This document shows, piece after piece, positions 1 to 64,000 of a stretch of DNA of 64,000 nucleotides. Under the pieces are notes generated by a model. The model did not search any database. It was not told the origin of the DNA and saw only the letters and a program-made list of their open reading frames with translations. Both the position numbers and the translations under genes were made by a program. Positions within the stretch are counted from its first letter, which is position 1. Each line of letters starts with the position of its first letter. This stretch comes from Lactobacillus johnsonii (GTDB taxonomy: Bacteria > Bacillota > Bacilli > Lactobacillales > Lactobacillaceae), in the NCBI RefSeq assembly GCF_014058685.1, contig NZ_CP059055.1, forward strand, positions 1,488,001 to 1,552,000. Reading direction: 5' to 3'.

Positions 1-545
1 TGCCACAACACTTCATCAACATAAATATTTCCTAAACCGCAAACTACGGTTTGATCTAAAAGAGTATTCTTAATATTTTTCTTCTTTCGACTTAGAGCAT
101 TAATAAAGTATTCTACACTAAACTCTTCCGTATTTGGTTCAGGGCCAAGGTGCCGAATTCCAGTTGTCTGCTTCTCTGTTCCAGTTTCTACTAGATGCAT
201 TCTTCCGAATTTACGTACATCAGCATAGCGCAGAGCAGTTCCATCAGTAAAAACAAATTCCACATGCTCGTGCTTTCCTTTAGGATGATCAGGAGTCACT
301 AAATGATATTTTCCTTCCATTCGTAAATGGGAAACCATAGTCAGGTCATCGCTAAATCTAAATAGTAAATACTTGCCATAACGATCAATTTTCAAAATTT
401 TTTTATTCGTTAATTTTTCAACGAATTCGTCAGGATTATTAACTATAATCTTTGGATACCAAATAATAATTTTAGCAATTGTCTTTCCTTTAACTAAAGG
501 AGTTAGCGTTCTTCTAACTGTCTCTACTTCTGGCATTTCTGGCAT
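1..545 (-). CDS. mutM: Formamidopyrimidine-DNA glycosylase MutM/Fpg, N-terminal part (cut by window edge)
   Basis: Base-excision repair glycosylase/AP lyase removing 8-oxoguanine. Reading the minus strand from 545, the protein opens MPEMPEVETVRRTL, the Fpg signature in which Pro2 (after Met removal) is the catalytic nucleophile and Glu3 the acid. About 181 codons are open to the left edge; the last visible part (QTVVCGLGNIYVDEVLW) is the conserved start of the helix-two-turn-helix region, so the zinc finger lies outside. It starts 19 bp after the polA stop, which suggests a polA-mutM operon. Confidence 0.93.
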   Translation of the reverse strand, partial: MPEMPEVETVRRTLTPLVKGKTIAKIIIWYPKIIVNNPDEFVEKLTNKKILKIDRYGKYLLFRFSDDLTMVSHLRMEGKYHLVTPDHPKGKHEHVEFVFTDGTALRYADVRKFGRMHLVETGTEKQTTGIRHLGPEPNTEEFSVEYFINALSRKKKNIKNTLLDQTVVCGLGNIYVDEVLW

Positions 546-564
546 TGTCTCACCTACTTACTGT

Positions 565-3225
565 TTATTTTGCATCGTACCAATTATGTCCCCAATTTGA
601 ATCTGCAATTAGTGGAACATCTAATTTGACAGCTGACTGCATAACCTCTGGAACAATTTTCTTAATTGTATCTAATTCATCTTTTGGCACATCAAAAATC
701 AATTCATCGTGTACTTGTAAGACCATTTTAGTCTTTAAATGTAGTTCATCAAGTTTTTTCTGCATATTAATCATGGCAATCTTAATAATATCAGCTGCTG
801 ATCCTTGAATTGGAGAATTAATTGCAGTTCTTTCCGCAAAACTTCTGACATTGAAGTTCTTTGAATGAATATCTGGTAAATACCGTCTTCTATGCATAAT
901 TGTTTCTGCATAGCCATTCTCACGAGCTTTTTTAATTGCTTCATCCATATAATTTTTAATTTGAGGATATTGTTCAAAGTAATTTTCAATAAAAGTTTTA
1001 GCCTGCTTACGGCTAATGCCTAAGTTTTTAGACAAGCCATAGTCTGAAATACCATAAACGATACCAAAATTAACAGCTTTAGCATGTCTACGCATTAATG
1101 GCGTTACTTCATCAGGTGAGTCCAAGTGGAATATTTTCATTGCGGTGTGGGCGTGAATATCATAGCCTGACTTAAATGCTTCTTGCATATGTTCATCCCC
1201 AGAAACATGAGCTAGCACTCTTAGTTCAACCTGAGAATAATCACAAGAGAAAATATACCCATCTTTTGTTGAAGGAACAAAAGCTTTTCTAATCTGCTTT
1301 CCTTCCTCAGTTTTAGTTGGAATATTTTGTAAATTAGGATCAACTGAAGAAAGACGACCTGTTGTAGTCAAAGTCTGCAAATAGCGAGTGTGAATTCTTC
1401 CATCTGGCTGAATGCAGTCAAGCAAGCCCTTAACATAAGTGTTTTGAATTTTAGCAATTTGACGATAGTCCAAAATTTCTGAAACAATTGGACTTTTCAT
1501 TTTTAATTGCTCTAATACTTCAACAGATGTTGAGTAACCAGTCTTAGTCTTCTTAATTGGTGGTAAACCTAATTTTTCAAATAGGATATGCCCCAACTGC
1601 TTAGGTGAGTTCAAGTTGAATTCTTCGCCAGCCTGTTGATAAATCTTATGTTCTAGTTCTTGTAACTTAACTGCAAAATCATTACCTAATTGATTCAAAA
1701 CGGATGCTTCAACCTTGATTCCAGTAATTTCCATCTTTGCTAAGACGAAAGCCACTGGAATTTCAATTGTTTCATATAAATCATCTTGTTCATGATCTTT
1801 TAGTTTTTCAAGAAGTGGAGTCTTTAATTTCTCAATTACGGCAACTTTAGCTGCTAAATGTTCAAAGAATTCATTATCGTCAGGTACAGCTTGTTTTTTA
1901 CCTTTTCCGTAAACTTCTAAATCAGTCTTTACAGAATAATCGTCATATAAATGAGCTACTTCTCCAAGATCATTCGAGTTGTTTTCATTATTAACTAAAT
2001 ATGAAGCAAGAAGCATATCATAATCTAGACCTTCTGCCTTGATATCTAGTCGATGTAAACCTACATACGTTCTTTTAATGTCAAAAACATTCTTCTTGAT
2101 AGTCTTATCTTCTAGCATTTGACGAAGTGAATTTTCTTGCAACAAAACTGGATCTTTAGATACATAAATCTTATTACCAACTTTTAAAGAAAAGCCTTCA
2201 ATTGGAGCTAGATGATAATTATCACCTAACATTGCTAAATAAAAAGTTACTTCTTTTTCACTGATTTTATCTAGCTCAATGATATTTTCTTTAGTTAACT
2301 CAAGATATTCATACTTTTCCGTTTCTGGTGTGTTACTAGTTGTACCATTAACATCTAACTCAGCTAAGAATTTCTTAAATCCTAAACGCTCATATAAATT
2401 ACGCAAGTCTTCAATATTTGGTTCTTGTAATTTAGTGTCGGCCAGAGTTACTTCCACTGGCGAATCCCGATCAATAGTAGCTAACTTTTTAGCTAAAAAG
2501 GCCTTATCTTTATCATTAATTAAGTTCTCTTTTAGCTTAGACTTTTTCATTTCGTCTACATGTTCATAAAGTTCTTCAATAGAACCATATTTTTGAATTA
2601 GACGAGAAGCAGTTTTTGGGCCGACCTTAGTTACACCAGGATAATTATCTGAACTATCCCCCATCAAAGCTTTCATGTCAATGAATTCAGTTGGAGTAAC
2701 ACCGTTAACTTCTTTCATATGGGCTGGAGTATAAGCTTCTGTATCGCCAACTCCGTTTTTAGTAATTAAGACTGTGGTTTTATCAGATGCAAGCTGAGTT
2801 AAATCTCTATCTCCAGTCACAATATCAACTGTATATCCAGCATCTTCTCCCATCTTAGAAAGTGTTCCAATAATATCATCAGCTTCATAATTCTTTAGCT
2901 CATAACTCTTTATTCCTAAGTCTTTAAGCATTTCACGAATTACAGGAAGTTGCTCTGACAATTCACTCGGTGTTTTTTGGCGACCACCTTTATAATCTTG
3001 ATACATCTCAGTTCTAAAAGTAACTTTTCCTGCATCAAAAGCAACTAATACATTAGTTGGATTAGTCTGCTTTATGATTGCGTCAAGCATATTTTTAAAA
3101 GTAAAAATTGCATTTGTATGCAATCCATCTGGACTAGTAAAACGATCAAGCTGACGGTATAAAGCATAAAAGGCACGAAAGGCCACAGAGTTGCCGTCAA
3201 TTAAAAGTAATTTCTTTTGTGCCAT
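565..3225 (-). CDS. polA: DNA polymerase I
   Basis: 886 residues, full length. The N-terminal 5'-3' exonuclease (about residues 1-290) carries the acidic cluster around YEADDIIGTL and GDSSDNYPGV. The polymerase domain shows motif A (DYSQVELRVLAHVSGDE), motif B (RRHAKAVNFGIVYGIS) and motif C (QVHDELIFD). The middle 3'-5' exonuclease fold lacks the DxE metal ligands of proofreading Pol I (the equivalent stretch reads VTFYLAMLGDN), as in Bacillus-type Pol I, so proofreading is probably absent. It is the first gene of a likely operon with mutM. A GGAG-type ribosome site precedes the ATG. Confidence 0.97.
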   Translation of the reverse strand: MAQKKLLLIDGNSVAFRAFYALYRQLDRFTSPDGLHTNAIFTFKNMLDAIIKQTNPTNVLVAFDAGKVTFRTEMYQDYKGGRQKTPSELSEQLPVIREMLKDLGIKSYELKNYEADDIIGTLSKMGEDAGYTVDIVTGDRDLTQLASDKTTVLITKNGVGDTEAYTPAHMKEVNGVTPTEFIDMKALMGDSSDNYPGVTKVGPKTASRLIQKYGSIEELYEHVDEMKKSKLKENLINDKDKAFLAKKLATIDRDSPVEVTLADTKLQEPNIEDLRNLYERLGFKKFLAELDVNGTTSNTPETEKYEYLELTKENIIELDKISEKEVTFYLAMLGDNYHLAPIEGFSLKVGNKIYVSKDPVLLQENSLRQMLEDKTIKKNVFDIKRTYVGLHRLDIKAEGLDYDMLLASYLVNNENNSNDLGEVAHLYDDYSVKTDLEVYGKGKKQAVPDDNEFFEHLAAKVAVIEKLKTPLLEKLKDHEQDDLYETIEIPVAFVLAKMEITGIKVEASVLNQLGNDFAVKLQELEHKIYQQAGEEFNLNSPKQLGHILFEKLGLPPIKKTKTGYSTSVEVLEQLKMKSPIVSEILDYRQIAKIQNTYVKGLLDCIQPDGRIHTRYLQTLTTTGRLSSVDPNLQNIPTKTEEGKQIRKAFVPSTKDGYIFSCDYSQVELRVLAHVSGDEHMQEAFKSGYDIHAHTAMKIFHLDSPDEVTPLMRRHAKAVNFGIVYGISDYGLSKNLGISRKQAKTFIENYFEQYPQIKNYMDEAIKKARENGYAETIMHRRRYLPDIHSKNFNVRSFAERTAINSPIQGSAADIIKIAMINMQKKLDELHLKTKMVLQVHDELIFDVPKDELDTIKKIVPEVMQSAVKLDVPLIADSNWGHNWYDAK

Positions 3226-3350
3226 ATTTTTCTCCTTAAATAAAAAACTGTCAAATTAGTCTCTTAACTATTTTAACAGTTTTTCTTCTATGATTTAATT
3301 ATCTACTTTGCTTTAGTTTGCTCTCAAGTTAATTCTTTACCACTATAAAG

Positions 3351-3385
3351 AAAAAAGGAATCACATCTCTGCTATATGTGATTCC
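3351..3385 (-). terminator. Orphan minus-strand terminator upstream of polA
   Basis: Perfect 10-bp stem (GGAATCACAT / ATGTGATTCC, 9-nt loop); on the minus strand it is followed by six T. No minus-strand gene lies between it and the murC terminator, so it no longer ends an obvious transcript. Confidence 0.6.
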
Positions 3386-3468
3386 TATGATGAATGCTTA
3401 AGTAAAAAATAATTATTAGGGGAATATTTTTACTTAGATTCTACTTTTTTCGTGAAAATAGTTACTTT

Positions 3469-3492
3469 TTGTTGATAATCATCTATCAACAA
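3469..3492. promoter_or_regulatory. 24-bp inverted repeat, candidate operator for the deoC'-gntR unit
   Basis: TTGTTGATA-N6-TATCAACAA, a perfect 9-bp inverted repeat just before the open frame of the deoC remnant. Size and position suit a GntR-family dimer; autoregulation by the downstream regulator is inferred, not shown. Confidence 0.35.
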
Positions 3493-3952
3493 ATTTAAAA
3501 ATGGTGCTAATGAAATTGACTATGTAATTAATATTACTGAATTAAAAAATAAGAATTATGCTTATATTAAAGCAGAAATAGAGCAAATGGTTAATATTTG
3601 TCACAAATATCATGTGCCATGTAAAGTGATTTTTGAAAATTGTTACCTAACCAAGGAAGAAATCAAAAAATTAGCAGAAATTGCGAAAGAAATTAAACCT
3701 GATTTCATTAAAACTTCTACAGGCTTCGGCCCATCTGGAGCAAAGGTTGAAGATGTAAAATTAATGAAGTCAATCGTTGGAGACAACGTAAAGGTCAAAG
3801 CAGCTGGTGGCATTAGAAATAGTGATGATTTCTTAGCAATGGTAAGAGCCGGTGCAGACCGTATTGGCTGTAGTGCTGGTGTTAAAATAATTGAAGCTCT
3901 TAAACAGCGGATGCAAGATGACAACGTAACTACAATTGAGATTAATAGATAA
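3491..3952 (+). pseudogene. deoC: Deoxyribose-phosphate aldolase, 5'-truncated
   Basis: The frame opens about position 3479 and is recognisable as DeoC from [13 protein letters not shown] (3497) onward: the GANEID / [10 protein letters not shown] / VKAAGGIRN / [11 protein letters not shown] blocks are all present, including the Schiff-base lysine (KTSTGF) and the second catalytic lysine (KAAGGIR). About 80-90 N-terminal residues of the usual ~220 are missing and no start codon or ribosome site is seen before the first recognisable residues; the first in-frame ATG is internal (3587). Its TAA directly abuts the ATG of the GntR gene, so the remnant may survive because it couples translation to the regulator. 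Confidence 0.8.
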
Positions 3953-4666
3953 ATGACTGAAGCAAAATATAAAAAAATTGAAGCTATTTTAAAACAAAGA
4001 ATTATCGATCAAACCTATCCTCTTAATAGTTTATTGCCAAAAGAAATTGAACTAGCTGCCGAATTCAACACAAGTCGCCCAACAATTAACCATGCAATTC
4101 ACAATCTTGTTCAACAAGGATTCTTAGAGCAACGTAAACGATTAGGTACTATTGTTAAAAGAAACAAGATTGCACAAGAATTTACTCATGTAATACAAAG
4201 TTACAATCAAGAAATGGATGATAAGGGATTAAAAGCGAGAACTAAAATGATTTCTTTTGAGGAAATTGATCCTACTTCAGAAATACAAAGTGCCTTAAAC
4301 TTATCTCCTTCTGACTCAGTCTTTAAATTAGTTAGACTAAGATATGTAGATACGGCTCCAATTGTTGAAGTAACTACTTATATTCCTACTAAACTTGTTC
4401 CAGATCTAAATAAAATAGATTTTTCACAAGCATCCTTATACGATGAACTTAGGAAAAGAAATTTACCGGTCACCCATGTCACAAGAAAATTAGAAGTGAA
4501 ACAAGCTTCTTCAACTATATCGAAAACTTTAAAAATTAAAGAAAATGATCCTGTTTTTTATTTTCATAGTTATGGATATACAAAAAAGGATCAAAAAATA
4601 GAATACTCAATTGCCACTTATCGTGGAGATTTGAACTCGTTTATTATTGATCTTAATCTTAACTAA
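3953..4666 (+). CDS. GntR-family transcriptional regulator with UTRA domain
   Basis: 237 residues. Residues 1-70 form a GntR winged helix (LPKEIELAAEFNTSRPTINH, then a wing LEQRKRLGTIVKR); residues 90-235 fit a UTRA effector domain (HutC subfamily) that normally binds a sugar-phosphate or similar small ligand. The ATG follows the deoC' stop with no gap and has no clear Shine-Dalgarno, so translation is probably coupled. Its original target was probably the deoxynucleoside pathway, judging by deoC; with deoC truncated its present role is unclear. Confidence 0.88.
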   Translation: MTEAKYKKIEAILKQRIIDQTYPLNSLLPKEIELAAEFNTSRPTINHAIHNLVQQGFLEQRKRLGTIVKRNKIAQEFTHVIQSYNQEMDDKGLKARTKMISFEEIDPTSEIQSALNLSPSDSVFKLVRLRYVDTAPIVEVTTYIPTKLVPDLNKIDFSQASLYDELRKRNLPVTHVTRKLEVKQASSTISKTLKIKENDPVFYFHSYGYTKKDQKIEYSIATYRGDLNSFIIDLNLN

Positions 4667-4718
4667 AAAGGATTGATTAAATCTTTTACTTTACTGCAAA
4701 AGTCTAATCAATCCTTTT
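4666..4718. terminator. Bidirectional terminator between gntR and murC
   Basis: AAAAGGATTGATTA pairs with TAATCAATCCTTTT; A- and T-runs on both sides let it end both converging genes. Confidence 0.8.
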
Positions 4719-4739
4719 ATCATATTTCAAAATATTTAA

Positions 4740-6053
4740 TTAAAGTAACTTTTCATAAGCATCTTCATACTTAGGAATATCACCAGCACCCATAAATACA
4801 ACAACTGCATTCTTGTGCTTAGTTAAATCAGCGATGTTGTCTAAATCAATTACTTCTGAACCAGGAATATTATTTACTAAATCCTCACTTGAAATATCTC
4901 CACTTGCTTCACGAGCAGATGCATAGATAGGAGTAACATATGCTTTATCAACATCACGCAAAATTTCTTCAAAGTCCTTTTGGTATTTCTTAGTTCTTGA
5001 GAAAGTATGTGGTTGGAAAACTACCACTAATTCTTTATCTGGGAATTTTTGACGAGCAGCTTGAATAGTTGCACGCATTTCTGTTGGGTGGTGAGCATAA
5101 TCATCAATTACGGAAACATCCCCAAAATCTTTTTCGGCAAAACGTCTTTTTGCACCCTTGAAAGTAAGTAGACCTTCCTTAATATCATCCATTGGAACTT
5201 TTTCAGTATAAGCAACTGCAATTACAGCAGTAGTGTTTAAAATGCTATGATCACCGAATAAGTGAATCTCAAAGCGACCAAGGTCTTTTCCATGTGCTAA
5301 AACATTAAATTTAGAGCCAGTAGTTGTCTTTTCAATATTAACTGCTTGAAAATCATCAGTGTCCTTGAAACCATAAGTATACTTAGGAATATCAGTCTTT
5401 AAGCTTTGCAAGCGCTTATCATCTCCCCAAACAAAGAGAGCCTTCTTAGTTTGATCAGCTGCAGTTTGAAAAGCACTAGTGTAATCATCTTGATCCTTAA
5501 AGTAATCAGGGTGATCAAAGTCAATGTTAGTCATAATTTGGTAATCTGGATGATATGCCAAGAAGTGACGACGGTATTCATCAGCTTCATAAACAAAGAA
5601 ACGTGAGTCCTCTACTCCTTTACCGCGACCATCACCAATTAAGTATGATGTAGGAGCTACTTCACCTAAAACATGAGACAAGAGACTAGTTGTTGAAGTC
5701 TTACCGTGAGTACCGGATACCCCAATTGAAGTATGCATCTGTACAATTTCTTCAACTGTATCAGGGTAGCTTTGCCATTCAACATTTTTGTCTAAACATG
5801 CTGCTACTTCAGGATTATCTTGTTTAAAAGCATTCCCTTTAACAATTACTTGTTCTGCATTGCTCTTAATATTGGCCGGATCAAAATTTTTTACTTCAAT
5901 ACCAGCTTTTTCAAGAGGTACCTGAGTAAACGTATATTTTTCAATATCTGAACCTGCAACGTTATAACCTAGGTCATGTAAAACTAGAGCTAGGGATGCC
6001 ATACCAGTTCCTTTAATACCAATGAACCAAATTTGTTTATTTTTGTCTAACAT
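4740..6053 (-). CDS. murC: UDP-N-acetylmuramate--L-alanine ligase
   Basis: 437 residues, normal length. Adds L-Ala to UDP-MurNAc in the cytoplasm, the first peptide step of peptidoglycan synthesis. Shows the N-terminal Rossmann motif (GIKGTGMASLA), the Mur-ligase P-loop GVSGTHGKTSTTSLL near residue 110, the central domain (TNIDFDHPDYF), and the C-terminal ligase domain (DDYAHHPTEM, FQPHTFSRT). It is a single-gene unit on the minus strand; the nearest upstream minus-strand signal is another terminator. Confidence 0.97.
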   Translation of the reverse strand: MLDKNKQIWFIGIKGTGMASLALVLHDLGYNVAGSDIEKYTFTQVPLEKAGIEVKNFDPANIKSNAEQVIVKGNAFKQDNPEVAACLDKNVEWQSYPDTVEEIVQMHTSIGVSGTHGKTSTTSLLSHVLGEVAPTSYLIGDGRGKGVEDSRFFVYEADEYRRHFLAYHPDYQIMTNIDFDHPDYFKDQDDYTSAFQTAADQTKKALFVWGDDKRLQSLKTDIPKYTYGFKDTDDFQAVNIEKTTTGSKFNVLAHGKDLGRFEIHLFGDHSILNTTAVIAVAYTEKVPMDDIKEGLLTFKGAKRRFAEKDFGDVSVIDDYAHHPTEMRATIQAARQKFPDKELVVVFQPHTFSRTKKYQKDFEEILRDVDKAYVTPIYASAREASGDISSEDLVNNIPGSEVIDLDNIADLTKHKNAVVVFMGAGDIPKYEDAYEKLL

Positions 6054-6113
6054 ATTATTAATATCTCCATAGTTTATGCCAAAATATTCGCTTTAATTCT
6101 ACCATTTTTAGCA

Positions 6114-6185
6114 CAAAAAAAGAACATAACCCAGCGTTATGTTCTAATTAGAAAGTAGTTAGCTCATCCTCACTCCCTACTTTCT
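6114..6185 (-). ncRNA. Tandem hairpins ending in a terminator, possible 3' end of a small transcript
   Basis: On the minus strand a hairpin (8-bp stem 6151-6158/6178-6185) is followed by a perfect 10-bp stem with a 5-nt loop (6121-6130/6136-6145) and seven T. This is a strong intrinsic terminator. No clear intact gene lies just upstream on that strand, so it may end a small RNA or a decayed gene. No known RNA family is recognised. Confidence 0.35.
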
Positions 6186-6272
6186 TTAATATTTATTAAT
6201 CTGTAATAAACTATTTATCGAACCCTAAAATATTACGTCGTCTTAGATCATCAATCCACGCCATCAGCATTC
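6186..6272 (-). pseudogene. Possible frameshifted C-terminal tail of an unknown protein
   Basis: Just downstream (minus strand) of the small ORF at 6273-6428, two other frames carry protein-like tails: one reads MLMAWIDDLRRRNILGFDK before a stop at about 6211, and another reads LMITILGYHLHKNADGVD. A T7 run at the end of the small ORF could connect the frames. This suggests a decayed or frameshifted gene but I do not recognise the family. Confidence 0.2.
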
Positions 6273-6428
6273 TTATGTAGGTGATAACCCAAAATGGTAA
6301 TCATCAAAAAAACTCCGCATATCTTTTATACTTGGCCGATAAGTGAGGCTATACCCCCCCCCAGAATTTCTGGAGGATTGGCTAGTATTTTGTACATATT
6401 GCACTTCATCATTACTATCTTGCTCCAT
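6273..6428 (-). CDS. Small ORF with a G9 tract, unknown
   Basis: 51 codons starting MEQDSNDEVQ, preceded by GGTG at usable spacing. The coding strand contains nine consecutive G (plus-strand C run 6354-6362), encoding a Gly triplet, and a T7 run near the end; both are prone to slippage. An 8-G version would end as SGGGIASLIGQV and a 10-G version would stop at once. There is no recognised domain. It may be a small peptide gene, a phase-variable product or debris. Confidence 0.22.
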   Translation of the reverse strand: MEQDSNDEVQYVQNTSQSSRNSGGGYSLTYRPSIKDMRSFFDDYHFGLSPT

Positions 6429-6637
6429 TATTTTATTCACCATATATATCAAATAAAAAAACATTATTCTTACAGTTTTACTATATCACTTATGATGATT
6501 AAATAACATAATAAAGATAGGTATTATTCATAATTTTATGTTTATAGGTTAATAGCTTCAATTTATTAACACAATAGATAATTCCTTTTCTGTTATATGG
6601 CTTATCAAAAGAAGTTTAAAATTACACCAGCTTAATT

Positions 6638-7276
6638 TTAACCTAATAGCTTAGTGCCATGAACCTGTTTTATTTTTATTTGTTCAACAATTTTATTTAT
6701 ATTTGCCTTAGTAATTCCGCCACCAGGCAAAATTTCTATCTTATTTTTTGCCTGTTTGACTACTTCCTTTAAATGATCAAGTGTATGGGAGATTGGTTGA
6801 TTTAATGGGCCACTATGAGTAAGAATACGCTTAACTCTATTTTGGGATAACCAATCAATGGCTTCTTTTTGTTCAGCATGTGTTAATTCATCAAATGCCA
6901 TGTGCATCACCACTTCTAAGTCTCCAGCATGCGCTACTGAAAGCAATCTATTCATTGCCCTCTTATCTAAATGTTTTTCCCTAGTTAAACACCCGAAAGT
7001 AACCCCATCGACATTTAGTAAGCTGCATATTTGAATATCATTAATCATTATCTCTAGTTCATCCTCGTTATAGACAAAATTTCCACCACGAGGTCTAATC
7101 ATTACAATTACGGGAACATCATGTTTATGTGCATACTCAACAGTCTTTTTAATTACGCCAAAAGAAGGTGTCGTCCCACCTACAGATAAGTCATTATTTA
7201 GTTCTATTCGATTAGCACCACGTTCAATCATCAAAGGTACGTTAGTAAAATTTTCGACACATACTTCTTTAATCAA
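6638..7276 (-). CDS. cutC: CutC family protein (copper homeostasis family)
   Basis: 212 residues, a TIM-barrel family. Typical blocks: N-terminal EVCVENFTNVPLMIERGANRIELN, GGTTPSFGVI, VMIRPRGGNFVYNEDE, GVTFGCL, VVMHMAFDE, RILTHSG and ILPGGGIT. CutC is named for copper tolerance in E. coli, but its biochemical role is not settled. It is on the same strand as ytpR, separated by a terminator. The stretch 6465-6637 upstream of the small ORF is AT-rich and I see no gene in it. Confidence 0.88.
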   Translation of the reverse strand: MIKEVCVENFTNVPLMIERGANRIELNNDLSVGGTTPSFGVIKKTVEYAHKHDVPVIVMIRPRGGNFVYNEDELEIMINDIQICSLLNVDGVTFGCLTREKHLDKRAMNRLLSVAHAGDLEVVMHMAFDELTHAEQKEAIDWLSQNRVKRILTHSGPLNQPISHTLDHLKEVVKQAKNKIEILPGGGITKANINKIVEQIKIKQVHGTKLLG

Positions 7277-7327
7277 AATTTATGTTTTTCTCCAATCTAA
7301 GATTGCTTCTACACCATAACTTACGAC

Positions 7328-7360
7328 AAAACCCGAAATTCAGTTGAATTCCGGGTTTTA
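7328..7360. terminator. Terminator after ytpR
   Basis: Stem AACCCG-A-AATTC / GAATT-C-CGGGTT with one mismatch and T-runs on both strands; it follows the ytpR stop at 7388. Confidence 0.7.
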
Positions 7361-7387
7361 TAATCGTTATTACTTAAGAGTATTATT

Positions 7388-8035
7388 TTAAAGACTAATT
7401 TGACCGCTAGCTAATAATTCATCACACTTAGTTGGTTCAAATTCATCGCCAGCTTTAAAGTCGTCAGGAACAACCATAATACCACGCTTTTGAGGAGCAT
7501 GTGCTAAGCCTAATTCGCGTGCTGAACAAATCATACCGTATGAATCAACACCACGAAGTGCACCTGGCCAAATTTGTTGACCATTTGGCATTAAAGTACC
7601 AGGAAGTGCCACAACTACCATTTGGCCTTGAGCAATATTTGGAGCACCACAAACGATTTGATGTTCTTCACCATTCCCCACATCCACAGTAGTTACATGT
7701 AAGTGATCTGAATCTGGGTGTGCTTCACAAGTCTTAACGTAACCATAAACAAGAGTTGGCTTGCCAATTTCTAGCTTAGTATCAAAACCAGCTTCAGCAA
7801 TTTTCTTGTTTAAAGCATCAACTAATTCTTGTGTTGGTTTAACTTCACCATTTGGTAACTTATCGTAGTCTAAAAAGCTACTTACGTTAAAGAAATTAAA
7901 TCCAATAACTTCTCCATCCTCATTTTCAACTCTTGTAACTTGATTTTTTTCTGTGAATTTACTACGACCTTTATCTTGGTCCAAAATCACAATTAAAGTA
8001 TCAGGGTAACTTGTTTTATTGGTAGAAATAATCAT
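7388..8035 (-). CDS. ytpR: YtpR family tRNA-binding-domain protein
   Basis: 215 residues. The N-terminal part (1-90) matches the DUF4479 region. The C-terminal part (about 95-200) is an EMAP/PheT-like OB-fold tRNA-binding domain with the hallmarks CEAHPDSDHLHVTTVDVG and QIVCGAPNIAQGQMVVVALPG. The role is uncertain; it resembles the N-terminal domain of PheRS beta. It follows the thioredoxin gene by 24 bp and is probably co-transcribed with it. Confidence 0.88.
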   Translation of the reverse strand: MIISTNKTSYPDTLIVILDQDKGRSKFTEKNQVTRVENEDGEVIGFNFFNVSSFLDYDKLPNGEVKPTQELVDALNKKIAEAGFDTKLEIGKPTLVYGYVKTCEAHPDSDHLHVTTVDVGNGEEHQIVCGAPNIAQGQMVVVALPGTLMPNGQQIWPGALRGVDSYGMICSARELGLAHAPQKRGIMVVPDDFKAGDEFEPTKCDELLASGQISL

Positions 8036-8059
8036 TTCTAGTAAATTTCCTTTCCTAGA

Positions 8060-8380
8060 CTATTTGAGAGAGTTAAGGAAGTTTTCTACTTCTTCTTTAG
8101 TCTTTCTGTCCTTATTTACTAGTCTACCAATTTCTTTGCCATCTTGGTAGACAACAAAGCTAGGAATTCCAAAGATATTTAATTCTTTGGCTACATCAAT
8201 TGATCCATCACGGTCAATCTTATAGAATTTTGCATCAGAATTATCTTTTTCAATTTGTGGTAAAAATGGGTCTAAGAAGCGGCAATCTGGGCACCATGTA
8301 GCTGAAAATAGTAATACTACTTTTCCATTTTTGGTAATTTCTTTTAACTTCTCAGGAGTTAATTCTTTAATTTCTTCCAT
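8060..8380 (-). CDS. Thioredoxin-family protein
   Basis: 106 residues with the redox motif WCPDC (residues about 29-33) and the cis-proline loop GIPSF. This is a cytosolic thiol-disulfide reductase; there is no signal peptide. CPDC differs from the CGPC of classical TrxA, so it is probably an accessory thioredoxin (YtpP-like). Same strand and close spacing with ytpR, the arrangement seen in Bacillus (ytpP-ytpR). Confidence 0.9.
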   Translation of the reverse strand: MEEIKELTPEKLKEITKNGKVVLLFSATWCPDCRFLDPFLPQIEKDNSDAKFYKIDRDGSIDVAKELNIFGIPSFVVYQDGKEIGRLVNKDRKTKEEVENFLNSLK

Positions 8381-8514
8381 TTATCTCACCTTTTCTTACT
8401 TTTTATAAGTTATAATTATTTTACATCCTTTTATTTCAAAAATCTAGTCTCAGATCTTTTAGCTTAAATTAAAAACAATCTACAATAAAAATATAGAAAG
8501 AAGGTATTAAAATA

Positions 8515-8898
8515 ATGGTTGATATGAATAAGGAATTACTCCATGCCGGTTATCGATTACACTTAGTTTTTGACGAAATGGTTCAAGATATTAGAAAAGA
8601 TCCTGATAATTGGATTATGATTATTGAAAAAAATATTGACCAAATTTCCTCATTAATTTCTGAATATCATAAAATCGCAGCTACAATTACTACCAATACT
8701 CGAAAAAATGGGCTACCTGTCCACTTAAAATCAGCTTCAGATGATACCTTAAAAGTGATGGACGGATTTAATGATGAGATTCTTACTTTTGACAATTTTG
8801 TCGAAAACAGTGACCATATCAAAGCCTTTACCAAATTTTTTAGGGCGGTCAATTATACAAACGAATTACTTCTAGAATTAAAATTGCAAAACAAATAA
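8515..8898 (+). CDS. Small protein of unknown function
   Basis: 127 residues, soluble and helix-rich with no signal peptide. The start is chosen because AAGGT lies 8-10 nt upstream of the ATG. I recognise no domain. It is monocistronic: divergent from the thioredoxin gene and closed by a terminator at 8906-8945. Confidence 0.7.
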   Translation: MVDMNKELLHAGYRLHLVFDEMVQDIRKDPDNWIMIIEKNIDQISSLISEYHKIAATITTNTRKNGLPVHLKSASDDTLKVMDGFNDEILTFDNFVENSDHIKAFTKFFRAVNYTNELLLELKLQNK

Positions 8899-8905
8899 TT
8901 AGACT

Positions 8906-8945
8906 AAAAAAGTGCCTAGGATTAAATTTTCCTAAGCACTTTTTT
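8906..8945. terminator. Bidirectional terminator
   Basis: AAAAAGTGC-C-TAGG / CCTA-A-GCACTTTTT, one mismatch, between the unknown plus-strand gene and trmB. Confidence 0.75.
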
Positions 8946-8970
8946 GTCTTTTCAAAATATTTTTAGCAAT

Positions 8971-9627
8971 TTATTTTACAAAATATGCATGCAAGCAGTA
9001 AATTGGATTACCCTTAGCTGCAAATTTATGTTCATATTCAGTCTCAACATTTCTTTCAAAAATTTCATCATCTGCGTGATGTAAATCTAGACTCACATAA
9101 TCAAATTTCATTCCATAATTGTTAAGACTAACTAAACTGTATTCAAACAATCCTCGATTATCTGTCTTAAATTCTAAATGTCCTTCTGGCTTTAAAATTT
9201 GACGATACTTATCTAAAAAGCTCTTATAAGTTAATCTACGCTTTTCATGACGTGTCTTTGGCCAAGGATCAGAAAAGTTTAAATAAACAATGTCTACGCT
9301 GTTTTCTGGTAAATACATTGCAATATTAGCAGCGTCTGCACACATTAATTGCAAGTTATCGATCTTTTCTTCAAGCTTAGTTCTTAAAATCATCCCTGCA
9401 GCTGTTGTTTGAAGTTCTACTCCAATAAAATTCATCTCAGGGTGTTCTTTAGCTAAAGTAGTAATAAACTGACCTTTTCCGGAACCAATTTCAATTGCTA
9501 AAGGCTTAGAAAAATCATCGAATCTTTCTTCCCAGTTAATTTTCTTATCTGGATCTGGCTCATTTAAAATTGCTTCTGGATGTTCAGCTACTAATTTTTG
9601 AGCCCAAGGTTTATTTCTTAATCTCAT
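8971..9627 (-). CDS. trmB: tRNA (guanine-N7-)-methyltransferase
   Basis: 218 residues; methylates G46 of tRNA using SAM. Motif I EIGSGKGQFITTLA, the FSDPWPKTRHEKRRLT block and ETEYEHKFAAKGNPI near the C-terminus are diagnostic. It lies 11 bp downstream of ecsB, so it is probably transcribed in the ecsA-ecsB-trmB unit. Confidence 0.96.
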   Translation of the reverse strand: MRLRNKPWAQKLVAEHPEAILNEPDPDKKINWEERFDDFSKPLAIEIGSGKGQFITTLAKEHPEMNFIGVELQTTAAGMILRTKLEEKIDNLQLMCADAANIAMYLPENSVDIVYLNFSDPWPKTRHEKRRLTYKSFLDKYRQILKPEGHLEFKTDNRGLFEYSLVSLNNYGMKFDYVSLDLHHADDEIFERNVETEYEHKFAAKGNPIYCLHAYFVK

Positions 9628-9638
9628 TTTTTCACAAC

Positions 9639-10850
9639 CTAATATCTAACTTTTTTAAATAACTGTTCAATTTTACTTGGTAAATAAAAATATAGCAATA
9701 AGAATGTTAAGGCAAGTAAAGCAATAATTCCACCAAATGCTTCTAATTTTTGTGGAGAAAAGATTATTATTGCCAAACTAATTAATCCCCATTCAAGTAA
9801 CATTCCCTTTTGTAGAACTTTTCTTAGTGCCTGTCCTCTAGAAGCAAATGGAATTGGCATTACATGATACATCATATTATGCTCATACACTGTTCCTAAA
9901 GGAATCAATTGATAAAGTGTTAAGAAAATTATCAAAGCACCAGTACCAATTGCCCAACCTGCATCTTGTAAGCAGGCAATTAATAAAATTGAAAAAAGAA
10001 TCATTCTAATCAATAAATTACTGTACTCTGGATCTCGCAATACTACTCTTTGGTAAATAAAAGTATTGGGCGTTTGATCAGTCGTTTTAATTAAGAAGTC
10101 TAAATATTTTCTTCTAGAAATTCGAACTTTCTTATCTGGTACATCAGTAAACATACTATAGAAATTATTCAGTAAGTCTACTCTTCTTTCTTCATAATCC
10201 AGTGCCTTGTACCAATCAAACATCTTTCCTTGAGGTAAGTAATCTACTCCAACCCACGAAGCAATTGCCACTGTAGTATAAATAATTGGATTAGGATAAG
10301 GTCCTAGAAAAGAAAGATATAAGATTAGAAAGTTAATTCCTAGATATAGCCAAGTATTGTAATAATCATATTTGTTAAAATAAAAACTTCTAACGATCAA
10401 TTTAAATTGAACATTCTTACTGACAATCAAACCAATCACAATAAAAATCAGGCCACCAATTGAAAAGCCAGCTCTCATCGTTGCAAAGGGCAATAAAATT
10501 CCTGATACCAGAATAATCAAAACAACAGGCAAGAGCATATTATGTAAATAGAGTGGCTTAAAATAAGCTTTCATTTTATTATCCTGATTAAAAAGAAAAT
10601 GTTCATCTGCCCGATCAAATAAAGTAGCAAAGTGACCAACTCCCAAAGTTGCAGTCCAAATTAAGGCTAGGAGTGGCTTGTAAAACCAAAGATTATTTGG
10701 CCATTTTTTAATATTTTGCGCATACCAAAACATTAAGGCTCCAAATAGAAAAATCAAAGCCAAGATAAAAAAGTCGTTAAAAACTAAAGTCAGATAATGC
10801 ATCTGTTTTTTGAAGTTTTTATTGAGTCTACTTTTAATTAAATCAGTCAT
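9639..10850 (-). CDS. ecsB: ABC transporter permease EcsB
   Basis: 403 residues with many hydrophobic segments along the whole length, typical of EcsB. It is the membrane partner of EcsA; in Bacillus the pair affects protein secretion and the RasP protease. It overlaps ecsA by 8 bp, indicating translational coupling. Confidence 0.9.
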   Translation of the reverse strand: MTDLIKSRLNKNFKKQMHYLTLVFNDFFILALIFLFGALMFWYAQNIKKWPNNLWFYKPLLALIWTATLGVGHFATLFDRADEHFLFNQDNKMKAYFKPLYLHNMLLPVVLIILVSGILLPFATMRAGFSIGGLIFIVIGLIVSKNVQFKLIVRSFYFNKYDYYNTWLYLGINFLILYLSFLGPYPNPIIYTTVAIASWVGVDYLPQGKMFDWYKALDYEERRVDLLNNFYSMFTDVPDKKVRISRRKYLDFLIKTTDQTPNTFIYQRVVLRDPEYSNLLIRMILFSILLIACLQDAGWAIGTGALIIFLTLYQLIPLGTVYEHNMMYHVMPIPFASRGQALRKVLQKGMLLEWGLISLAIIIFSPQKLEAFGGIIALLALTFLLLYFYLPSKIEQLFKKVRY

Positions 10851-11589
10851 GCTTCTTCACCGTTTCCTGATTTAAAATTTGATATAAACGATCAAATGAA
10901 TCGCTTGGCTTTAATCCATAAAACTGTCTAATTTCATTTAAACTACCTTCAGTTTCAATCGTGCCATTATTTAAGACAGCAAATGTTTGAACAGCTTCTT
11001 GTGCTTCAGCCAAAACATGAGTAGTCATTAAAACCATCTTTTGATCAGCAACAGCTTCTTTAACTAAATCAATAAAATTAGCTACTGCTAAGGGATCAAG
11101 ACCAGTAAATGGTTCATCTATTACCAACAAGTCCGCATTTGCTAAAAAGCTAGTTACAATCATTACCTTTTGCTTCATCCCTTTAGAAAAGTTAATTGGA
11201 AGCCAATCCAGCTTATTTTCTAAACGAAACATTTTGCATAATTCTTTTGCTCGTGCCCAAGCTTGATCATGATCCAAATCATAGGTAAGCATTACTAACT
11301 CTAAATGCTCTTTCAAAGTTAATTCTGGATATAAAATTGGGGTTTCTGGAATATAAGCGACCATTTTTTTAAATTCAGCAGGATTTTCGGTTAAGCTTAC
11401 ACCGTTCAAAATTATCTTGCCCTTTTGCATTCTTAATAATCCAAGTAAGTGCTTAATTGTTGTTGATTTACCAGCACCATTTAGTCCAATTAAACCTACA
11501 GCTTGTCCAGGTTCAATTGTTAAATTTACATTTTTAATGACATTAATCCCAGAGTATCCTCCAGTTAAATTTTCAATTTTAAGTGCCAT
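10843..11589 (-). CDS. ecsA: ABC transporter ATP-binding protein EcsA
   Basis: 248 residues. Walker A GLNGAGKSTTIKH, signature NFSKGMKQKVM (a variant of LSGGQ common in EcsA), Walker B ADLLVIDEPFTGLDP, and an H-loop in MTTHVLAEAQ. It is divergent from a HIT-family gene, the same hit/ecsAB neighbourhood known in Bacillus. Confidence 0.93.
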   Translation of the reverse strand: MALKIENLTGGYSGINVIKNVNLTIEPGQAVGLIGLNGAGKSTTIKHLLGLLRMQKGKIILNGVSLTENPAEFKKMVAYIPETPILYPELTLKEHLELVMLTYDLDHDQAWARAKELCKMFRLENKLDWLPINFSKGMKQKVMIVTSFLANADLLVIDEPFTGLDPLAVANFIDLVKEAVADQKMVLMTTHVLAEAQEAVQTFAVLNNGTIETEGSLNEIRQFYGLKPSDSFDRLYQILNQETVKKHD

Positions 11590-11684
11590 TACTTTTTCCT
11601 CTCTACTGCAATAAGATACATATTTATGATAGCATGAACATAAGTTAAACTAAATTTTCTTTTCATTAAGAAAGGGGTCTTATC

Positions 11685-12119
11685 ATGACAGAATTAGAAA
11701 AGGATTGTTTATTTTGTAAAATCATTAGAGGAGAAATTCCTTCTTACACAGTTTTTGAAAACGATGATGTCAAAGCTTTTCTTGATATTTCTCAAGTAAC
11801 TAAAGGACATACTCTCATTATTCCTAAGAAGCACTTGGTTAACTTCTTTGACTACAGCCAAGAAGATGCTGCTAGATTTTTACAATATATCCCTGTTATT
11901 GCCCAAGCAATTAAGAAGTCTGATCCAACTATTAAAGGATTGAATGTTGAGGTGAACAATGGTGAAATCGCTGGACAAGTTGTAATGCATTCACATATTC
12001 ATTTAATTCCACGTAGAAGCGAAAATGATCCTGTTTCTACTCCTCACGTAAACAATGCAGACGAATATTCAGAAGAAGATTATCAAGCGGTTACAAACGC
12101 TATCAAAAACAATCTATAA
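11685..12119 (+). CDS. hit: HIT family nucleotide hydrolase/transferase
   Basis: 144 residues. The His-triad motif HSHIHLIPRR near residue 105 and the N-terminal CLFCKIIRGEIPSY zinc-type motif identify the HINT branch. It hydrolyses adenylated substrates in the cytosol. AGAAAGGGG precedes the ATG. Confidence 0.95.
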   Translation: MTELEKDCLFCKIIRGEIPSYTVFENDDVKAFLDISQVTKGHTLIIPKKHLVNFFDYSQEDAARFLQYIPVIAQAIKKSDPTIKGLNVEVNNGEIAGQVVMHSHIHLIPRRSENDPVSTPHVNNADEYSEEDYQAVTNAIKNNL

Positions 12120-12201
12120 TACCAGTAATTTTGCCTTTAATGCGGTACAATAAAGGTGGTTATTAAGTTAAAAATTATTGAATAGATAAGAGGTATACAT
12201 T

Positions 12202-12693
12202 ATGTCTGGATTTTTATTAGGAATTCTTACAGGTACTGTTGCAGGTGGCTTATTGTCATACGCTAAGAATCCATTAAGTGGTAACTCAATTAGAAGTGAT
12301 GTTAAGGATTCTGCAGATAATTTCACTGATTCCGTTCACCGGGTTAAGGCAATTTATGATGAACTCGAAGAAAAGAGAATGGAACAACCTGAAGAAGAAA
12401 ATAAGACTGAAGAAACAGATACTACTGAAACTCCAAGTGAAGACGAAGATGTTGAAGTTTCTGACCGCCCTTCACTCAAAGATAAGGCTCATGATTTAGT
12501 TGATGCCTTCTCTGCTGCTTCATTCAAAGCCGTTGACCATGATCGTGTCTTTGCTGCAGTTAAGAACAAATTAAATGAAGCAAAAGAAGACCTTGAAGAC
12601 GCAAGCGATGATGTGAAAGATGCTACTGAAGATGAAGAAAAAGTAGACAGTAACTCTGGCGCAAGCGAAGAAGAACATAAGGAAGAAAATTAA
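12202..12693 (+). CDS. YtxH-like membrane-anchored acidic protein
   Basis: 163 residues. An N-terminal hydrophobic, glycine-rich segment (SGFLLGILTGTVAGGLLSYA) is followed by a very acidic, low-complexity helical tail. The layout resembles YtxH/GvpP-type proteins. The next gene has a similar N-terminus and its ATG overlaps this stop by one base, so the two are co-translated. The function is unknown. Confidence 0.7.
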   Translation: MSGFLLGILTGTVAGGLLSYAKNPLSGNSIRSDVKDSADNFTDSVHRVKAIYDELEEKRMEQPEEENKTEETDTTETPSEDEDVEVSDRPSLKDKAHDLVDAFSAASFKAVDHDRVFAAVKNKLNEAKEDLEDASDDVKDATEDEEKVDSNSGASEEEHKEEN

Positions 12694-13043
12694 TGAAATT
12701 TTTTGGAATTGGATTAGGATTAGGCAGCTTAGCAGGGTTAGGAATCTCTCTTCTCCCAAATCCACAAACTGGTCATAAAGTTAAAGAAGATGTTCGGCTC
12801 TTTTTAGATGGCACAAAAAATGATGCTTCTTCATTAGTTACCAGTACAAAACAAGCTACGCAAGCTGCCAATGAATTAATGAATAATCTGCCGCAAGCAG
12901 AACAAACAGTTAAAGACATACAAAATAACTTAACTGATTTTCAAAGTTCAATTAAACCAGAAGTTGATCAAATGAAAGAAAATGTTTCTAATTTAACTAA
13001 AGAAGCAAAAGAAACAGTTGATGGAATTAAAAATGAACTTTAA
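12693..13043 (+). CDS. YtxH-like small coiled-coil protein
   Basis: 116 residues. N-terminal glycine-rich hydrophobic segment GIGLGLGSLAGLGISLLP, then NPQTGHKVKEDV and a long amphipathic helix (coiled-coil type). It has the same architecture as its upstream neighbour and overlaps its stop by one base. The function is unknown; an envelope-associated stress protein is possible. Confidence 0.7.
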   Translation: MKFFGIGLGLGSLAGLGISLLPNPQTGHKVKEDVRLFLDGTKNDASSLVTSTKQATQAANELMNNLPQAEQTVKDIQNNLTDFQSSIKPEVDQMKENVSNLTKEAKETVDGIKNEL

Positions 13044-13079
13044 TTTTAAGATTTGTTAGTCTTTTTTATAAATATCAAG

Positions 13080-13116
13080 AAAACTCTTATTGTCCATTGG
13101 GCTAGTAAGAGTTTTT
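13080..13116 (+). terminator. Terminator after the YtxH-like pair
   Basis: AAAACTCTTA / TAAGAGTTTT perfect 10-bp stem with a following T-run. Confidence 0.8.
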
Positions 13117-13164
13117 ATGTTATATTTGAACTTGTAATTAAGCAAAGGATGTGCAAATTAATAT

Positions 13165-14061
13165 ATGAATAAAACATGGAAAAAAGCAGCTACTGTTTTA
13201 GCTTTTGCAGGAATTGCCTTAAGCGCTACTGCTTGTTCTGGAAGTAAAGCTGTCGTTACTTATAAGGGCGGTAAAATTACCGAATCTCAATACTATGACA
13301 AGATGAAAGAATCTCAAGCAGGTCAATCAACTCTTGCCAGCATGATTGTTTCTGATGCCCTAGAAAGTCAATACGGCAAAGACGTTACACAAAAGCAAGT
13401 TGATAAAGAATACAATAAGTACAAGAAGCAATATGGTAGTCAGTTTGACTCAGTTCTTGAACAAAATGGAATGACTGCTTCTACCTTTAAAGATAATTTA
13501 AAGACTAATCTTTTAACTGAGGCTGCTTTGAAGCACATCAAGAAGATTACTCCAGCTCAAGAAAAGAAAGCTTGGAAGAATTATCAACCAGAAGTTACTG
13601 TACAACACATTCTTGTTTCAAAGAAGAGTACAGCTGAAGACGTCATCAAACAATTACAAGATGGCGGTGACTTCAAGAAACTAGCTAAGAAGTATTCTAC
13701 TGATACTGCTACTAAGAACGATGCTGGTAAATTACCTGCATTTGACTCAACTGATTCTACTTTAGATTCTAGTTTCAAGACTGCTGCATTTAAACTTAAG
13801 ACTGGTGAAATCACTACTACTCCAGTTAAGACTCAATACGGCTACCACGTAATTAAAATGATTAAGCACCCTGCCAAAGGTACTTTCAAGGAACACAAGA
13901 AACAAATTGATAACCAAATCTATCAATCAATGTCCGAAGATCAGAACGTTATGAGAAGCGTAATTGCTACTGTACTTAAACGCGCTGATGTTTCTATCAA
14001 GGATAAAGACTTAAAGAACGTTCTTTCTCAATACGTTTCATCAGATAGTCTTTCAAAATAG
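13165..14061 (+). CDS. prsA: Foldase PrsA, peptidyl-prolyl isomerase lipoprotein
   Basis: 298 residues. Lipoprotein signal peptide with lipobox LSATAC (Cys at residue 24), so it is membrane-anchored outside the cell. A parvulin rotamase domain (about residues 145-235) is visible: VQHILVSKKSTAEDVIK and TTPVKTQYGYHVIKM. It helps exported proteins fold; the large exported surface proteins here are plausible clients. The ribosome site (AAAGGA) is unusually far, about 14 nt, from the chosen ATG. Confidence 0.95.
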   Translation: MNKTWKKAATVLAFAGIALSATACSGSKAVVTYKGGKITESQYYDKMKESQAGQSTLASMIVSDALESQYGKDVTQKQVDKEYNKYKKQYGSQFDSVLEQNGMTASTFKDNLKTNLLTEAALKHIKKITPAQEKKAWKNYQPEVTVQHILVSKKSTAEDVIKQLQDGGDFKKLAKKYSTDTATKNDAGKLPAFDSTDSTLDSSFKTAAFKLKTGEITTTPVKTQYGYHVIKMIKHPAKGTFKEHKKQIDNQIYQSMSEDQNVMRSVIATVLKRADVSIKDKDLKNVLSQYVSSDSLSK

Positions 14062-14078
14062 AATTTTTACATAATATA

Positions 14079-14116
14079 AAAAACCAAGGTTAAAATCATC
14101 ATTAACCTTGGTTTTT
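14079..14116. terminator. Bidirectional terminator between prsA and yhaM
   Basis: AAAAACCAAGGTTAA / TTAACCTTGGTTTTT, perfect stem serving both converging genes. Confidence 0.85.
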
Positions 14117-14118
14117 AT

Positions 14119-15096
14119 TTACTCTAATTTTGGTGCTTTATCTAAGGCATCATCATTTTTAGGTCTGTAAAATCTCCGATTGTCTTGTGACTTAATGGTT
14201 TCAGTAAATTCTCCTGGCTTAGTTTGCTGCAAAGCATTAGTAATTGCATAAACTGTAGCATCTAAATCATCAATTTTATGTAAAACTTCAGCTTCTAGCA
14301 CTACTGGTCGATGAGCTGCGCCATATTCAGGTAAGCCGTGATGTGACAAAACTAAATGCCGCAAGAGCATTAAATCTTCACTATGCTCATCAATTTTCAA
14401 TTCATGAGCTGCTAGCATAATCTGCTCATCAATTAAAACTAAGTGTCCAATCAAATTTCCTTCGGCCGTATAAGTTGTGGCTACAGGACCAGATAGTTCA
14501 ATTACCTTTCCCATATCATGTAAAATGCATCCCGCATATAGAAGTGACCGATCAATTTGAGGATAAGTATTAGCAATTCCTTCCGCATCCCTTAGCATTG
14601 AAACAGTATGGAATGCCAGTCCGTTTCTGACGGCATGATGGTTAGATTTGCCAGCTGGATATGAGAAAAACTCTTTATTCCATTTCTTAAGTAAGTAGCG
14701 GACAATTCGATTCCAGGTTGGATTTAAGATCTCAAAAACACGTTTATTAATTTCTTCTTCAAGATCTTTTTGTTTAATTGGAGCTGAATGAACAAATTGA
14801 CTTAAGTCATATCCTTCATTTGGTCCCACTACTCTCAAATCATAAATTCTTATTTGAGGTCTATCTTGATACTCTTCTCGTCTTCCGCTCAATTCCACGA
14901 TGGTTCCTGGACTAAAAGTATCCGCATCCTGCTGACTAGCGTTCCAAAGATTTCCTCTAATTGTGCCACTTGAATCGCTAAATTGTAAAACTAAGTATTG
15001 TTTACCATTTTTACTAGTACGAAGACTTGAATCTTTTAGAAGTAAAACCAAATTCATATCTTCGCCATCATTATAATCAAGCAACCTTTTTATCAT
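14119..15096 (-). CDS. yhaM: 3'-5' exoribonuclease YhaM
   Basis: 325 residues. N-terminal OB-fold (about 1-90), then an HD phosphohydrolase domain with H..HD (HHAVRNGLAFHT, CILHDMGK) and LSHHG. It degrades RNA and single-stranded DNA 3' to 5' in the cytosol. The ATG overlaps the yhaN stop by one base. Confidence 0.95.
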   Translation of the reverse strand: MIKRLLDYNDGEDMNLVLLLKDSSLRTSKNGKQYLVLQFSDSSGTIRGNLWNASQQDADTFSPGTIVELSGRREEYQDRPQIRIYDLRVVGPNEGYDLSQFVHSAPIKQKDLEEEINKRVFEILNPTWNRIVRYLLKKWNKEFFSYPAGKSNHHAVRNGLAFHTVSMLRDAEGIANTYPQIDRSLLYAGCILHDMGKVIELSGPVATTYTAEGNLIGHLVLIDEQIMLAAHELKIDEHSEDLMLLRHLVLSHHGLPEYGAAHRPVVLEAEVLHKIDDLDATVYAITNALQQTKPGEFTETIKSQDNRRFYRPKNDDALDKAPKLE

Positions 15097-17537
15097 TATT
15101 GTTCCTTTTCTATTCTTATTGGTTCCATCTCAAGATTAGCTACTAAATCTTGTCGTGCTGTAAAAATTAAAACTTGTATCTTCTGGGCCAACTCTTCTAA
15201 TAGTTTGACAATATAATTGGTTCTTTGTGCATCAAAGTTTACAAAAGCATCATCAATCAAAATTGGTAAAGCAATTTTATCAGCAACTTGTTCAACAAAA
15301 GCTAATTTCAAAGCAAAATATAATTGCTCACTTGTCCCACGAGATAGATATTCAACATCAAACTTTTTACCATCTTTTCTTTTAACTTTAAGTTTTTTAT
15401 CTAACTGAATATCAACATATCTTCCACCAGTTAAAAGATTGAAATATTTCTTTGCATCTTCAAGCATCTTAGGAAAACGCTCATTTGAGGCTAAATCTAA
15501 GCCTCGCGCAATCCAATTGCTAGTTAATAAGTTAGCTAAATATTCTTTAACATTTTCACTCAATGATGTTTCTAGGTCAGTTAATTTTTGTTTTTCAGCA
15601 AAATATTTATCAGAATTTGCTAAAACATGCATCTGATTTTCAAGCTTAGCATTTTTTGCATGCAAATCATTAATTTGCTCTTGCTTTTGAGAAATTTGCT
15701 TTTCTATTTGATCCTTATTTTCTACTAATTTATTTGGATCTTTTGCAATTTCTTCTAATTGCGCGAGATCGGCTTGCAAATCATTTTGTAATGCTTCTAT
15801 TTTCAACTTCAATTGTTCTTGCGCTTCGGCTTGTTGCTTTAGCTCAGAAAATTCCGCAAAATCAGTAACTTTACTTGCCGCAAATAAATTAGAAAGATCA
15901 ATTTTATTCTTAGCTAATTGGTTCTTTTTTTCTTGTAAATGTACTGCCACATCATTTAAATGTTGCTTAGACAAATTATTCTGATCAATCACTTTTTGTA
16001 ATGAATTTAACTGATTTACAATATCTGAAAATGTCTGAACATTTCTTTGAGTAAAAGGATATAACTCCTGAACAAAAGCTTGAATCTTTTCATTCAAAGA
16101 AGCCTGATCTTGATCTAATTGGCTAAGTGTTTGCTTTTTAGATTCAATTTGGACTACTTCATTCCACAAACTACTTAAGTCAATGACGTTAGGATCAAGC
16201 CCATATTTTTCAATAAATTCTTGGTCTTTTTGGCTTTTCTTGGCATTAGTTTGCTTTGTCCAAACAAATAGTCCAAGCCCACCTAAAGCAATCATTATTC
16301 CCAAGAAACGCACAAACAAGTTGTTAATCGCAATTGCACTGAAAAGTCCTGCAACTAATAAAATTAATGATAAAATTCCTGGCAAATTATTATTTTCTTG
16401 CTTTTGACTCTTTAGAGCTTGATAATCGTCCTTTATTTTGTTTCGAGTCTCGCTTGATAATTTGCTTAATTTAACTGCTTCTGGCTGAAACTGTTCATAA
16501 GACTCTAAATCTTTCCTGGTAGTCTCAATTTGCCGCTGCAAATCTTTACTTTCACTTTCCCAATGCAAAACTTCAGCCTTATGGTCAACTAATGCTTGAA
16601 TTTTATCTTTGTTTGATAACTCACTGCTGTTCTTAATTTCATCAAGCTGCATCTCTAAGTTTTTAATATCAGCTGTTAAATCTGAAATTTTATTTTGAAT
16701 AGCCCGTGCTTTCTCATAACTCTCTTTAGAAAAGGAAACCGGTTGTACTTCTTCTCTAAGTTGCTGATACTGCTTAAAATTAGTTAGCTTTTGCATTAAT
16801 AGACTAATTTTTTGGTCTTCTTTATTTAATTCAAGTAGTTCAGCTTGAATTTTTTTAAGCTCTTCCTTTTCTTGAGTTAATTTTTCTTCAAGTTCACGAT
16901 AATCATTAAGTTCACTATTAGTTTGAGCCAAAACTTCTTTTTGTTCTTCAATTTGATTAATTAATTGATTAACTATCGGCTTGCGTCCACTCTTTTTAAA
17001 AAGCTTCTGAGCATTACTTGAAAACTCATCTCTTAAATCAAGTAATTTGTGACTTTGTGATGCTCCTAAAAAGTAAATTTGTTCCATTAATTCTGCCTGA
17101 GATAATCCATTTACCTCGCGCAGCATATCCTGATTAAAAATAAAGCTGTCAGTATAAAAACTACCATCTATATTTTGGATACGATCAAAAAATACACTCT
17201 CTGGCACTTCTTGATCATTTAAACTAACTTTTAAAACCCCCTTCTTAGGATCCCCTTTTGCATATAATCGACTCAAAAGAAAGGTACCATCTGTATCTTC
17301 AAAAGTTAAACTTCCGCCCATTGGACTAACATGATCCAAAGGTTGATAATCCTCAAAGAAAGGTGATTTATTAGTTCTTAGGTGAAATCCAAATAGAACT
17401 TGCTTAACAAAGGCTACACTTGTACTTTTCCCAGCTTCATTCGCACCTAAAAATATCGTTAAATCTTTGTTCAAATTAAAAGTCACATCATTTAATTTTC
17501 CAAAGTGAATAATTTTAATTTGAGTTAACTTCATCAT
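15096..17537 (-). CDS. yhaN: YhaN, SbcC/Rad50-like AAA ATPase
   Basis: 813 residues. Walker A GANEAGKSTSVAFV near the N-terminus, long heptad-rich coiled coils (about 190-330 and 480-650) flanking a hydrophobic segment around residue 390 (NLPGILSLILLVAGLFSAIA), and a C-terminal ATPase half with SRGTSEQLYFALKLA and Walker B PILIDDAFVNFD. It is the partner of YhaO by analogy with SbcC-SbcD. The central membrane-like hairpin in place of a zinc hook is a family feature. It overlaps yhaO by 23 bp. Confidence 0.93.
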   Translation of the reverse strand: MMKLTQIKIIHFGKLNDVTFNLNKDLTIFLGANEAGKSTSVAFVKQVLFGFHLRTNKSPFFEDYQPLDHVSPMGGSLTFEDTDGTFLLSRLYAKGDPKKGVLKVSLNDQEVPESVFFDRIQNIDGSFYTDSFIFNQDMLREVNGLSQAELMEQIYFLGASQSHKLLDLRDEFSSNAQKLFKKSGRKPIVNQLINQIEEQKEVLAQTNSELNDYRELEEKLTQEKEELKKIQAELLELNKEDQKISLLMQKLTNFKQYQQLREEVQPVSFSKESYEKARAIQNKISDLTADIKNLEMQLDEIKNSSELSNKDKIQALVDHKAEVLHWESESKDLQRQIETTRKDLESYEQFQPEAVKLSKLSSETRNKIKDDYQALKSQKQENNNLPGILSLILLVAGLFSAIAINNLFVRFLGIMIALGGLGLFVWTKQTNAKKSQKDQEFIEKYGLDPNVIDLSSLWNEVVQIESKKQTLSQLDQDQASLNEKIQAFVQELYPFTQRNVQTFSDIVNQLNSLQKVIDQNNLSKQHLNDVAVHLQEKKNQLAKNKIDLSNLFAASKVTDFAEFSELKQQAEAQEQLKLKIEALQNDLQADLAQLEEIAKDPNKLVENKDQIEKQISQKQEQINDLHAKNAKLENQMHVLANSDKYFAEKQKLTDLETSLSENVKEYLANLLTSNWIARGLDLASNERFPKMLEDAKKYFNLLTGGRYVDIQLDKKLKVKRKDGKKFDVEYLSRGTSEQLYFALKLAFVEQVADKIALPILIDDAFVNFDAQRTNYIVKLLEELAQKIQVLIFTARQDLVANLEMEPIRIEKEQ

Positions 17538-18738
17538 TTATATCCTTTAATTTTTGTCCCAATTTAACCTGTGCTAATTCTTTTACTTCGTCAATAAATT
17601 CAGGTTTCTTCAAAATATCAGCAACATAATCACTTTTTTTACTTAAATCACTAGCTAACGCATAAATCTTATCAAGCTCAAAAGTTTCATTTTCAGCTTG
17701 ATCAAATGCTTCTTTATCCGCTGTTCTAAGTTGAAGCTTTTCATTATTCGTCAGATAAACTTTTACAAGTCTAGAATCAAATTTTAAAGAATTAGAAAGT
17801 TGAAGCCAATAATCACTGTCCTTGACTAATTCTAGTTCTTTTTCACTTAAATACTGGGCTCCTTCAATTGTTAAACCAAACAAAGTTTGTTGCACATTTT
17901 GCTTAGTCAAAATTTCAACTATTTGTCTTGTTAGATCTTTTTGTGAAATTTCTTGATCCAAAGTTAGGGTTGCCATTTGCCAAATAATTGGTGCCGTTTC
18001 AACAAAATCAAGACTTACTTTTTTTGTTGTTTCATCTACTGTACCAATATATACACCTTTACTACCCTGTTCGTTAATGTGTCTACCCTGGAGATTACCA
18101 CTATAAACAATTAAGGGGTCTTTACTTAAAGTCTGACGTAAATGAATATGACCTAAGGCAAAGTAATTATAATTTAAATCTTTAATTTCAGCCGTTGTAA
18201 ATGGAGCATAAACGTTTTGATAATTTGTAGTGGTTTTAGTACCCGCATGCATTAAACCAATAGTAAAGTTATCTCCCTTTTTAGGAAATTCACTAATCTT
18301 ATCAGTTTCGATATGATTATGTTGATAAGAAAATCCAACTACTGTATACGGAAAATCCTCTTTAGTTTTAGATTCAAATTCTTCTACTTCTTCATTAGAG
18401 CCTAAAAGTTTGAAGTATGGTGTTTGGGGCAATAACATCTCATCAGGATTCAAATAATCATGATTTCCTAAAATCATCACAACTTGAATTTTTTTATCTG
18501 TTAGTCGCTGTATTTCACGACTAAAAAACAATTGACTCTGAGGACTAGGGTGAGCTGAATCAAATGTATCACCAGCAATTAATACTAAATCTACATTTCT
18601 ATCTAGTGCTGTATCAATTGCTTTAGTGAATGACTTTTGGGTAGATTGTTTAATATTTTTAAATTCATTAGATGGCAAAAAAGATAGTCCTTGAAAGGGA
18701 CTATCTAAGTGCGCATCTGCTAAATGCATAAATTCCAT
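17515..18738 (-). CDS. yhaO: YhaO, SbcD-like metallophosphoesterase/exonuclease
   Basis: 407 residues. Calcineurin-type phosphoesterase motifs: HLADAHLDSPF (D, H), AGDTFDS, GNHDYL, LMHAG and LGHIHLRQ. It is the predicted nuclease subunit of the YhaO-YhaN complex. Its 3' end overlaps the start of yhaN and it follows the YheA-like gene by 5 bp. Confidence 0.93.
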   Translation of the reverse strand: MEFMHLADAHLDSPFQGLSFLPSNEFKNIKQSTQKSFTKAIDTALDRNVDLVLIAGDTFDSAHPSPQSQLFFSREIQRLTDKKIQVVMILGNHDYLNPDEMLLPQTPYFKLLGSNEEVEEFESKTKEDFPYTVVGFSYQHNHIETDKISEFPKKGDNFTIGLMHAGTKTTTNYQNVYAPFTTAEIKDLNYNYFALGHIHLRQTLSKDPLIVYSGNLQGRHINEQGSKGVYIGTVDETTKKVSLDFVETAPIIWQMATLTLDQEISQKDLTRQIVEILTKQNVQQTLFGLTIEGAQYLSEKELELVKDSDYWLQLSNSLKFDSRLVKVYLTNNEKLQLRTADKEAFDQAENETFELDKIYALASDLSKKSDYVADILKKPEFIDEVKELAQVKLGQKLKDINDEVNSN

Positions 18739-18743
18739 ACTAA

Positions 18744-19097
18744 TTATTTTGCCTTTAAATCATCGTACAAATCGCCAATTGGCTTAGTCATAGCTTGTTG
18801 AACGTCGTTGATCATTTGGAAGAGAGCTTGTTCCTTGGTAATCATGTCTTTTAATTCGTCATTATTACGAACTTCTTCATTGATCTTTTGATATTCTTTT
18901 TGTGCTTCTTCAGAAAGTGGTTGACCTGAATTTTGAGCAGCTAAAATTTGTTGTTGAAGCTTATCCATTCTTTGGTATAAGTCTAAACTTTCTGGATTAT
19001 TCTTTAAATTTTCAAGAGATTTCTTCAAATCTTTGAATTGTTCTGTTTCTTGTAAGTCCTTTGCTAATTGATTAGCGTTATCGTAAATATTAACCAT
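18744..19097 (-). CDS. YlbF/YheA family protein
   Basis: 117 residues, all-helical and charged. [21 protein letters not shown] and the conserved [10 protein letters not shown] end match the YheA branch of the YlbF/YmcA family. Relatives act in RNA-processing regulation, but YheA itself has no assigned reaction. It is in operon with the PBP gene upstream (19 bp) and yhaO downstream (5 bp). Confidence 0.85.
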
Positions 19098-19116
19098 TTA
19101 AATAAAAACTCCTTTT

Positions 19117-21174
19117 TTAACGACCTAAAAGTCCTTTAAGATTATTATACCATTCGTTGAACTTAGACCCAGTATCATTGATTCCTTTTTGTACTTGTTG
19201 ACCTAAATTACCAAGCCAGTCTGAATTTGCACCTGTATCTTTTGCTATCTGTTGGGCACTCTTTTCCTTAAATTGTGTCTGAGAAGTATATGGAAGTAGC
19301 CGTTCTAATTCAGATTTATACAAGTGAGTAATTCCAGTTTCTGAAATACCCTCCATATAATGTTCCTGATCAGTCTTATCAAAACCTACCCAAGTTGATA
19401 AAACAACATCCGGAGTATAGCCAACGATCCATTGATCTTTTGTACCAAATCCATAACTATCTGGTACCTCAGTTGAACCAGTCTTACCTGCTACTCTAAA
19501 ACCTGATGGTTGAGCTGATCTCCCAGTTCCTGAAGTAAATACGCCTAAAAGCATTGATGTCATTTCTTTAGCAGTATTAGTTGAAATAATTCTGTGACTA
19601 CCAGGATTATTGTTTTGAGCAATAACATTTCCGCTAGCATCAGTGATTTTAGTAATACAGTAGGATTGATTTGGTAAATTACCTTCGTTAACAAAAGCAC
19701 TATAAGCTCTTGCCATCTGCAATGGTGAAACACCAGTTGAAAGTCCACCTAAAGCTAATGCCAAGTTTTGATCACTCTTATTAACGTGAATGCCAAAGTT
19801 TTCCACTGATTGAACACCCTTGCTGACACCAATCTTATCTAAAAGCCATACTGCTGGTACATTTTTACTTTGAGCTAGCGCTTCATACATTGGAATCTTA
19901 TTTGAGTATTGATTATCAACATTCTTTGGCTCATAGCCGTTTTTTCCAAATTTTTGCAGTTTATTAGAAAGTTCAGAATCATAATGATATCCATTCTGCA
20001 AAGCTGGTGAATAGACAGCTAGTGGCTTCATAGTCGAACCCGGCTGACGTTTCATCTGGGTAGCACGGTTATAGCCGCGAAAGACATGTTGTCCTCTACC
20101 ACCAACCATTGCTCGAACAGCTCCAGTCTTTGGATCCATTGCAACACTAGCTCCTTGCACCTTAGTACCATCACTGGCATTTGGTGGGAAATTCCAGCTT
20201 TCTTCAAAACTATCTTGCAAGGCAGTTTGATAGCCAGTGTCTAGCGTAGTATAGATCTTCAATCCTTTGTTCATTACGTCTTCTTCTTTTAAGCCATAAC
20301 GATCTATTGCTTCATCAACCACGGCATCAAAGAAGTAAGGGTAGCGATAGCCATCTTCTTGAGAAAATGTATCATCAAGAGTAAGCGTAGTCTTCTTAGC
20401 ATTATCAGCTTGTGTCTTAGAAATTTTTCCTGTATCAGCCATCAATCCTAAAACAACATTTCGCCTTGCGATTGCATTATCCATGTGATCAATTGGATTA
20501 TAGTAGCTTGGACTACGAAGCATACCTGCAATTGTAGCCGCTTCTCCTACCGTTACATCACTAGCATTTTTTCCAAAGTAGCGTCTTGCTGCATCTTGAA
20601 CCCCCCAAACACCGTTACCAAAATAAGCATTATTCAGATACATTGTTAAGATGTCTTTTTTAGAATAGACACGATTAATTTCGATCGCAAAAAAGAGTTC
20701 TTCTAGTTTTCTAGAAAAAGTCTGCTTTTGCGTCAATAATGCATTCTTGGCTAATTGCTGTGTTAAGGTAGATCCACCACCAACAATACCTCGGTGGATT
20801 AAACTACTGATGGCTGCTCTTGCCATCCCTTTTACACTAAAACCTGGATTTTTATAAAAAGTCCTGTCTTCTGTAGCGATGACAGCATCTTGAATATAAG
20901 GCGATATCTGGTTCAGTTCCACAAAAGATCCCTTTTGTGAGTATAGGGATCCGGCCTTCTGATTTTTATTATCATAAATTGTGGTTGTAGTAGAAAGTGC
21001 TGCCTTCATATTAGAGATGTTCGAAGTTTTTACCTTAACGGTATAATATGTACAAACGAACAAACAACAGGACAGTAATATTAAAATTAACCAACGCCAA
21101 ATTTGAAAACGATGGTTGAAGTTTTTAATCGCTAAATGAACGCGATGCCAAAACTCATGATTTTGGGAATGCAT
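19117..21174 (-). CDS. Class A penicillin-binding protein (transglycosylase/transpeptidase)
   Basis: 685 residues. A short cytoplasmic N-terminus and one membrane segment (about 28-48), then a GT51 glycosyltransferase (ATEDRTFYKNPGFSVKG, GGSTLTQQLAKN) and a transpeptidase domain with SxxK (RQPGSTMKPLAVY), SxN (AQSKNVPAVW) and KTG (VAGKTGSTE). It is the PBP2A/PbpF type that polymerises and cross-links peptidoglycan outside the membrane. Operon head for yheA-like, yhaO, yhaN and yhaM. Confidence 0.95.
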   Translation of the reverse strand: MHSQNHEFWHRVHLAIKNFNHRFQIWRWLILILLSCCLFVCTYYTVKVKTSNISNMKAALSTTTTIYDNKNQKAGSLYSQKGSFVELNQISPYIQDAVIATEDRTFYKNPGFSVKGMARAAISSLIHRGIVGGGSTLTQQLAKNALLTQKQTFSRKLEELFFAIEINRVYSKKDILTMYLNNAYFGNGVWGVQDAARRYFGKNASDVTVGEAATIAGMLRSPSYYNPIDHMDNAIARRNVVLGLMADTGKISKTQADNAKKTTLTLDDTFSQEDGYRYPYFFDAVVDEAIDRYGLKEEDVMNKGLKIYTTLDTGYQTALQDSFEESWNFPPNASDGTKVQGASVAMDPKTGAVRAMVGGRGQHVFRGYNRATQMKRQPGSTMKPLAVYSPALQNGYHYDSELSNKLQKFGKNGYEPKNVDNQYSNKIPMYEALAQSKNVPAVWLLDKIGVSKGVQSVENFGIHVNKSDQNLALALGGLSTGVSPLQMARAYSAFVNEGNLPNQSYCITKITDASGNVIAQNNNPGSHRIISTNTAKEMTSMLLGVFTSGTGRSAQPSGFRVAGKTGSTEVPDSYGFGTKDQWIVGYTPDVVLSTWVGFDKTDQEHYMEGISETGITHLYKSELERLLPYTSQTQFKEKSAQQIAKDTGANSDWLGNLGQQVQKGINDTGSKFNEWYNNLKGLLGR

Positions 21175-21279
21175 AAAATTAAAACTCCCTTTTCGTCAAT
21201 AAACCTAATATGACGATTTTAGCATATCTTTATTTGAAAAATAGTGTTTTAAAGGTTAAAAATTAGATAAGGTGAAAAA

Positions 21280-22128
21280 ATGACTATATACCAATATTCG
21301 CTCATATATCCCGACTATTTAATGCCAATGAGTGTTGATAAGTTAATGCGTAAATTGCTTATTCCAAGAAAATGGCGGCACTTTTTACGTAGTGAAAAGA
21401 AAATATTAGTTAATGGAAAATATTTACCACTTAATTTTCTAGTAAAACCTGGAGATAAAATTGAAATTCAGCTTGATCATATTGAAAGTGATCAACAACC
21501 TTATCCCGCCAGTGGAAAATTGCCTAAAGTGGTCTATGAAGATAATGATATTTTAGTAATTAATAAACCTGCTGGACAAAAGACACATCCCAATTTAAAT
21601 GAAGAAGATACGGCATTAAATGACTGTGCAACTTATTTAGGCTATAGTCCTTTTATTGTTCACAGATTAGATATGTTGACAAGTGGACTTTTGTTAGTGG
21701 CCAAAAATCCTGCGGTCGTACCAATTTTAAACAGGCAATTAACTGATAAAACATTGCATCGAGAATATTTAGCCTGGATTTCTAACTCTCCACAAATAAA
21801 AAATACCGGTATCATTGATCTTCCAATTGGCCACGATCCACATGATCAAAGAAAAAGAATGGTGAGACAAGATGGACAAAAAGCTGTGACTCACTATGAA
21901 GTAATAAAAAGAGATAAAGATCGAATACTGGTAAAACTTACATTAGAAACTGGTCGAACTCATCAAATCAGAGTTCATTTAGCTGCTCTCGGTGCCCCAA
22001 TAATTGGTGATCCCTTATATAATTCTGCTTATCAAGATGGGGAACAATTACAGTTAACAGCCTTTCAACTTACCTTTAGAAAACCCTTTAGTTTTGAAAA
22101 TAAAACAGTGAAATTAGAGAAAAAATAA
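21280..22128 (+). CDS. RluA-family pseudouridine synthase
   Basis: 282 residues. S4-like RNA-binding N-terminus (about 1-75), then the catalytic core with HRLDMLTSGLLLVAKN (catalytic Asp) and LETGRTHQIRVHLAALGAPIIGDPLY. It isomerises uridine in rRNA or tRNA; the exact site cannot be told from sequence. Confidence 0.92.
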   Translation: MTIYQYSLIYPDYLMPMSVDKLMRKLLIPRKWRHFLRSEKKILVNGKYLPLNFLVKPGDKIEIQLDHIESDQQPYPASGKLPKVVYEDNDILVINKPAGQKTHPNLNEEDTALNDCATYLGYSPFIVHRLDMLTSGLLLVAKNPAVVPILNRQLTDKTLHREYLAWISNSPQIKNTGIIDLPIGHDPHDQRKRMVRQDGQKAVTHYEVIKRDKDRILVKLTLETGRTHQIRVHLAALGAPIIGDPLYNSAYQDGEQLQLTAFQLTFRKPFSFENKTVKLEKK

Positions 22129-22158
22129 AAGAGATATGCCAAAACATATCTCTTTTAT
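22127..22158. terminator. Bidirectional terminator (pseudouridine synthase / tRNA-Leu)
   Basis: AAAAGAGATATG-N6-CATATCTCTTTT, perfect 12-bp stem between the converging gene and tRNA. Confidence 0.85.
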
Positions 22159-22161
22159 TTG

Positions 22162-22245
22162 TGCCTCAAACAGGAGTCGAACCTGCACTCACTTGCGTGA
22201 ACAGCGACCTGAACGCTGCGCGTCTGCCAATTCCGCCATTGAGGC
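22162..22245 (-). tRNA. tRNA-Leu (anticodon CAG)
   Basis: On the minus strand the acceptor GCCTCAA pairs with TTGAGGC (plus A73). The anticodon stem CAGCG/CGCTG encloses TTCAGGT (anticodon CAG). A long class II variable arm and the T-arm GCAGGTTCGACTCCTGT are present. The 3' CCA is not encoded. The stretch 22246-22389 next to it shows no gene. Confidence 0.96.
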
Positions 22246-22389
22246 AACTTTTTGAACACATCTATCATACCAAAAAGTTAATAAAGTTGGAAAGAAAAAT
22301 TTTAATTACAGAACAAGATAATTTATTTTTTCTATTATTAGTGCGTTCTAGTCAACAAAACTTCCTGCTGAAAATTATGCTTTTTATTT

Positions 22390-25300
22390 CTATTTAGTTT
22401 TCTTTTTAAAAATACTCAATCCAAGTGCAGTAAACAAGCTACTAATACCTGCCAAAACTAAGATAGTACTATTGTTTTTACTTCCTGCCTGTGGCAAGCT
22501 TGCATTATTTCTGGAATTTGAAGCTACATAGCCATTATTCATCTTATTATTTATTCCAGAGGAAATATTTTTATGGTTACTTATCTCCGTAAATTTGTTA
22601 TTCATGCTTATTTCTAGATTCTTTTCAGGTATCTCCAACTTTGAAGCTGATAATGTAGCGGAAATATCATTAGTTTTGGGTTGATGATTTTGCTTATTCT
22701 CTAGTGCATCTAGTTTTATGACTGAATTATTATTTTGAACTGGTAATTTTTCAATTGTCGATTCTGGGCTCTTTTTTGAATCATTAATGTAGAAGTTAGA
22801 ATCGCTATCTTCACTTACTGTCTTATTCTTTTTAAGTGAGTCTAAATCATGAGCTGGTAGTTCTAATTTAGTGCCATCGCCTACGCTTTCACCCATTTTA
22901 AGTGAATTTAAATCATAAGTTGGCAATTCTACTTGAGTTCCTTCGCCGACTGCTTCGCCTTTCTTAAGTAAATCTAAATCATAAGCTGGCAATTCTAATT
23001 GAGTTCCTTCGCCTACTGATTCACCTTTCTTAAGTGAGTCTAAATCATAAGCTGGCAATTCTAACTTAGTACTTTCACTTACTGTTTCACCTTTTTTAAA
23101 GAAATCCAAATCATAAGTTGGCAATTCTACTTGAGTTCCTTCGCCTACTGCTTCGCCTTTCTTAAGTGAGTCTAAATCATAAGCTGGTAGTTCTATTTGA
23201 GCACCTTTATCTACGCTTTCACCTTTCTTAGGTGAGTCTAAATCGTAGGCTGGCAGTTCCACCTGAGTCCCTTCGCCTACTGCTTCGCCTTTCTTAAGTG
23301 AGTCTAAATCATAAGCTGGTAGTTCTACTTGAGCACCTTTACCTACGCTTTCGCCTTTCTTAAGTAAATCTAAATCATAAGCTGGTAATTCTACTTGAGT
23401 TCCTTCTACTACTATTTCACCTTTCTTAAGTGAATCCAAATCATAGGATGGTAATTCTACTTGAGTTCCTTCGCCTACTGCTTCACCTTTCTTAAGTGAA
23501 TCTGAATCATAGGTTGGCAACTCTACCTGTGTGCCGTCGCCTACTGTTTCACTCTTCTTAAGTGAGTCTAAATCATGAGCTGGTAATTCTAGCTGGGTAC
23601 CTTCGCCTACTGTTTCACCTTTCTTAAGTAAATCTGAATCATAGGTTGGCAATTCCAACTTAGTGCCTTCGCCTACTGATTCACTCTTCTTAAGTGAATC
23701 TAAATCATAGGATGGTAGTTCTAATTTAGTGCCTTCGCCTACTGCTTCACCCTTTTTAAGTGAGTCTAAGTCATAAGCTGGCAATTCTCGTTGAGTACCC
23801 TCGCCTACTGTTTCACCCTTCTTGAGTAAATCTAAATCATAGGTTGGCAATTCCAACTTAGTCCCTTCATCCAAAATTTCACCATGCTTACTTTGTTCAG
23901 CATTTGCAAAAATTGAACTTCTAAAATCATCAGTCTGCTTGAGTTCTGCTGTTAATATGGCAGCTTTTAAGTCATTAATCAAACTTGATTTTTTCCCCTG
24001 AGCTCTAACTGCTAATTCTTGATCAACAGTAGTCTGCATTAAATTCTGCAAATCATCCCAACTATTCAACTGAATACTCTTTTTATCCAACGTAATAGTA
24101 ATTGGTTTAAAGTCTTGGCGTTTATCAATACGCTCCTTGAACATTGCTTTTTTGAAGATTGCGTAATCATTATCATATTCACCATTAAAGATCTTCGCTA
24201 ATGCGTATGTGTCACTCAGCGATTTCTTATCATTTTTTGCATCCTTAGCATACTTATTCGTAATATAAGAAATAAAACCATCGGACCAACCCTTAGCAGC
24301 TAGTAATTCAAAAGCAGTCTTTTTAAAAGTAATCCCACCTGAAACAGAGGTTGAGCTCTGAACTGCCGCGTAATCTGGTGCATACATAGAAATCGTTTGA
24401 TAACTATTAGTGCCATAACTTCCTGCTTGATAACCACGACTAGCAATAATATTGTTGTCAATGAAATCATCAATTGTCATTAACTTATCAGCAATTTCAG
24501 TACTGATTGGGCCAGATACTACATCGGCCTTTTTAGCAGGATCATAACTAATTTGAGAGTACATCAATTGCTTATCTTTAGCCGATTTACCTACCATTGC
24601 TTGAGCTTCAGCATAGTCAAGTAAATAAGTTACATCAAAAACCCCATGCATATAATCTTGCAAGTCTTTTCTAGTTTGAAAACGTGATGGGCTTTTATTC
24701 GTGGTTCGATTATTATCAGCATAAAAAGTTAATGCAGTATTCAAGCCATAATTTGCAAATGTTCGGTTCCATGGTGATTCAAGTAGTCCTGTAGCGTATG
24801 TTTCTACTCCCGTACCCGGACGATGCTGAAATCCATCTAAGTAAATACTATTATCGAAATTATGCGTCATTTCGTGTGACAGAATTCCTATACCACCAAA
24901 ATTATTTACTACTTGTGCCACATAATAGCGTACTGCATTACCAACAGCATCTGCCGAAAGTCCAGCCGCCTCATACATCTTACCTAAAGGGCCGAAAAAT
25001 TCTGCAACTGCAGGAATATCGGTATCACGTTTATTTAGCCATCTCCGACCACCTTTTTTGCTGGAATCGATCGCATTATAACTATCCCAGATCTGAATAT
25101 TTGCGTTGCTTAAGCGCTTCTTTCCCGCTTCATTAACCATCCGATACCAAAAATCAAAATGATCTCTCCATGCAGTAGAAAGTCGGGTAAGTTCTTTATG
25201 TACTGCTTGAACTTTTTCTTGATATACCACCGGATCCTTATGGTATTTCACATCAATATATGGTTCATATGATCCAAATATCATCATCCCCAAAGCAGAT

Positions 25301-26424
25301 ACAACATACATATCATCGTTTTTAACATTTAAAAGCGGTAAGATATATTCTTGCAGATCTTTATTTGTAGATAAGCGATGATAAATATTGAGATTTAAAT
25401 CGGGAGCTTCTTTTGATGGAATTTCAACAATATGAACGCCAGTATTTGATCTAAACCACTCTTCATCAGATAGATCTGGAGTCCACTTTTTACGCCAATC
25501 TCCTAAGAAAGTAACTAAGTCTGACTGAGTATTTAATAATGGTGCTAATTTATTATTAAAAGCAGTCACAGTATTTGAAGGAGCCAGTTCATCAGTTGAC
25601 CAGTCTCCAATCTTAGACAACCAATCGATTGAATCCAAATTAGAGCCAAAAGCCTTTGGATCAAACATCATTACTGGTAAGAGTTGCTTGTCTCCATATG
25701 AAACGTTATACCAACGATTAATGTAAGACATCCCCACCATAATAGCACCTGCATTATCGCTAACCCTTTGATTAGCAGTATCTATATTATCGGTGTGTTC
25801 AAGAAGTTGCGGTACTAAAGTAGGCAATTGATTATATACTTCATTAAAGCTATCCACTAAACTACTACTAGTTAGTTGAATATGATTCCAGTTTCTAAGA
25901 ACTTGTTTTGGATCCCCATCAAAGGCATCATACTTAACTTGTTTTAAGCTATCTGTAACAGATTTAACAAGATCAGCATCAACTTTCTTTTCTGTTTGGA
26001 CTGGTTGCTGATCACTAATAGTAGCATCAGAGATGTTATTTTCTTTATTGTTGATATCTTGTTTTAAAGTATTCGCTTCATTATCTACATTATTTTGATC
26101 ATTTTTTAAGTCTTGGTTGACGTTTGTAGTATCGACATCTGAATCTGTTTTAGTCTCTGTAGTTGTCTGACTTGTTTTGTCATCCTGAGAATTGTCTTGC
26201 GAATTTATAGTTTCTACCTTTGCAAGGTTATCATTTGTATTTTCTATAACAGTAATTTCATTTTTATTTTCTGAGGTCTGATTTTCAGTCGTTTGAACTT
26301 GTGGTTCACTATCAGCATGAACAGTCGTTGTTGTAGCAGCCATAAACGCTAATCCTACAGCAACAGAAGTTAATCCAACACTAAGCTTACGCAAAGCATA
26401 TCGATATTGAGAATGTTTTTGCAT
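22390..26424 (-). CDS. Cell-wall-anchored zinc metallopeptidase, ZmpA/B/C (M26)-like, with tandem repeats
   Basis: 1344 residues. YSIRK-type signal peptide (YRYALRKLSVGLTSVAVGLAF, ending near TVHA). A Thr/Asn/Asp-rich linker follows to about residue 150, then the peptidase region with HEMTH and a Glu 20 residues on (GVETYATG), the M26 zinc site. Residues about 850-1199 are sixteen 22-residue repeats (GExVGEGTxxELPxYDLDSLKK). The C-terminus has LPQAG, a hydrophobic segment and KKKTK for sortase anchoring. Streptococcal relatives cleave IgA or host glycoproteins; the substrate here is unknown. GGAGG lies 12-13 nt upstream of the ATG. Confidence 0.9.
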   Translation of the reverse strand: MQKHSQYRYALRKLSVGLTSVAVGLAFMAATTTTVHADSEPQVQTTENQTSENKNEITVIENTNDNLAKVETINSQDNSQDDKTSQTTTETKTDSDVDTTNVNQDLKNDQNNVDNEANTLKQDINNKENNISDATISDQQPVQTEKKVDADLVKSVTDSLKQVKYDAFDGDPKQVLRNWNHIQLTSSSLVDSFNEVYNQLPTLVPQLLEHTDNIDTANQRVSDNAGAIMVGMSYINRWYNVSYGDKQLLPVMMFDPKAFGSNLDSIDWLSKIGDWSTDELAPSNTVTAFNNKLAPLLNTQSDLVTFLGDWRKKWTPDLSDEEWFRSNTGVHIVEIPSKEAPDLNLNIYHRLSTNKDLQEYILPLLNVKNDDMYVVSALGMMIFGSYEPYIDVKYHKDPVVYQEKVQAVHKELTRLSTAWRDHFDFWYRMVNEAGKKRLSNANIQIWDSYNAIDSSKKGGRRWLNKRDTDIPAVAEFFGPLGKMYEAAGLSADAVGNAVRYYVAQVVNNFGGIGILSHEMTHNFDNSIYLDGFQHRPGTGVETYATGLLESPWNRTFANYGLNTALTFYADNNRTTNKSPSRFQTRKDLQDYMHGVFDVTYLLDYAEAQAMVGKSAKDKQLMYSQISYDPAKKADVVSGPISTEIADKLMTIDDFIDNNIIASRGYQAGSYGTNSYQTISMYAPDYAAVQSSTSVSGGITFKKTAFELLAAKGWSDGFISYITNKYAKDAKNDKKSLSDTYALAKIFNGEYDNDYAIFKKAMFKERIDKRQDFKPITITLDKKSIQLNSWDDLQNLMQTTVDQELAVRAQGKKSSLINDLKAAILTAELKQTDDFRSSIFANAEQSKHGEILDEGTKLELPTYDLDLLKKGETVGEGTQRELPAYDLDSLKKGEAVGEGTKLELPSYDLDSLKKSESVGEGTKLELPTYDSDLLKKGETVGEGTQLELPAHDLDSLKKSETVGDGTQVELPTYDSDSLKKGEAVGEGTQVELPSYDLDSLKKGEIVVEGTQVELPAYDLDLLKKGESVGKGAQVELPAYDLDSLKKGEAVGEGTQVELPAYDLDSPKKGESVDKGAQIELPAYDLDSLKKGEAVGEGTQVELPTYDLDFFKKGETVSESTKLELPAYDLDSLKKGESVGEGTQLELPAYDLDLLKKGEAVGEGTQVELPTYDLNSLKMGESVGDGTKLELPAHDLDSLKKNKTVSEDSDSNFYINDSKKSPESTIEKLPVQNNNSVIKLDALENKQNHQPKTNDISATLSASKLEIPEKNLEISMNNKFTEISNHKNISSGINNKMNNGYVASNSRNNASLPQAGSKNNSTILVLAGISSLFTALGLSIFKKKTK
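22828..23880 (-). repeat. Sixteen tandem 66-bp coding repeats in the metallopeptidase
   Basis: Each 22-residue unit ends in YDLDSLKK or a variant; variation clusters at the GExV, TQV/TKL and PAY/PTY/PSY positions. It is a probable wall-spanning stalk. Repeat number is likely to vary between strains. Confidence 0.9.
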
Positions 26425-26449
26425 ATTAATTCTAGGCCTCCAATTTTCT

Positions 26450-26545
26450 ATAATTTAAGTTATCTTTTAATTATAACTTAAGTTATACTGATTTTAAATA
26501 AGTTAACTTCACTTAACTGAGAACTAATAATGCCATAGAAAAAAT
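26450..26545 (-). promoter_or_regulatory. Promoter block of the metallopeptidase gene with a 16-bp palindrome
   Basis: -10 TATAAT (26470-26475) and -35-like TTTAAA (26493-26498), 17 bp apart. A perfect 16-bp palindrome TATAACTTAAGTTATA (26472-26487) overlaps the -10 and spacer, suggesting a repressor site. The block is a diverged copy of 27130-27220 upstream of the NUDIX gene. Confidence 0.6.
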
Positions 26546-26547
26546 AA

Positions 26548-26590
26548 AAAAAATGAGGTATGAACTCGAATATATTCATACCTCATTTTT
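26548..26590. terminator. Terminator at the end of the NUDIX gene
   Basis: AAAAATGAGGTATGAA / TTCATACCTCATTTTT, perfect 16-bp stem; overlaps the NUDIX stop codon. Confidence 0.85.
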
Positions 26591-27113
26591 ATATACTATT
26601 GTTTATCAATTCTTTTGCATGCTTAAGAATTGGTAATTCTCGATTGGTAATCAATTGTCCCAACTTAGTATCAATTTGTTTTCCATATGCAGCAACTGCT
26701 TCTTCATAGGTTAATTTTAAAGTCAATAAGTGAAAATCATCAATTTCTGCTTGCGTTAAGTGTTTTTCACCAAAAGAATTTATTTTACATAAAAAGTAAT
26801 TGTTAATATTATGCCAATGAATTAAGTTATAGTAGTCACTTACCGTACCGATTTTACAAAGAATATTAACGTTGGCACCTAATTTCTCTTTCAGCTCTCT
26901 TTTAAGTGCTGTTATTAGGTCTTCGCCTGATTCAACCCCACCACCAGATGTTTCAATGAAAGTGCCCGTACCAAAAATATCGTCTCTATGAACTTTTACA
27001 AAATAATAGTTCTGTTGCTCATCTACTACAATAGCTCGAACAATTTGCCGATCATGATCAATATTAGTCTTAGGCCACTGCGTATCTTGCAGTTCAAGTT
27101 TTAATTCTTGTAT
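26589..27113 (-). CDS. NUDIX hydrolase-like protein with an apparent ATA start
   Basis: A 174-codon frame with no ATG anywhere inside. A strong AAAAAGGAGG (27130-27121) lies 7 nt before an ATA codon (27113-27111), exactly where the start should be; the protein then reads IQELKLELQDTQW. The NUDIX box is present as GGVESGEDLITALKRELKEK, matching Gx5Ex7REuxE but with Lys for the last Glu. Either ATA is used as a rare start or a start-loss mutation silenced the gene. It hydrolyses nucleoside diphosphate-X by family; the substrate is unknown. Confidence 0.7.
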   Translation of the reverse strand: MQELKLELQDTQWPKTNIDHDRQIVRAIVVDEQQNYYFVKVHRDDIFGTGTFIETSGGGVESGEDLITALKRELKEKLGANVNILCKIGTVSDYYNLIHWHNINNYFLCKINSFGEKHLTQAEIDDFHLLTLKLTYEEAVAAYGKQIDTKLGQLITNRELPILKHAKELINNSI

Positions 27114-27129
27114 GTTTATTCCTCCTTTT

Positions 27130-27220
27130 TAATTTAGGCTATTCTGATAATTATGACGCAAGCTACACGGATTTTAAATAGGTTAATTTTGCTTAACTAA
27201 CGGTGCCATAGAAAAATCGA
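27130..27220 (-). promoter_or_regulatory. Promoter block of the NUDIX gene, paralogous to the metallopeptidase promoter
   Basis: CATAAT (27150-27155) and TTTAAA (27173-27178) at 17 bp. The flanking ATTTTAAATAgGTTAA, TTAACTAA and TGCCATAGAAAAA motifs align with 26450-26545. The palindrome over the -10 is eroded in this copy. Confidence 0.5.
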
Positions 27221-27273
27221 AAAATATTTTCTCCAATAAAATATTTTAATTACTCTTTTGACCTTACTCAAAA

Positions 27274-27325
27274 CAAAAACCTCATTGAATCCCGGCTTAT
27301 TACACCAAGATCTAATAAGGTTTTT
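27274..27325. terminator. Terminator of the PTS operon
   Basis: AAAAACCTcATT / AATaAGGTTTTT with one mismatch and a 27-nt loop, followed by T on the minus strand; it lies 44 bp past the IIB stop. Confidence 0.55.
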
Positions 27326-27368
27326 AATCTATAATTTTCAAATATCTTTATACTTTATCACTATAACC

Positions 27369-27656
27369 TTAGTTTAAATCTAACTTCTGTAAAATCTCAT
27401 CATAAACTTTATCTGCTCCCATACCTGTTAAAAGTGGCAAACCGCTGATCACCTTATCTTTAACATCATCAGGAACTACAGTTGTGCTTACAAAAGCATC
27501 ATAATCATCAATATTATTAATTTGTTCCGCAATATTTCCTTTTAACAATTTTACCTTGTCTAAAACACCTTTAGATTCTAAAAAATCACGAATTTTACCT
27601 TCTACTACTGTAGATGTAGCAACTCCACTACCACAAACAACCATTAAAGTCTTCAT
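27369..27656 (-). CDS. PTS galactitol-family EIIB component
   Basis: 95 residues. The phosphocysteine loop VCGSGVATSTVV (Cys near residue 8) and small size fit GatB-type IIB. It passes phosphate from IIA to the sugar carried by IIC. It lies 27 bp downstream of the IIC gene. Confidence 0.9.
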   Translation of the reverse strand: MKTLMVVCGSGVATSTVVEGKIRDFLESKGVLDKVKLLKGNIAEQINNIDDYDAFVSTTVVPDDVKDKVISGLPLLTGMGADKVYDEILQKLDLN

Positions 27657-27683
27657 AATAAATTTCTCCTTGTAAAATCTAAC

Positions 27684-29033
27684 TTATAGCGTATTTTCAT
27701 TTTTCGCTTTATGGAATTTGTTAAACCAAATCATAAAACCTAACGTTACTATTCCAATTAAGCCAATTCCGCCCCAGGTCATTAACTTTCCAAGACCAAC
27801 AATTAACCAGGTAGTCCATACACCACCATCACTCATAACTGTGATTGAACTAGCACCTTGTAAGCCAAAGTGTGCTGCTTTAGCTGAGGCTGTGACAAAT
27901 GGAGCTACCCAAGAAGCGATGTATAAAGTAATGATAACATCTACTACTCCTCCAATAAGCGTTCTAAAAATATCTCCACCAAATACAGCTGCCATAATAG
28001 CAATCATATATGGAATAGTAGCTAAGTCTCCAAATGGAAGGGTACTGTTTCCTGGTAAAATAACTGCAATTAACAAAGTAATTGGTACTAAAATCAAAGC
28101 TGAGGAAAGAACTGTCTCATTACCAGCAGCTAAAGCACTATCCATCCCTATGTATAAGTTTCTACCAGGGAAACGTTTCTTAATAAAATCATTTGCACCT
28201 TCAGAAATTGGAGTTAAGCCTTCCATTAAAAGTGACACCATTCGCGGCATTAAAACCAAAACTGCAGCTGTAATCACTCCTAGTTGAAGAACTTTTGCTA
28301 CTGAATATTTTGCTAGAATCCCAATTACAATCCCTATGATTAATCCCATAACAGAAGGTTCACCGAAAACCCCCATTCTTTTTTGAACTGTTTTAGGAGT
28401 AATTTTAATCTTGTTCATTCCAGGAATACGATCCATTAGCCAATTTAATGGTAAGGCTAGTAAAAATCCTGGATCAGAAGCTCCCTGAGGAAATGAAATT
28501 CCGGGTAAGCCATATTGTTTTTGAATATATGGAGCCGACATGTCTGCTAGCAGATAAATAATCATGATATGCACTACCATGGTAAAAATTCCGAGTGCAA
28601 AATCATTTGTAATTGCATAAACAATCGAGCCGGTAAAAGCTATATGCCAATAATTCCAAACATCAACATCTAATGTCTTAGTTAATCCAATTAAAAGTAA
28701 AACAATATTTGTAATAACTCCAACTGGAATAGCTAAACTTCCAAGTACCGTACCATATGCTACAGCAGAGCCTGCTGGCCAACCAATATCCAATGTTGAA
28801 AGATGTAAGCCAAAATTCTTAACCATAGCTTGTGAGGCAGGCCCTAAATTCTTTGTTAGCAATTCAATTACTAAATTCAGTCCTACAAATCCAATACCAA
28901 CAGTTAAGCCTGCTTTAAAAGCTTTACCTGGTTTTATCCGTAAAATTAACGCAAAAACAAATAAAAGTATCGGGAGCATAACACTAGCTCCAAGGTTAAC
29001 AAACCATTGCAAACCTGAACTAATCGCATTCAT
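27684..29033 (-). CDS. PTS galactitol-family EIIC permease
   Basis: 449 residues with about ten hydrophobic segments. Conserved GatC blocks include GWPAGSAVAYGT, SEGANDFIKKRFPGRN and IGMDSALAAGNETVLSS. It transports and positions the sugar for phosphorylation; the substrate (galactitol or another polyol/pentose) cannot be told. It lies 12 bp after the IIA gene. Confidence 0.92.
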   Translation of the reverse strand: MNAISSGLQWFVNLGASVMLPILLFVFALILRIKPGKAFKAGLTVGIGFVGLNLVIELLTKNLGPASQAMVKNFGLHLSTLDIGWPAGSAVAYGTVLGSLAIPVGVITNIVLLLIGLTKTLDVDVWNYWHIAFTGSIVYAITNDFALGIFTMVVHIMIIYLLADMSAPYIQKQYGLPGISFPQGASDPGFLLALPLNWLMDRIPGMNKIKITPKTVQKRMGVFGEPSVMGLIIGIVIGILAKYSVAKVLQLGVITAAVLVLMPRMVSLLMEGLTPISEGANDFIKKRFPGRNLYIGMDSALAAGNETVLSSALILVPITLLIAVILPGNSTLPFGDLATIPYMIAIMAAVFGGDIFRTLIGGVVDVIITLYIASWVAPFVTASAKAAHFGLQGASSITVMSDGGVWTTWLIVGLGKLMTWGGIGLIGIVTLGFMIWFNKFHKAKNENTL

Positions 29034-29045
29034 AATCTTATCCTC

Positions 29046-29507
29046 TTAATCTAAATTAATAATGCCATTTTTCTTCATCACTAAAATAAATTCATCAATT
29101 GAAGTAATACTTTGAAGAGCATTCATGGCCTCTTGATTTTGAAAGAGAGCCATTAATTTCTGTAACATAGTAAGCTGACTATCTGATTGCTTCAAAGCCA
29201 GCATAAAAATCATATTAACTGGAATTTCAGTATTGTCTCCCATTTGATGAAAGGTAATTGATTCTTTTAAACGCATAAATCCAATCTGAGGAACAATAAC
29301 TTTATCTGGATCACAGTGCGGAATGGCTACTCCCATCGTTTGTGTCATTAATCCTGTTGGAAAGCTGGATTCGCGTTTTAATATAGCCGGTGTGTACTCT
29401 TTAGTTACAGCTCCGACTTTGTATAACTCATCGGCCAATTCAGTCAATGCTTCAGTTTTAGTCGAAGGATTTTTGTCAAAAAGTACAACTTTTTTATCAA
29501 AAAGCAT
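29046..29507 (-). CDS. PTS EIIA component (fructose/mannitol-type fold)
   Basis: 153 residues; phosphohistidine motif GVAIPHCDPDKV near residue 60. It takes phosphate from HPr. It overlaps the IIA-like ORF upstream by 11 bp. Confidence 0.9.
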   Translation of the reverse strand: MLFDKKVVLFDKNPSTKTEALTELADELYKVGAVTKEYTPAILKRESSFPTGLMTQTMGVAIPHCDPDKVIVPQIGFMRLKESITFHQMGDNTEIPVNMIFMLALKQSDSQLTMLQKLMALFQNQEAMNALQSITSIDEFILVMKKNGIINLD

Positions 29508-29922
29508 CTTTTTCTCCTACACTTAAATTAAATAATTTTTCTAATTCTTTAGAAGATAATGTAGGGTCTTGAAGACTGCTAATTATCTTCTCATCTACTA
29601 AACAATTAACTAGCGATATGATTGAACTATCATCAGGGCATGAAAATATATAAATAGCAATATTGATACCATTACTAGTAAAATAGCTAACAGGTTTATT
29701 CAATTGACTCACGATTACTATGCTTTCAGTAATTTCATGCGTTACTATGTGGGGCATTATTACATGTTCAGAAATCTGCACACTTCCTAGAGCATCCCGT
29801 TCATGGAGTAAGTTTAATAAATTAGTGCTTAGTCCAGATGAAAGATCAAGACTGGAAATAGTTTGCTGAAGCCATTGTTCATAATTGCTAATATTATTTA
29901 GTTTCACTAACTTTATTTTCAT
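29497..29922 (-). CDS. PTS IIA-like domain, the C-terminal regulatory module of the PRD regulator or a separate small protein
   Basis: 141 residues; the IIA-like histidine motif is ISEHVIMPHIV. PRD regulators of the LicR/MtlR class are about 640 residues and end in such a domain; the interrupted regulator here would be 499 residues, and 499+141 fits. The ORF overlaps the regulator's end by 29 nt in another frame, with a weak AGTAGG before its ATG. It may be a frameshifted tail or a translationally coupled separate gene. Confidence 0.65.
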   Translation of the reverse strand: MKIKLVKLNNISNYEQWLQQTISSLDLSSGLSTNLLNLLHERDALGSVQISEHVIMPHIVTHEITESIVIVSQLNKPVSYFTSNGINIAIYIFSCPDDSSIISLVNCLVDEKIISSLQDPTLSSKELEKLFNLSVGEKDAF

Positions 29923-30744
29923 TCAAATACCTACTCAATCTATTTTTATCCTGAGTATTGAACATAGCACTGGAAAGAATAACCTGTTCATTATTTTGAG
30001 GAAGGACAGGAATGGTTGAAATAATAAGGTCAAGATCAGCGTATTGAGTAGAATTTTTTTCATACTCATTTTTAGAAATAGTTCCTATTAAATCTAAATC
30101 GGGAAAATTTCGATGAATCTTTGCATATAGTAGTTTTGAAGTGCCTATCCCACTAGCACACATTACGATAGCTTTTTTTGTAAAGTTAGTTTCTTCAAAG
30201 TATTTAGCGAAATACAAAGTTAGAAAACCAATTTCATCATCACTAATTTTCCATGGTAAATATTTATTGCTATAAGCTTTAGAGCTTAAGGTCTTTAATT
30301 TACTAAATGTTTCTCTATATTCGCTTTTTATATCATCAAGTAATTTGTTAGCAATTATAATGTGATTATTTAGACGGTTATACATTGGACGAATATGACT
30401 AATCAAATCACTTTTTAAAGCTTTTGTTTTTGGATTATTCACATCTAAGTTAAAACCTGCAATGTAATAATTAGCTAGACGTTTTGAATCTGCAGAAATC
30501 TTATCATCAATGGCAAAATCATGATTGTAACGCATAGAGATAAGATACTCTAATAAATAGTAGATTTCGGCAGTAGGTATTTCTCGGTGAACATAATCAG
30601 CAGTATTATGAATTACGTCATTACTAACTTTCCAAAAAATAGAATTATGTTCTTTTAAGTGATGATATTTATTTCCAATGTTTATTTTGTCTTTATACTG
30701 AACTGTTTTTCCTCTTCTAAATCTTTTGATTAAAATATATAAAT
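29894..30744 (-). pseudogene. PRD-containing transcriptional regulator, 3' part (split by IS30)
   Basis: C-terminal 283 codons of a BglG/LicR-class regulator: the rest of PRD1 from YILIKRFRRGK, PRD2, and a GAT-type IIB domain with MCASGIGTSKLL. Removing the insertion at 30745-31946 (one target copy) joins this frame exactly to the 5' part (HLYI-LIKRFRRGK), giving a 499-residue protein. The product would have sensed sugar through PTS phosphorylation and activated the downstream PTS genes. Confidence 0.88.
30732..30744. repeat. Target-site duplication, left copy
   Basis: AAAATATATAAAT, 13 bp, repeated exactly at 31934-31946. Confidence 0.85.
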
Positions 30745-31933
30745 CGCTGATTGTAAAATTAAATTGAACACTTGATAAAAAATAAAAAGTCCATTCGGAC
30801 CTGTTTGATAGAATGTTAATAACCACAAAAACTTTCTATTGGAGGTCAAAATGGACTCTTTACATTCTACCATGAACCAGCACGTTAAAGGCAAGCATTT
30901 ATCATTTGAAGAGCGAGTTATTATTCAATTGCGTTTGAAAGATGGCTATTCTTTGCGTGCAATTGCCCGTGAACTTAACTGTTCTCCTTCTACTATCAGC
31001 TATGAGGTTAAGCGTGGCACTGTAAAACTGTATCATGGTAAAGTCAAAAAATATAAGGCTACTCAAGGGCATGATGCATATAAAGCTCATCGTAAAAATT
31101 GTGGGCGCAAATCAGACTTTCTCAGGAAAGCTCAATTCATGCGCTATGTCCACAAGCATTTTTTTAAAGATGGCTGGTCGCTTGATGTGTGCAGTAATCG
31201 TGCTACTGCTGTTGGCGAATTCGCTAGCAGCGATGTTGTCTGCACCAAAACTCTTTATAATTACGTTGATCAAGGCTTATTAGGAATTTATAATTACGAC
31301 TTGCCAGAGAAGCTTAAACGCAATACTAAGCTTCATCGTATTCGCAAAAATAAGAAAAAACTTGGCAGAAGCATTGAAGAACGTCCTAAAGAGATCAATA
31401 AACGTAATGAATTCGGTCATTGGGAATGCGATTTAGTTCTCGGACATAAGAGCAAAGATGATGAGGTACTGCTAACCTTATCTGAGCGTATGAGTCGTGA
31501 GTTTTTAATTCTTCGTATTCCTGACAAGACTTCTGTCAGTGTCATGCAGGCCTTTAAAGAACTCCAAAGGCAATACAGCGAACATTGGAATGATATTTTT
31601 AAAACCATTACCACTGATAATGGCTCAGAGTTTGCAGATCTTTCCAACCTAGAAAAAGTATCCAATACACTGGTTTACTATGCCCATCCTTACACTTCTT
31701 GTGATAAGGGAACAGTTGAAAGACACAATGGTCTTATTCGCAGATTCATTCCTAAGGGAGAAGCAATAGCTAACTATTCTTTACAAGACATCATTAATAT
31801 TGAAACCTGGTGCAATTCTTTGCCAAGAAAGATACTGGCCTATCATACACCAGATGAAATCTTTGAAAGAGAATTAGATCTAATCTATCAAGCAGCTTAA
31901 CTAAAAGTGTTCAATTTATTATTGCAATTTGCG
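30745..31933 (+). mobile_element. IS30-family insertion sequence
   Basis: 1189 bp bounded by imperfect 29-bp inverted repeats (30745-30773 and 31905-31933, 24 of 29 matching, both starting CGC and sharing TAAATTGAACACTT). It is flanked by a perfect 13-bp target duplication, AAAATATATAAAT. It encodes one intact transposase. It is inserted in a PRD regulator in the opposite orientation. A short GTCC/GGAC hairpin with T-run on the minus strand near 30778-30799 may add transcriptional polarity. Confidence 0.93.
30851..31900 (+). CDS. IS30-family transposase
   Basis: 349 residues from the ATG at 30851, chosen because GGAGG sits just upstream; a TTG four codons earlier lies before the ribosome site and is not used. 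N-terminal helix-turn-helix (LSFEERVIIQLRLKDGYSLRAIARELNCSPSTISYEV) and a DDE core: Asp in HWECDLVLGH, Asp in ITTDNGSEFAD, Glu in CDKGTVERHNGLIRRFIPKG. It appears full length and active-looking. Confidence 0.95.
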   Translation: MDSLHSTMNQHVKGKHLSFEERVIIQLRLKDGYSLRAIARELNCSPSTISYEVKRGTVKLYHGKVKKYKATQGHDAYKAHRKNCGRKSDFLRKAQFMRYVHKHFFKDGWSLDVCSNRATAVGEFASSDVVCTKTLYNYVDQGLLGIYNYDLPEKLKRNTKLHRIRKNKKKLGRSIEERPKEINKRNEFGHWECDLVLGHKSKDDEVLLTLSERMSREFLILRIPDKTSVSVMQAFKELQRQYSEHWNDIFKTITTDNGSEFADLSNLEKVSNTLVYYAHPYTSCDKGTVERHNGLIRRFIPKGEAIANYSLQDIINIETWCNSLPRKILAYHTPDEIFERELDLIYQAA

Positions 31934-31946
31934 AAAATATATAAAT
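31934..31946. repeat. Target-site duplication, right copy
   Basis: AAAATATATAAAT, identical to 30732-30744. Confidence 0.85.
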
Positions 31947-32595
31947 GAGAAAAAATATTTACATTATAGGGATAAGGAACAGTAGTATGAAGTGATTTTT
32001 GAATCCATTCAATTTGTGTAGTTAAAAATTGATTATCATAGCTACTCAAATCTTCAAATTCATTTGCCAAATCACTGATACTTTCCATATTCATTGCTTT
32101 ACTTTGAATAAGTGCATTATTAATTGCTCTACGTATATTTTCTTCTTCACCTTTTATAACTACGTAATTACCTTCATGGGCTAATTTTAAGCTATATTTT
32201 TTTAATAATTCGCTGATTGTAAGTAAATCTTGGCGAATCAACTCGGTACTTACATAATATGAAGCATAAACGTCTTTGACATTAACCGACAATGGTGCAC
32301 TAAAAAGCAATTTAATGATTATTTCATTTCGTCTTTCCAAAGGTGACTGAATCATTAAGTGGGGCTTTTCGTGAAAACCATCACTTAGCTCCAGATACTT
32401 TTCATAATCCAAAAGATATCCTTTCCCTCTTTCAGATTTAATAATCGGAAAGTCGTAAGTTTGGTTTATTTTATTCACTGCTCGATAAATGGTTTTAGAT
32501 GAAACACCAATAATTTGGGCCAATTCTTGTGACGTCATAAAACGTCCAGACTTTACTAAAATGCTAATAATTTTACTGCTATTTTTAGACATCAT
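31947..32595 (-). pseudogene. PRD-containing transcriptional regulator, 5' part (split by IS30)
   Basis: N-terminal 216 codons: a helix-turn-helix (FMTSQELAQIIGVSSKTIYRAV), a second Mga-like HTH region and the beginning of PRD1 (YPYNVNIFSHLYI). In the present sequence the frame runs into the IS end and stops at 31897. TATTACT is absent but GGAGGGAGG-type purines precede the ATG. With the IS in place the truncated product keeps DNA-binding domains but no PTS-sensing domains, so it could bind without regulation. Confidence 0.88.
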
Positions 32596-32616
32596 TCCTC
32601 CCTCCTTACCTTAAGT

Positions 32617-32630
32617 TTAGCAATTGCTAA
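32617..32630. promoter_or_regulatory. 14-bp perfect palindrome upstream of the regulator
   Basis: TTAGCAATTGCTAA lies 22 bp upstream of the regulator's ATG; a candidate operator for it or another factor. Confidence 0.3.
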
Positions 32631-32645
32631 TGGTCACGAAAGTAA

Positions 32646-32673
32646 AAAAATGTCCATTTCAACAGACATTTTT
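32646..32673 (-). terminator. Hairpin in the leader of the PRD regulator
   Basis: AAAAATGTC / GACATTTTT, 9-bp stem, 10-nt loop, T-run on the minus strand. It may be a second terminator after the DUF7010-like gene or an attenuator in front of the regulator. Confidence 0.4.
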
Positions 32674-32714
32674 GTCCCTTAATTCACATAATTTATATTT
32701 ATACATAAAACTGA

Positions 32715-32771
32715 GACTATAAAAATAGCATGATTACTGAAAGTTAGAGTAATCATGCTATTTTTATAGTC
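32715..32771. terminator. Very strong terminator with a 24-bp perfect stem
   Basis: GACTATAAAAATAGCATGAT... (32715-32738) pairs without mismatch with 32748-32771 around a 9-nt loop. It touches the stop codon of the adjacent minus-strand gene. Confidence 0.85.
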
Positions 32772-33325
32772 TAATTGTAATCAGCAATCCAAGAATTCAG
32801 CCTTCGATTTTCTATACTTAAAAGTACGCAAAAGATAATTTCAACCCCTACCATACTCATTGACAAAATAGCAGGATCAAAATTAAGTCCAATGATTAAT
32901 GCAAAAAATGGAATAATAATTGATAAAACAAAATATACTTTTGATCTATATAACCAGCTAAACGGCATTAAATGCGCACCAAAAATAATTGCCAATACCA
33001 TAATCATCTTTTCAGGAATTGTAGGATAAATCCACATTGCAATTAATAAATAAAGCAATTGATTTAGTGAGAAAAGAAGGCCTAAATTGGACAAAGGATT
33101 ATCTTTATTTTGAAAATCCACATTAATTATTTTTGAAATTAAAAATGATAGTGGTAATAACATCCCCGTACAAATAAAGGCAAAAAGATTCTTAGTAAGA
33201 ATTGGCAATCCAGAAAAATAAATTACCGTCATTGCACACCAAATAACTACTGAAGCCAAAATAAAATGTAGACCTCTTTTTTGCTTTTGAGCACAATCTA
33301 GTCTATATTGATCGAGTTGTTTCAT
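32771..33325 (-). CDS. DUF7010-like integral membrane protein
   Basis: 184 residues with about six hydrophobic segments. Start KQLDQYRLDCAQKQKRGLHFILASVVIW and FLISKIINVDFQNKDNPL resemble the DUF7010 family as I remember it. The function is unknown. It lies 23 bp after the Rpn-like gene and may be co-transcribed with it. Confidence 0.7.
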   Translation of the reverse strand: MKQLDQYRLDCAQKQKRGLHFILASVVIWCAMTVIYFSGLPILTKNLFAFICTGMLLPLSFLISKIINVDFQNKDNPLSNLGLLFSLNQLLYLLIAMWIYPTIPEKMIMVLAIIFGAHLMPFSWLYRSKVYFVLSIIIPFFALIIGLNFDPAILSMSMVGVEIIFCVLLSIENRRLNSWIADYN

Positions 33326-33348
33326 AAATTGTATCCTCGTTATTGGTC

Positions 33349-34200
33349 TTAAGATTTTATATCATTATTTTCTAAAACTGATAAACACTTTTCAATCTCT
33401 TCGGAAGTCAGTACATCACTATATTCTTGCAACATTTCTGATCGAATCTGCTCTGCGCTAATTCCAAACTTCTTTAGCATAGAAATATTGTCCTTTAGTC
33501 TTTTAATACTTTCTTCTTTTAGTGTCTTGTTTCTTGTTGCTTCTGCTATATCATCGAGCTTGTCTTGAAATGTCATCACTTGCTTCATCCTCTCTGGACT
33601 TCTTGAAAAATCCACCATCGAATCTTGCAATTGTTTTGCATAGCCTTTTTTATGACTAAAAATACCTTGCTCCAAATCAAAAAATTGCTGCATATCTGGT
33701 GTTACTTGGCCTTTTATTCCTTTTGGGTTAAGCATAACTAAGTGGGTACCATTTTGCAAGAATAGATCTTTAGTCTCATTAAATGCAATTCCCTTAGAAG
33801 TATATTTTTTATAACCATATCCAAATGGATCCTCAGTAAAAATAAAGATAATATAGGTTTCTACTAGATCCTTATAATTAGTACCTTTAGGTGTATAAGA
33901 AACATCAAGCACATCTTGATAATATCTAATCCTTTTTCCTAGTTCATTTGGAACTGTAATTTGCATTTCGATATCAAAAATTCTACCTTGATTATCTTTT
34001 GCCAAAATATCTGTGACGATTGCTTTAGAATTTAAGTATTCATGCATCTTTTTTTGTGTTTGAAACTTGATCTCCACAATATTTAATTCTGGTAAAGCTG
34101 CTTGTACAAACCTCAAACAATTATCTTTCTGCTCCATCACCCATTTAAACACTGGGTCCATAGTGATTCTTACCTGTTGTAGAATTTCTTTTTCATTCAT
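33349..34200 (-). CDS. Rpn family PD-(D/E)XK nuclease/transposase-like protein
   Basis: 283 residues. N-terminal MDPVFKWVM-type start; ILAKDNQGRIFDIEMQI carries the D-(x)n-E-x-Q core of the PD-(D/E)XK_2 family; GKRIRYYQDVLD follows. The C-terminal 100 residues are helical and charged. E. coli Rpn relatives promote recombination; whether this copy moves or cuts DNA is unknown. It lies in the accessory stretch. Confidence 0.85.
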   Translation of the reverse strand: MNEKEILQQVRITMDPVFKWVMEQKDNCLRFVQAALPELNIVEIKFQTQKKMHEYLNSKAIVTDILAKDNQGRIFDIEMQITVPNELGKRIRYYQDVLDVSYTPKGTNYKDLVETYIIFIFTEDPFGYGYKKYTSKGIAFNETKDLFLQNGTHLVMLNPKGIKGQVTPDMQQFFDLEQGIFSHKKGYAKQLQDSMVDFSRSPERMKQVMTFQDKLDDIAEATRNKTLKEESIKRLKDNISMLKKFGISAEQIRSEMLQEYSDVLTSEEIEKCLSVLENNDIKS

Positions 34201-34284
34201 TTGCTTTTCTCCAAATTAATATTTTTCAATATTAATTACGCAAAGAATCACTTTTTTTCAGAAAAAAATATCTAAAAATTACTC

Positions 34285-35070
34285 TTACCCAAACACTTCG
34301 GCTGCCGCAATCACATCCAGTAGTGCCTCATCTACCTTATCTCTTCCATACGCATCAAGAAAGCGATCACGATACTTATTAGTTTTCAAATTAAACCAGA
34401 GTGTCCAAATGCCCCAAAACAAATCAATATGTCGATCGCCAACTCCGCTGCAATCAACATCAATGAATCCTGAGAACTTCCAATTATCAAGAATAATATT
34501 TGGTAAACAATAATCCCCATGGAGTAAAACTTTGTCCTGCAAAGCATCTTTTCCTGCTTCCAAAACCTGATGTGCCTCTTCTGCTGATCGGTAACCAAAA
34601 CTATCAGGAAAAGCCGACTTATCATAATTTCCTGTTTGGTAGTTTTTCTCGGTAGTTGCTAAATACTCACTAGTTTTCTCCATAACCGGACAATCAGTGT
34701 AATCTGTTTCATGCAGTCTTCTTAATTCGCAAGCAATGGCATCACATAAGCGTTCCGAATTTGCGAGATATTCTGAATAAACACAGTCTTCGCCCTTCAC
34801 TGCCCTTGTTAAAAGCCAATCATAATCATTTGCAGTATAATCTAATACTTCTGCGCTAAGTCCCTTTGAATAAAAGTACTGCGTCATCTTAGCTTCTTTT
34901 TCTAACTTTCCCAGTCTAGCTCTTTTTAAATAATAGCCCTCATCTTTATCTACAAAATAGACCCTTGCTTCAGGTGAAGAGGAACTGTTATAAATTGGTG
35001 ATCCAGAGATAAAATTTCTAATCTCGGTTGGTAAAACTTCTGGAATCTGAGTAATTAAAGTTTTTTTCAT
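34285..35070 (-). CDS. APH(3')-type aminoglycoside phosphotransferase-like kinase
   Basis: 261 residues. The catalytic loop LLHGDYCLPNIILD (HGDxxxxN) and metal motif FIDVDCSGVGDRHIDL are those of the APH(3') family. It would phosphorylate aminoglycoside hydroxyls with ATP if active on them, but many chromosomal members in lactobacilli have unproven substrates. No flanking mobile element is seen next to it, so recent acquisition is not supported. Confidence 0.85.
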   Translation of the reverse strand: MKKTLITQIPEVLPTEIRNFISGSPIYNSSSSPEARVYFVDKDEGYYLKRARLGKLEKEAKMTQYFYSKGLSAEVLDYTANDYDWLLTRAVKGEDCVYSEYLANSERLCDAIACELRRLHETDYTDCPVMEKTSEYLATTEKNYQTGNYDKSAFPDSFGYRSAEEAHQVLEAGKDALQDKVLLHGDYCLPNIILDNWKFSGFIDVDCSGVGDRHIDLFWGIWTLWFNLKTNKYRDRFLDAYGRDKVDEALLDVIAAAEVFG

Positions 35071-35114
35071 ATATTTAATCCCATGGGTAAAAATGAAGTA
35101 TACAAAAGTAATAA

Positions 35115-36146
35115 TTACAACTCTCCATAATAATGATGCAAAATATAATCAGATGTTCTCTTTAAAGTTAGATAGTCAATATTATTAGAGAAAAGCATTA
35201 TCATTTGCTTAGTTTTGTAGTCAGCCACAAAGCAGGAATTATATCCCGGAATACTCCCCTCTGCGCGAATTATATTTCCCTTAAAATATACTCCGCCAAA
35301 GTAAGCTACCTCTTGACCTTTAGTTTGCTGAGAAAATTGGTTAATCATCTTAGGGTCTTTTAAAACTTCGTTATAAACGAATTTCCAATAATCATTTGGA
35401 GATATAAATAAATTTCCTGCTCCAAAGTCAGAAGATGTAGTCACTGTTACTGTATGCCAGCTAACATTTTCGTTTAATGGTTGCGGAATTTCTTTTTTAT
35501 TAACTTCGGAAAAATCTTTTATCTGGTTAAGATGAAGAGGCTTAGCAAATTGCTTTTGAATGTAATTATTATAAGTTAAATTACTTTCTCGACTAATAAT
35601 TGCTGCTAATAATTCATAGTCCACATCCTGATAATCCCAAGTATGAAGATGATCATATTGCATATGATCAAGCATATACGCAATTTGTTCTTGCTGGTTT
35701 TTAAGCGGAGCAGATGGACGAGCATTATTAATCAATCCACTTGTATGATTCATTAATTCCCGAATCGTTATATCACTGCTTCCTGGAACTTGAGGGAAAT
35801 ATTTAGCTAAAGATGTATTCCAATTGAGTTGCTTTTTTTGTTGAAGTTGGTAAATTCCAGTCCCCGTCATAATTTTTTGTAAAGAAGCAGTTGGAAACAA
35901 TTGATTAGCCTTCACTATCTTTTCTTTATTAGTAGTTTCGTTATTTTCCACTACAACTGGTTTTCCATCTTTGCCACTGACTAACATTACCCCATTAATA
36001 TGATGAGACTTCATGTAGCTTTTAAGCTCTTTCGGTGTATTTCGACTTCCTGGACTCATCTTATCGGTCGGTATTACAAATAAAAGTAATGAAAAAGCAC
36101 AAAGCGCCATGATAGTATATAGAACAAATTTTTTTAGATGATGCAT
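35115..36146 (-). CDS. Secreted/membrane-anchored serine hydrolase (beta-lactamase/DD-peptidase family)
   Basis: 343 residues. N-terminal hydrophobic anchor (about 5-27). SxxK in FPTASLQKIMTG, Tyr motif in WDYQDVDYELLAAII, and ITIRELMNHTSGL typical of Pfam beta-lactamase proteins. It probably acts on the cell wall or a D-amino-acid ester; true beta-lactamase activity is not implied. It is followed by a stretch of 418 bases holding only a terminator and remnants. Confidence 0.85.
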   Translation of the reverse strand: MHHLKKFVLYTIMALCAFSLLLFVIPTDKMSPGSRNTPKELKSYMKSHHINGVMLVSGKDGKPVVVENNETTNKEKIVKANQLFPTASLQKIMTGTGIYQLQQKKQLNWNTSLAKYFPQVPGSSDITIRELMNHTSGLINNARPSAPLKNQQEQIAYMLDHMQYDHLHTWDYQDVDYELLAAIISRESNLTYNNYIQKQFAKPLHLNQIKDFSEVNKKEIPQPLNENVSWHTVTVTTSSDFGAGNLFISPNDYWKFVYNEVLKDPKMINQFSQQTKGQEVAYFGGVYFKGNIIRAEGSIPGYNSCFVADYKTKQMIMLFSNNIDYLTLKRTSDYILHHYYGEL

Positions 36147-36252
36147 AATATTTTCCTTTTCGTGTTATGCCAGTTTTTAATAGAGCTTTTTCGTTTATTA
36201 TCTTTCTTTAATTGTAATTCTTGAATATCAAAATCCTCAACCCTTTTGAGAC

Positions 36253-36297
36253 AAAAAAATGCTGCATGTTTTTTACAAAGCATACAGCATTTTTTTA
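36253..36297. terminator. Bidirectional terminator
   Basis: AAAAAAATGCTG(c)ATG / CAT(a)CAGCATTTTTTT; it lies just past the rRNA-methyltransferase tail remnant (minus strand). Confidence 0.65.
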
Positions 36298-36309
36298 TTT
36301 TAATAATCG

Positions 36310-36360
36310 TTATTTCTTCTCCAGTACTGCTACAACTTCAACATGCAGTGACTGGTTTCT
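36310..36360 (-). pseudogene. C-terminal remnant of an RlmD/TrmA-type rRNA methyltransferase
   Basis: The minus strand encodes LHVEVVAVLEKK and stop, closely matching the end of the intact rlmD gene at 41894 (HVEAVAVLERTEK). Only about 15 codons survive; the rest has been replaced by the folded segment at 36361-36460. Confidence 0.55.
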
Positions 36361-36565
36361 GACAATTGCACATTGGGGCTAAACGGTCATGTGGCGCGGT
36401 TGACTATGTCTGTGTAATGGTAGCTCTTATATCCACACAACCGTTATGACCCATGGACTTAAGCATTTTCAACGTTACTCAGAGTTAAGAATTTTAATCA
36501 GTCTGTGGAAACCTATTGGTGCCATAAATCAAGACAGTGAGTTTGTGAGAAACTCTAACAAGATG
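36361..36565. other. Non-coding segment with nested inverted repeats, possible mobile-element end or structured RNA
   Basis: There is no open frame of note. GGTCAT (36385-36390) pairs with ATGACC (36446-36451); inside it CGGTTG (36397-36402) pairs with CAACCG (36438-36443), and inside that TGTG with CACA. This is a nested stem on a GC-richer background than the flanks. CCATGGACTTAAG follows directly. It could be a worn end of an IS605-like or other element or a structured RNA; I do not recognise it. Confidence 0.35.
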
Positions 36566-36796
36566 CTACCTGTACCAAACATAAGGTTTGCCGTCGATAT
36601 GTTGAAAATTATCTTCTCTTAAATATATAAATTTGCCATTTACGATTTCATACGTCTTATTGTGATCTTCATCTTTTAAAAGATTACCACTACGAACTAA
36701 CCTCACATTAGGGTAATAATCATTGTCGTAGTAATACTTTTTGTCATCACTCCAAAGTGTGGTACCGTCATCCACTTTATAAAATTCATCCCTCAA
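36566..36796 (-). CDS. Small unknown protein (TTG start)
   Basis: 76 codons, Tyr/Asp-rich (KKYYYDNDYYPNVRLV, GKPYVWYR). It starts at TTG one base after the stop of the 149-codon ORF, with GGTGAT at usable distance, so it could be coupled. No domain is recognised. It lies in a stretch full of remnants and may be debris. Confidence 0.35.
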   Translation of the reverse strand: MRDEFYKVDDGTTLWSDDKKYYYDNDYYPNVRLVRSGNLLKDEDHNKTYEIVNGKFIYLREDNFQHIDGKPYVWYR

Positions 36797-36797
36797 T

Positions 36798-37247
36798 TTA
36801 AATCACCATCTTATTCTGTCTTTCAATTGGTAACCAGTACCTTGTAAAGTATAAAGAATTCTCACATTCCTTACTCACTGAATTTAGTTCAGGGTGAAAA
36901 GTATTCTCCTCTTCCGCTTTACTTATATCTTGAAACTTCCAATGAAGATCAAAACCCTGCATAACATAATTAATACATTTTCTCCCAAAAATCATTGAAG
37001 ATTTTAGTACTGGATAAATCGATAAATATATTTCATTAGTAAAATGATTAGGATCAAAAAAGCATTCTTGAGGATACTTGTGAATTATACTTTGAAGAAG
37101 ATTCCAAGTATTTTCACTGAGTATCATATTTACCATAGTTTTAGAGTTCACTTCCTGCGGAATATTATTGTGTTCGATATCATTACGCAGTGGCTTATTA
37201 CAAGATTTAAAAAGTTTTGGAAGTCTGCATTTTCTAATTTTTGACAA
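36798..37247 (-). CDS. Unknown protein overlapping the truncated uracil-DNA glycosylase gene
   Basis: 149 codons; no domain is recognised. The first 35 residues are unusually basic and may not be translated; internal Met at MVNMILSENTWNLL is an alternative start. It overlaps the 3' end of the glycosylase remnant by 14 bp and occupies the place where the rest of that gene should be. Confidence 0.35.
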   Translation of the reverse strand: MSKIRKCRLPKLFKSCNKPLRNDIEHNNIPQEVNSKTMVNMILSENTWNLLQSIIHKYPQECFFDPNHFTNEIYLSIYPVLKSSMIFGRKCINYVMQGFDLHWKFQDISKAEEENTFHPELNSVSKECENSLYFTRYWLPIERQNKMVI

Positions 37248-37479
37248 AATAATAGAAAACGTCTCTCGAAACTCCTAACCAGGTCCGAAGACGATCACCA
37301 CTAGGATCATCCCAGAATTTCATTTTTTCTTGGGCAATTCGTCCTGGTGCTTGACCAATAATATTTATTCTGGCAGATGAAGAAGCATAGTAAAGTGACT
37401 TGATCCCTTGCTTTGTAAAAGATTCATTATCAGGATCTGCTTGAATTTCTTGAAAAATTTTTTGAAATTCACTTTGCAT
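37234..37479 (-). pseudogene. Uracil-DNA glycosylase family protein, 3'-truncated
   Basis: 81 codons. SARINIIGQAPGRIAQEKMKF is the catalytic GQAPG block of family uracil-DNA glycosylases, followed by GDRLRTWLGVSRDVFY; then the reading frame leaves the family (YFVKN, stop). Family members have about 190 residues, so more than half is missing. It starts normally at MQSEFQKIFQEI. Confidence 0.75.
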
Positions 37480-37560
37480 ATAATATGACCCGCCTTTCTC
37501 TTATTTTCTAAACTGATATAACGTGTATATTATCAACTAAGCAATAATTGCCTAATTAAA

Positions 37561-38196
37561 CTAATTTTCGAATAATTCAATTCGACGTAATTGACGTTTC
37601 AGTTGACCTTGCTTTTCTAATAAAGCAAATTTACGAGACAGGGTCTCAGGTGTTGTTCCAAGGTATAAGGCTAAGTCCTTCATTTTTAAGGGTAAGGTAA
37701 AATTATTTTTACCAATTTCATCTGCATATGTTTGTAAATACTTTAATAACCGGTCTTCAACCTTCGGCAAAGCCAACAAGTGAATTTGTTTTTGCATTTC
37801 CGAAACTTTAACAATATTTAGTTCCAATAATCGAATACTTAATTCTGGCTGTTTATGCATCAGCTTCAGTAGATCCTGCCGTTTTAATAAACAAATTTCA
37901 CTGTGTTCCGTAGCCTCGACGTAATTATTGATATTTTTTTGACCAAAAAGCCAATTCTCACCAATATAATCACCTGTATGCAAGATTTGCAAAACATTCT
38001 CATAGCCGTCTTCATCTAAGGTGTACTGCTTAGCGTTACCATCAGCGACAATTACTAAATTATCATTTATCGTTGGATTAATTATCACTTTACCCTTTTG
38101 ATAGTTTTTATGCTGAACTAATTTTTCGATTTGCATCTTCTCATCCTGAGGTAAGGCATTAAATAGTGGTACTAAGTTAACACATAAATCAGCCAT
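37561..38196 (-). CDS. flp: FLP, FNR-like redox transcriptional regulator (Crp/Fnr family)
   Basis: 211 residues from the ATG at 38196. A second ATG nine bases upstream (38205) is too close to AAAGGA. With this start the only cysteines are Cys5 and Cys102, the pair I recall forming the redox-active disulfide in L. casei FLP. N-terminal cyclic-nucleotide-binding-type fold (residues about 15-120); C-terminal Crp HTH (MKDLALYLGTTPETLSRKFALLE). There is no Fe-S cysteine cluster as in E. coli FNR. It is the last gene of the ATPase operon, and a matching box lies in the operon promoter. Confidence 0.88.
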   Translation of the reverse strand: MADLCVNLVPLFNALPQDEKMQIEKLVQHKNYQKGKVIINPTINDNLVIVADGNAKQYTLDEDGYENVLQILHTGDYIGENWLFGQKNINNYVEATEHSEICLLKRQDLLKLMHKQPELSIRLLELNIVKVSEMQKQIHLLALPKVEDRLLKYLQTYADEIGKNNFTLPLKMKDLALYLGTTPETLSRKFALLEKQGQLKRQLRRIELFEN

Positions 38197-38215
38197 TAAA
38201 TTCATCGTCCTTTAA

Positions 38216-38761
38216 TTAAAAGTCATCATCGTCGTCTTCGACATACAATCCTTCTTTTAGTTCATGACCTAAGAAGTCTTGAGTTACCCGAATTTGCTCC
38301 TTAATCCAAGCCATTAAATTAATTAAATTAGCAGATAATTCTAGCCAACTTTCATTGTTAGCTAAAGCAATTGCCTTAGTAATGAAGAGCGTTTGCGTAT
38401 CAAAATCTTTTACCAAGGCAACCAATTGCTTATCACCTGCTAAATATTTACTACTGCCATCTTCTTCTAGCATAGTATATTCCTTAAATTGAGCTGTAAT
38501 TATTGGAATACTTTCACCATTATTAACCAATAAGTGATTCAATTGGTCAAATTCCTGACGTTCATAAGCAATCCAACCAGCAGCTTTTTCGCCTAAAAAA
38601 AGACTAGCAGATCCTTTAGCAAATAAGTTAGCTTGGTTAATCTTTAAAGAATGGATTAACAAGTTAGAAATAATGTGACCAGTCATAGCAGCTGCAGTTG
38701 GCTGATGGTGATCAAGGTCGCTTTGCTTCAATTCCGCCTGGTATTTTTCTTCTGCATTCAT
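38216..38761 (-). CDS. Dps/ferritin-like fold protein, ferroxidase residues not evident
   Basis: 181 residues, helical, with the length and pattern of Dps (KGSASLFLGEKAAGWIAYERQEFDQLNHLL, then GESIPIITAQFKEYTMLEE). The ferroxidase His/His/Asp/Glu set is not obviously conserved, so iron oxidation is doubtful. Acidic tail VEDDDDDF. Its ATG overlaps the HMA stop by one base and flp follows by 10-20 bp. The Dps assignment is by pattern only. Confidence 0.55.
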   Translation of the reverse strand: MNAEEKYQAELKQSDLDHHQPTAAAMTGHIISNLLIHSLKINQANLFAKGSASLFLGEKAAGWIAYERQEFDQLNHLLVNNGESIPIITAQFKEYTMLEEDGSSKYLAGDKQLVALVKDFDTQTLFITKAIALANNESWLELSANLINLMAWIKEQIRVTQDFLGHELKEGLYVEDDDDDF

Positions 38762-38991
38762 CAGTTAAGCTCCTTTTCCTTAATTCCTTGTACTTCATAA
38801 CCCATTTTTTCAATAGCTGTCTTGACGTCAACAGTTTTAGTCTTATCAGGATCCAGCGTAAATTTTAGCTTTCCTGCATTGAATAAAACTTTTATTTGGT
38901 CGGTTCCATCCAAACTACCAACCGCCCTTTCAATTTTGCTTAAGCATGAAGGACAGGTCATGCCAGATAATTTCATCATTACTTTTTCCAT
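38761..38991 (-). CDS. Heavy-metal-associated (HMA) domain protein, CopZ-like
   Basis: 76 residues. Single HMA ferredoxin-like domain with metal site GMTCPSC (Cys residues 13 and 16). It probably delivers a soft metal to the P-type ATPase encoded 26 bp upstream, which has no HMA domain of its own. The Dps-like gene overlaps its stop. Confidence 0.88.
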   Translation of the reverse strand: MEKVMMKLSGMTCPSCLSKIERAVGSLDGTDQIKVLFNAGKLKFTLDPDKTKTVDVKTAIEKMGYEVQGIKEKELN

Positions 38992-39017
38992 GATTAAATT
39001 CCCTCTTCCTTATTAAT

Positions 39018-40919
39018 TTACATATCTAATGCTACTTTGTTTTGTTGATTATAAACTTGATGATCATCAATTTTTTGTTGAAATTTGATTAATCTCATTC
39101 CGTTCAAGATAACAATTAAGATACTAAATTCATGAATAAACATCCCACTTGCCATTTCAACATAACCCGCAAACAAACCGATGAACAACAATAAGACTGT
39201 CAGTAAAGCCATCCCGATATTTTCATTCATGTTCAAAATTGTCTTCTTGGATAAGCCAAGGGCATAAGCAATCTTCCGCAAGTCATTTTTAACTAAAACT
39301 ATGTCTGAAACTTCAATAGCAACATCCGTTCCACTACCAACGGCAATTGCAACATTAGCATTAGCTAAGGCCGGACTATCATTGATCCCATCACCAATAA
39401 AAGCAATATGGTGTCCCTTAGCTCTTTCTTTTTTAACAAAAGCAGCCTTGTCTTGTGGCAACATTTGACCATGAACTTCATCGATCGACAACTTCGCCGC
39501 AATTCGTTCAGCAGTTTCTTGATTGTCTCCAGAAAGCATAACTAACTTTTTAACTCCTAATTCTTTTAAGCGGGTTAAAGCAGCATTAGCTTCTGGGCGC
39601 AATTGATCTTTAATGCCAAAAACAGCTAATTGACTTTGGTCTTCATTAGCAAAAGCGACAATTGAATTACCTAATTGACTCAAATGATTAATTGTCTTAT
39701 CCAATTTTGCATTAATACGGGTATTTTCAACGATTAAGTCTTGGTTACCTAAATAATATTTTTGATTATTTAAAATGGCGATGATTCCCTTACCCTTAAC
39801 AGTTTCCACTTTAATTGAAGCTGGCTTTTGTTTATTTAATTTGGCAATTGCCTGAGCTAAGGGATGGTTACTTTGACGCTCAATTTGAGCAGCTAATTTA
39901 ATAATTTCATCTTTGGACCCATTTAATACCTCAATTGCACTAACTTCTGGATGTCCAACAGTCAAAGTGCCGGTTTTATCAAAAGCAATTTCATCAATCC
40001 GGTGAGTTTGATCCATTACTTGCGACCCTTTAAACATAATGCCGCTTTTAGCACCATTACCGATACCAGCAACTGTAGATACTGGTACACCAATAACTAG
40101 AGCACCTGGACAGCCCAGCACCATGACCGTAATAGCTAACTTAAGATCTTTAGTAATTAGGCCCACAGCAATCGCAATTACAAGTACGGCAGGAGTGTAA
40201 TATTTGGAAAACCGATTAATTAACTTTTCTGTATGTGACTTTGTATCTTGTGCTTCTTCAACCATTTCAATAATTTTACCGAAAGTCGTATCTTCACCGA
40301 CTGCGGTAGTTTCGACAGTCAATGTACCGTTTTCAAGGATAGTTCCTGCATATACTTCATTACCGGCTTTTTTATTAACTAATTTAGATTCACCGTTAAC
40401 ACTGGCTTCATTAAGATAACCGGAACCTGAAATAACCTTGCCATCGACTGGAACCTGATCACCAGTTTTAACTAAAATCTTCTCCCCAGGATCAATGAAA
40501 TCGACGTCTTCTTTCTCAGTTGAGCCATCATCTTGAACAACTAACGCAGTCTGTGGTGCCATTTTGGTTAAATCAGCAACGGCTGACCGGGTTTTCTTTA
40601 GGGTTAATTCTTCCAGTACATCTCCTAACATGAATAGCCAAGTAACAATGGCTGCTTCATTAAATTTACCAATAATGAAGGCACCGATTACCGCCAGCGA
40701 TACTAAAACATCAATAGAAATTAATTTAACCCTTAAAGATGAAATAGCCGTCAAAGCAATTGGAAGTACTCCGACAATCCCCACGATAAGCATCAAAGCC
40801 TGGTATGGTAAATTCATGTGCAATAGCCATTTAGATCCTTCAGCAAGCAACAGCAGAATAGTATTAACAAGCAAAAGCTGCTTTTTGTACCTCATAAAAA
40901 ATTGTTGTAACTTAATCAT
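39018..40919 (-). CDS. Heavy-metal-translocating P-type ATPase (P1B) with CPG motif
   Basis: 633 residues; no N-terminal HMA domain. Membrane segments about 15-100, then the A-domain (LNEASVNGESKLV), the ion-site helix with LGCPGALVIGVP, phosphorylation site FDKTGTLTVG, HP motif in ERQSNHPLAQA, and the hinge FIGDGINDSPALANA. Most P1B pumps have CPC at the ion site; CPG suggests a different metal preference. It is first in the operon with hma, dps-like and flp genes. Confidence 0.92.
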   Translation of the reverse strand: MIKLQQFFMRYKKQLLLVNTILLLLAEGSKWLLHMNLPYQALMLIVGIVGVLPIALTAISSLRVKLISIDVLVSLAVIGAFIIGKFNEAAIVTWLFMLGDVLEELTLKKTRSAVADLTKMAPQTALVVQDDGSTEKEDVDFIDPGEKILVKTGDQVPVDGKVISGSGYLNEASVNGESKLVNKKAGNEVYAGTILENGTLTVETTAVGEDTTFGKIIEMVEEAQDTKSHTEKLINRFSKYYTPAVLVIAIAVGLITKDLKLAITVMVLGCPGALVIGVPVSTVAGIGNGAKSGIMFKGSQVMDQTHRIDEIAFDKTGTLTVGHPEVSAIEVLNGSKDEIIKLAAQIERQSNHPLAQAIAKLNKQKPASIKVETVKGKGIIAILNNQKYYLGNQDLIVENTRINAKLDKTINHLSQLGNSIVAFANEDQSQLAVFGIKDQLRPEANAALTRLKELGVKKLVMLSGDNQETAERIAAKLSIDEVHGQMLPQDKAAFVKKERAKGHHIAFIGDGINDSPALANANVAIAVGSGTDVAIEVSDIVLVKNDLRKIAYALGLSKKTILNMNENIGMALLTVLLLFIGLFAGYVEMASGMFIHEFSILIVILNGMRLIKFQQKIDDHQVYNQQNKVALDM

Positions 40920-40942
40920 TTTTCCCCTCTCCCTTTCTTGAC

Positions 40943-40992
40943 ACTACACATTATAGGTAAAAAACAATTTAGGTGACTTGACTATTATCAAG
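40943..40992 (-). promoter_or_regulatory. FLP/FNR-box promoter of the metal ATPase operon
   Basis: -10 TATAAT (plus strand 40950-40955), no good -35. The box CTTGACTATTATCAAG (40977-40992) is an FNR-type site (TTGAC-N4-ATCAA) and a perfect inverted repeat at its arms. Its centre is 41.5 bp upstream of the predicted start near 40943, the class II activator position for FNR/CRP proteins. Confidence 0.7.
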
Positions 40993-41078
40993 ATACTAGT
41001 GTCTTTTTATATTTATCTTTTAAGCAAAAAATCACAGTTTTATCGTGTAAATTTCGTTTAATAAAAGAGAGAATATAC

Positions 41079-41121
41079 AAAAAAGACTAGAAACCATGCA
41101 AAAGGCATGGACTCTGGCTTT
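41079..41121 (-). terminator. Terminator after the EF-hand-like protein gene
   Basis: CCATGC-N4-GCATGG core with TCT/AGA outer pairs and TTTTTT on the minus strand. Confidence 0.5.
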
Positions 41122-41142
41122 CAAATTTCAGTTCTATAAAAA

Positions 41143-41715
41143 TTAATGTGCCAATTTAATCTCTCCAGCAGCAATTGGCAAAGTTGTATGTGCATCATAA
41201 CTCATAACATTACCGGCAACGCTAGATGGCAATTTAAGATCCGCTGGTACGCCGTGAACATAAACTACTCGTTTGTCTAATTGAAGATCGTCACTACCAA
41301 ATGCTTGCTTAAATTTTACTTGTAAATCTTTTAATGGGACATCCTTATCATATTCATAATGACCGTATTTATCTGCAAACGGGTAGCCATCATGGGGAAT
41401 GTTCATTTCTTGTGGTGCATCATCAAAATGAACCATCGTTGTCCCAGATACTGCCTCTGTTTCAGGTAAATCAATAAAGCCATCATGATTCACATCCTGC
41501 ATTAGCGTCGGAACATGAGCTTGTTTCCCATCTGGAAATCCATGGAAATGTTCCCAATGTTCAATATTGGCAGGCGTATCAAATATTTCCACATGAATAT
41601 GAAGGCTATTACCATTTTCACTGAATGTTGCTATTCCATGCGCCTGTGCTTCAATTTTATCCGCATTTATTGGTTTAATTTTTGCAATATAGTCAACTAT
41701 TACTGTTTCTCTCAT
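41143..41715 (-). CDS. Unknown protein with His-rich and EF-hand-like motifs
   Basis: 190 residues from the ATG at 41715 (a TTG four codons earlier has no better ribosome site). It shows HIHVEIFDT, HWEHFHGF and later HFDDAPQ/IPHDGYPF; the calcium-loop-like DVNHDGFIDLPE (Dx[N]xDGxIxxxE) is near residue 80. The spaced His residues suggest metal binding, loosely reminiscent of CHRD or Cu-Zn SOD-like folds. No signal peptide. It lies upstream of the metal ATPase operon but with its own terminator. No family assigned. Confidence 0.6.
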   Translation of the reverse strand: MRETVIVDYIAKIKPINADKIEAQAHGIATFSENGNSLHIHVEIFDTPANIEHWEHFHGFPDGKQAHVPTLMQDVNHDGFIDLPETEAVSGTTMVHFDDAPQEMNIPHDGYPFADKYGHYEYDKDVPLKDLQVKFKQAFGSDDLQLDKRVVYVHGVPADLKLPSSVAGNVMSYDAHTTLPIAAGEIKLAH

Positions 41716-41811
41716 CAACTTAACCAACTCAACTCCCCAAAACGGACACTTATCTACACAACCTAAAAATCCAGCACGTTGTCCACTCGACCCTCTAGCT
41801 CAACAAGCAAA

Positions 41812-41853
41812 AAGTGTACTAATTCCAATCACCAAAAGAGGAATTAGTACACT
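41812..41853 (-). terminator. Second hairpin terminator after rlmD
   Basis: AAGTGTACTAATTCC / GGAATTAGTACACTT, perfect 15-bp stem, TTTTT follows on the minus strand. It is a backup to the terminator at 41864-41888. Confidence 0.65.
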
Positions 41854-41863
41854 TCCGATTACC

Positions 41864-41888
41864 TAAAAATGCCGTTACGCCGGCATTT
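41864..41888 (-). terminator. Terminator after rlmD
   Basis: AAATGCCG / CGGCATTT around a 6-nt loop, T-run on the minus strand; overlaps the last bases before the rlmD stop. Confidence 0.65.
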
Positions 41889-41893
41889 ATAAC

Positions 41894-43246
41894 CTATTTT
41901 TCTGTACGTTCAAGGACTGCTACAGCTTCAACATGAGGAGTTTGCGGGAACATATCAACTGGATCAATTTCATCAAAGTCATAACCTTGTTCCTTGAAGA
42001 GTTGCAAGTCACGCACCATGGTTGCTGGATTACATGAAATATAAACAATCTTCTTGGGATTTGTTTCCACAGCAGCGTCAATAAATTCAGGAGTTAAACC
42101 TTTTCTAGGTGGGTCAACAAAGATGACGTCAGTCTTTAAGCCTTCTTTAGCCCAGCGCGGCATTACTTCTTCTGCTTTACCTACAACATATTCTGCATTA
42201 GTGATGCCGTTTAATTTAGCATTTGCATTAGCATCTTCAACAGCGGGCTCAATGACTTCCATCCCCCGCACTGCCTTAACGTGCTTAGCCACACTAAGCC
42301 CAATGGTACCAATACCAGAATAAGCATCGATTACGACATCATCCGGCTTAAGATCAGCTTTTTGAATAGCTAAATCATACAAACGTGGAGTTTGAAGAGA
42401 ATTAATTTGAAAGAAACTTTGTGGAGAAATTTTGAAACTAACATCTCCAATTTTATCGGTAATTTGTGGTTCTCCCCAAAGCAAGTAATCTTTTTTACCT
42501 AAGATCACATTCGTCTTTTTAGGATTATGGTTCAAAACTACGCTAGTTACGCCCTTGATCTCACTAATTTCTTTAGTAACTTCTTTTAATTGTGGAAAAT
42601 CTTTATGTAAGCATACTAAAATCACCATAATTTCGCCCGTTGCTTTAGAGCGGCGAACTTCAAGATAGCGAACTTCTCCCTTATTATGAATCTCATCATA
42701 TGCAGGAACATGATTCTTTCTCAAAATGTCGCGTACCTTAATTAAAACTCGGTCAATCTCTGGATCCGTAGTAAAGAAGCTAGTTAACGGCACCAAGTCA
42801 TGAGAATGTTTTCTAAAAAATCCAATATCAAGCTTGCCATTAACTTCACGTACTGGCACTTGTGCCTTATTCCGATAACCTGTTTCTTCTGGACTAGGCA
42901 TCGTTTGACCTACTTTAACATTATCTAAATCTGCTTTATGTAGTAAATTAACAACTTGATTACGTTTAAATTCAAGCTGTTTATCATATTTAATATGAGC
43001 AAGAGATGCTAGCCCCGTTTGAACCCATTGGCGAAGTTTCACGTTAATCCGATCTGGACTCTCTTTTTTAATTTTTTCAATTTTAGCAAAAGCAAAATTT
43101 TTCTTTACTTTTAAAAGTTTGGCAGAAACAATCTCACCTGGAAGAGCGTTATTTACAAAAACCGTCATTCCATCTAGATGAGCAACCCCCATTGCTTCAT
43201 AAGACAAGTCTGTAATTTCTAAGTCAACTATTTGATTTTTTTGCAT
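41894..43246 (-). CDS. rlmD: 23S rRNA (uracil-C5)-methyltransferase RlmD-like
   Basis: 450 residues. TRAM domain (1-60), then the SAM-binding domain with DAYSGIGTIGLSVAKHV, FVDPPRKGLTPEF and the catalytic Cys in YISCNPATMVRDL. The Fe-S cysteines of E. coli RlmD are missing (the equivalent is GLASLAHIKYDKQLEF), as in Gram-positive RlmCD enzymes that modify two sites. A small C-terminal copy lies at 36310. Confidence 0.93.
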   Translation of the reverse strand: MQKNQIVDLEITDLSYEAMGVAHLDGMTVFVNNALPGEIVSAKLLKVKKNFAFAKIEKIKKESPDRINVKLRQWVQTGLASLAHIKYDKQLEFKRNQVVNLLHKADLDNVKVGQTMPSPEETGYRNKAQVPVREVNGKLDIGFFRKHSHDLVPLTSFFTTDPEIDRVLIKVRDILRKNHVPAYDEIHNKGEVRYLEVRRSKATGEIMVILVCLHKDFPQLKEVTKEISEIKGVTSVVLNHNPKKTNVILGKKDYLLWGEPQITDKIGDVSFKISPQSFFQINSLQTPRLYDLAIQKADLKPDDVVIDAYSGIGTIGLSVAKHVKAVRGMEVIEPAVEDANANAKLNGITNAEYVVGKAEEVMPRWAKEGLKTDVIFVDPPRKGLTPEFIDAAVETNPKKIVYISCNPATMVRDLQLFKEQGYDFDEIDPVDMFPQTPHVEAVAVLERTEK

Positions 43247-43295
43247 AATTCAATCCTCAATATTTAGATACTTGTTACTATTTTACTAAAAAATA

Positions 43296-43979
43296 TTATT
43301 GCTTTTTAAAAGAGTACGCACTAAAAATACTTAAGATAATTCCTAATATTAAGCCGCAAATTACTAAGCTCCATGATCCAAAGACAAAGTCGCCTTTTAT
43401 CCACAGATTATTTAAGAGCATCCCCCAGTCAAATGGCCACCACATGCTCCAAGTTGTATGACTTAAAAACATTGCTAAAATAGATCCTAAAAAACCAATT
43501 CCTAATGCAAAATATAGATTAGTAATTCGTACGAGCCAAGAATAAAATGGCACCAGCCATAAAGATGCTAATAAAACTCCAATTATTGAACAAATCATTA
43601 AGCTTATTTCTTCGGTACTCGAAAAAATAAAACGAACGCAGATCATCAAAACTATAAAAATCACGCTCATGATACATGCTTGAATAATTCCATGGAGAAT
43701 TCTCCCAATTTCATAGCTCAATAAGTCTTGTGGAGATGTCAGTATTTCTCTAAATTTTGTAGCTTGCTTTTGATAATAAGTACTAAGACCAACAAGTAGT
43801 CCAATTGACATATTTAACCAGAAGTAACTCCATTGGCCCATCATTAATTGAACTAGATATTGGTTATCCCAGAAAACAGCAGTCATCATCAAAACAGCAA
43901 TCACTGGTAGTAGCCATACTAATAAGCGAACTACACTATGTTTTGTTTTTAAAAATTCAACTTTTAAAATATTAGTCAT
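43296..43979 (-). CDS. ABC transporter permease (lantibiotic/bacitracin-export type)
   Basis: 227 residues with six hydrophobic segments, of the ABC-2 type. It overlaps the ATPase gene by 8 bp. Similar two-gene exporters give immunity to antimicrobial peptides, but no peptide or sensor genes are adjacent. Confidence 0.8.
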   Translation of the reverse strand: MTNILKVEFLKTKHSVVRLLVWLLPVIAVLMMTAVFWDNQYLVQLMMGQWSYFWLNMSIGLLVGLSTYYQKQATKFREILTSPQDLLSYEIGRILHGIIQACIMSVIFIVLMICVRFIFSSTEEISLMICSIIGVLLASLWLVPFYSWLVRITNLYFALGIGFLGSILAMFLSHTTWSMWWPFDWGMLLNNLWIKGDFVFGSWSLVICGLILGIILSIFSAYSFKKQ

Positions 43980-44676
43980 GCTTTATGCCTGCCTTTTCTA
44001 AAGTTGAGATGAATAATTCTTCTAAATCTGTTTCTGGTTCATAATCTTCTTCTAGGAGCAATTTTCCATCACCTAAAATAGCAATTCGATCTGCAACCTT
44101 TTGAATTTCAGAAAGCATGTGGCTAGCTATAATTATTGTTTTTCCTTGTTTTTTCTCTAGCATCAAAAGCTCACGCAACTCATGAATACCAAAAGTATCA
44201 AGACCATTTGTTGGTTCATCCAAAATAACTAAATCAGGATTTCCCATAAAAGCCAAGGCAATTCCTAAGCGCTGTCTCATCCCTGTAGAAAAGCCTTTGA
44301 CTTTTTCATGATTATGATCACCAAAACCTAATGTATTTAATATTTGTTCCTGATTTTTATTTTCAATACGGTGAAGTTTTAGTTTTAATTTGATGTTTTC
44401 TTCAACTGTTAAGTTATCAAACAATCCAGGCTCTTCAATTAAGGAGCCAATTACTTTTAAATCTTCTCTCTTCCAATTTTTATCTTTGAAAGTAACTACT
44501 CCTTCAGTTGGCTTTTCAATTCCACTAATTATTTTTAATAGTGTCGATTTTCCTGCTCCATTTGGTCCCATAATACAGTAGATTTTGCCAGTCGGAACAT
44601 TAAGGTTAATTTGATCTAGAACACGCTTATGTTTAAAATTTTTTCCTAATTCTTTGGTGGTTAAAATATCATTCAT
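43972..44676 (-). CDS. ABC transporter ATP-binding protein
   Basis: 234 residues. Walker A MGPNGAGKSTLLKI, signature GFSTGMRQRLGIA, Walker B PDLVILDEPTNGLD, H-loop IIASHML. It pairs with the permease downstream; of the BcrA/LabF class. Antimicrobial export is inferred only from class. Confidence 0.88.
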   Translation of the reverse strand: MNDILTTKELGKNFKHKRVLDQINLNVPTGKIYCIMGPNGAGKSTLLKIISGIEKPTEGVVTFKDKNWKREDLKVIGSLIEEPGLFDNLTVEENIKLKLKLHRIENKNQEQILNTLGFGDHNHEKVKGFSTGMRQRLGIALAFMGNPDLVILDEPTNGLDTFGIHELRELLMLEKKQGKTIIIASHMLSEIQKVADRIAILGDGKLLLEEDYEPETDLEELFISTLEKAGIKHD

Positions 44677-44775
44677 CTTAATCCCTCAATTTAAATTTTT
44701 AGTTTTTCTATACCTATCTATTTTACCGCTCAGACCACATAATTCGAAATCTTATTATTTTTATTAATAAATTCA

Positions 44776-44804
44776 TTGACATCTTTTTTTAAGCTTGCTA
44801 TCAT
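44776..44804 (+). promoter_or_regulatory. Promoter of the T-box transcript
   Basis: -35 TTGACA (44776-44781), 17-bp spacer, -10 TATCAT (44799-44804); start about 44811. Confidence 0.7.
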
Positions 44805-44810
44805 AATTGC

Positions 44811-45022
44811 AATAATTATCGTCACAGTAGTGCTTATGTTAAGCGTCAGAGAGCTGGTGGTGAAGTGCGAACCAGTCAGGCATAAGTTACGAATTACAAC
44901 GATTCATCTTTATTCGGCCACAATCAGTGCCGTTACCACCTGATTAGAGTGCTGCAATCTGCAGTAAATAGGTGGTACCACGGTAATGCGTCCTGTTGAT
45001 TAATTTCAACAGGACTTTTTTA
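44811..45022 (+). ncRNA. T-box leader (probably tyrosine-specific) with intrinsic terminator
   Basis: Stem I with AGAGAG (44848-44853 area), a distal CTGGT...ACCAG arm, and the specifier-loop side reading GAATTACAAC: TAC (Tyr) is the most likely codon, TTA (Leu) the alternative. The T-box core AGGTGGTACCACGGTAA lies at about 44970-44986, followed by the terminator GTCCTGTTGA / TCAACAGGAC plus T6 (44990-45022). Uncharged tRNA should let transcription into the NhaC-type transporter. Confidence 0.92.
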
Positions 45023-45035
45023 TTGGAGGATTTTT

Positions 45036-46412
45036 ATGAAAAAGAAAGTTTCTTTTCCAGAAGCGATCATTATCTTACTCTTGCTTCTACTTATTTTAGG
45101 CATTTCAGTTATTAAGTTTGGACTGATGCCGGAAGTTCCCGTTCTATTTACAGTATGTTTATTATTATTTTGGCTTAGAATTCGTGGAAATGATTGGTCT
45201 TCAATTCAAGACGGAATCAAAGAAGGAATTGGTGTAGCTATTATTCCAATTTTTATTTTTATCTTAATTGGGGCCTTAATTGGATTATGGATTAAAGGAA
45301 GTATTATTCCATCAATCATGGTACTGGGCTTCCACCTAATTAGTGGTCAATTTTTTGTTCCATCTGTCTTTATTGTCTGTTCAATTGTTGGTCTTGCTAT
45401 CGGAAGTGGCTTTACAACAATTTCAACTGTCGGTATTGCACTCTTTGGAATTGGAGCTAGTATGAATGCTAATCCAGCTCTTGTTGCTGGTGCAATTATT
45501 TCGGGAGCAGTTTTTGGAGATAAAATGTCCCCTTTATCTGACTCAACTAATCTTTCTTCTGCAGTTGCAGAAAGTGAATTATTTGCCCACATAAAGAACA
45601 TGATGTGGTCCACCATTCCTGCCTCTGTTGTTTCTTTAATCCTTTTTTGGATTCTAGGAAACAGTGGTTCAATCGATGCTTCAAAAATTAATCACACCGT
45701 TTCTATCTTAGAGCATAACTTTAATATTACTTGGTGGGCAATCGTACCAATCTTATTGATGTTAATCTGTGCATGGCGCAAGATTCCCGCAATTCCTACC
45801 TTATTTTTAAACATTACTGTTACAGTCATTATGATTTTTATTCAAAATCCGCACCAATCTATTACTGACTTAACTAACTTAATTATGAATGGTTTTGTAG
45901 CAAAAACTAGTGATTCATCTGTTAACGCCCTTTTAACCAGAGGTGGTATCTCCAGCATGATGGATACTGTTGGTTTAATTATTGCCACCTTATCTCTTGG
46001 TGGACTCCTCATGAAATTCAATATTGTTCAAACTGCTATGGAACCGCTAGTTGAACATCTCAAAAAACCGGGCCGTTTAGTCATCACTACTATTCTTTCA
46101 GGCATTTGTATCAACTTATTTGTTGGTGAACAATACCTATCAGTAATTTTGCCTGGTCGTGCCTTTAAACAAGCTTACGACCGAATTGGGCTTCACCCAC
46201 TTGCCTTAAGTCGAGTTCTTGAAGATGGAGGAAGTGTAATTAACTACTTAATTCCATGGGGAGTAGCTGGTTCTTTTGCCGCTTCTACTCTCGGTGTTCC
46301 AGTTTTAGCCTTCATTCCCTTTACCTTCTTTAGTTTACTTTCCCCACTTTTCTCAATTCTTTCCGGGGTTACGGGGATTGGTTTAAAATGGCAAAAGAAT
46401 CCTAAAAATTAA
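45036..46412 (+). CDS. NhaC-family antiporter, probable amino-acid transporter under T-box control
   Basis: 458 residues with about 11 hydrophobic segments. NhaC family blocks include SGAVFGDKMSPLSDSTNLSSA and ILSGICINLFVGEQYLSVILPG. The family is annotated as Na+/H+ antiporters, but T-box-regulated members (YheL type) have been predicted as tyrosine transporters. The GGAGG ribosome site lies just after the T-box terminator. Confidence 0.85.
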   Translation: MKKKVSFPEAIIILLLLLLILGISVIKFGLMPEVPVLFTVCLLLFWLRIRGNDWSSIQDGIKEGIGVAIIPIFIFILIGALIGLWIKGSIIPSIMVLGFHLISGQFFVPSVFIVCSIVGLAIGSGFTTISTVGIALFGIGASMNANPALVAGAIISGAVFGDKMSPLSDSTNLSSAVAESELFAHIKNMMWSTIPASVVSLILFWILGNSGSIDASKINHTVSILEHNFNITWWAIVPILLMLICAWRKIPAIPTLFLNITVTVIMIFIQNPHQSITDLTNLIMNGFVAKTSDSSVNALLTRGGISSMMDTVGLIIATLSLGGLLMKFNIVQTAMEPLVEHLKKPGRLVITTILSGICINLFVGEQYLSVILPGRAFKQAYDRIGLHPLALSRVLEDGGSVINYLIPWGVAGSFAASTLGVPVLAFIPFTFFSLLSPLFSILSGVTGIGLKWQKNPKN

Positions 46413-46423
46413 TTCATCTCATT

Positions 46424-46470
46424 AAATCCGTACTATATGCGCCTACATAGCAAAATAGTACGGATTTTTT
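46424..46470 (+). terminator. Terminator after the NhaC-type gene
   Basis: AAATCCGTACTAT / ATAGTACGGATTT, 13-bp stem, T6 on the plus strand. Confidence 0.85.
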
Positions 46471-46537
46471 ATTGACGAATTTTTAATTACATTGTAAATT
46501 ATTAGTAATTAAAAAAATATTAAAGAGGAGGAGTTTG

Positions 46538-47383
46538 ATGACAACAAATCATTTTCTAGTACTACAAACTGATTTTGGCTTAAAAGATGGGGCTGTTAGT
46601 GCCATGCACGGAGTAGCACATATGGTTGCGCCACATGTTATTGTGTCCGACTTAACTCATGAGATTCCGCCTTATGATATTTGGGCTGCTTCGTATCGTC
46701 TATATCAAACTATTAAGTACTGGCCAAAAGGAACGACTTTTGTTTCAGTTGTTGATCCAGGAGTGGGATCTAACCGAAAAAGTATTGCCGCTAAAACCAA
46801 AAGTGGCCACTTTATCATTACACCAGACAATGGTTCCTTAACTCATGTTGCAACTTATATGGGGCTAGAAGAAGTACGAGAGATTGATGAACAAAAGAAT
46901 CGTCTTCCATATTCTTCAGAAAGTAACACTTTTCATGGCCGTGACATCTATGCTTACAATGGGGCTTTATTCGCTGAGGGAGAAAAATCTTTTGAAGATT
47001 TAGGTGAAACATTAGATCCAACTTCGGTTGTTAAACTACCACTTACTGAGGCTAGTCTAGAAAACGATCATCTACGCGGATCAATTGATGTTTTAGATAT
47101 TCGCTTTGGTTCTTTATGGACTAATATTCCTTATGATTTAATTAAAAAGGCGAATATTCAACGCGGTGATAAACTTACTGTTACTATTACTTATCAAGAC
47201 CAAGTTTATTATCATGATACAATACCTTTTGTCCGGTCTTTTTCCGATGCACCAATCAGTGATCCTTTAATCTATATTAATTCACTAGTTAATGTCGGCA
47301 TCGCCTTAAACCAAGCTTCATTTGCGGATACGTATAATATTGGTACAGGAAATGATTGGAAAATTGATTTAATAAAAGAATAA
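46538..47383 (+). CDS. S-adenosyl-L-methionine hydroxide adenosyltransferase (DUF62)
   Basis: 281 residues. LQTDFGLKDGAVSAMHGV (Asp near the start), VSVVDPGVGSNRKSIAA, TPDNGSLTHV and FHGRDIYA are the family blocks. It converts SAM and hydroxide to adenosine and methionine. The ATG at 46538 is chosen (AGAGGAGG upstream); a TTG just before it is not needed. It is first in a four-gene run with an ECF transporter. Confidence 0.92.
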   Translation: MTTNHFLVLQTDFGLKDGAVSAMHGVAHMVAPHVIVSDLTHEIPPYDIWAASYRLYQTIKYWPKGTTFVSVVDPGVGSNRKSIAAKTKSGHFIITPDNGSLTHVATYMGLEEVREIDEQKNRLPYSSESNTFHGRDIYAYNGALFAEGEKSFEDLGETLDPTSVVKLPLTEASLENDHLRGSIDVLDIRFGSLWTNIPYDLIKKANIQRGDKLTVTITYQDQVYYHDTIPFVRSFSDAPISDPLIYINSLVNVGIALNQASFADTYNIGTGNDWKIDLIKE

Positions 47384-47403
47384 TTTATTTACGGGGGAAA
47401 ATT

Positions 47404-47961
47404 ATGAATAATCAAAAAGGCTTATCAGTAAAAAGTGTTGTTGCAATTGGTATTGGGGCTGCCATTTATGTTATTTTAGCTCGTTTCACATCAATTCCGA
47501 CTGGTATTCCAAACACTAACATTGAAATTGTGTATCCATTTTTAGCATTGCTTGCAACCATTTATGGACCAGTTGTTGGTTTTTCCGTGGGATTCATTGG
47601 TCATGCCCTAAGTGATTTCTTAATGTATGGACAAACTTGGTGGAGCTGGGTCCTTGCAACTGCTGTTCTAGGTTTAATTATCGGACTCTATGGTATGCGT
47701 CTTGATTTAGAGAACGGTGTTTTCACTACTAAACAAATGATTGGTTTTAACATTGTCCAAATTATTGCTAACGTTGTTTCTTGGTTAATCATCGCTCCAG
47801 TTGGAGATATTTTGATTTACAGTGAACCTCAAAACAAAGTTTTCTTACAAGGAGCAACTGCAACCATCACTAACTCAATCTCTATCCTTATTTTAGGAAC
47901 TATCTTGCTTAAAGCTTATGCAGCAACTAAAGTTAAAAAAGGTAGTTTACGTAGAGATTAA
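47404..47961 (+). CDS. ECF transporter S component, UPF0397 family
   Basis: 185 residues, five to six hydrophobic segments. YPFLALLATIYGPVVGFSVGFIGHALSDFLMYG is typical of UPF0397. It is the substrate-binding membrane subunit, 20 bp after the SAM enzyme. The ligand is unknown; thiamin precursors, nucleoside-like compounds or methionine-related compounds are plausible given the neighbour. Confidence 0.88.
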   Translation: MNNQKGLSVKSVVAIGIGAAIYVILARFTSIPTGIPNTNIEIVYPFLALLATIYGPVVGFSVGFIGHALSDFLMYGQTWWSWVLATAVLGLIIGLYGMRLDLENGVFTTKQMIGFNIVQIIANVVSWLIIAPVGDILIYSEPQNKVFLQGATATITNSISILILGTILLKAYAATKVKKGSLRRD

Positions 47962-47982
47962 TTATGAAAGGTTACTCAATTA

Positions 47983-49704
47983 ATGACAGACCCGATTATC
48001 GAATTTAAAGATTTTTCATTTAAATATAACAGTCAAGCAGAACCCACTCTTAAAAATATTAATTTGAAAATTAATAAAGGAGAAAAAATTCTTTTGGCTG
48101 GACCTTCAGGCAGCGGCAAATCCACAATTGGTCGCTGCCTTAATGGTCTTATTCCAAATATCGATCAAGGTGAAGTTGAAGGAAAATGTTTAGTGAATGG
48201 AAAAGATATCACTAACACAAGTCTTTTTGATTTTTCATTCACTACTTCAACTATCTTACAAGATGCTGATAGTCAATTCATTGGCTTAACAGTTGGTGAA
48301 GATATCGCTTTTGCTTTAGAAAATGACTGTCAACCTAAGGATAAAATGCATCAAACTGTAAACCAGTGGGCGGATGAATTAAAAATCAAAGAATTACTTA
48401 CTCAATCTCCACAAAGTCTTTCTGGGGGTCAAAAACAAATTGTTGCCTTAGCGGGAGTTTTAGTTGATGAGTCACCTATTTTATTATTCGATGAACCACT
48501 TGCTAATCTAGATCCCGCTTCTGGGCTTAAAACGATGGCAATTATTGATAAAATTCAAAAGGAACTTAATGCAACAGTTATAATCATTGAACATCGAGTA
48601 GAAGAAGTTCTTAGTCAACCAATCGATAGAATTATTTTAGTAAATGAAGGCACGATTGTTGCTGATCAGCCTACTAACGAGCTGCTCCATTCTCATACCT
48701 TAGAAAAAATTGGCGTTAGAGAACCACTATACCTAAAGGCTCTTACAGCCGCTAATGTAAATCTAAGTTCTATTAAAGAATTAGACAAAATATCAACCCT
48801 ACCTGTTTCTGAACAAATCAGCGATAAATTAGCAGCTTGGACTAAACAAACTAAAATTACCAAAAAAGAAACAGATAATTTACCATTATTAAAATTAGAT
48901 CACGTTGGTCATCAATATAGCAAGAATCAGCCCTATCCCTTAAAAGATATTTCTACTACTATTAATCAAGGCGATTTTATTTCAATAGTTGGACAAAATG
49001 GTGCAGGTAAGACTACCCTTTGCCGAACTATTTGTGGTTTTATTTCTAACGAAGGAAAAATCACTCTTAAGGACCAGAATTTAAGTGACTTATCAATTAA
49101 AGAGAGAGCCGAAAAAATTGGTTACGTAATGCAAGATCCTAACCAAATGATTTCTCAAAAAATGATCTTTGATGAAATTGCTCTGGGTTTACGTTTACGC
49201 AATGTTGATGAAGAAACAATTAAGCAAAAAGTTAACCAAACGTTGAAAATTTGTGGACTGTATCCCTTTAGACATTGGCCAATTTCTGCATTAAGTTTTG
49301 GACAGAAAAAGCGTGTCACAATTGCTGCAATTTTGGTCTTAGAACCAGAGATTATTATTTTAGACGAGCCAACTGCCGGTCAAGACTGGAAGACATATAC
49401 GGAAATTATGAGCTTTTTAAAGCATCTAAACACTATGGGAAAAACAATCATTATTATCACGCATGATATGCACTTGATGCTTGAGTACACTAGTCGATCT
49501 TTGGCATTTACTAAGGGAAAATTAATTGCAGATACTACCCCAATTGAATTATTAACCAATCAAGATCTAATTAAAAAAGCCTCATTAAAACGAACTAGTC
49601 TTTATGACTTAGCAAAACATTATAACTTACCTGATCCAAATAAATTTGTGCAGGCCTATATTAATTTTGAACAACAAAATTGGAAGGATGAATATTATGA
49701 ATGA
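47983..49704 (+). CDS. ECF transporter tandem ATPase (two fused ATP-binding domains)
   Basis: 573 residues. Two ABC domains: Walker A GPSGSGKSTIGR and GQNGAGKTTLCR, signatures LSGGQKQIVA and LSFGQKKRVT, Walker B ILLFDEPLANLDP and IIILDEPTAGQD. It energises the UPF0397 S component together with EcfT. It is a dedicated ATPase, separate from the housekeeping EcfA1/A2 pair. Confidence 0.93.
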   Translation: MTDPIIEFKDFSFKYNSQAEPTLKNINLKINKGEKILLAGPSGSGKSTIGRCLNGLIPNIDQGEVEGKCLVNGKDITNTSLFDFSFTTSTILQDADSQFIGLTVGEDIAFALENDCQPKDKMHQTVNQWADELKIKELLTQSPQSLSGGQKQIVALAGVLVDESPILLFDEPLANLDPASGLKTMAIIDKIQKELNATVIIIEHRVEEVLSQPIDRIILVNEGTIVADQPTNELLHSHTLEKIGVREPLYLKALTAANVNLSSIKELDKISTLPVSEQISDKLAAWTKQTKITKKETDNLPLLKLDHVGHQYSKNQPYPLKDISTTINQGDFISIVGQNGAGKTTLCRTICGFISNEGKITLKDQNLSDLSIKERAEKIGYVMQDPNQMISQKMIFDEIALGLRLRNVDEETIKQKVNQTLKICGLYPFRHWPISALSFGQKKRVTIAAILVLEPEIIILDEPTAGQDWKTYTEIMSFLKHLNTMGKTIIIITHDMHLMLEYTSRSLAFTKGKLIADTTPIELLTNQDLIKKASLKRTSLYDLAKHYNLPDPNKFVQAYINFEQQNWKDEYYE

Positions 49705-50527
49705 TAGTAAAATTTTGGGTTACCAGCCTGGTAATAGTTTTATTCATGCTCTCAATGCTACTACAAAAATGATCTTTTTAATTCTAGTATCTATTGCTTG
49801 TATGGTTACCTATGATACACGCTTCTTGATTGCTATCTGTATCCTATCCTTAATTTTGTTAAAAGTTGCTGGTATCAAATGGAAGCAAGTTTCTTTTATT
49901 GTTAAATTCATTATTGTTTTTGCCATTATTAATATCATCGCTGTCTTTATTTTTCAACCAACTTATGGTGAGACGCTCTACCATTCAAAAACCGTTCTAA
50001 TCAATGCCGGATACTTTACTTTAACTGCACAGGAACTATTTTATTTATTTAACGTAATTTTGAAGTATATCTGTTCTATCCCATTGGTTCTCCTCTTTTT
50101 ATTAACTACTAACCCTAGTCAATTTGCAGCTAGTCTAAATAAAATTGGGGTCAGTTATAAAGTTGCCTATGCGGTTTCTCTAGCCTTACGCTATATACCT
50201 AATATTCAGGAAAGTTACTGGTCAATTTCTGCAGCTCAACAAGCAAGAGGAAATGAACTTTCTAAAAAAGCTTCTCTTGGAAAAAGAATTCATGGAACTT
50301 TAAATATTGTTACTCCACTTATTTTTTCAAGTCTTGATCGTATTGATACAATTAGTACCGCAATGCAGCTTAGACGATTTGGTTCTAAAAAGAAACGTAC
50401 CTGGTATGTTGCAGAAAGTTTCAACTTGGCTGATTATCTAGTTACTACTCTGGCCTTTATTCTTGTGCTAGTTGTAGTTTTACTCTTTAAAGTTAACTCT
50501 GGACGTTTCTATAATCCTTTTGTATAA
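49697..50527 (+). CDS. ECF transporter T component (EcfT)
   Basis: 276 residues from the ATG at 49697 (overlap of 8 bp with the ATPase gene); GGAAGG lies 9 nt upstream, better than the upstream in-frame starts that overlap the ATPase more. Five to six hydrophobic segments; the coupling motifs AQQARGNE and MQLRRFG are the two Ala-Arg-Gly-like signatures of EcfT that touch the ATPases. Confidence 0.9.
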   Translation: MNDSKILGYQPGNSFIHALNATTKMIFLILVSIACMVTYDTRFLIAICILSLILLKVAGIKWKQVSFIVKFIIVFAIINIIAVFIFQPTYGETLYHSKTVLINAGYFTLTAQELFYLFNVILKYICSIPLVLLFLLTTNPSQFAASLNKIGVSYKVAYAVSLALRYIPNIQESYWSISAAQQARGNELSKKASLGKRIHGTLNIVTPLIFSSLDRIDTISTAMQLRRFGSKKKRTWYVAESFNLADYLVTTLAFILVLVVVLLFKVNSGRFYNPFV

Positions 50528-50589
50528 AAGTTTCTTTTAGTGCAAAGATAAGTTAAAATATACTAATAAAAAGAAAGAGGGAGAGCTTT

Positions 50590-51303
50590 ATGAATAACTT
50601 TTCACAAGAACCAGAACGCCGTACAATTGTCGACGTAACGGGGTTAAATAGATTCTTAAGCAGAATGTACGGCATGATGACAATTGCTGTTTTAGTATCT
50701 GCCTTAAGTGCTTACTTAACAATGACTGTCTTTAGAACACAAGTTATGACTTTATTTGCTAGCAATCCAGCAATGACTTGGATTTTATTGCTAGTTCCAC
50801 TTGCTTTAACTTTTGGAATTAGTTTTAGAGCAACAAGAAATCCAGTAGCTAGCTTTGTAATGCTAATGATCATGGCAATTGTTTATGGAGTCGAATTTTC
50901 ATTAATTGCTGGTGCTTATACTGGTCGCAGTATTGCTTCTGCATTCGTAGCTTCTTCTACTGTATTCATTACAATGGCTGTAATTGGTACCACAACTAAA
51001 AAGAACTTAAATAATTTAGGATCATATGCTTCTGCAGCTTTAATTGGATTAATTGTTGCAATGCTAATCAACATGTTCTTAAGAAATCCAATGGTTTCTT
51101 ACATTTTTTCATTTATTGCAGTTATTATCTTTACTATTTTAACTGCTTGGGATGCACAAAGAATGAAGCAAATCTACGAAAACTACAGTGGCCAAGTTTC
51201 TGTTGACGGCTTAGCAGTTGCGGGTGCTTTGGCACTTTACTTAGATTTCGTTAACTTATTCTTACAATTCTTACAGATCTTTGGATTTAGCGATAGAAAT
51301 TAA
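50590..51303 (+). CDS. Bax inhibitor-1 (BI-1/YccA/YetJ) family membrane protein
   Basis: 237 residues, seven hydrophobic segments; LNRFLSRMYGMMTIAV near the start and ILTAWDAQRMKQIYENYS in the last loop are family marks. Bacterial members are pH-sensitive calcium-leak channels (YetJ). Own ribosome site (AGAGGGAGAG). Confidence 0.9.
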   Translation: MNNFSQEPERRTIVDVTGLNRFLSRMYGMMTIAVLVSALSAYLTMTVFRTQVMTLFASNPAMTWILLLVPLALTFGISFRATRNPVASFVMLMIMAIVYGVEFSLIAGAYTGRSIASAFVASSTVFITMAVIGTTTKKNLNNLGSYASAALIGLIVAMLINMFLRNPMVSYIFSFIAVIIFTILTAWDAQRMKQIYENYSGQVSVDGLAVAGALALYLDFVNLFLQFLQIFGFSDRN

Positions 51304-51313
51304 TATTCTACAT

Positions 51314-51362
51314 AAAAAGCTACTAAATCTTGGTGTTAAAACCTTGATTTAGTAGCTTTTTT
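51314..51362. terminator. Bidirectional terminator
   Basis: AAAAAGCTACTAAATC / GATTTAGTAGCTTTTT, perfect 16-bp stem between the BI-1 gene and the glycosyltransferase operon. Confidence 0.85.
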
Positions 51363-51377
51363 GGTTTGCATTATTTA

Positions 51378-53402
51378 TTACTCAATTTTGCCAATAATTT
51401 CATTCTCATAAGTTTGATCATGAACTGCTTCAATATTTTCATCAAAATTGAATTCTGCTGTATGCTTATTTTTAAGCTTAACTTTATAAGTAGCTCCCAT
51501 CTTGAACCATTCATATTCTGAGTCAATATGACCTAAATCGATCAATTGATTATCTAAATCTTGGAGATCATCCACGATTACCTTAGCTGTTGGTCCAAGC
51601 ATTAATAGAACTAATCTATCTTCTGCATTTTCTCGAATCATTTGTTCTATTTTATTAACTTTTTGGTATGCATTTCTTGATGGTGCAAGAATTCTTTTAA
51701 CCGACTTGGTGTTATCAAATAAGTCGTTACCCACTCCTGAACGTGTTAACGCTCCTTCAACAATTAAGATATCTTTTTCTTTCCAAATCTGCTTAAGCTT
51801 ATTAAACCAACCAGCACTTTTAGCCTTATCAATTCGATCAATATATGGGCGAGAAATAAAAGTATTACTATAGATATTTTTGGTTTTTTCTACTTCGCTT
51901 AGAAGATACTGATTGTTAAAAAAGAAATTAGTTTCATAAAAATCTTTTGTATATTGACCATAATCCTCTAAACTTTCAAATACATCTGGAAGGGCTACAT
52001 CGTATTTATTATTACCGCCCGCAAAAAGTATCTGTTTTAATTCTCTCGACAGATCCTTATTATATGCTTGATAAGTAATACCCTTTCCATTAATCAAACT
52101 CAATTCTCCATCCCCAAAACGAATAATGGATTTTTTCTCATTAATAAGTCGATCTAGCGATTCATCCATTCCTCTGACATGTATATTAAAAAGCCGGGGA
52201 ACTACGTGGTCAGTAGGACGTTTTACTAACTTTTGGATTACGTCTGCCATTTCATCAATTTGATCATCTTCAAAGACTTGATAAGCATCATAATTTATAC
52301 TTTCAGATCTTGAAGAATTAAAGGCCAAAATAGGAACTTGTCGATGCTTAATCCGATTAAGTACCATTTTATTTTTATCACCATAATTAATATCAAGGTA
52401 AACTGTGCACTTATTAATAAGCTCAATTTGTTTTTTAGCCGTAGCACTTGGGTATATAGTTACATTATCATATTGAGATAAATGACTTAATAAAAAGGCA
52501 ACTGGAGTAAATGCTGCAATACTAAAGTGAATATTAGGTAATTTTTTTACTAGCTCTTCTAAATTTTGAACTTCAGCGACATTCGTAAATATATAGGCCT
52601 CTCCGTCAAAGGTCTTATCATAATTGTCATTTAATTCAAAGTTTCTAAAAATAATTTTTGACCATTCTAAATTGTGGTACTCCCACCATTTCTCTCTTAG
52701 TTCAGTTGTATCAGTGATGTTAAATGGCTTATCTCGCTCAGTAAAATGAATAATAGCAGGCTCTTTTATATGATCAAAGAATGCATAAAAACTGTCTTTA
52801 TCATTCCAATAACTTTTTCTCTCATAGCCAATTTGATAATTATATTTTGGATCTAACTTTCCATAATTCTGCGCAAATCCTTCATTCATCATAACCTGGG
52901 TGTTATTTAAATTATATTTCTTCCCTAAATCCAATAATTGGTTTCCGATATTGTTGTTATACCAAAATCTATTATTAATTAATAAGACTCCTGAATTAAA
53001 TTGATCAGGATTAAAGTAGTCCACTACAGTATACAAAGGTCTATCTTCAATATTAGTTTCAAAAAGCTGATCTAAATTTTGATCCACAATTACATCACTG
53101 TCTAAGTAAAGAACTTTATCTTCTTTAATTAATTCTGGGATCAAAAATTTGCCATATACCATCTTAGAAATGCGACCTTCGGGATTTGGCATATCTTTAA
53201 AACGACTGAGATCAATTTTTAAATCGATAACTTCTGAGTTCAGCTCTTTCAAGTATCGATTAATATTCATAAACCATTCATGTGGAATATCAGGATTAAT
53301 AATATAAGTTTTTACATCTTGATTATGCGCATAAATGGACTTTAAAGTGGTCTCTGCTTTATCAATCCAGCCATAGTCTACACTTAAGGCAATTGTCTTC
53401 AT
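51378..53402 (-). CDS. Three-domain glycosyltransferase (GT8 - GtfB-like - GT-D/DUF1792), copy 1
   Basis: 674 residues. N-terminal GT8 domain (about 1-250) with DxD in LYLDSDVIVD and IIHFTERDKPFN; a middle segment (about 275-400) with YLDINYGDKNK resembling the C-terminal half of GtfB-type accessory Sec glycosylation proteins; a C-terminal GT-D domain (about 410-640) with IIRFGDGELSLING and ILAPSRNAYQKV. This class extends O-glycans on serine-rich adhesins. The ATG overlaps the stop of copy 2 by one base. It is next to a serine-rich adhesin gene. Confidence 0.85.
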   Translation of the reverse strand: MKTIALSVDYGWIDKAETTLKSIYAHNQDVKTYIINPDIPHEWFMNINRYLKELNSEVIDLKIDLSRFKDMPNPEGRISKMVYGKFLIPELIKEDKVLYLDSDVIVDQNLDQLFETNIEDRPLYTVVDYFNPDQFNSGVLLINNRFWYNNNIGNQLLDLGKKYNLNNTQVMMNEGFAQNYGKLDPKYNYQIGYERKSYWNDKDSFYAFFDHIKEPAIIHFTERDKPFNITDTTELREKWWEYHNLEWSKIIFRNFELNDNYDKTFDGEAYIFTNVAEVQNLEELVKKLPNIHFSIAAFTPVAFLLSHLSQYDNVTIYPSATAKKQIELINKCTVYLDINYGDKNKMVLNRIKHRQVPILAFNSSRSESINYDAYQVFEDDQIDEMADVIQKLVKRPTDHVVPRLFNIHVRGMDESLDRLINEKKSIIRFGDGELSLINGKGITYQAYNKDLSRELKQILFAGGNNKYDVALPDVFESLEDYGQYTKDFYETNFFFNNQYLLSEVEKTKNIYSNTFISRPYIDRIDKAKSAGWFNKLKQIWKEKDILIVEGALTRSGVGNDLFDNTKSVKRILAPSRNAYQKVNKIEQMIRENAEDRLVLLMLGPTAKVIVDDLQDLDNQLIDLGHIDSEYEWFKMGATYKVKLKNKHTAEFNFDENIEAVHDQTYENEIIGKIE

Positions 53403-55429
53403 TATTCAATCTTCACAATAATTTCATTTTCATAAGCTTTATCATGAACAGCATTAATATTTTCATCAAAATTAAACTCTGCAGTATGCTTATTTTCAAG
53501 CTTAACTTTATGAGTAGCTCCCATCTTGAACCATTCATATTCTGAATCAATATGACCTAAATCAATGATTTGATTCTCTAAATCTTGCAAATCATCCACA
53601 ACTACTTTGGCTGTTGGCCCAAGCATCAACAAAATCAACCTATCTTCTGCATTTTCTCGAATCATTTGTTCTATTTGATCAATTTTTTGGTATGCATTCT
53701 TTGATGGAGCAAGAATTCTTTTAATTGATTTAGTATTAGTGAATAAATCATTTCCTACTCCTGAACGCGTTAGTGCTCCCTCTACGATTAGTAGATCACG
53801 ACCACTCCAAAGTTGTTTCAATTTATTAAAGTATGTAGCACTTTTACTTTTATCACCTAGATCAATATATGGTCTTGAAATAAAAGTTGACCCATACCAA
53901 TTACCAGTTTGTCCAATTTCTTTTAAGAAACTTTCATTATTTGGAAAGAAAGATGTTTTGTAGAATGATTGAGTAAAATCTTGATAACGCTCTGGTTTGG
54001 TAAACACATCAGGTAAACAAACCAATGTATTATTAAATTGGCCCCGCAAAATAATATCTTTTAGTCGATCGGCAAGTTCTGAATTATAGGTTTGATAGGG
54101 AATTGAGGCTCCTCTAATTAAATCAAATTCGCCATCCCCAAAGCGAATCACAGATTTATTATCTTGCAAAATCAAGTCTAATGATTCGTCCATATCTTTT
54201 ACTCTAATATTATATTTTGGAGCACTACTTTTTACTGTCTCTTTAATCGCTTCTACCATTTCATCAATTTGATTATCGCGAAAGACATGATAATTATCAT
54301 AATCCAAATTTTGAGACTGAGTTTGATCGAATGAAAAGATTGGAATATTTTTCTTCATAATTCTTTCAATTATTTCATCAGCTTTAGGACCATAATTAAT
54401 ATCTAAATAAATATCTGCTTCATTTATTTCTCTATCCAAAGTTTTTCCTATAATAGTTGGAAAAAGTCTTACATTATCATATTGTGTTAATTTCAATAAA
54501 AGAAAAGCCATAGGCGTATACGCAGCAATATTGAATCTTATATTTGGCAATTTTTGAATCAACTGTTCAATATTCTGTACGTCCGCCATACGAGTAAGCA
54601 AAAATGCCTCTCCCTCAAAAGATGGATCTTTAATTTTACTCTTATCAAAACTACTATATTTAAAAATAATTTCCGACCATTCCAATCTTCTATAATGCCA
54701 CCATTTGTTTCGTAAACTAACTGTTGATACTAAGTTAAATGGCTTGTCTTCAGTAATAAAGTGGATTATTTTTGGTTTTTTAACTTTATCAAGAAATTGT
54801 GTAGTTTTTTGCAGATTTCCCCAAAAAGCTGCTTTTTCAAAACCAATTTGGTAATTATAAGATAAATCTAGTTCTTCAATTTTATCTTTAAATACTTCAT
54901 TAATGACAGTCTGATCACCATTTCGAAGATTAGGCCCTTTTGCTTTTTCTAAAAGGCTAGAAACTATGTTACTTTCCTTCCACTTTTTATTATTAATCAA
55001 TAACATTCCCGAATTAAATTCTGCAGGAACTTGATAGTCACGCACACCACAAACCCATTTATTTTCTAAATCAATATTAAATAATTCATCTAAATTGGCA
55101 TTCACAACTATATCACAATCTAAATATAGTACTTTATCTTCTTTAATTAATTCAGGAATTAGTATTCTCGCAAAAGCAATATTTTTAATTCCTTTAAAAG
55201 AAGAATTAACGTCATTTAAATATGCCTGATCAATTTTTTTATCTACAATTTGTGACCCTATTTGACTGAGATATTGATTCAAATTAATGAACCATTCGTG
55301 TGGAATATCAGGATTGATAACATAGATTTTTACTTTCTGATTATGATAAATAATTGATTTAACTGTTGTTTCAATTTTATCTAAGAATCCATAATCACCA
55401 TTTAATACTATCGTTTTCAAACTTATCAC
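53402..55429 (-). CDS. Three-domain glycosyltransferase (GT8 - GtfB-like - GT-D/DUF1792), copy 2
   Basis: 675 residues, the same architecture as the downstream copy: GT8 with DxD in LYLDCDIVVN, middle YLDINYGPKADE, GT-D with VIRFGDGEFDLIRG. The last 150 residues are nearly identical to copy 1, while the GT8 and first part of GT-D differ more, suggesting different donor or acceptor choice with recombination at the 3' end. It is first in the operon; promoter presumably in 55430-55630, where I see no gene. Confidence 0.85.
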   Translation of the reverse strand: MISLKTIVLNGDYGFLDKIETTVKSIIYHNQKVKIYVINPDIPHEWFINLNQYLSQIGSQIVDKKIDQAYLNDVNSSFKGIKNIAFARILIPELIKEDKVLYLDCDIVVNANLDELFNIDLENKWVCGVRDYQVPAEFNSGMLLINNKKWKESNIVSSLLEKAKGPNLRNGDQTVINEVFKDKIEELDLSYNYQIGFEKAAFWGNLQKTTQFLDKVKKPKIIHFITEDKPFNLVSTVSLRNKWWHYRRLEWSEIIFKYSSFDKSKIKDPSFEGEAFLLTRMADVQNIEQLIQKLPNIRFNIAAYTPMAFLLLKLTQYDNVRLFPTIIGKTLDREINEADIYLDINYGPKADEIIERIMKKNIPIFSFDQTQSQNLDYDNYHVFRDNQIDEMVEAIKETVKSSAPKYNIRVKDMDESLDLILQDNKSVIRFGDGEFDLIRGASIPYQTYNSELADRLKDIILRGQFNNTLVCLPDVFTKPERYQDFTQSFYKTSFFPNNESFLKEIGQTGNWYGSTFISRPYIDLGDKSKSATYFNKLKQLWSGRDLLIVEGALTRSGVGNDLFTNTKSIKRILAPSKNAYQKIDQIEQMIRENAEDRLILLMLGPTAKVVVDDLQDLENQIIDLGHIDSEYEWFKMGATHKVKLENKHTAEFNFDENINAVHDKAYENEIIVKIE

Positions 55430-55630
55430 TCATTTCTATTAATATTTAAACATCTAACTTTCACGAATCGCATAATATATTATCTACTAAAAATACATTA
55501 TATAACACTTATATTCTATTTATCTATAAGTATCTAATACACTTACAAATTGTTTTGAGATTGTAGATAAACAAATTAAACGTACTACGCTATAGTTAAG
55601 TGCAAAATCAAAGATAACACTATATAAAAG

Positions 55631-55670
55631 AAAAGGAATCAAATAGATAACTTATACCTACTTGATTCCT
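55631..55670 (-). terminator. Terminator after the decaying third glycosyltransferase
   Basis: GGAATCAA-A-TAG / CTA-C-TTGATTCC with TTTTCTTTT on the minus strand. Confidence 0.6.
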
Positions 55671-55682
55671 CATTAAGAACTT

Positions 55683-57462
55683 TTATTTCTTATTTATTTT
55701 CATAATTATTTCTTTTTGGTACTGAGGATTATCTTCTTCATTCAGATTTTTATCCACAGATTCTGCCATATGTTTATTTTTACCAATCGATACTACATAT
55801 TTAGCATCCATCTTAAACCATTCATATTTTGTATCAATATGCCCAATGTCAAGGATCTGATTATCTAAATCTTGTAAATCATTGACAATTACTTTGGCTG
55901 TAGGTCCTAACATTAATAAAATCAACTTATTCTGAGCATTATTTCTAATCGCTTCTTCAATTTCATGTACTTCATCGTAAGCATCTTCAGCAGGACAAAT
56001 TATACGCTGAATTGATCTTACATTTTCAAAAAGATCATTGCCTACTCCTGAACGAGTATATTCCCCTTCCACAATCAAAATATCCTTATTCTGCCAAATT
56101 TTCCTAAGTTTATGGAAATAATGTTGACTTTTACTCTTATCCTTGAAACTCATATACATTCTAGACATAAATGTCGAGCCATATGAATACTTCGTCTTTT
56201 CAATTTCTTTAAAAAAGTCACTAAATCTCGGTAACACTCCTACAGCATAATAACCACGCATTTCATTATATCTGTCTAAATTAGTAAAGATATCCGGTAA
56301 ACAAGTTAATACCCTTGGATTATGGTTATTTAGAATACTATCTTTTAATATCTTCGCTAACTCTGGATTAAAATGTTGATAAATAATGTCTTCACCATAT
56401 ATCAAGTCTAGTTCACCATCTCCAATTCGCACCACAGATTTCTTATTTTCAATTATTTCATCTAAAGTTTCATCAATTGATTTAACTGAAATATCAAAAA
56501 TATCATCAAAAGACTTCTTAGAACTATTAGCTGGTAATTTATTAACTTGTTTTATCATCTCATCCATACTGTCAGCTACGTAATAATTATTACTCTGTTC
56601 ATGATATTGAGTATCCCTAAAAGCAAAAGTAGGAATATCCAGCAATTTCAATACAGTTTCGAAATGGACATTCTTATTGCCATAGCCAATATCAAAACAA
56701 AGATCTGTTTTTTCGATAATTGACTTTAATTGGTAATTTAAAATTTGAGGATAAAGGGTTGCATTCCCATTTTGCGTTAAAATGTCTAAACCTGTATATA
56801 ATGCCCGTCCCGAAACAATATTAAAATGAATATTTGGTAAGCGCCTGATTAAGTTCTTGTGCGCCATGATTTTCTGCGTAATTCAAAAAAATAATAGCTT
56901 CTTTATCAAATTTATTTTCAAGTCTGTTAGAAGTTAGATGATTGATTACTTCTGACCATTCACTACTATGATAATTCCACCACTTTTTACTTAAGTTTTT
57001 AGATGAACTTTCTCTAATTAGCCTACTATCACTAGCATATTAAATAATTGCAGGCCTCTCAACAGTGTCTACATAATACAGATATGAATTTGTTAATTCA
57101 AAATTAGGATCTCCAAATCCAATTTGATAATTGTAAATTTCAGGCAACTTTCCAATATTGATACCAAACCCATCATTAATCATAGCTTGCTCATAAACTA
57201 GACCATAATTTTTGCTTAGTTCTAAAAATTGATTACCAATATTGTTATTGCGCCAGTAGATATTATTTATAAGCATAACACCCATATTAAACTTATCGGG
57301 ATGTACAAAATCAATTATTGCATACAAAGGCTTATCTTCTACATCAATTGCAAATAGATCATCTAAATTTTGATCAATAATTGTATTGTTACCTAAGTAA
57401 AGCACTTCATCTTCATCTACTAGCTCAGGAATTAAAAATTTGCCATATAAAAGCAAAAACAC
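55683..57462 (-). pseudogene. Third three-domain glycosyltransferase, decayed
   Basis: Homologous to copies 1 and 2 from YGKFLIPEL (57448) to the end, but (i) the first ~90 codons are gone, (ii) the GT8 DxD site reads LGNNTIID, (iii) an in-frame TAA stands at 57040-57042 where the paralogues have IHFTE, and (iv) a frameshift near 56860 separates NYAENHGAQ from NLIRRLPNIHFNIV. The C-terminal ORF 55683-56867 (394 codons: GtfB-like and GT-D with VVRIGDGELDLIYG) is still open and could be made from an internal ATG. Confidence 0.85.
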
Positions 57463-57503
57463 TGATATATCAACGTTTATTTAACGATGATTATCAGTGT
57501 TTT
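57455..57503 (-). terminator. Terminator of the serine-rich adhesin gene
   Basis: AAAACACTGATA / TATCAGTGTTTT with an inner CGTT/AACG arm; T5 on the minus strand. Confidence 0.7.
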
Positions 57504-57518
57504 CTTCATTTTAAATAC

Positions 57519-60500
57519 CTATTTTTTATTATTTTTTCTGGATCTTAACCCTAATAATGCTCCCAAGCTAGCTGCAATTATTCCTAACAAACTGGAATTA
57601 TTTTTAGTACCCGTTTGTGGAAGCTTCTGGTTACGAGGCCGCTTTGCCATTCTATTAGTCTTATTTACTTTAATTATTCCAATTGATTCGGAATTTCTTC
57701 TATTTGAAGATAGACGCTTTTCGCTAGCAATAGGTGTAACTGAGTTTGCTTGTCCTGTTTCACTTCTTAGTGAATTTGCAGGAATTTCAGAAGGTATCAA
57801 ACTTTGAGAAGCTGAAACATTCGAGGTACTTAAGCTTTCACTAGTATTTGTTGAACGCATAGATTTAGAAGTAATAGAAGTAGAGAAACTAGTGGATTCA
57901 GAGACTCTTTCGCTCATGCTTACCGAGTTAGATAAGCTCTCACTCATCGATACTGAGTTGTTCATGCTTTCACTCATTGAGACCGAATTACTTAAACTTT
58001 CGCTCATCGATACTGAGTTGCTTAAGCTTTCACTCATGCTTACTGAGTTGCTCATACTCTCACTCATTGAGACCGAGTTGCTCATGCTTTCGCTCATTGA
58101 TACTGAATTGCTTAAGCTTTCACTCATGCTTACTGAGTTAGATAAGCTCTCGCTCATCGATACTGAGTTGCTCAGACTTTCACTCATTGACACTGAGTTG
58201 CTTAGGCTTTCGCTCATTGACACTGAGTTACTCATGCTTTCACTCATCGATACTGAGTTGCTTAGGCTTTCACTCATGCTTACTGAGTTACTTAAGCTTT
58301 CACTCATGCTTACTGAGTTACTCATGCTTTCACTCATGCTTACTGAGTTAGACAAGCTCTCACTCATTGATACTGAGTTGCTTAAGCTTTCACTCATGCT
58401 TACTGAGTTACTCAAACTCTCGCTCATTGATACTGAGTTACTCATGCTTTCGCTCATTGATACTGAGTTGCTTAAGCTTTCACTCATGCTTACTGAGTTA
58501 CTCAAACTCTCGCTCATTGATACGGAGTTACTCATGCTTTCGCTCATTGATACTGAGTTGCTTAGGCTTTCGCTCATGCTTACTGAGTTACTCATGCTTT
58601 CACTCATGCTTACTGAGTTGCTTAAGCTTTCACTCATTGATACGGAGTTGCTTAGGCTTTCACTCATGCTTACTGAGTTACTCAAGCTCTCACTCATGTT
58701 TACTGAGTTACTCAAACTTTCGCTCATGCTTACTGAGTTACTTAAGCTTTCGCTCATTGATACTGAGTTGCTTAGGCTTTCACTCATGCTTACTGAGTTA
58801 CTTAAACTTTCGCTCATTGACACTGAGTTGCTTAAGCTTTCACTCATCGACACTGAGTTGCTCATACTCTCGCTCATTGATACCGAGTTGCTTAAACTTT
58901 CACTCATGCTTACTGAGTTGCTCATGCTTCCACTCATCGATACTGAGTTACTTAGGCTTTCACTCATTGACAATGAGTTGCTTAAGCTTTCACTCATCGA
59001 TACGGAGTTGCTTAGGCTTTCGCTCATGCTTACTGAGTTACTCATGCTTTCACTCATTGACACTGAGTTGCTTAGGCTTTCGCTCATGCTTACTGAGTTA
59101 CTCATGCTTTCACTCATGCTTACTGAGTTGCTTAAGCTTTCACTCATGCTTACTGAGTTGCTTAGGCTTTCACTCATGCTTACTGAGTTACTCAAGCTCT
59201 CACTCATTGATACTGAGTTACTCAAACTTTCGCTCATGCTTACTGAGTTGCTTAGGCTTTCACTCATGCTTACTGAGTTACTTAAACTTTCGCTCATTGA
59301 TACCGAGTTGCTTAAACTTCCACTCATCGATACTGAGCTACTCAAACTTTCGCTCATTGATACCGAGTTACTTAAACTCTCACTCATTGAGACAGAGTCG
59401 CTTAAGCTTTCGCTCATTGACACTGAGTTGCTTAGACTTTCACTCATCGATACCGAGTTGCTCATACTCTCGCTCATTGAGACCGAGTTGCTTAAGCTCT
59501 CACTCATGTTTACTGAGTTACTCAAACTTTCGCTCATACTTACTGAGTTGCTCATGCTTTCACTCATTGATACTGAGTTACTTATGCTCTCGCTCATTGA
59601 TACTGAGTTACTCAGGCTCTCACTCATGCTTACTGAGTTACTTATGCTTTCACTCATCGATACTGAGTTGCTCAAGCTCTCACTCATTGACACTGAGTTA
59701 CTTAAGCTTTCACTCATGCTTACTGAGTTGCTTAGGCTTTCGCTCATTGACACTGAGTTACTCATGCTTTCACTCATCGATACGGAGTTACTTAGGTTTT
59801 CACTCATGCTTACTGAGTTGCTTAGACTTTCACTCATGCTTACTGAGTTACTTAGGCTTTCGCTCATGCTTACTGAGTTACTCATGCTTTCACTCATTGA
59901 CACTGAGTTGCTTAGGCTTTCGCTCATGCTTACTGAGTTGCTTAAGCCTTCACTCATTGATACGGAGTTGCTTAGGCTTTCACTCATGCTTACTGAGTTA
60001 CTCAAGCTCTCACTCATTGATACTGAGTTACTTAAGCTTTCGCTCATTGATACTGAGTTGCTTAGGCTTTCACTCATGCTTACTGAGTTACTTAAACTTT
60101 CGCTCATTGATACCGAGTTGCTTAAACTTTCACTCATGCTTACTGAGTTACTCAAACTCTCGCTCATTGATACTGAGTTAGATAAGCTCTCGCTCATTGA
60201 TACTGAGTTACTTAAGCTTTCACTCATGCTTACTGAGTTGCTTAGACTTTCACTCATCGATACTGAGTTGCTCAAGCTCTCACTCATTGACACTGAGTTA
60301 CTCAAACTCTCACTCATGCTTACTGAGTTAGATAAGCTCTCGCTCATCGATACTGCGTTGCTTAGGCTGTTGCTCATGCTTTCGCTATGAGATATTACTA
60401 TACTCTCACTTTGTGAAGCACTAATACTTGCCGTATCTATTTTACGTAAGTAAACAGTAAATTTATTAGGACCATCTCCTAATGATCCATATACATATTT

Positions 60501-63500
60501 ACTTAAGTCACTTATAGATACACCATCTGGTGGAGTTAATACTTGACCAGTTTGGTTATCGACAACTTTCTCAAGAATATATCCTTCACTTTCTAACCCC
60601 TCTAATGTCGCAGTAGCATCTGAAAAAATAATTGTTCCTTCAGCAGGTCCTTGGAAATTATTCGTAGCTTGCGTAAGTGTAATTGGATTTGAAGGATTAG
60701 TATCATTAATAAATTCAAGTGTAGCAGTTCTTGTATTAGTAGAATCACTTGAGTTGGTAACATCTCCATTAACACCATAGGCAATACCAGCTTTCCAAGT
60801 ATTCCAATCGATAGTATTTGGTAAAGAAACTGTATCTCCTGTAACATTATTTGTAATAGTCATAACCGGGTGTGCTGTATTTTGCAATGCTGCTTGTAAG
60901 GCTGTATTACTTGTAGCTGCACCCATATTAGGAGTATTTTCATAGTTATTCTTATCTACAGTAGGTGATTTATCAAGATCTTCCTGATATGACTTGATAT
61001 CATCTGGCATTGTAAAACCATTTGCACTTACTGTTAAAGGAATAATCAATCCCTTTAATCTAATTGAAGAGTCAGCAATTTTAACATGATAAACCATTTC
61101 AATTTCACCATTAGCTGTAGTGGTTTCTTCATGTGTTACTGTAACTGGCGAAGTCATTTGACTAACTTTATTTATTTCATTCTTCAAATAAACATTTGTA
61201 GGAGAACTTCCAGCAACTTCATTGCTTAATTCATTATTTACATACCATGCATAGATGCTCTTAATCCGGTCTTCCATCTGGCTGTCCGTAAGCCAAGTAT
61301 AAGTAAATTCTTTACTATTCCCTACAGTAATCGCAATATCAAAATTAGAGCCCGTATTAGCTTCAGAAGTAGCTGCTCCACTAGTAGCAATCTTAAAGCC
61401 TATAGCATTGGCCCAATTAGTATTTATGGAGACACTATTATTTGGTCCCCATACCCTATTGTTATTATAAAAAATACCTGCTGTAGTAGTATTGTTACAA
61501 TCAAGATATTGCTTGTCATAGACATATTGCCCTTGAATGTGAAGGCCACTAGCGTAATGTTGTCCATTTATTGTCACATCATTGGTAGGAGTATAAGCAA
61601 ATAAAGTTCCATTTTTAGATTCATCATCAGTATATTGATAAACATAAACTTTTCCTAAATTAGTGGTATTATCACTACCTTGATTAATACTAATGGATGG
61701 TTGTTGGGACTGTGGATTTCCCCATCTTAATATCGGATTAAGAGTTAACTTATTATTACCACTGGTATAAGCTGCAGCTTCTGAATTAAAAACTATTCTA
61801 TAGTACGTACCCATATTATATGCAGTAGCTATTTGAACTCCATTAGGAGTCATTAAGGGGAGATTAGCTGCTAATTTACTATCATAATTTTCAATATTCC
61901 CATTACTATCGGGTAGTCCCAAATGGACGTCAATATATTGACCATCTTGCAAAGTTTGTTTTGGAGTAATTGAAAAGGCGAGCTGTTCATACCCAGCATC
62001 GCTACTGGTTTCTCCAGCAACTGGTGTCACTTTAATATTACTGATGGTATAGGCAGTAGTCGGTAATTGCTCTTTCCCTACCTGTATTGTATAAGTAACA
62101 CTTCCACTACTATTAGCAGCTTGGTTACTTGGATCAGTCCAATTAACAGTTTGTGGGCTTTTTACAACAGTGACCGCTCCATCACTTGTATTAAAAGTAT
62201 ACGTTCCATAAGTTGTATTAGAATAGTTAGAAACTTCTGCCACCAAAGGCGCAGTTGCATTTGAATAGGTATGACTACCACCGGTTTGACCATTAAAGTT
62301 TGGACTCAGTTTAACTGATCCCATTACTGAATTTGTTGTAAAGTTAGGCGTCGTCCCAGTTAATGATACTTCAAAGAGTTGCTCTCCATTTGGTCCATAA
62401 TTGCCTAACTCTTTAACTGATGCCGTACCAGAATATCCACTAGTGTTAAAGCTGAAGTCATCTGTAGTAGCTGTAAATCCATCGGGTATCATTACAATAA
62501 ATTTAGGATTTTGAACTGTAGATTCCCCAGTTGTTGATAAACGAAAACTATAAGTTGGAACTGAATCTCCACTATACGTTTTTCCATTTGCATCAAGAAT
62601 TGCAGTACCAGTAAACGTAGGAATCAAATTTGTATTAATCGCATAGTTAATATGTGAACTGAAGCCACTTTTTACCACAGCTATATTCTGTCCATTAGCT
62701 ACAAAAGTATAAGTACCAGCAGTTGGTGTCGCATCACTTGCAAGTTCTGAAACTATTGGAACCCCATTGTTTCCATAGCTATAGGTTCCTGTCTGAGTTG
62801 GATCTAGTGTTAACTTAAATTGTCCACCAAAGTTCCGTGCCGCATTCCAGCCAGGATTAAAGTCTAACTGGATTTTAAACAACTGCTCTCCATTTGGTCC
62901 GACTTTTCCTAAATCTTCAATTGAATAGTTACTTGTCGAATATTGATTAGATCCATTAAATACTCCGCCAAAATAATTGCCAACATCTTTATTTATTAAG
63001 TTAAAATCAGTTACACTCGATGTAAACCCTTTAGGAATCATCACAACAAATTGTGGATTATTAACGGTAGAATCACCAACTGTAGAAAGACGAACAGAAA
63101 GGGCAGGTATTTGTGACTGTGGTGTATTACTAGTGTAGTTGATACTATTACCAGAAACAAAAATACCAGATGAATTTAAATTACCGAAAGAAGCAACTCC
63201 TGTAAATTGAGGTAATTCTACAGTTTTGTTAAGAATATAATTAATCGAGCCTTGTTGATTATTAATCCCAGTAGAGTTTTTAACAACCTCAATTGCTTGC
63301 CCATTTACATTAAAAGTATATGAGCCACCTCCATAGGCACTTGTCCCATTTGCTACTGCATAGTTGGATACTTCAGAAACAAACGGAACGCCGTATACAT
63401 TATATGAAACTACACCCTTTGCATTTGCATCTAAGGTTAATTTGACTTGACCACCAAAGTTATTTCCCCAAGTTGGTGTTGCACCAGTTAAGGTGATCAT

Positions 63501-64000
63501 AAATAGTTGTTCACCATTTGGACCGTAATTTCCTAGTGCCTTTATTGTCGATTTTCCATTATAAGGTCCTGCAAATCCTCCACCACTAAAGATATCAGTC
63601 CCTTGAGTATTAGTTAAAGTAGAAAAATCAGCAGTAGTAGCAGTAAAGCCTTTAGGAATCATGATTATAAATTGAGGATTCGTAACGTTCGAATCTCCAT
63701 ATGTTGATAAACGAAACGTATAGGTCGGTACAGCCCCATCTTTAAAATCTGTCCCATTAACATTACTGCCGTCAGCATTTTTAATCATTACCGTACCAGA
63801 AAAAGTAGGTTTAACAACTGTATCATTCGTTGTAGCTAAAGTTACAAAATTAGCACCTAAAGCGATTGGTAATTGAGAATTTGCAGTCGAATTATTTCGT
63901 TCAATTGTATTATTCGTAGCTAGAGGCAAATTAACAAGAGAAGAGATATTTTTATTTAAATCTAAACTAGCCTGGGATGCAGTTGGAATATTGTTCGAAG
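57519..64000 (-). CDS. Serine-rich repeat adhesin with LPQTG anchor (N-terminus outside window)
   Basis: Over 2150 residues; the frame is still open at the right edge (SNNIPTASQASLDLN...), so signal peptide and start are not seen. Visible order: three tandem ~190-residue beta-type domains sharing VPTYTFRLST and LGNYGPNGEQLF motifs; a region to about residue 1060; a MucBP-like module (GYILEKVVDNQTGQVL); about 80 decapeptides of SMSESLSNSV type; a basic linker; LPQTG, membrane segment and RSRKNNKK. It is sortase-anchored and probably O-glycosylated on serines by the adjacent transferases. It lies just upstream of them on the same strand. Confidence 0.92.
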   Translation of the reverse strand, partial: SNNIPTASQASLDLNKNISSLVNLPLATNNTIERNNSTANSQLPIALGANFVTLATTNDTVVKPTFSGTVMIKNADGSNVNGTDFKDGAVPTYTFRLSTYGDSNVTNPQFIIMIPKGFTATTADFSTLTNTQGTDIFSGGGFAGPYNGKSTIKALGNYGPNGEQLFMITLTGATPTWGNNFGGQVKLTLDANAKGVVSYNVYGVPFVSEVSNYAVANGTSAYGGGSYTFNVNGQAIEVVKNSTGINNQQGSINYILNKTVELPQFTGVASFGNLNSSGIFVSGNSINYTSNTPQSQIPALSVRLSTVGDSTVNNPQFVVMIPKGFTSSVTDFNLINKDVGNYFGGVFNGSNQYSTSNYSIEDLGKVGPNGEQLFKIQLDFNPGWNAARNFGGQFKLTLDPTQTGTYSYGNNGVPIVSELASDATPTAGTYTFVANGQNIAVVKSGFSSHINYAINTNLIPTFTGTAILDANGKTYSGDSVPTYSFRLSTTGESTVQNPKFIVMIPDGFTATTDDFSFNTSGYSGTASVKELGNYGPNGEQLFEVSLTGTTPNFTTNSVMGSVKLSPNFNGQTGGSHTYSNATAPLVAEVSNYSNTTYGTYTFNTSDGAVTVVKSPQTVNWTDPSNQAANSSGSVTYTIQVGKEQLPTTAYTISNIKVTPVAGETSSDAGYEQLAFSITPKQTLQDGQYIDVHLGLPDSNGNIENYDSKLAANLPLMTPNGVQIATAYNMGTYYRIVFNSEAAAYTSGNNKLTLNPILRWGNPQSQQPSISINQGSDNTTNLGKVYVYQYTDDESKNGTLFAYTPTNDVTINGQHYASGLHIQGQYVYDKQYLDCNNTTTAGIFYNNNRVWGPNNSVSINTNWANAIGFKIATSGAATSEANTGSNFDIAITVGNSKEFTYTWLTDSQMEDRIKSIYAWYVNNELSNEVAGSSPTNVYLKNEINKVSQMTSPVTVTHEETTTANGEIEMVYHVKIADSSIRLKGLIIPLTVSANGFTMPDDIKSYQEDLDKSPTVDKNNYENTPNMGAATSNTALQAALQNTAHPVMTITNNVTGDTVSLPNTIDWNTWKAGIAYGVNGDVTNSSDSTNTRTATLEFINDTNPSNPITLTQATNNFQGPAEGTIIFSDATATLEGLESEGYILEKVVDNQTGQVLTPPDGVSISDLSKYVYGSLGDGPNKFTVYLRKIDTASISASQSESIVISHSESMSNSLSNAVSMSESLSNSVSMSESLSNSVSMSESLSNSVSMSESLSNSVSMSESLSNSVSMSESLSNSVSMSESLSNSVSMSESLSNSVSMSESLSNSVSMSESLSNSVSMSESLSNSVSMSESLSNSVSMSESLSNSVSMSEGLSNSVSMSESLSNSVSMSESMSNSVSMSESLSNSVSMSESLSNSVSMSENLSNSVSMSESMSNSVSMSESLSNSVSMSESLSNSVSMSESLSNSVSMSESISNSVSMSESLSNSVSMSESISNSVSMSESMSNSVSMSESLSNSVNMSESLSNSVSMSESMSNSVSMSESLSNSVSMSESLSDSVSMSESLSNSVSMSESLSSSVSMSGSLSNSVSMSESLSNSVSMSESLSNSVSMSESLSNSVSMSESLSNSVSMSESLSNSVSMSESLSNSVSMSESMSNSVSMSESLSNSVSMSESMSNSVSMSESLSNSVSMSESLSNSLSMSESLSNSVSMSGSMSNSVSMSESLSNSVSMSESMSNSVSMSESLSNSVSMSESLSNSVSMSESLSNSVSMSESLSNSVSMSESLSNSVNMSESLSNSVSMSESLSNSVSMSESLSNSVSMSESMSNSVSMSESLSNSVSMSESMSNSVSMSESLSNSVSMSESLSNSVSMSESMSNSVSMSESLSNSVSMSESLSNSVSMSESLSNSVSMSESMSNSVSMSESLSNSVSMSESLSNSVSMSESMSNSVSMSESLSNSVSMSESLSNSVSMSESLSNSVSMSESLSNSVSMSESMSNSVSMSESMSNSVSMSESLSNSVSMSESLSNSVSMSESMNNSVSMSESLSNSVSMSERVSESTSFSTSITSKSMRSTNTSESLSTSNVSASQSLIPSEIPANSLRSETGQANSVTPIASEKRLSSNRRNSESIGIIKVNKTNRMAKRPRNQKLPQTGTKNNSSLLGIIAASLGALLGLRSRKNNKK
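57890..60400 (-). repeat. About 80 tandem 30-bp serine-rich repeats
   Basis: Unit SMSESLSNSV; the sixth position varies (L, M, I, rarely others). The Ser before Met is coded AGC in some units and TCA/TCG/TCC in others. Long antisense frames through it are a by-product of the repeat. Confidence 0.95.

Follow-up and report, generated by a model that had tools for sequence, protein, structure and literature searches.

A putative metal-export cassette of Lactobacillus johnsonii that probably encodes its own class II activator

A four-gene operon of Lactobacillus johnsonii probably joins a metal exporter and a DNA-guarding protein to its own switch protein. We consider it highly probable that the whole is a mobile metal-export/DNA-protection cassette whose last gene encodes the cassette's class II activator. 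The decisive evidence is conservation, i.e., in the sequences compared, a palindromic box and its 29-nt distance to a -10 element are kept far beyond chance and the predicted class II architecture is unusually well conserved. Direct self-activation by the regulator, FLP, is very likely on these grounds.

Results

We analysed 64,000 nt of L. johnsonii DNA (GCF_014058685.1, NZ_CP059055.1, positions 1,488,001-1,552,000 of the forward strand), referred to as the window; all coordinates are based on it. On the minus strand, the gene order is P1B-type ATPase, HMA chaperone, DpsA-like protein and Crp/Fnr regulator FLP. The respective features are:

37561..38196, minus strand: flp, regulator of the Crp/Fnr family with 211 aa (matches to Pfam cNMP_binding and HTH_Crp_2 exceed the cut-off)
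38216..38761, minus strand: DpsA-like protein, 181 aa (best phmmer match L. lactis DpsA 1zs3, E 2.2e-28)
38761..38991, minus strand: HMA-domain metallochaperone, 76 aa, with Cys13 and Cys16 (Pfam HMA over cut-off)
39018..40919, minus strand: P1B-type heavy-metal ATPase, 633 aa, single Cys270 (TIGR01525 and TIGR01512 over cut-off)
39029..39034, minus strand: P2 -10-like element TAGCAT, from which a start at about 39022 is predicted; distance to the P2 box centre 29 nt
39056..39071, minus strand: P2 box ATTGATGATCATCAAG, lying ahead of HMA-Dps-FLP within the ATPase coding region (3' end)
40950..40955, minus strand: P1 -10 element TATAAT with conserved 29-nt spacing; the predicted start is at about 40943
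40977..40992, minus strand: P1 box CTTGATAATAGTCAAG, centre at the predicted -41.5 of the ATPase promoter
41143..41727, minus strand: CHRD-like gene upstream of the operon, with HWEHFHGF motif

The first-pass annotation had described the box CTTGACTATTATCAAG at 40977-40992, centred 41.5 bp before the start that TATAAT predicts, and the lack of a good -35. All of this holds. TATAAT lies 29 bases from the box centre, the start follows from the usual 7-nt offset after TATAAT, and the best hexamer at 16-18 nt spacing agrees with TTGACA in 3/6 positions. That is, P1 has the make-up of a class II promoter (site at -41.5 of the predicted start, -10 present, poor -35).

The palindrome alone was rejected as evidence. 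It is not decisive because CTTGA-N6-TCAAG is present twice in the window (0.14 expected), and CTTGATNNNNNTCAA occurs 38 times in the genome. When the palindrome is combined with a -10 at class II distance (TTGAY-N4-RTCAA, 22 nt, TANNNT), four exact matches are found in the 1.95-Mb genome, namely the P1 box, the same box on the opposite strand, the P2 box and a match at 1937017-1937058 in contig coordinates. Such a low number of sites suggests that FLP is a local regulator.

The P2 box (39071-39056) was overlooked in the first-pass annotation, whose proposal of class II self-activation is strongly supported by the conservation of box and spacing but was incomplete in this respect. P2 precedes HMA-Dps-FLP and falls within the ATPase gene at its 3' end; its -10 in the window is weak. 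The box is exact in 30/30 loci with an HMA protein at least 68% identical and is also kept in loci whose ATPase alignment shows a frame break at residue 615-617.

Given this layout, an FLP dimer would bind the TTGA-N6-TCAA palindromes at P1 (for the ATPase) and P2 (for HMA, Dps and FLP), each centred at the predicted -41.5 according to the conserved architecture. At both promoters it would act on RNA polymerase as a class II activator, because both are without a good -35. P2 would also drive FLP, i.e., form a positive loop. The signal would be read via Cys5/Cys102, by a reversible disulfide or by metal binding. As output, the protein families suggest that toxic metal in the cytosol would be lowered and DNA would be shielded by the DpsA-like protein; metal identity (candidates Fe, Cu and Zn) and export direction are what we infer.

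To quantify conservation, we counted exact boxes with a -10 (A2 and T6 required) at 29 nt, located at most 150 nt upstream of a gene. Some genomes enter the full counts with more than one record; non-redundant counts are given in brackets. Box and -10 are found in 40/65 (22/42) ATPase and 62/69 (34/38) HMA upstream regions, as well as in 6/64 (5/29) FLP and 3/43 (1/14) Dps upstream regions, while shuffled sequences show a rate of 0.0005-0.0007. When offsets 18-41 were scanned for 55 non-redundant boxes, the -10 was found at 29 nt for 52 of them, and no other offset exceeded 13. A -35 of at least 4/6 accompanies just 4/55. For comparison, we considered 279 further genes from these loci; 9 of them have the box, and for 5 it comes with a -10 at 29 nt. 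Two of these 5 are the CHRD-like partner and two the RIC-like gene (two related records). The CHRD-like gene has its own box in some orthologues that adjoin the same cassette; none is found at the window copy.

The spacing is also kept when the gene order changes. In the split cassettes of Listeria (L134) and E. faecium (L135), every one of the dps, flp, HMA and ATPase genes is preceded by a box with the 29-nt spacing. Divergent pairs from Ruoffia (L044) and from a plasmid of L. plantarum (L141) share one palindrome, which is flanked on both sides by a -10 at 29 nt. The first-pass annotation had named as a test whether related species keep the box and its spacing; they do, including in clostridial loci with regulators 27-35% identical. 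Among Lactobacillus genomes, those with an FLP-family match (35) have on average 4.2 sites compared to 1.3 for those without (40). On the other hand, many FLP-less genomes also bear sites, up to 6.

The exact box is missing in 25/65 ATPase regions (20/42 non-redundant). Thirteen of these 20 are clostridial-type loci, which have the box at the HMA gene instead. Sequence ends explain L036 (cut by the contig end) and L072 (beginning at ATPase residue 40), L084 has a P1 box with one mismatch at 29 nt, and L071 and L082 carry the box farther upstream, while L045 and L063 are plain misses. In L031, from the same species as the window, the box has one mismatch. For HMA regions, the misses are L045, L046, L059 (104 nt available) and L079-L082; in the latter, the P2 box has one mismatch, still at 29 nt, such that it is not exact in all Lactobacillus copies. 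The box rule was not found described in the literature covered, from which most subscription journals are missing and with them the primary FLP papers.

FLP itself fits such sites. It belongs to the Crp/Fnr superfamily (PF00027 and PF13545 over cut-off; folds matching FNR and CRP), and its AlphaFold model (mean pLDDT 93) has A. fischeri holo-FNR as top Foldseek matches (TM about 0.48). The recognition helix reads E184-T-L-S187-R188, where E184, S187 and R188 are each kept in 32/33 non-redundant regulators; the equivalent residues in FNR read TTGA. We also considered whether the palindromes are sites for FLP as a repressor or are bound by another factor. Box position alone would be compatible with repression, but the fixed -41.5 spacing and the absence of a good -35 in 51/55 boxes speak against both options, as does FLP being the sole PF13545 (Crp-type HTH) match over cut-off in the genome. 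We thus rate this explanation as very improbable. Riboswitch control of the ATPase was rejected, since Rfam scans of 35 loci outside the window (10, 12 and 13), run with gathering thresholds, gave no metal riboswitch. For a ZosA-like gene of Listeria, a riboswitch is suggested in the available part of PMC6985202.

With regard to the exported metal, the window ATPase is a member of the P1B heavy-metal family (TIGR01525/TIGR01512 and DKTGT site). CPC in the metal-binding helix is a mark of P1B-1/P1B-2 (Cu, Zn/Cd) ATPases; here, CPG replaces CPC, both in the window and in 52/59 loci (motif unread in the other 7), such that the window ATPase lacks this mark. The HMA chaperone matches CopZ-like NCBIfam models below cut-off. 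The DpsA-like protein is a Dps member by homology to L. lactis DpsA. A Pfam family search gave no match for it, and the canonical HW..H ferroxidase motif and residues are absent when aligned by eye with canonical Dps relatives. Neighbours in related loci offer metal hints (FetB, VIT/CCC1, a multicopper oxidase, CPC ATPases beside paralogues and the RIC-like gene). Naming the metal from neighbour genes was dropped, since they indicate both iron and copper.

Finally, we studied which signal FLP may sense. Translated from the ATG at 38196, FLP has Cys5 and Cys102 as its only cysteines, as the first-pass annotation had stated, and relatives without an upstream ATG begin at the same M-A-(D/E)-L-C. 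Both cysteines are invariant in 33/33 non-redundant regulators, down to 27% identity, and present in 4/4 paralogues beside other ATPases. A tail of at least 7 residues before the first conserved Cys, given script-chosen start codons, is found in 18/33 non-redundant relatives; each of these tails has at least one His/Cys and 15 have at least two. In total, His and Cys make up 67/273 tail residues vs. 172/6971 elsewhere, i.e., a ten-fold enrichment in relatives. The tail of the window FLP has three residues, without His or Cys.

In L. casei FLP, Cys5 and Cys102 reportedly form a reversible disulfide that alters DNA binding. Thiol redox sensing is likewise plausible for the window FLP as far as its sequence tells: under peroxide or oxygen, Cys5 and Cys102 would become linked by a disulfide that alters DNA binding, with export and Dps as oxidative-stress outputs. 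We regard this as possible, its chance being somewhat below even. Besides the L. casei disulfide, the invariant cysteines and Dps as operon partner argue for it. So does Cmr of M. tuberculosis, a Crp/Fnr protein in which an intramolecular disulfide (Cys36/Cys131) weakens DNA binding according to the available part of PMC5499769. A plain disulfide switch, however, does not need the tails of the 18/33 relatives. Furthermore, as far as the accessible source texts go, C129S in S. suis FlpS, a different protein, left arcABC expression unaltered (the source's unshown data; PMC5039431), and no plasmid gene of Listeria R479a changed under 0.01% H2O2, be its plasmid cassette-bearing or not (PMC6985202). 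For Listeria strain 6179, the same text reports one changed plasmid gene under 0.01% H2O2, again with a plasmid that may or may not bear the cassette.

Alternatively, FLP may be a metal sensor, i.e., a Crp/Fnr-type metalloregulator of the P1B pump in which Cys5, Cys102 and the relatives' tail His/Cys would bind the exported metal. We regard this as nearly as probable as the thiol-redox reading. It is suggested by the tail enrichment, by the regulator accompanying this ATPase and the HMA protein in Bacilli and Clostridia, and by paralogues with the same cysteines that adjoin CPC-type ATPases (L026, L027, L030). On the other hand, the short tail of the window FLP leaves two thiols per subunit, and no metalloregulator of the Crp/Fnr family was found in the partial texts returned by a literature search. 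The thiol-redox claim of the first-pass annotation is thus consistent with the invariant cysteines but is not the only reading, since the His/Cys-rich tails of relatives also fit metal binding.

The [4Fe-4S] cluster of FNR is held by four cysteines, of which FLP with its two cysteines and three-residue tail lacks the set. An FNR-like Fe-S cluster, labile to O2 or NO and bound via Cys5/Cys102 and non-Cys ligands, is therefore improbable. It would agree with the holo-FNR folds and with Cys102 aligning to the cysteine after ETSMV of A. fischeri FNR, which we take to be a cluster ligand. Also, L. lactis FlpA is cited as binding a cluster by N-terminal non-cysteinyl residues in the part of PMC5039431 at hand, and FlpA/FlpB are mentioned both there and in the available text of PMC3547956.

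Discussion

FLP belongs to the known FLP kind. L. casei FLP, reportedly described by Gostick et al. 1998, shares with it the Crp/Fnr fold, the lack of a four-cysteine set and a cysteine pair reportedly likewise confined to positions 5 and 102. The sites differ: CA/CTGA-N4-TCAG/TG is said to be the in vitro site of L. casei FLP, compared to TTGA-N6-TCAA here. With E. coli-type FNR as a class II activator, the FLP system has in common the ExxSR helix, a TTGAT-N4-ATCAA-like site and the -41.5 position, while FLP is without the four-cysteine cluster motif.

The L. lactis plasmids pGdh442 and pIBB109_AgSa_4 have the four genes in the window's order along with the two boxes, and L. lactis DpsA is the closest match to the window Dps. 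Their FLP is 42.7% identical and has a His-rich tail, and their ATPase-HMA gap measures 705-706 nt, whereas P2 overlaps the ATPase gene in the window. The pLM58 gene table lists FetB-Dps-Crp/Fnr-Lgt-HMA-ATPase as a Listeria/Enterococcus plasmid cluster, with regulation undiscussed in the available part of the source (PMC5663981). This cluster has a homologous ATPase (about 51%), HMA, Crp/Fnr and Dps genes and boxes at 29 nt. It differs from the window in that the dps, flp, HMA and ATPase genes each have a promoter of their own and in that its Dps is of the canonical ferroxidase type. The L. plantarum oxidative-stress plasmid pCAUH203 was rejected as a functional parallel, since it has a different, canonical Dps and an ArsR-type regulator. 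Its annotation (an incomplete PLSDB gene table) contains no such ATPase or FLP, and the 300 nt before its dps contain no exact TTGA-N6-TCAA.

To our knowledge, targets and signal of FLP proteins have so far been vague. The present data offer a concrete, testable regulon, tied to one ATPase type from Lactobacillus to clostridia. A wider reading is possible, though less likely than not, namely an ancient, widespread and mobile regulon of Bacilli and Clostridia, in which a class of FNR-scaffold metalloregulators (invariant Cys pair, often with a His/Cys-rich tail) would activate CPG-type P1B ATPases at -41.5. The exact 29-nt rule may permit sequence-based regulon finding in other genomes, and a promoter that persists where the reading frame shifts illustrates well how regulatory DNA can hide at the end of a gene. 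The cassette also bears on how gut lactobacilli handle metals and peroxide. It looks mobile; its plasmids come from nine genera.

Genes of the cassette

The cassette consists of four closely spaced minus-strand genes, which encode a P1B-type ATPase (633 aa), an HMA protein (76 aa), a Dps relative (181 aa) and the Crp/Fnr regulator FLP (211 aa).

39018-40919, minus strand: ATPase gene; heavy-metal P-type subfamily (TIGR01525 and TIGR01512 over cut-off)

The window ATPase has a CPG motif at the position where copper and zinc pumps carry CPC. CPG was read in 52/59 loci, with the motif left unread in 7. The closest match of the Dps relative is L. lactis DpsA, and the canonical Dps HW...H motif is absent from the window protein (alignment read by eye). 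When started from its second ATG (38196), FLP has cysteines at positions 5 and 102 only; relatives, which are without the upstream ATG, begin at this same residue. Directly after flp, 37234-37479 hold an 81-aa fragment that matches the beginning of a uracil-DNA glycosylase domain, probably a broken gene.

Promoter boxes P1 and P2

Two promoters are predicted, i.e., P1 upstream of the ATPase gene and P2 upstream of HMA-Dps-FLP.

40992-40977, minus strand: P1 box, CTTGATAATAGTCAAG; 29 bases between its centre and the first base of TATAAT (40955-40950)
39071-39056, minus strand: P2 box, ATTGATGATCATCAAG; within the final codons of the ATPase gene, with TAGCAT 29 bases away

The P1 box centre is at -41.5 relative to the predicted start (about 40943). 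Taken by itself, the palindrome says little, because a second CTTGA-N6-TCAAG copy is present in the window at 11781-11796 (2 found vs. 0.14 expected). The box combined with a -10 at the right distance has 4 exact matches in the 1.95-Mb genome, namely P1, the reverse reading of P1, P2 and a site at 1937017.

The P2 box and the HMA start are 72 bases apart. In 30/30 loci with an HMA at least 68% identical, the box is exact and has a -10-like hexamer at 29 nt; in L079-L082 (HMA 39-41%) it has one mismatch at unchanged spacing. It is also kept where the ATPase alignment shifts to another frame near residue 615-617 (L006, from the same genome as L071, and L032, L034, L043) or ends there (L033, L040). 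Around the P2 box, the DNA seems to be more conserved than the protein. L. lactis plasmids have the same second promoter, located between ATPase and HMA genes that are 705-706 nt apart.

Conservation across loci

For the ATPase, HMA, FLP and Dps genes of 71 loci including the window (L132 excluded), we studied the 150 nt upstream. Since some genomes are represented by several loci, non-redundant counts are given as well. A region was counted if it showed an exact TTGA-N6-TCAA box plus a -10-like hexamer (A at position 2, T at 6) starting exactly 29 nt from the box centre. This holds for 40/65 ATPase regions (22/42 non-redundant), 62/69 HMA regions (34/38), 6/64 FLP regions (5/29) and 3/43 Dps regions (1/14), and for 0.05-0.07% of shuffled regions. 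Every region with an exact box had one with a -10 at 29 nt. When offsets 18-41 were scanned for the 55 non-redundant boxes, 52 showed the hexamer at 29, and no other offset gave more than 13. The box and class II spacing proposed for P1 by the first-pass annotation are conserved in relatives. A -35 of 4/6 or better accompanies 4/55 of these boxes. At the level of sequence, this pattern is the trace that a class II activator would be expected to leave.

As a control, 279 other genes from 50 of these loci were screened; the box was found for 9, and with a -10 at 29 nt for 5 (2 CHRD-like genes, 2 RIC-like genes from two related records, 1 unexplained). The RIC/ScdA-like gene (named by eye; L048:9588 and L050:3816, minus strand) has an FNR-type box with the -10 at 29 nt; one of these records is Sedimentibacter saalensis.

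Gene order varies among loci. Clostridial loci place HMA first, mostly behind TTTGAY-N4-RTCAAA. The split cassettes of L134 (Listeria) and L135 (E. faecium) have a separate box for each of dps, flp, HMA and ATPase. A single palindrome lies between divergent genes in Ruoffia (L044) and on an L. plantarum plasmid (L141), with a -10 at 29 nt on both sides.

Regions without an exact box

The exact box was not found in 25/65 ATPase regions (20/42 non-redundant). Among these 20, 13 belong to clostridial-type loci, where the box precedes HMA instead. In L036 the region is cut by the contig end, and in L072 the ATPase match begins at residue 40. The L084 box, at 29 nt, differs by one mismatch. In L071 an intact box lies about 0.4 kb farther away, and in the L082 genome a box lies about 1.6 kb upstream. 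The ATPase upstream regions of L045 and L063 are plain misses. In L031, of the same species, the box has one mismatch. Before HMA, no exact box was found in L045, L046, L059 and L079-L082; L046 has one before its ATPase, and the L059 HMA upstream region spans 104 nt only.

Two Lactobacillus genomes show further peculiarities. At L071:347-843, an additional stretch of about 0.4 kb separates P1 from the ATPase start; P2 is untouched. Genome G005 (L072/L073/L074) holds three cassettes and five FLP-family matches, and in two of the cassettes the ATPase match starts at residue 40.

Candidate binder of the boxes

FLP is the only Crp HTH match over cut-off in the genome, with three weaker matches below it. 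Its residues E184, S187 and R188, which correspond to those reading TTGA in FNR, are each conserved in 32/33 regulators. Among 75 Lactobacillus genomes, the mean number of box-plus--10 sites is 4.2 for the 35 with an FLP-family hit vs. 1.3 for the 40 without (Mann-Whitney P about 2e-9). Palindromes were counted on both strands here, and some genomes of the FLP-less set are incomplete. Up to 6 sites occur in some FLP-less genomes.

Signal and metal

Cys5 and Cys102 are present in 53/53 rows of a first alignment (many near-identical), in 33/33 non-redundant regulators (including L136, an interrupted copy of the L134 type) and in 4/4 paralogues (L025, L026, L027, L030). In other Lactobacillus genomes, the paralogues of L026, L027 and L030 (about 36-38% identical, same two cysteines) are convergent to CPC-type ATPases. 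When FLP is aligned with A. fischeri FNR, Cys102 falls on a cysteine, and the closest fold to the AlphaFold model (pLDDT 93) is holo-FNR (TM about 0.48).

We weigh two signals about equally, i.e., thiol redox state and metal. Redox sensing is favoured by L. casei FLP, which reportedly forms a disulfide. Cys36/Cys131 of M. tuberculosis Cmr, as described in PMC5499769, point the same way. Sensing of metal is favoured by tails of at least 7 residues before the first conserved Cys in 18/33 regulators, all of which hold at least one His/Cys and 15 at least two. Over all 33 regulators, His/Cys make up 67/273 tail residues vs. 172/6971 elsewhere, given start codons chosen by script. The window FLP is without such a tail.

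The metal handled may be iron, as Dps and the FetB, VIT/CCC1 and RIC-like neighbours would suggest, or copper, as the CopZ-like HMA, a multicopper oxidase and the paralogues beside CPC ATPases would suggest.

Comparison with known systems

By cysteine number and fold, the window regulator belongs to the FLP kind. It differs in its site, since the L. casei FLP site has N4 spacing and the boxes studied here N6. The L. lactis plasmid operons match the window operon gene for gene, and part of our findings, in particular a -41.5 site for L. lactis flp operons, may already be published. The cluster on a Listeria plasmid is named in a published gene table (PMC5663981), in passages that do not discuss its regulation.

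Probable mobility and possible older form of the cassette

ATPases about 95-99% identical are found in records named L. johnsonii, L. gigeriorum, Limosilactobacillus vaginalis, Limosilactobacillus coleohominis, Limosilactobacillus avistercoris, [Lactobacillus] timonensis, Ligilactobacillus saerimneri and uncultured Lactobacillus, a sign of recent horizontal transfer. Related ATPase-HMA sets, in most cases together with Dps and FLP, are located on plasmids of nine genera examined (Lactiplantibacillus, Lactococcus, Lacticaseibacillus, Listeria, Enterococcus, Ligilactobacillus, Leuconostoc, Staphylococcus, Weissella). Taken together, plasmid location and cross-genus identity argue that the cassette probably moves horizontally.

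Just upstream of the cassette lies a further gene.

41143-41727, minus strand: CHRD-like protein gene; HWEHFHGF motif, no Pfam hit

Some chromosomal copies of this gene have a box, with TATAAT at 29 nt in L038/L088 (one genome), TAGATT in L043 and a poor hexamer in L031, L069 and L070; no box was found for it in L033, L040, L079, L080, L081 and the window. Orthologues away from the cassette (L026, L041, L141) have a -10-like hexamer 29 nt from an FLP-type box. The gene may belong to the regulon and have lost its promoter in the window, and an older cassette form may have comprised three FLP promoters and five genes.
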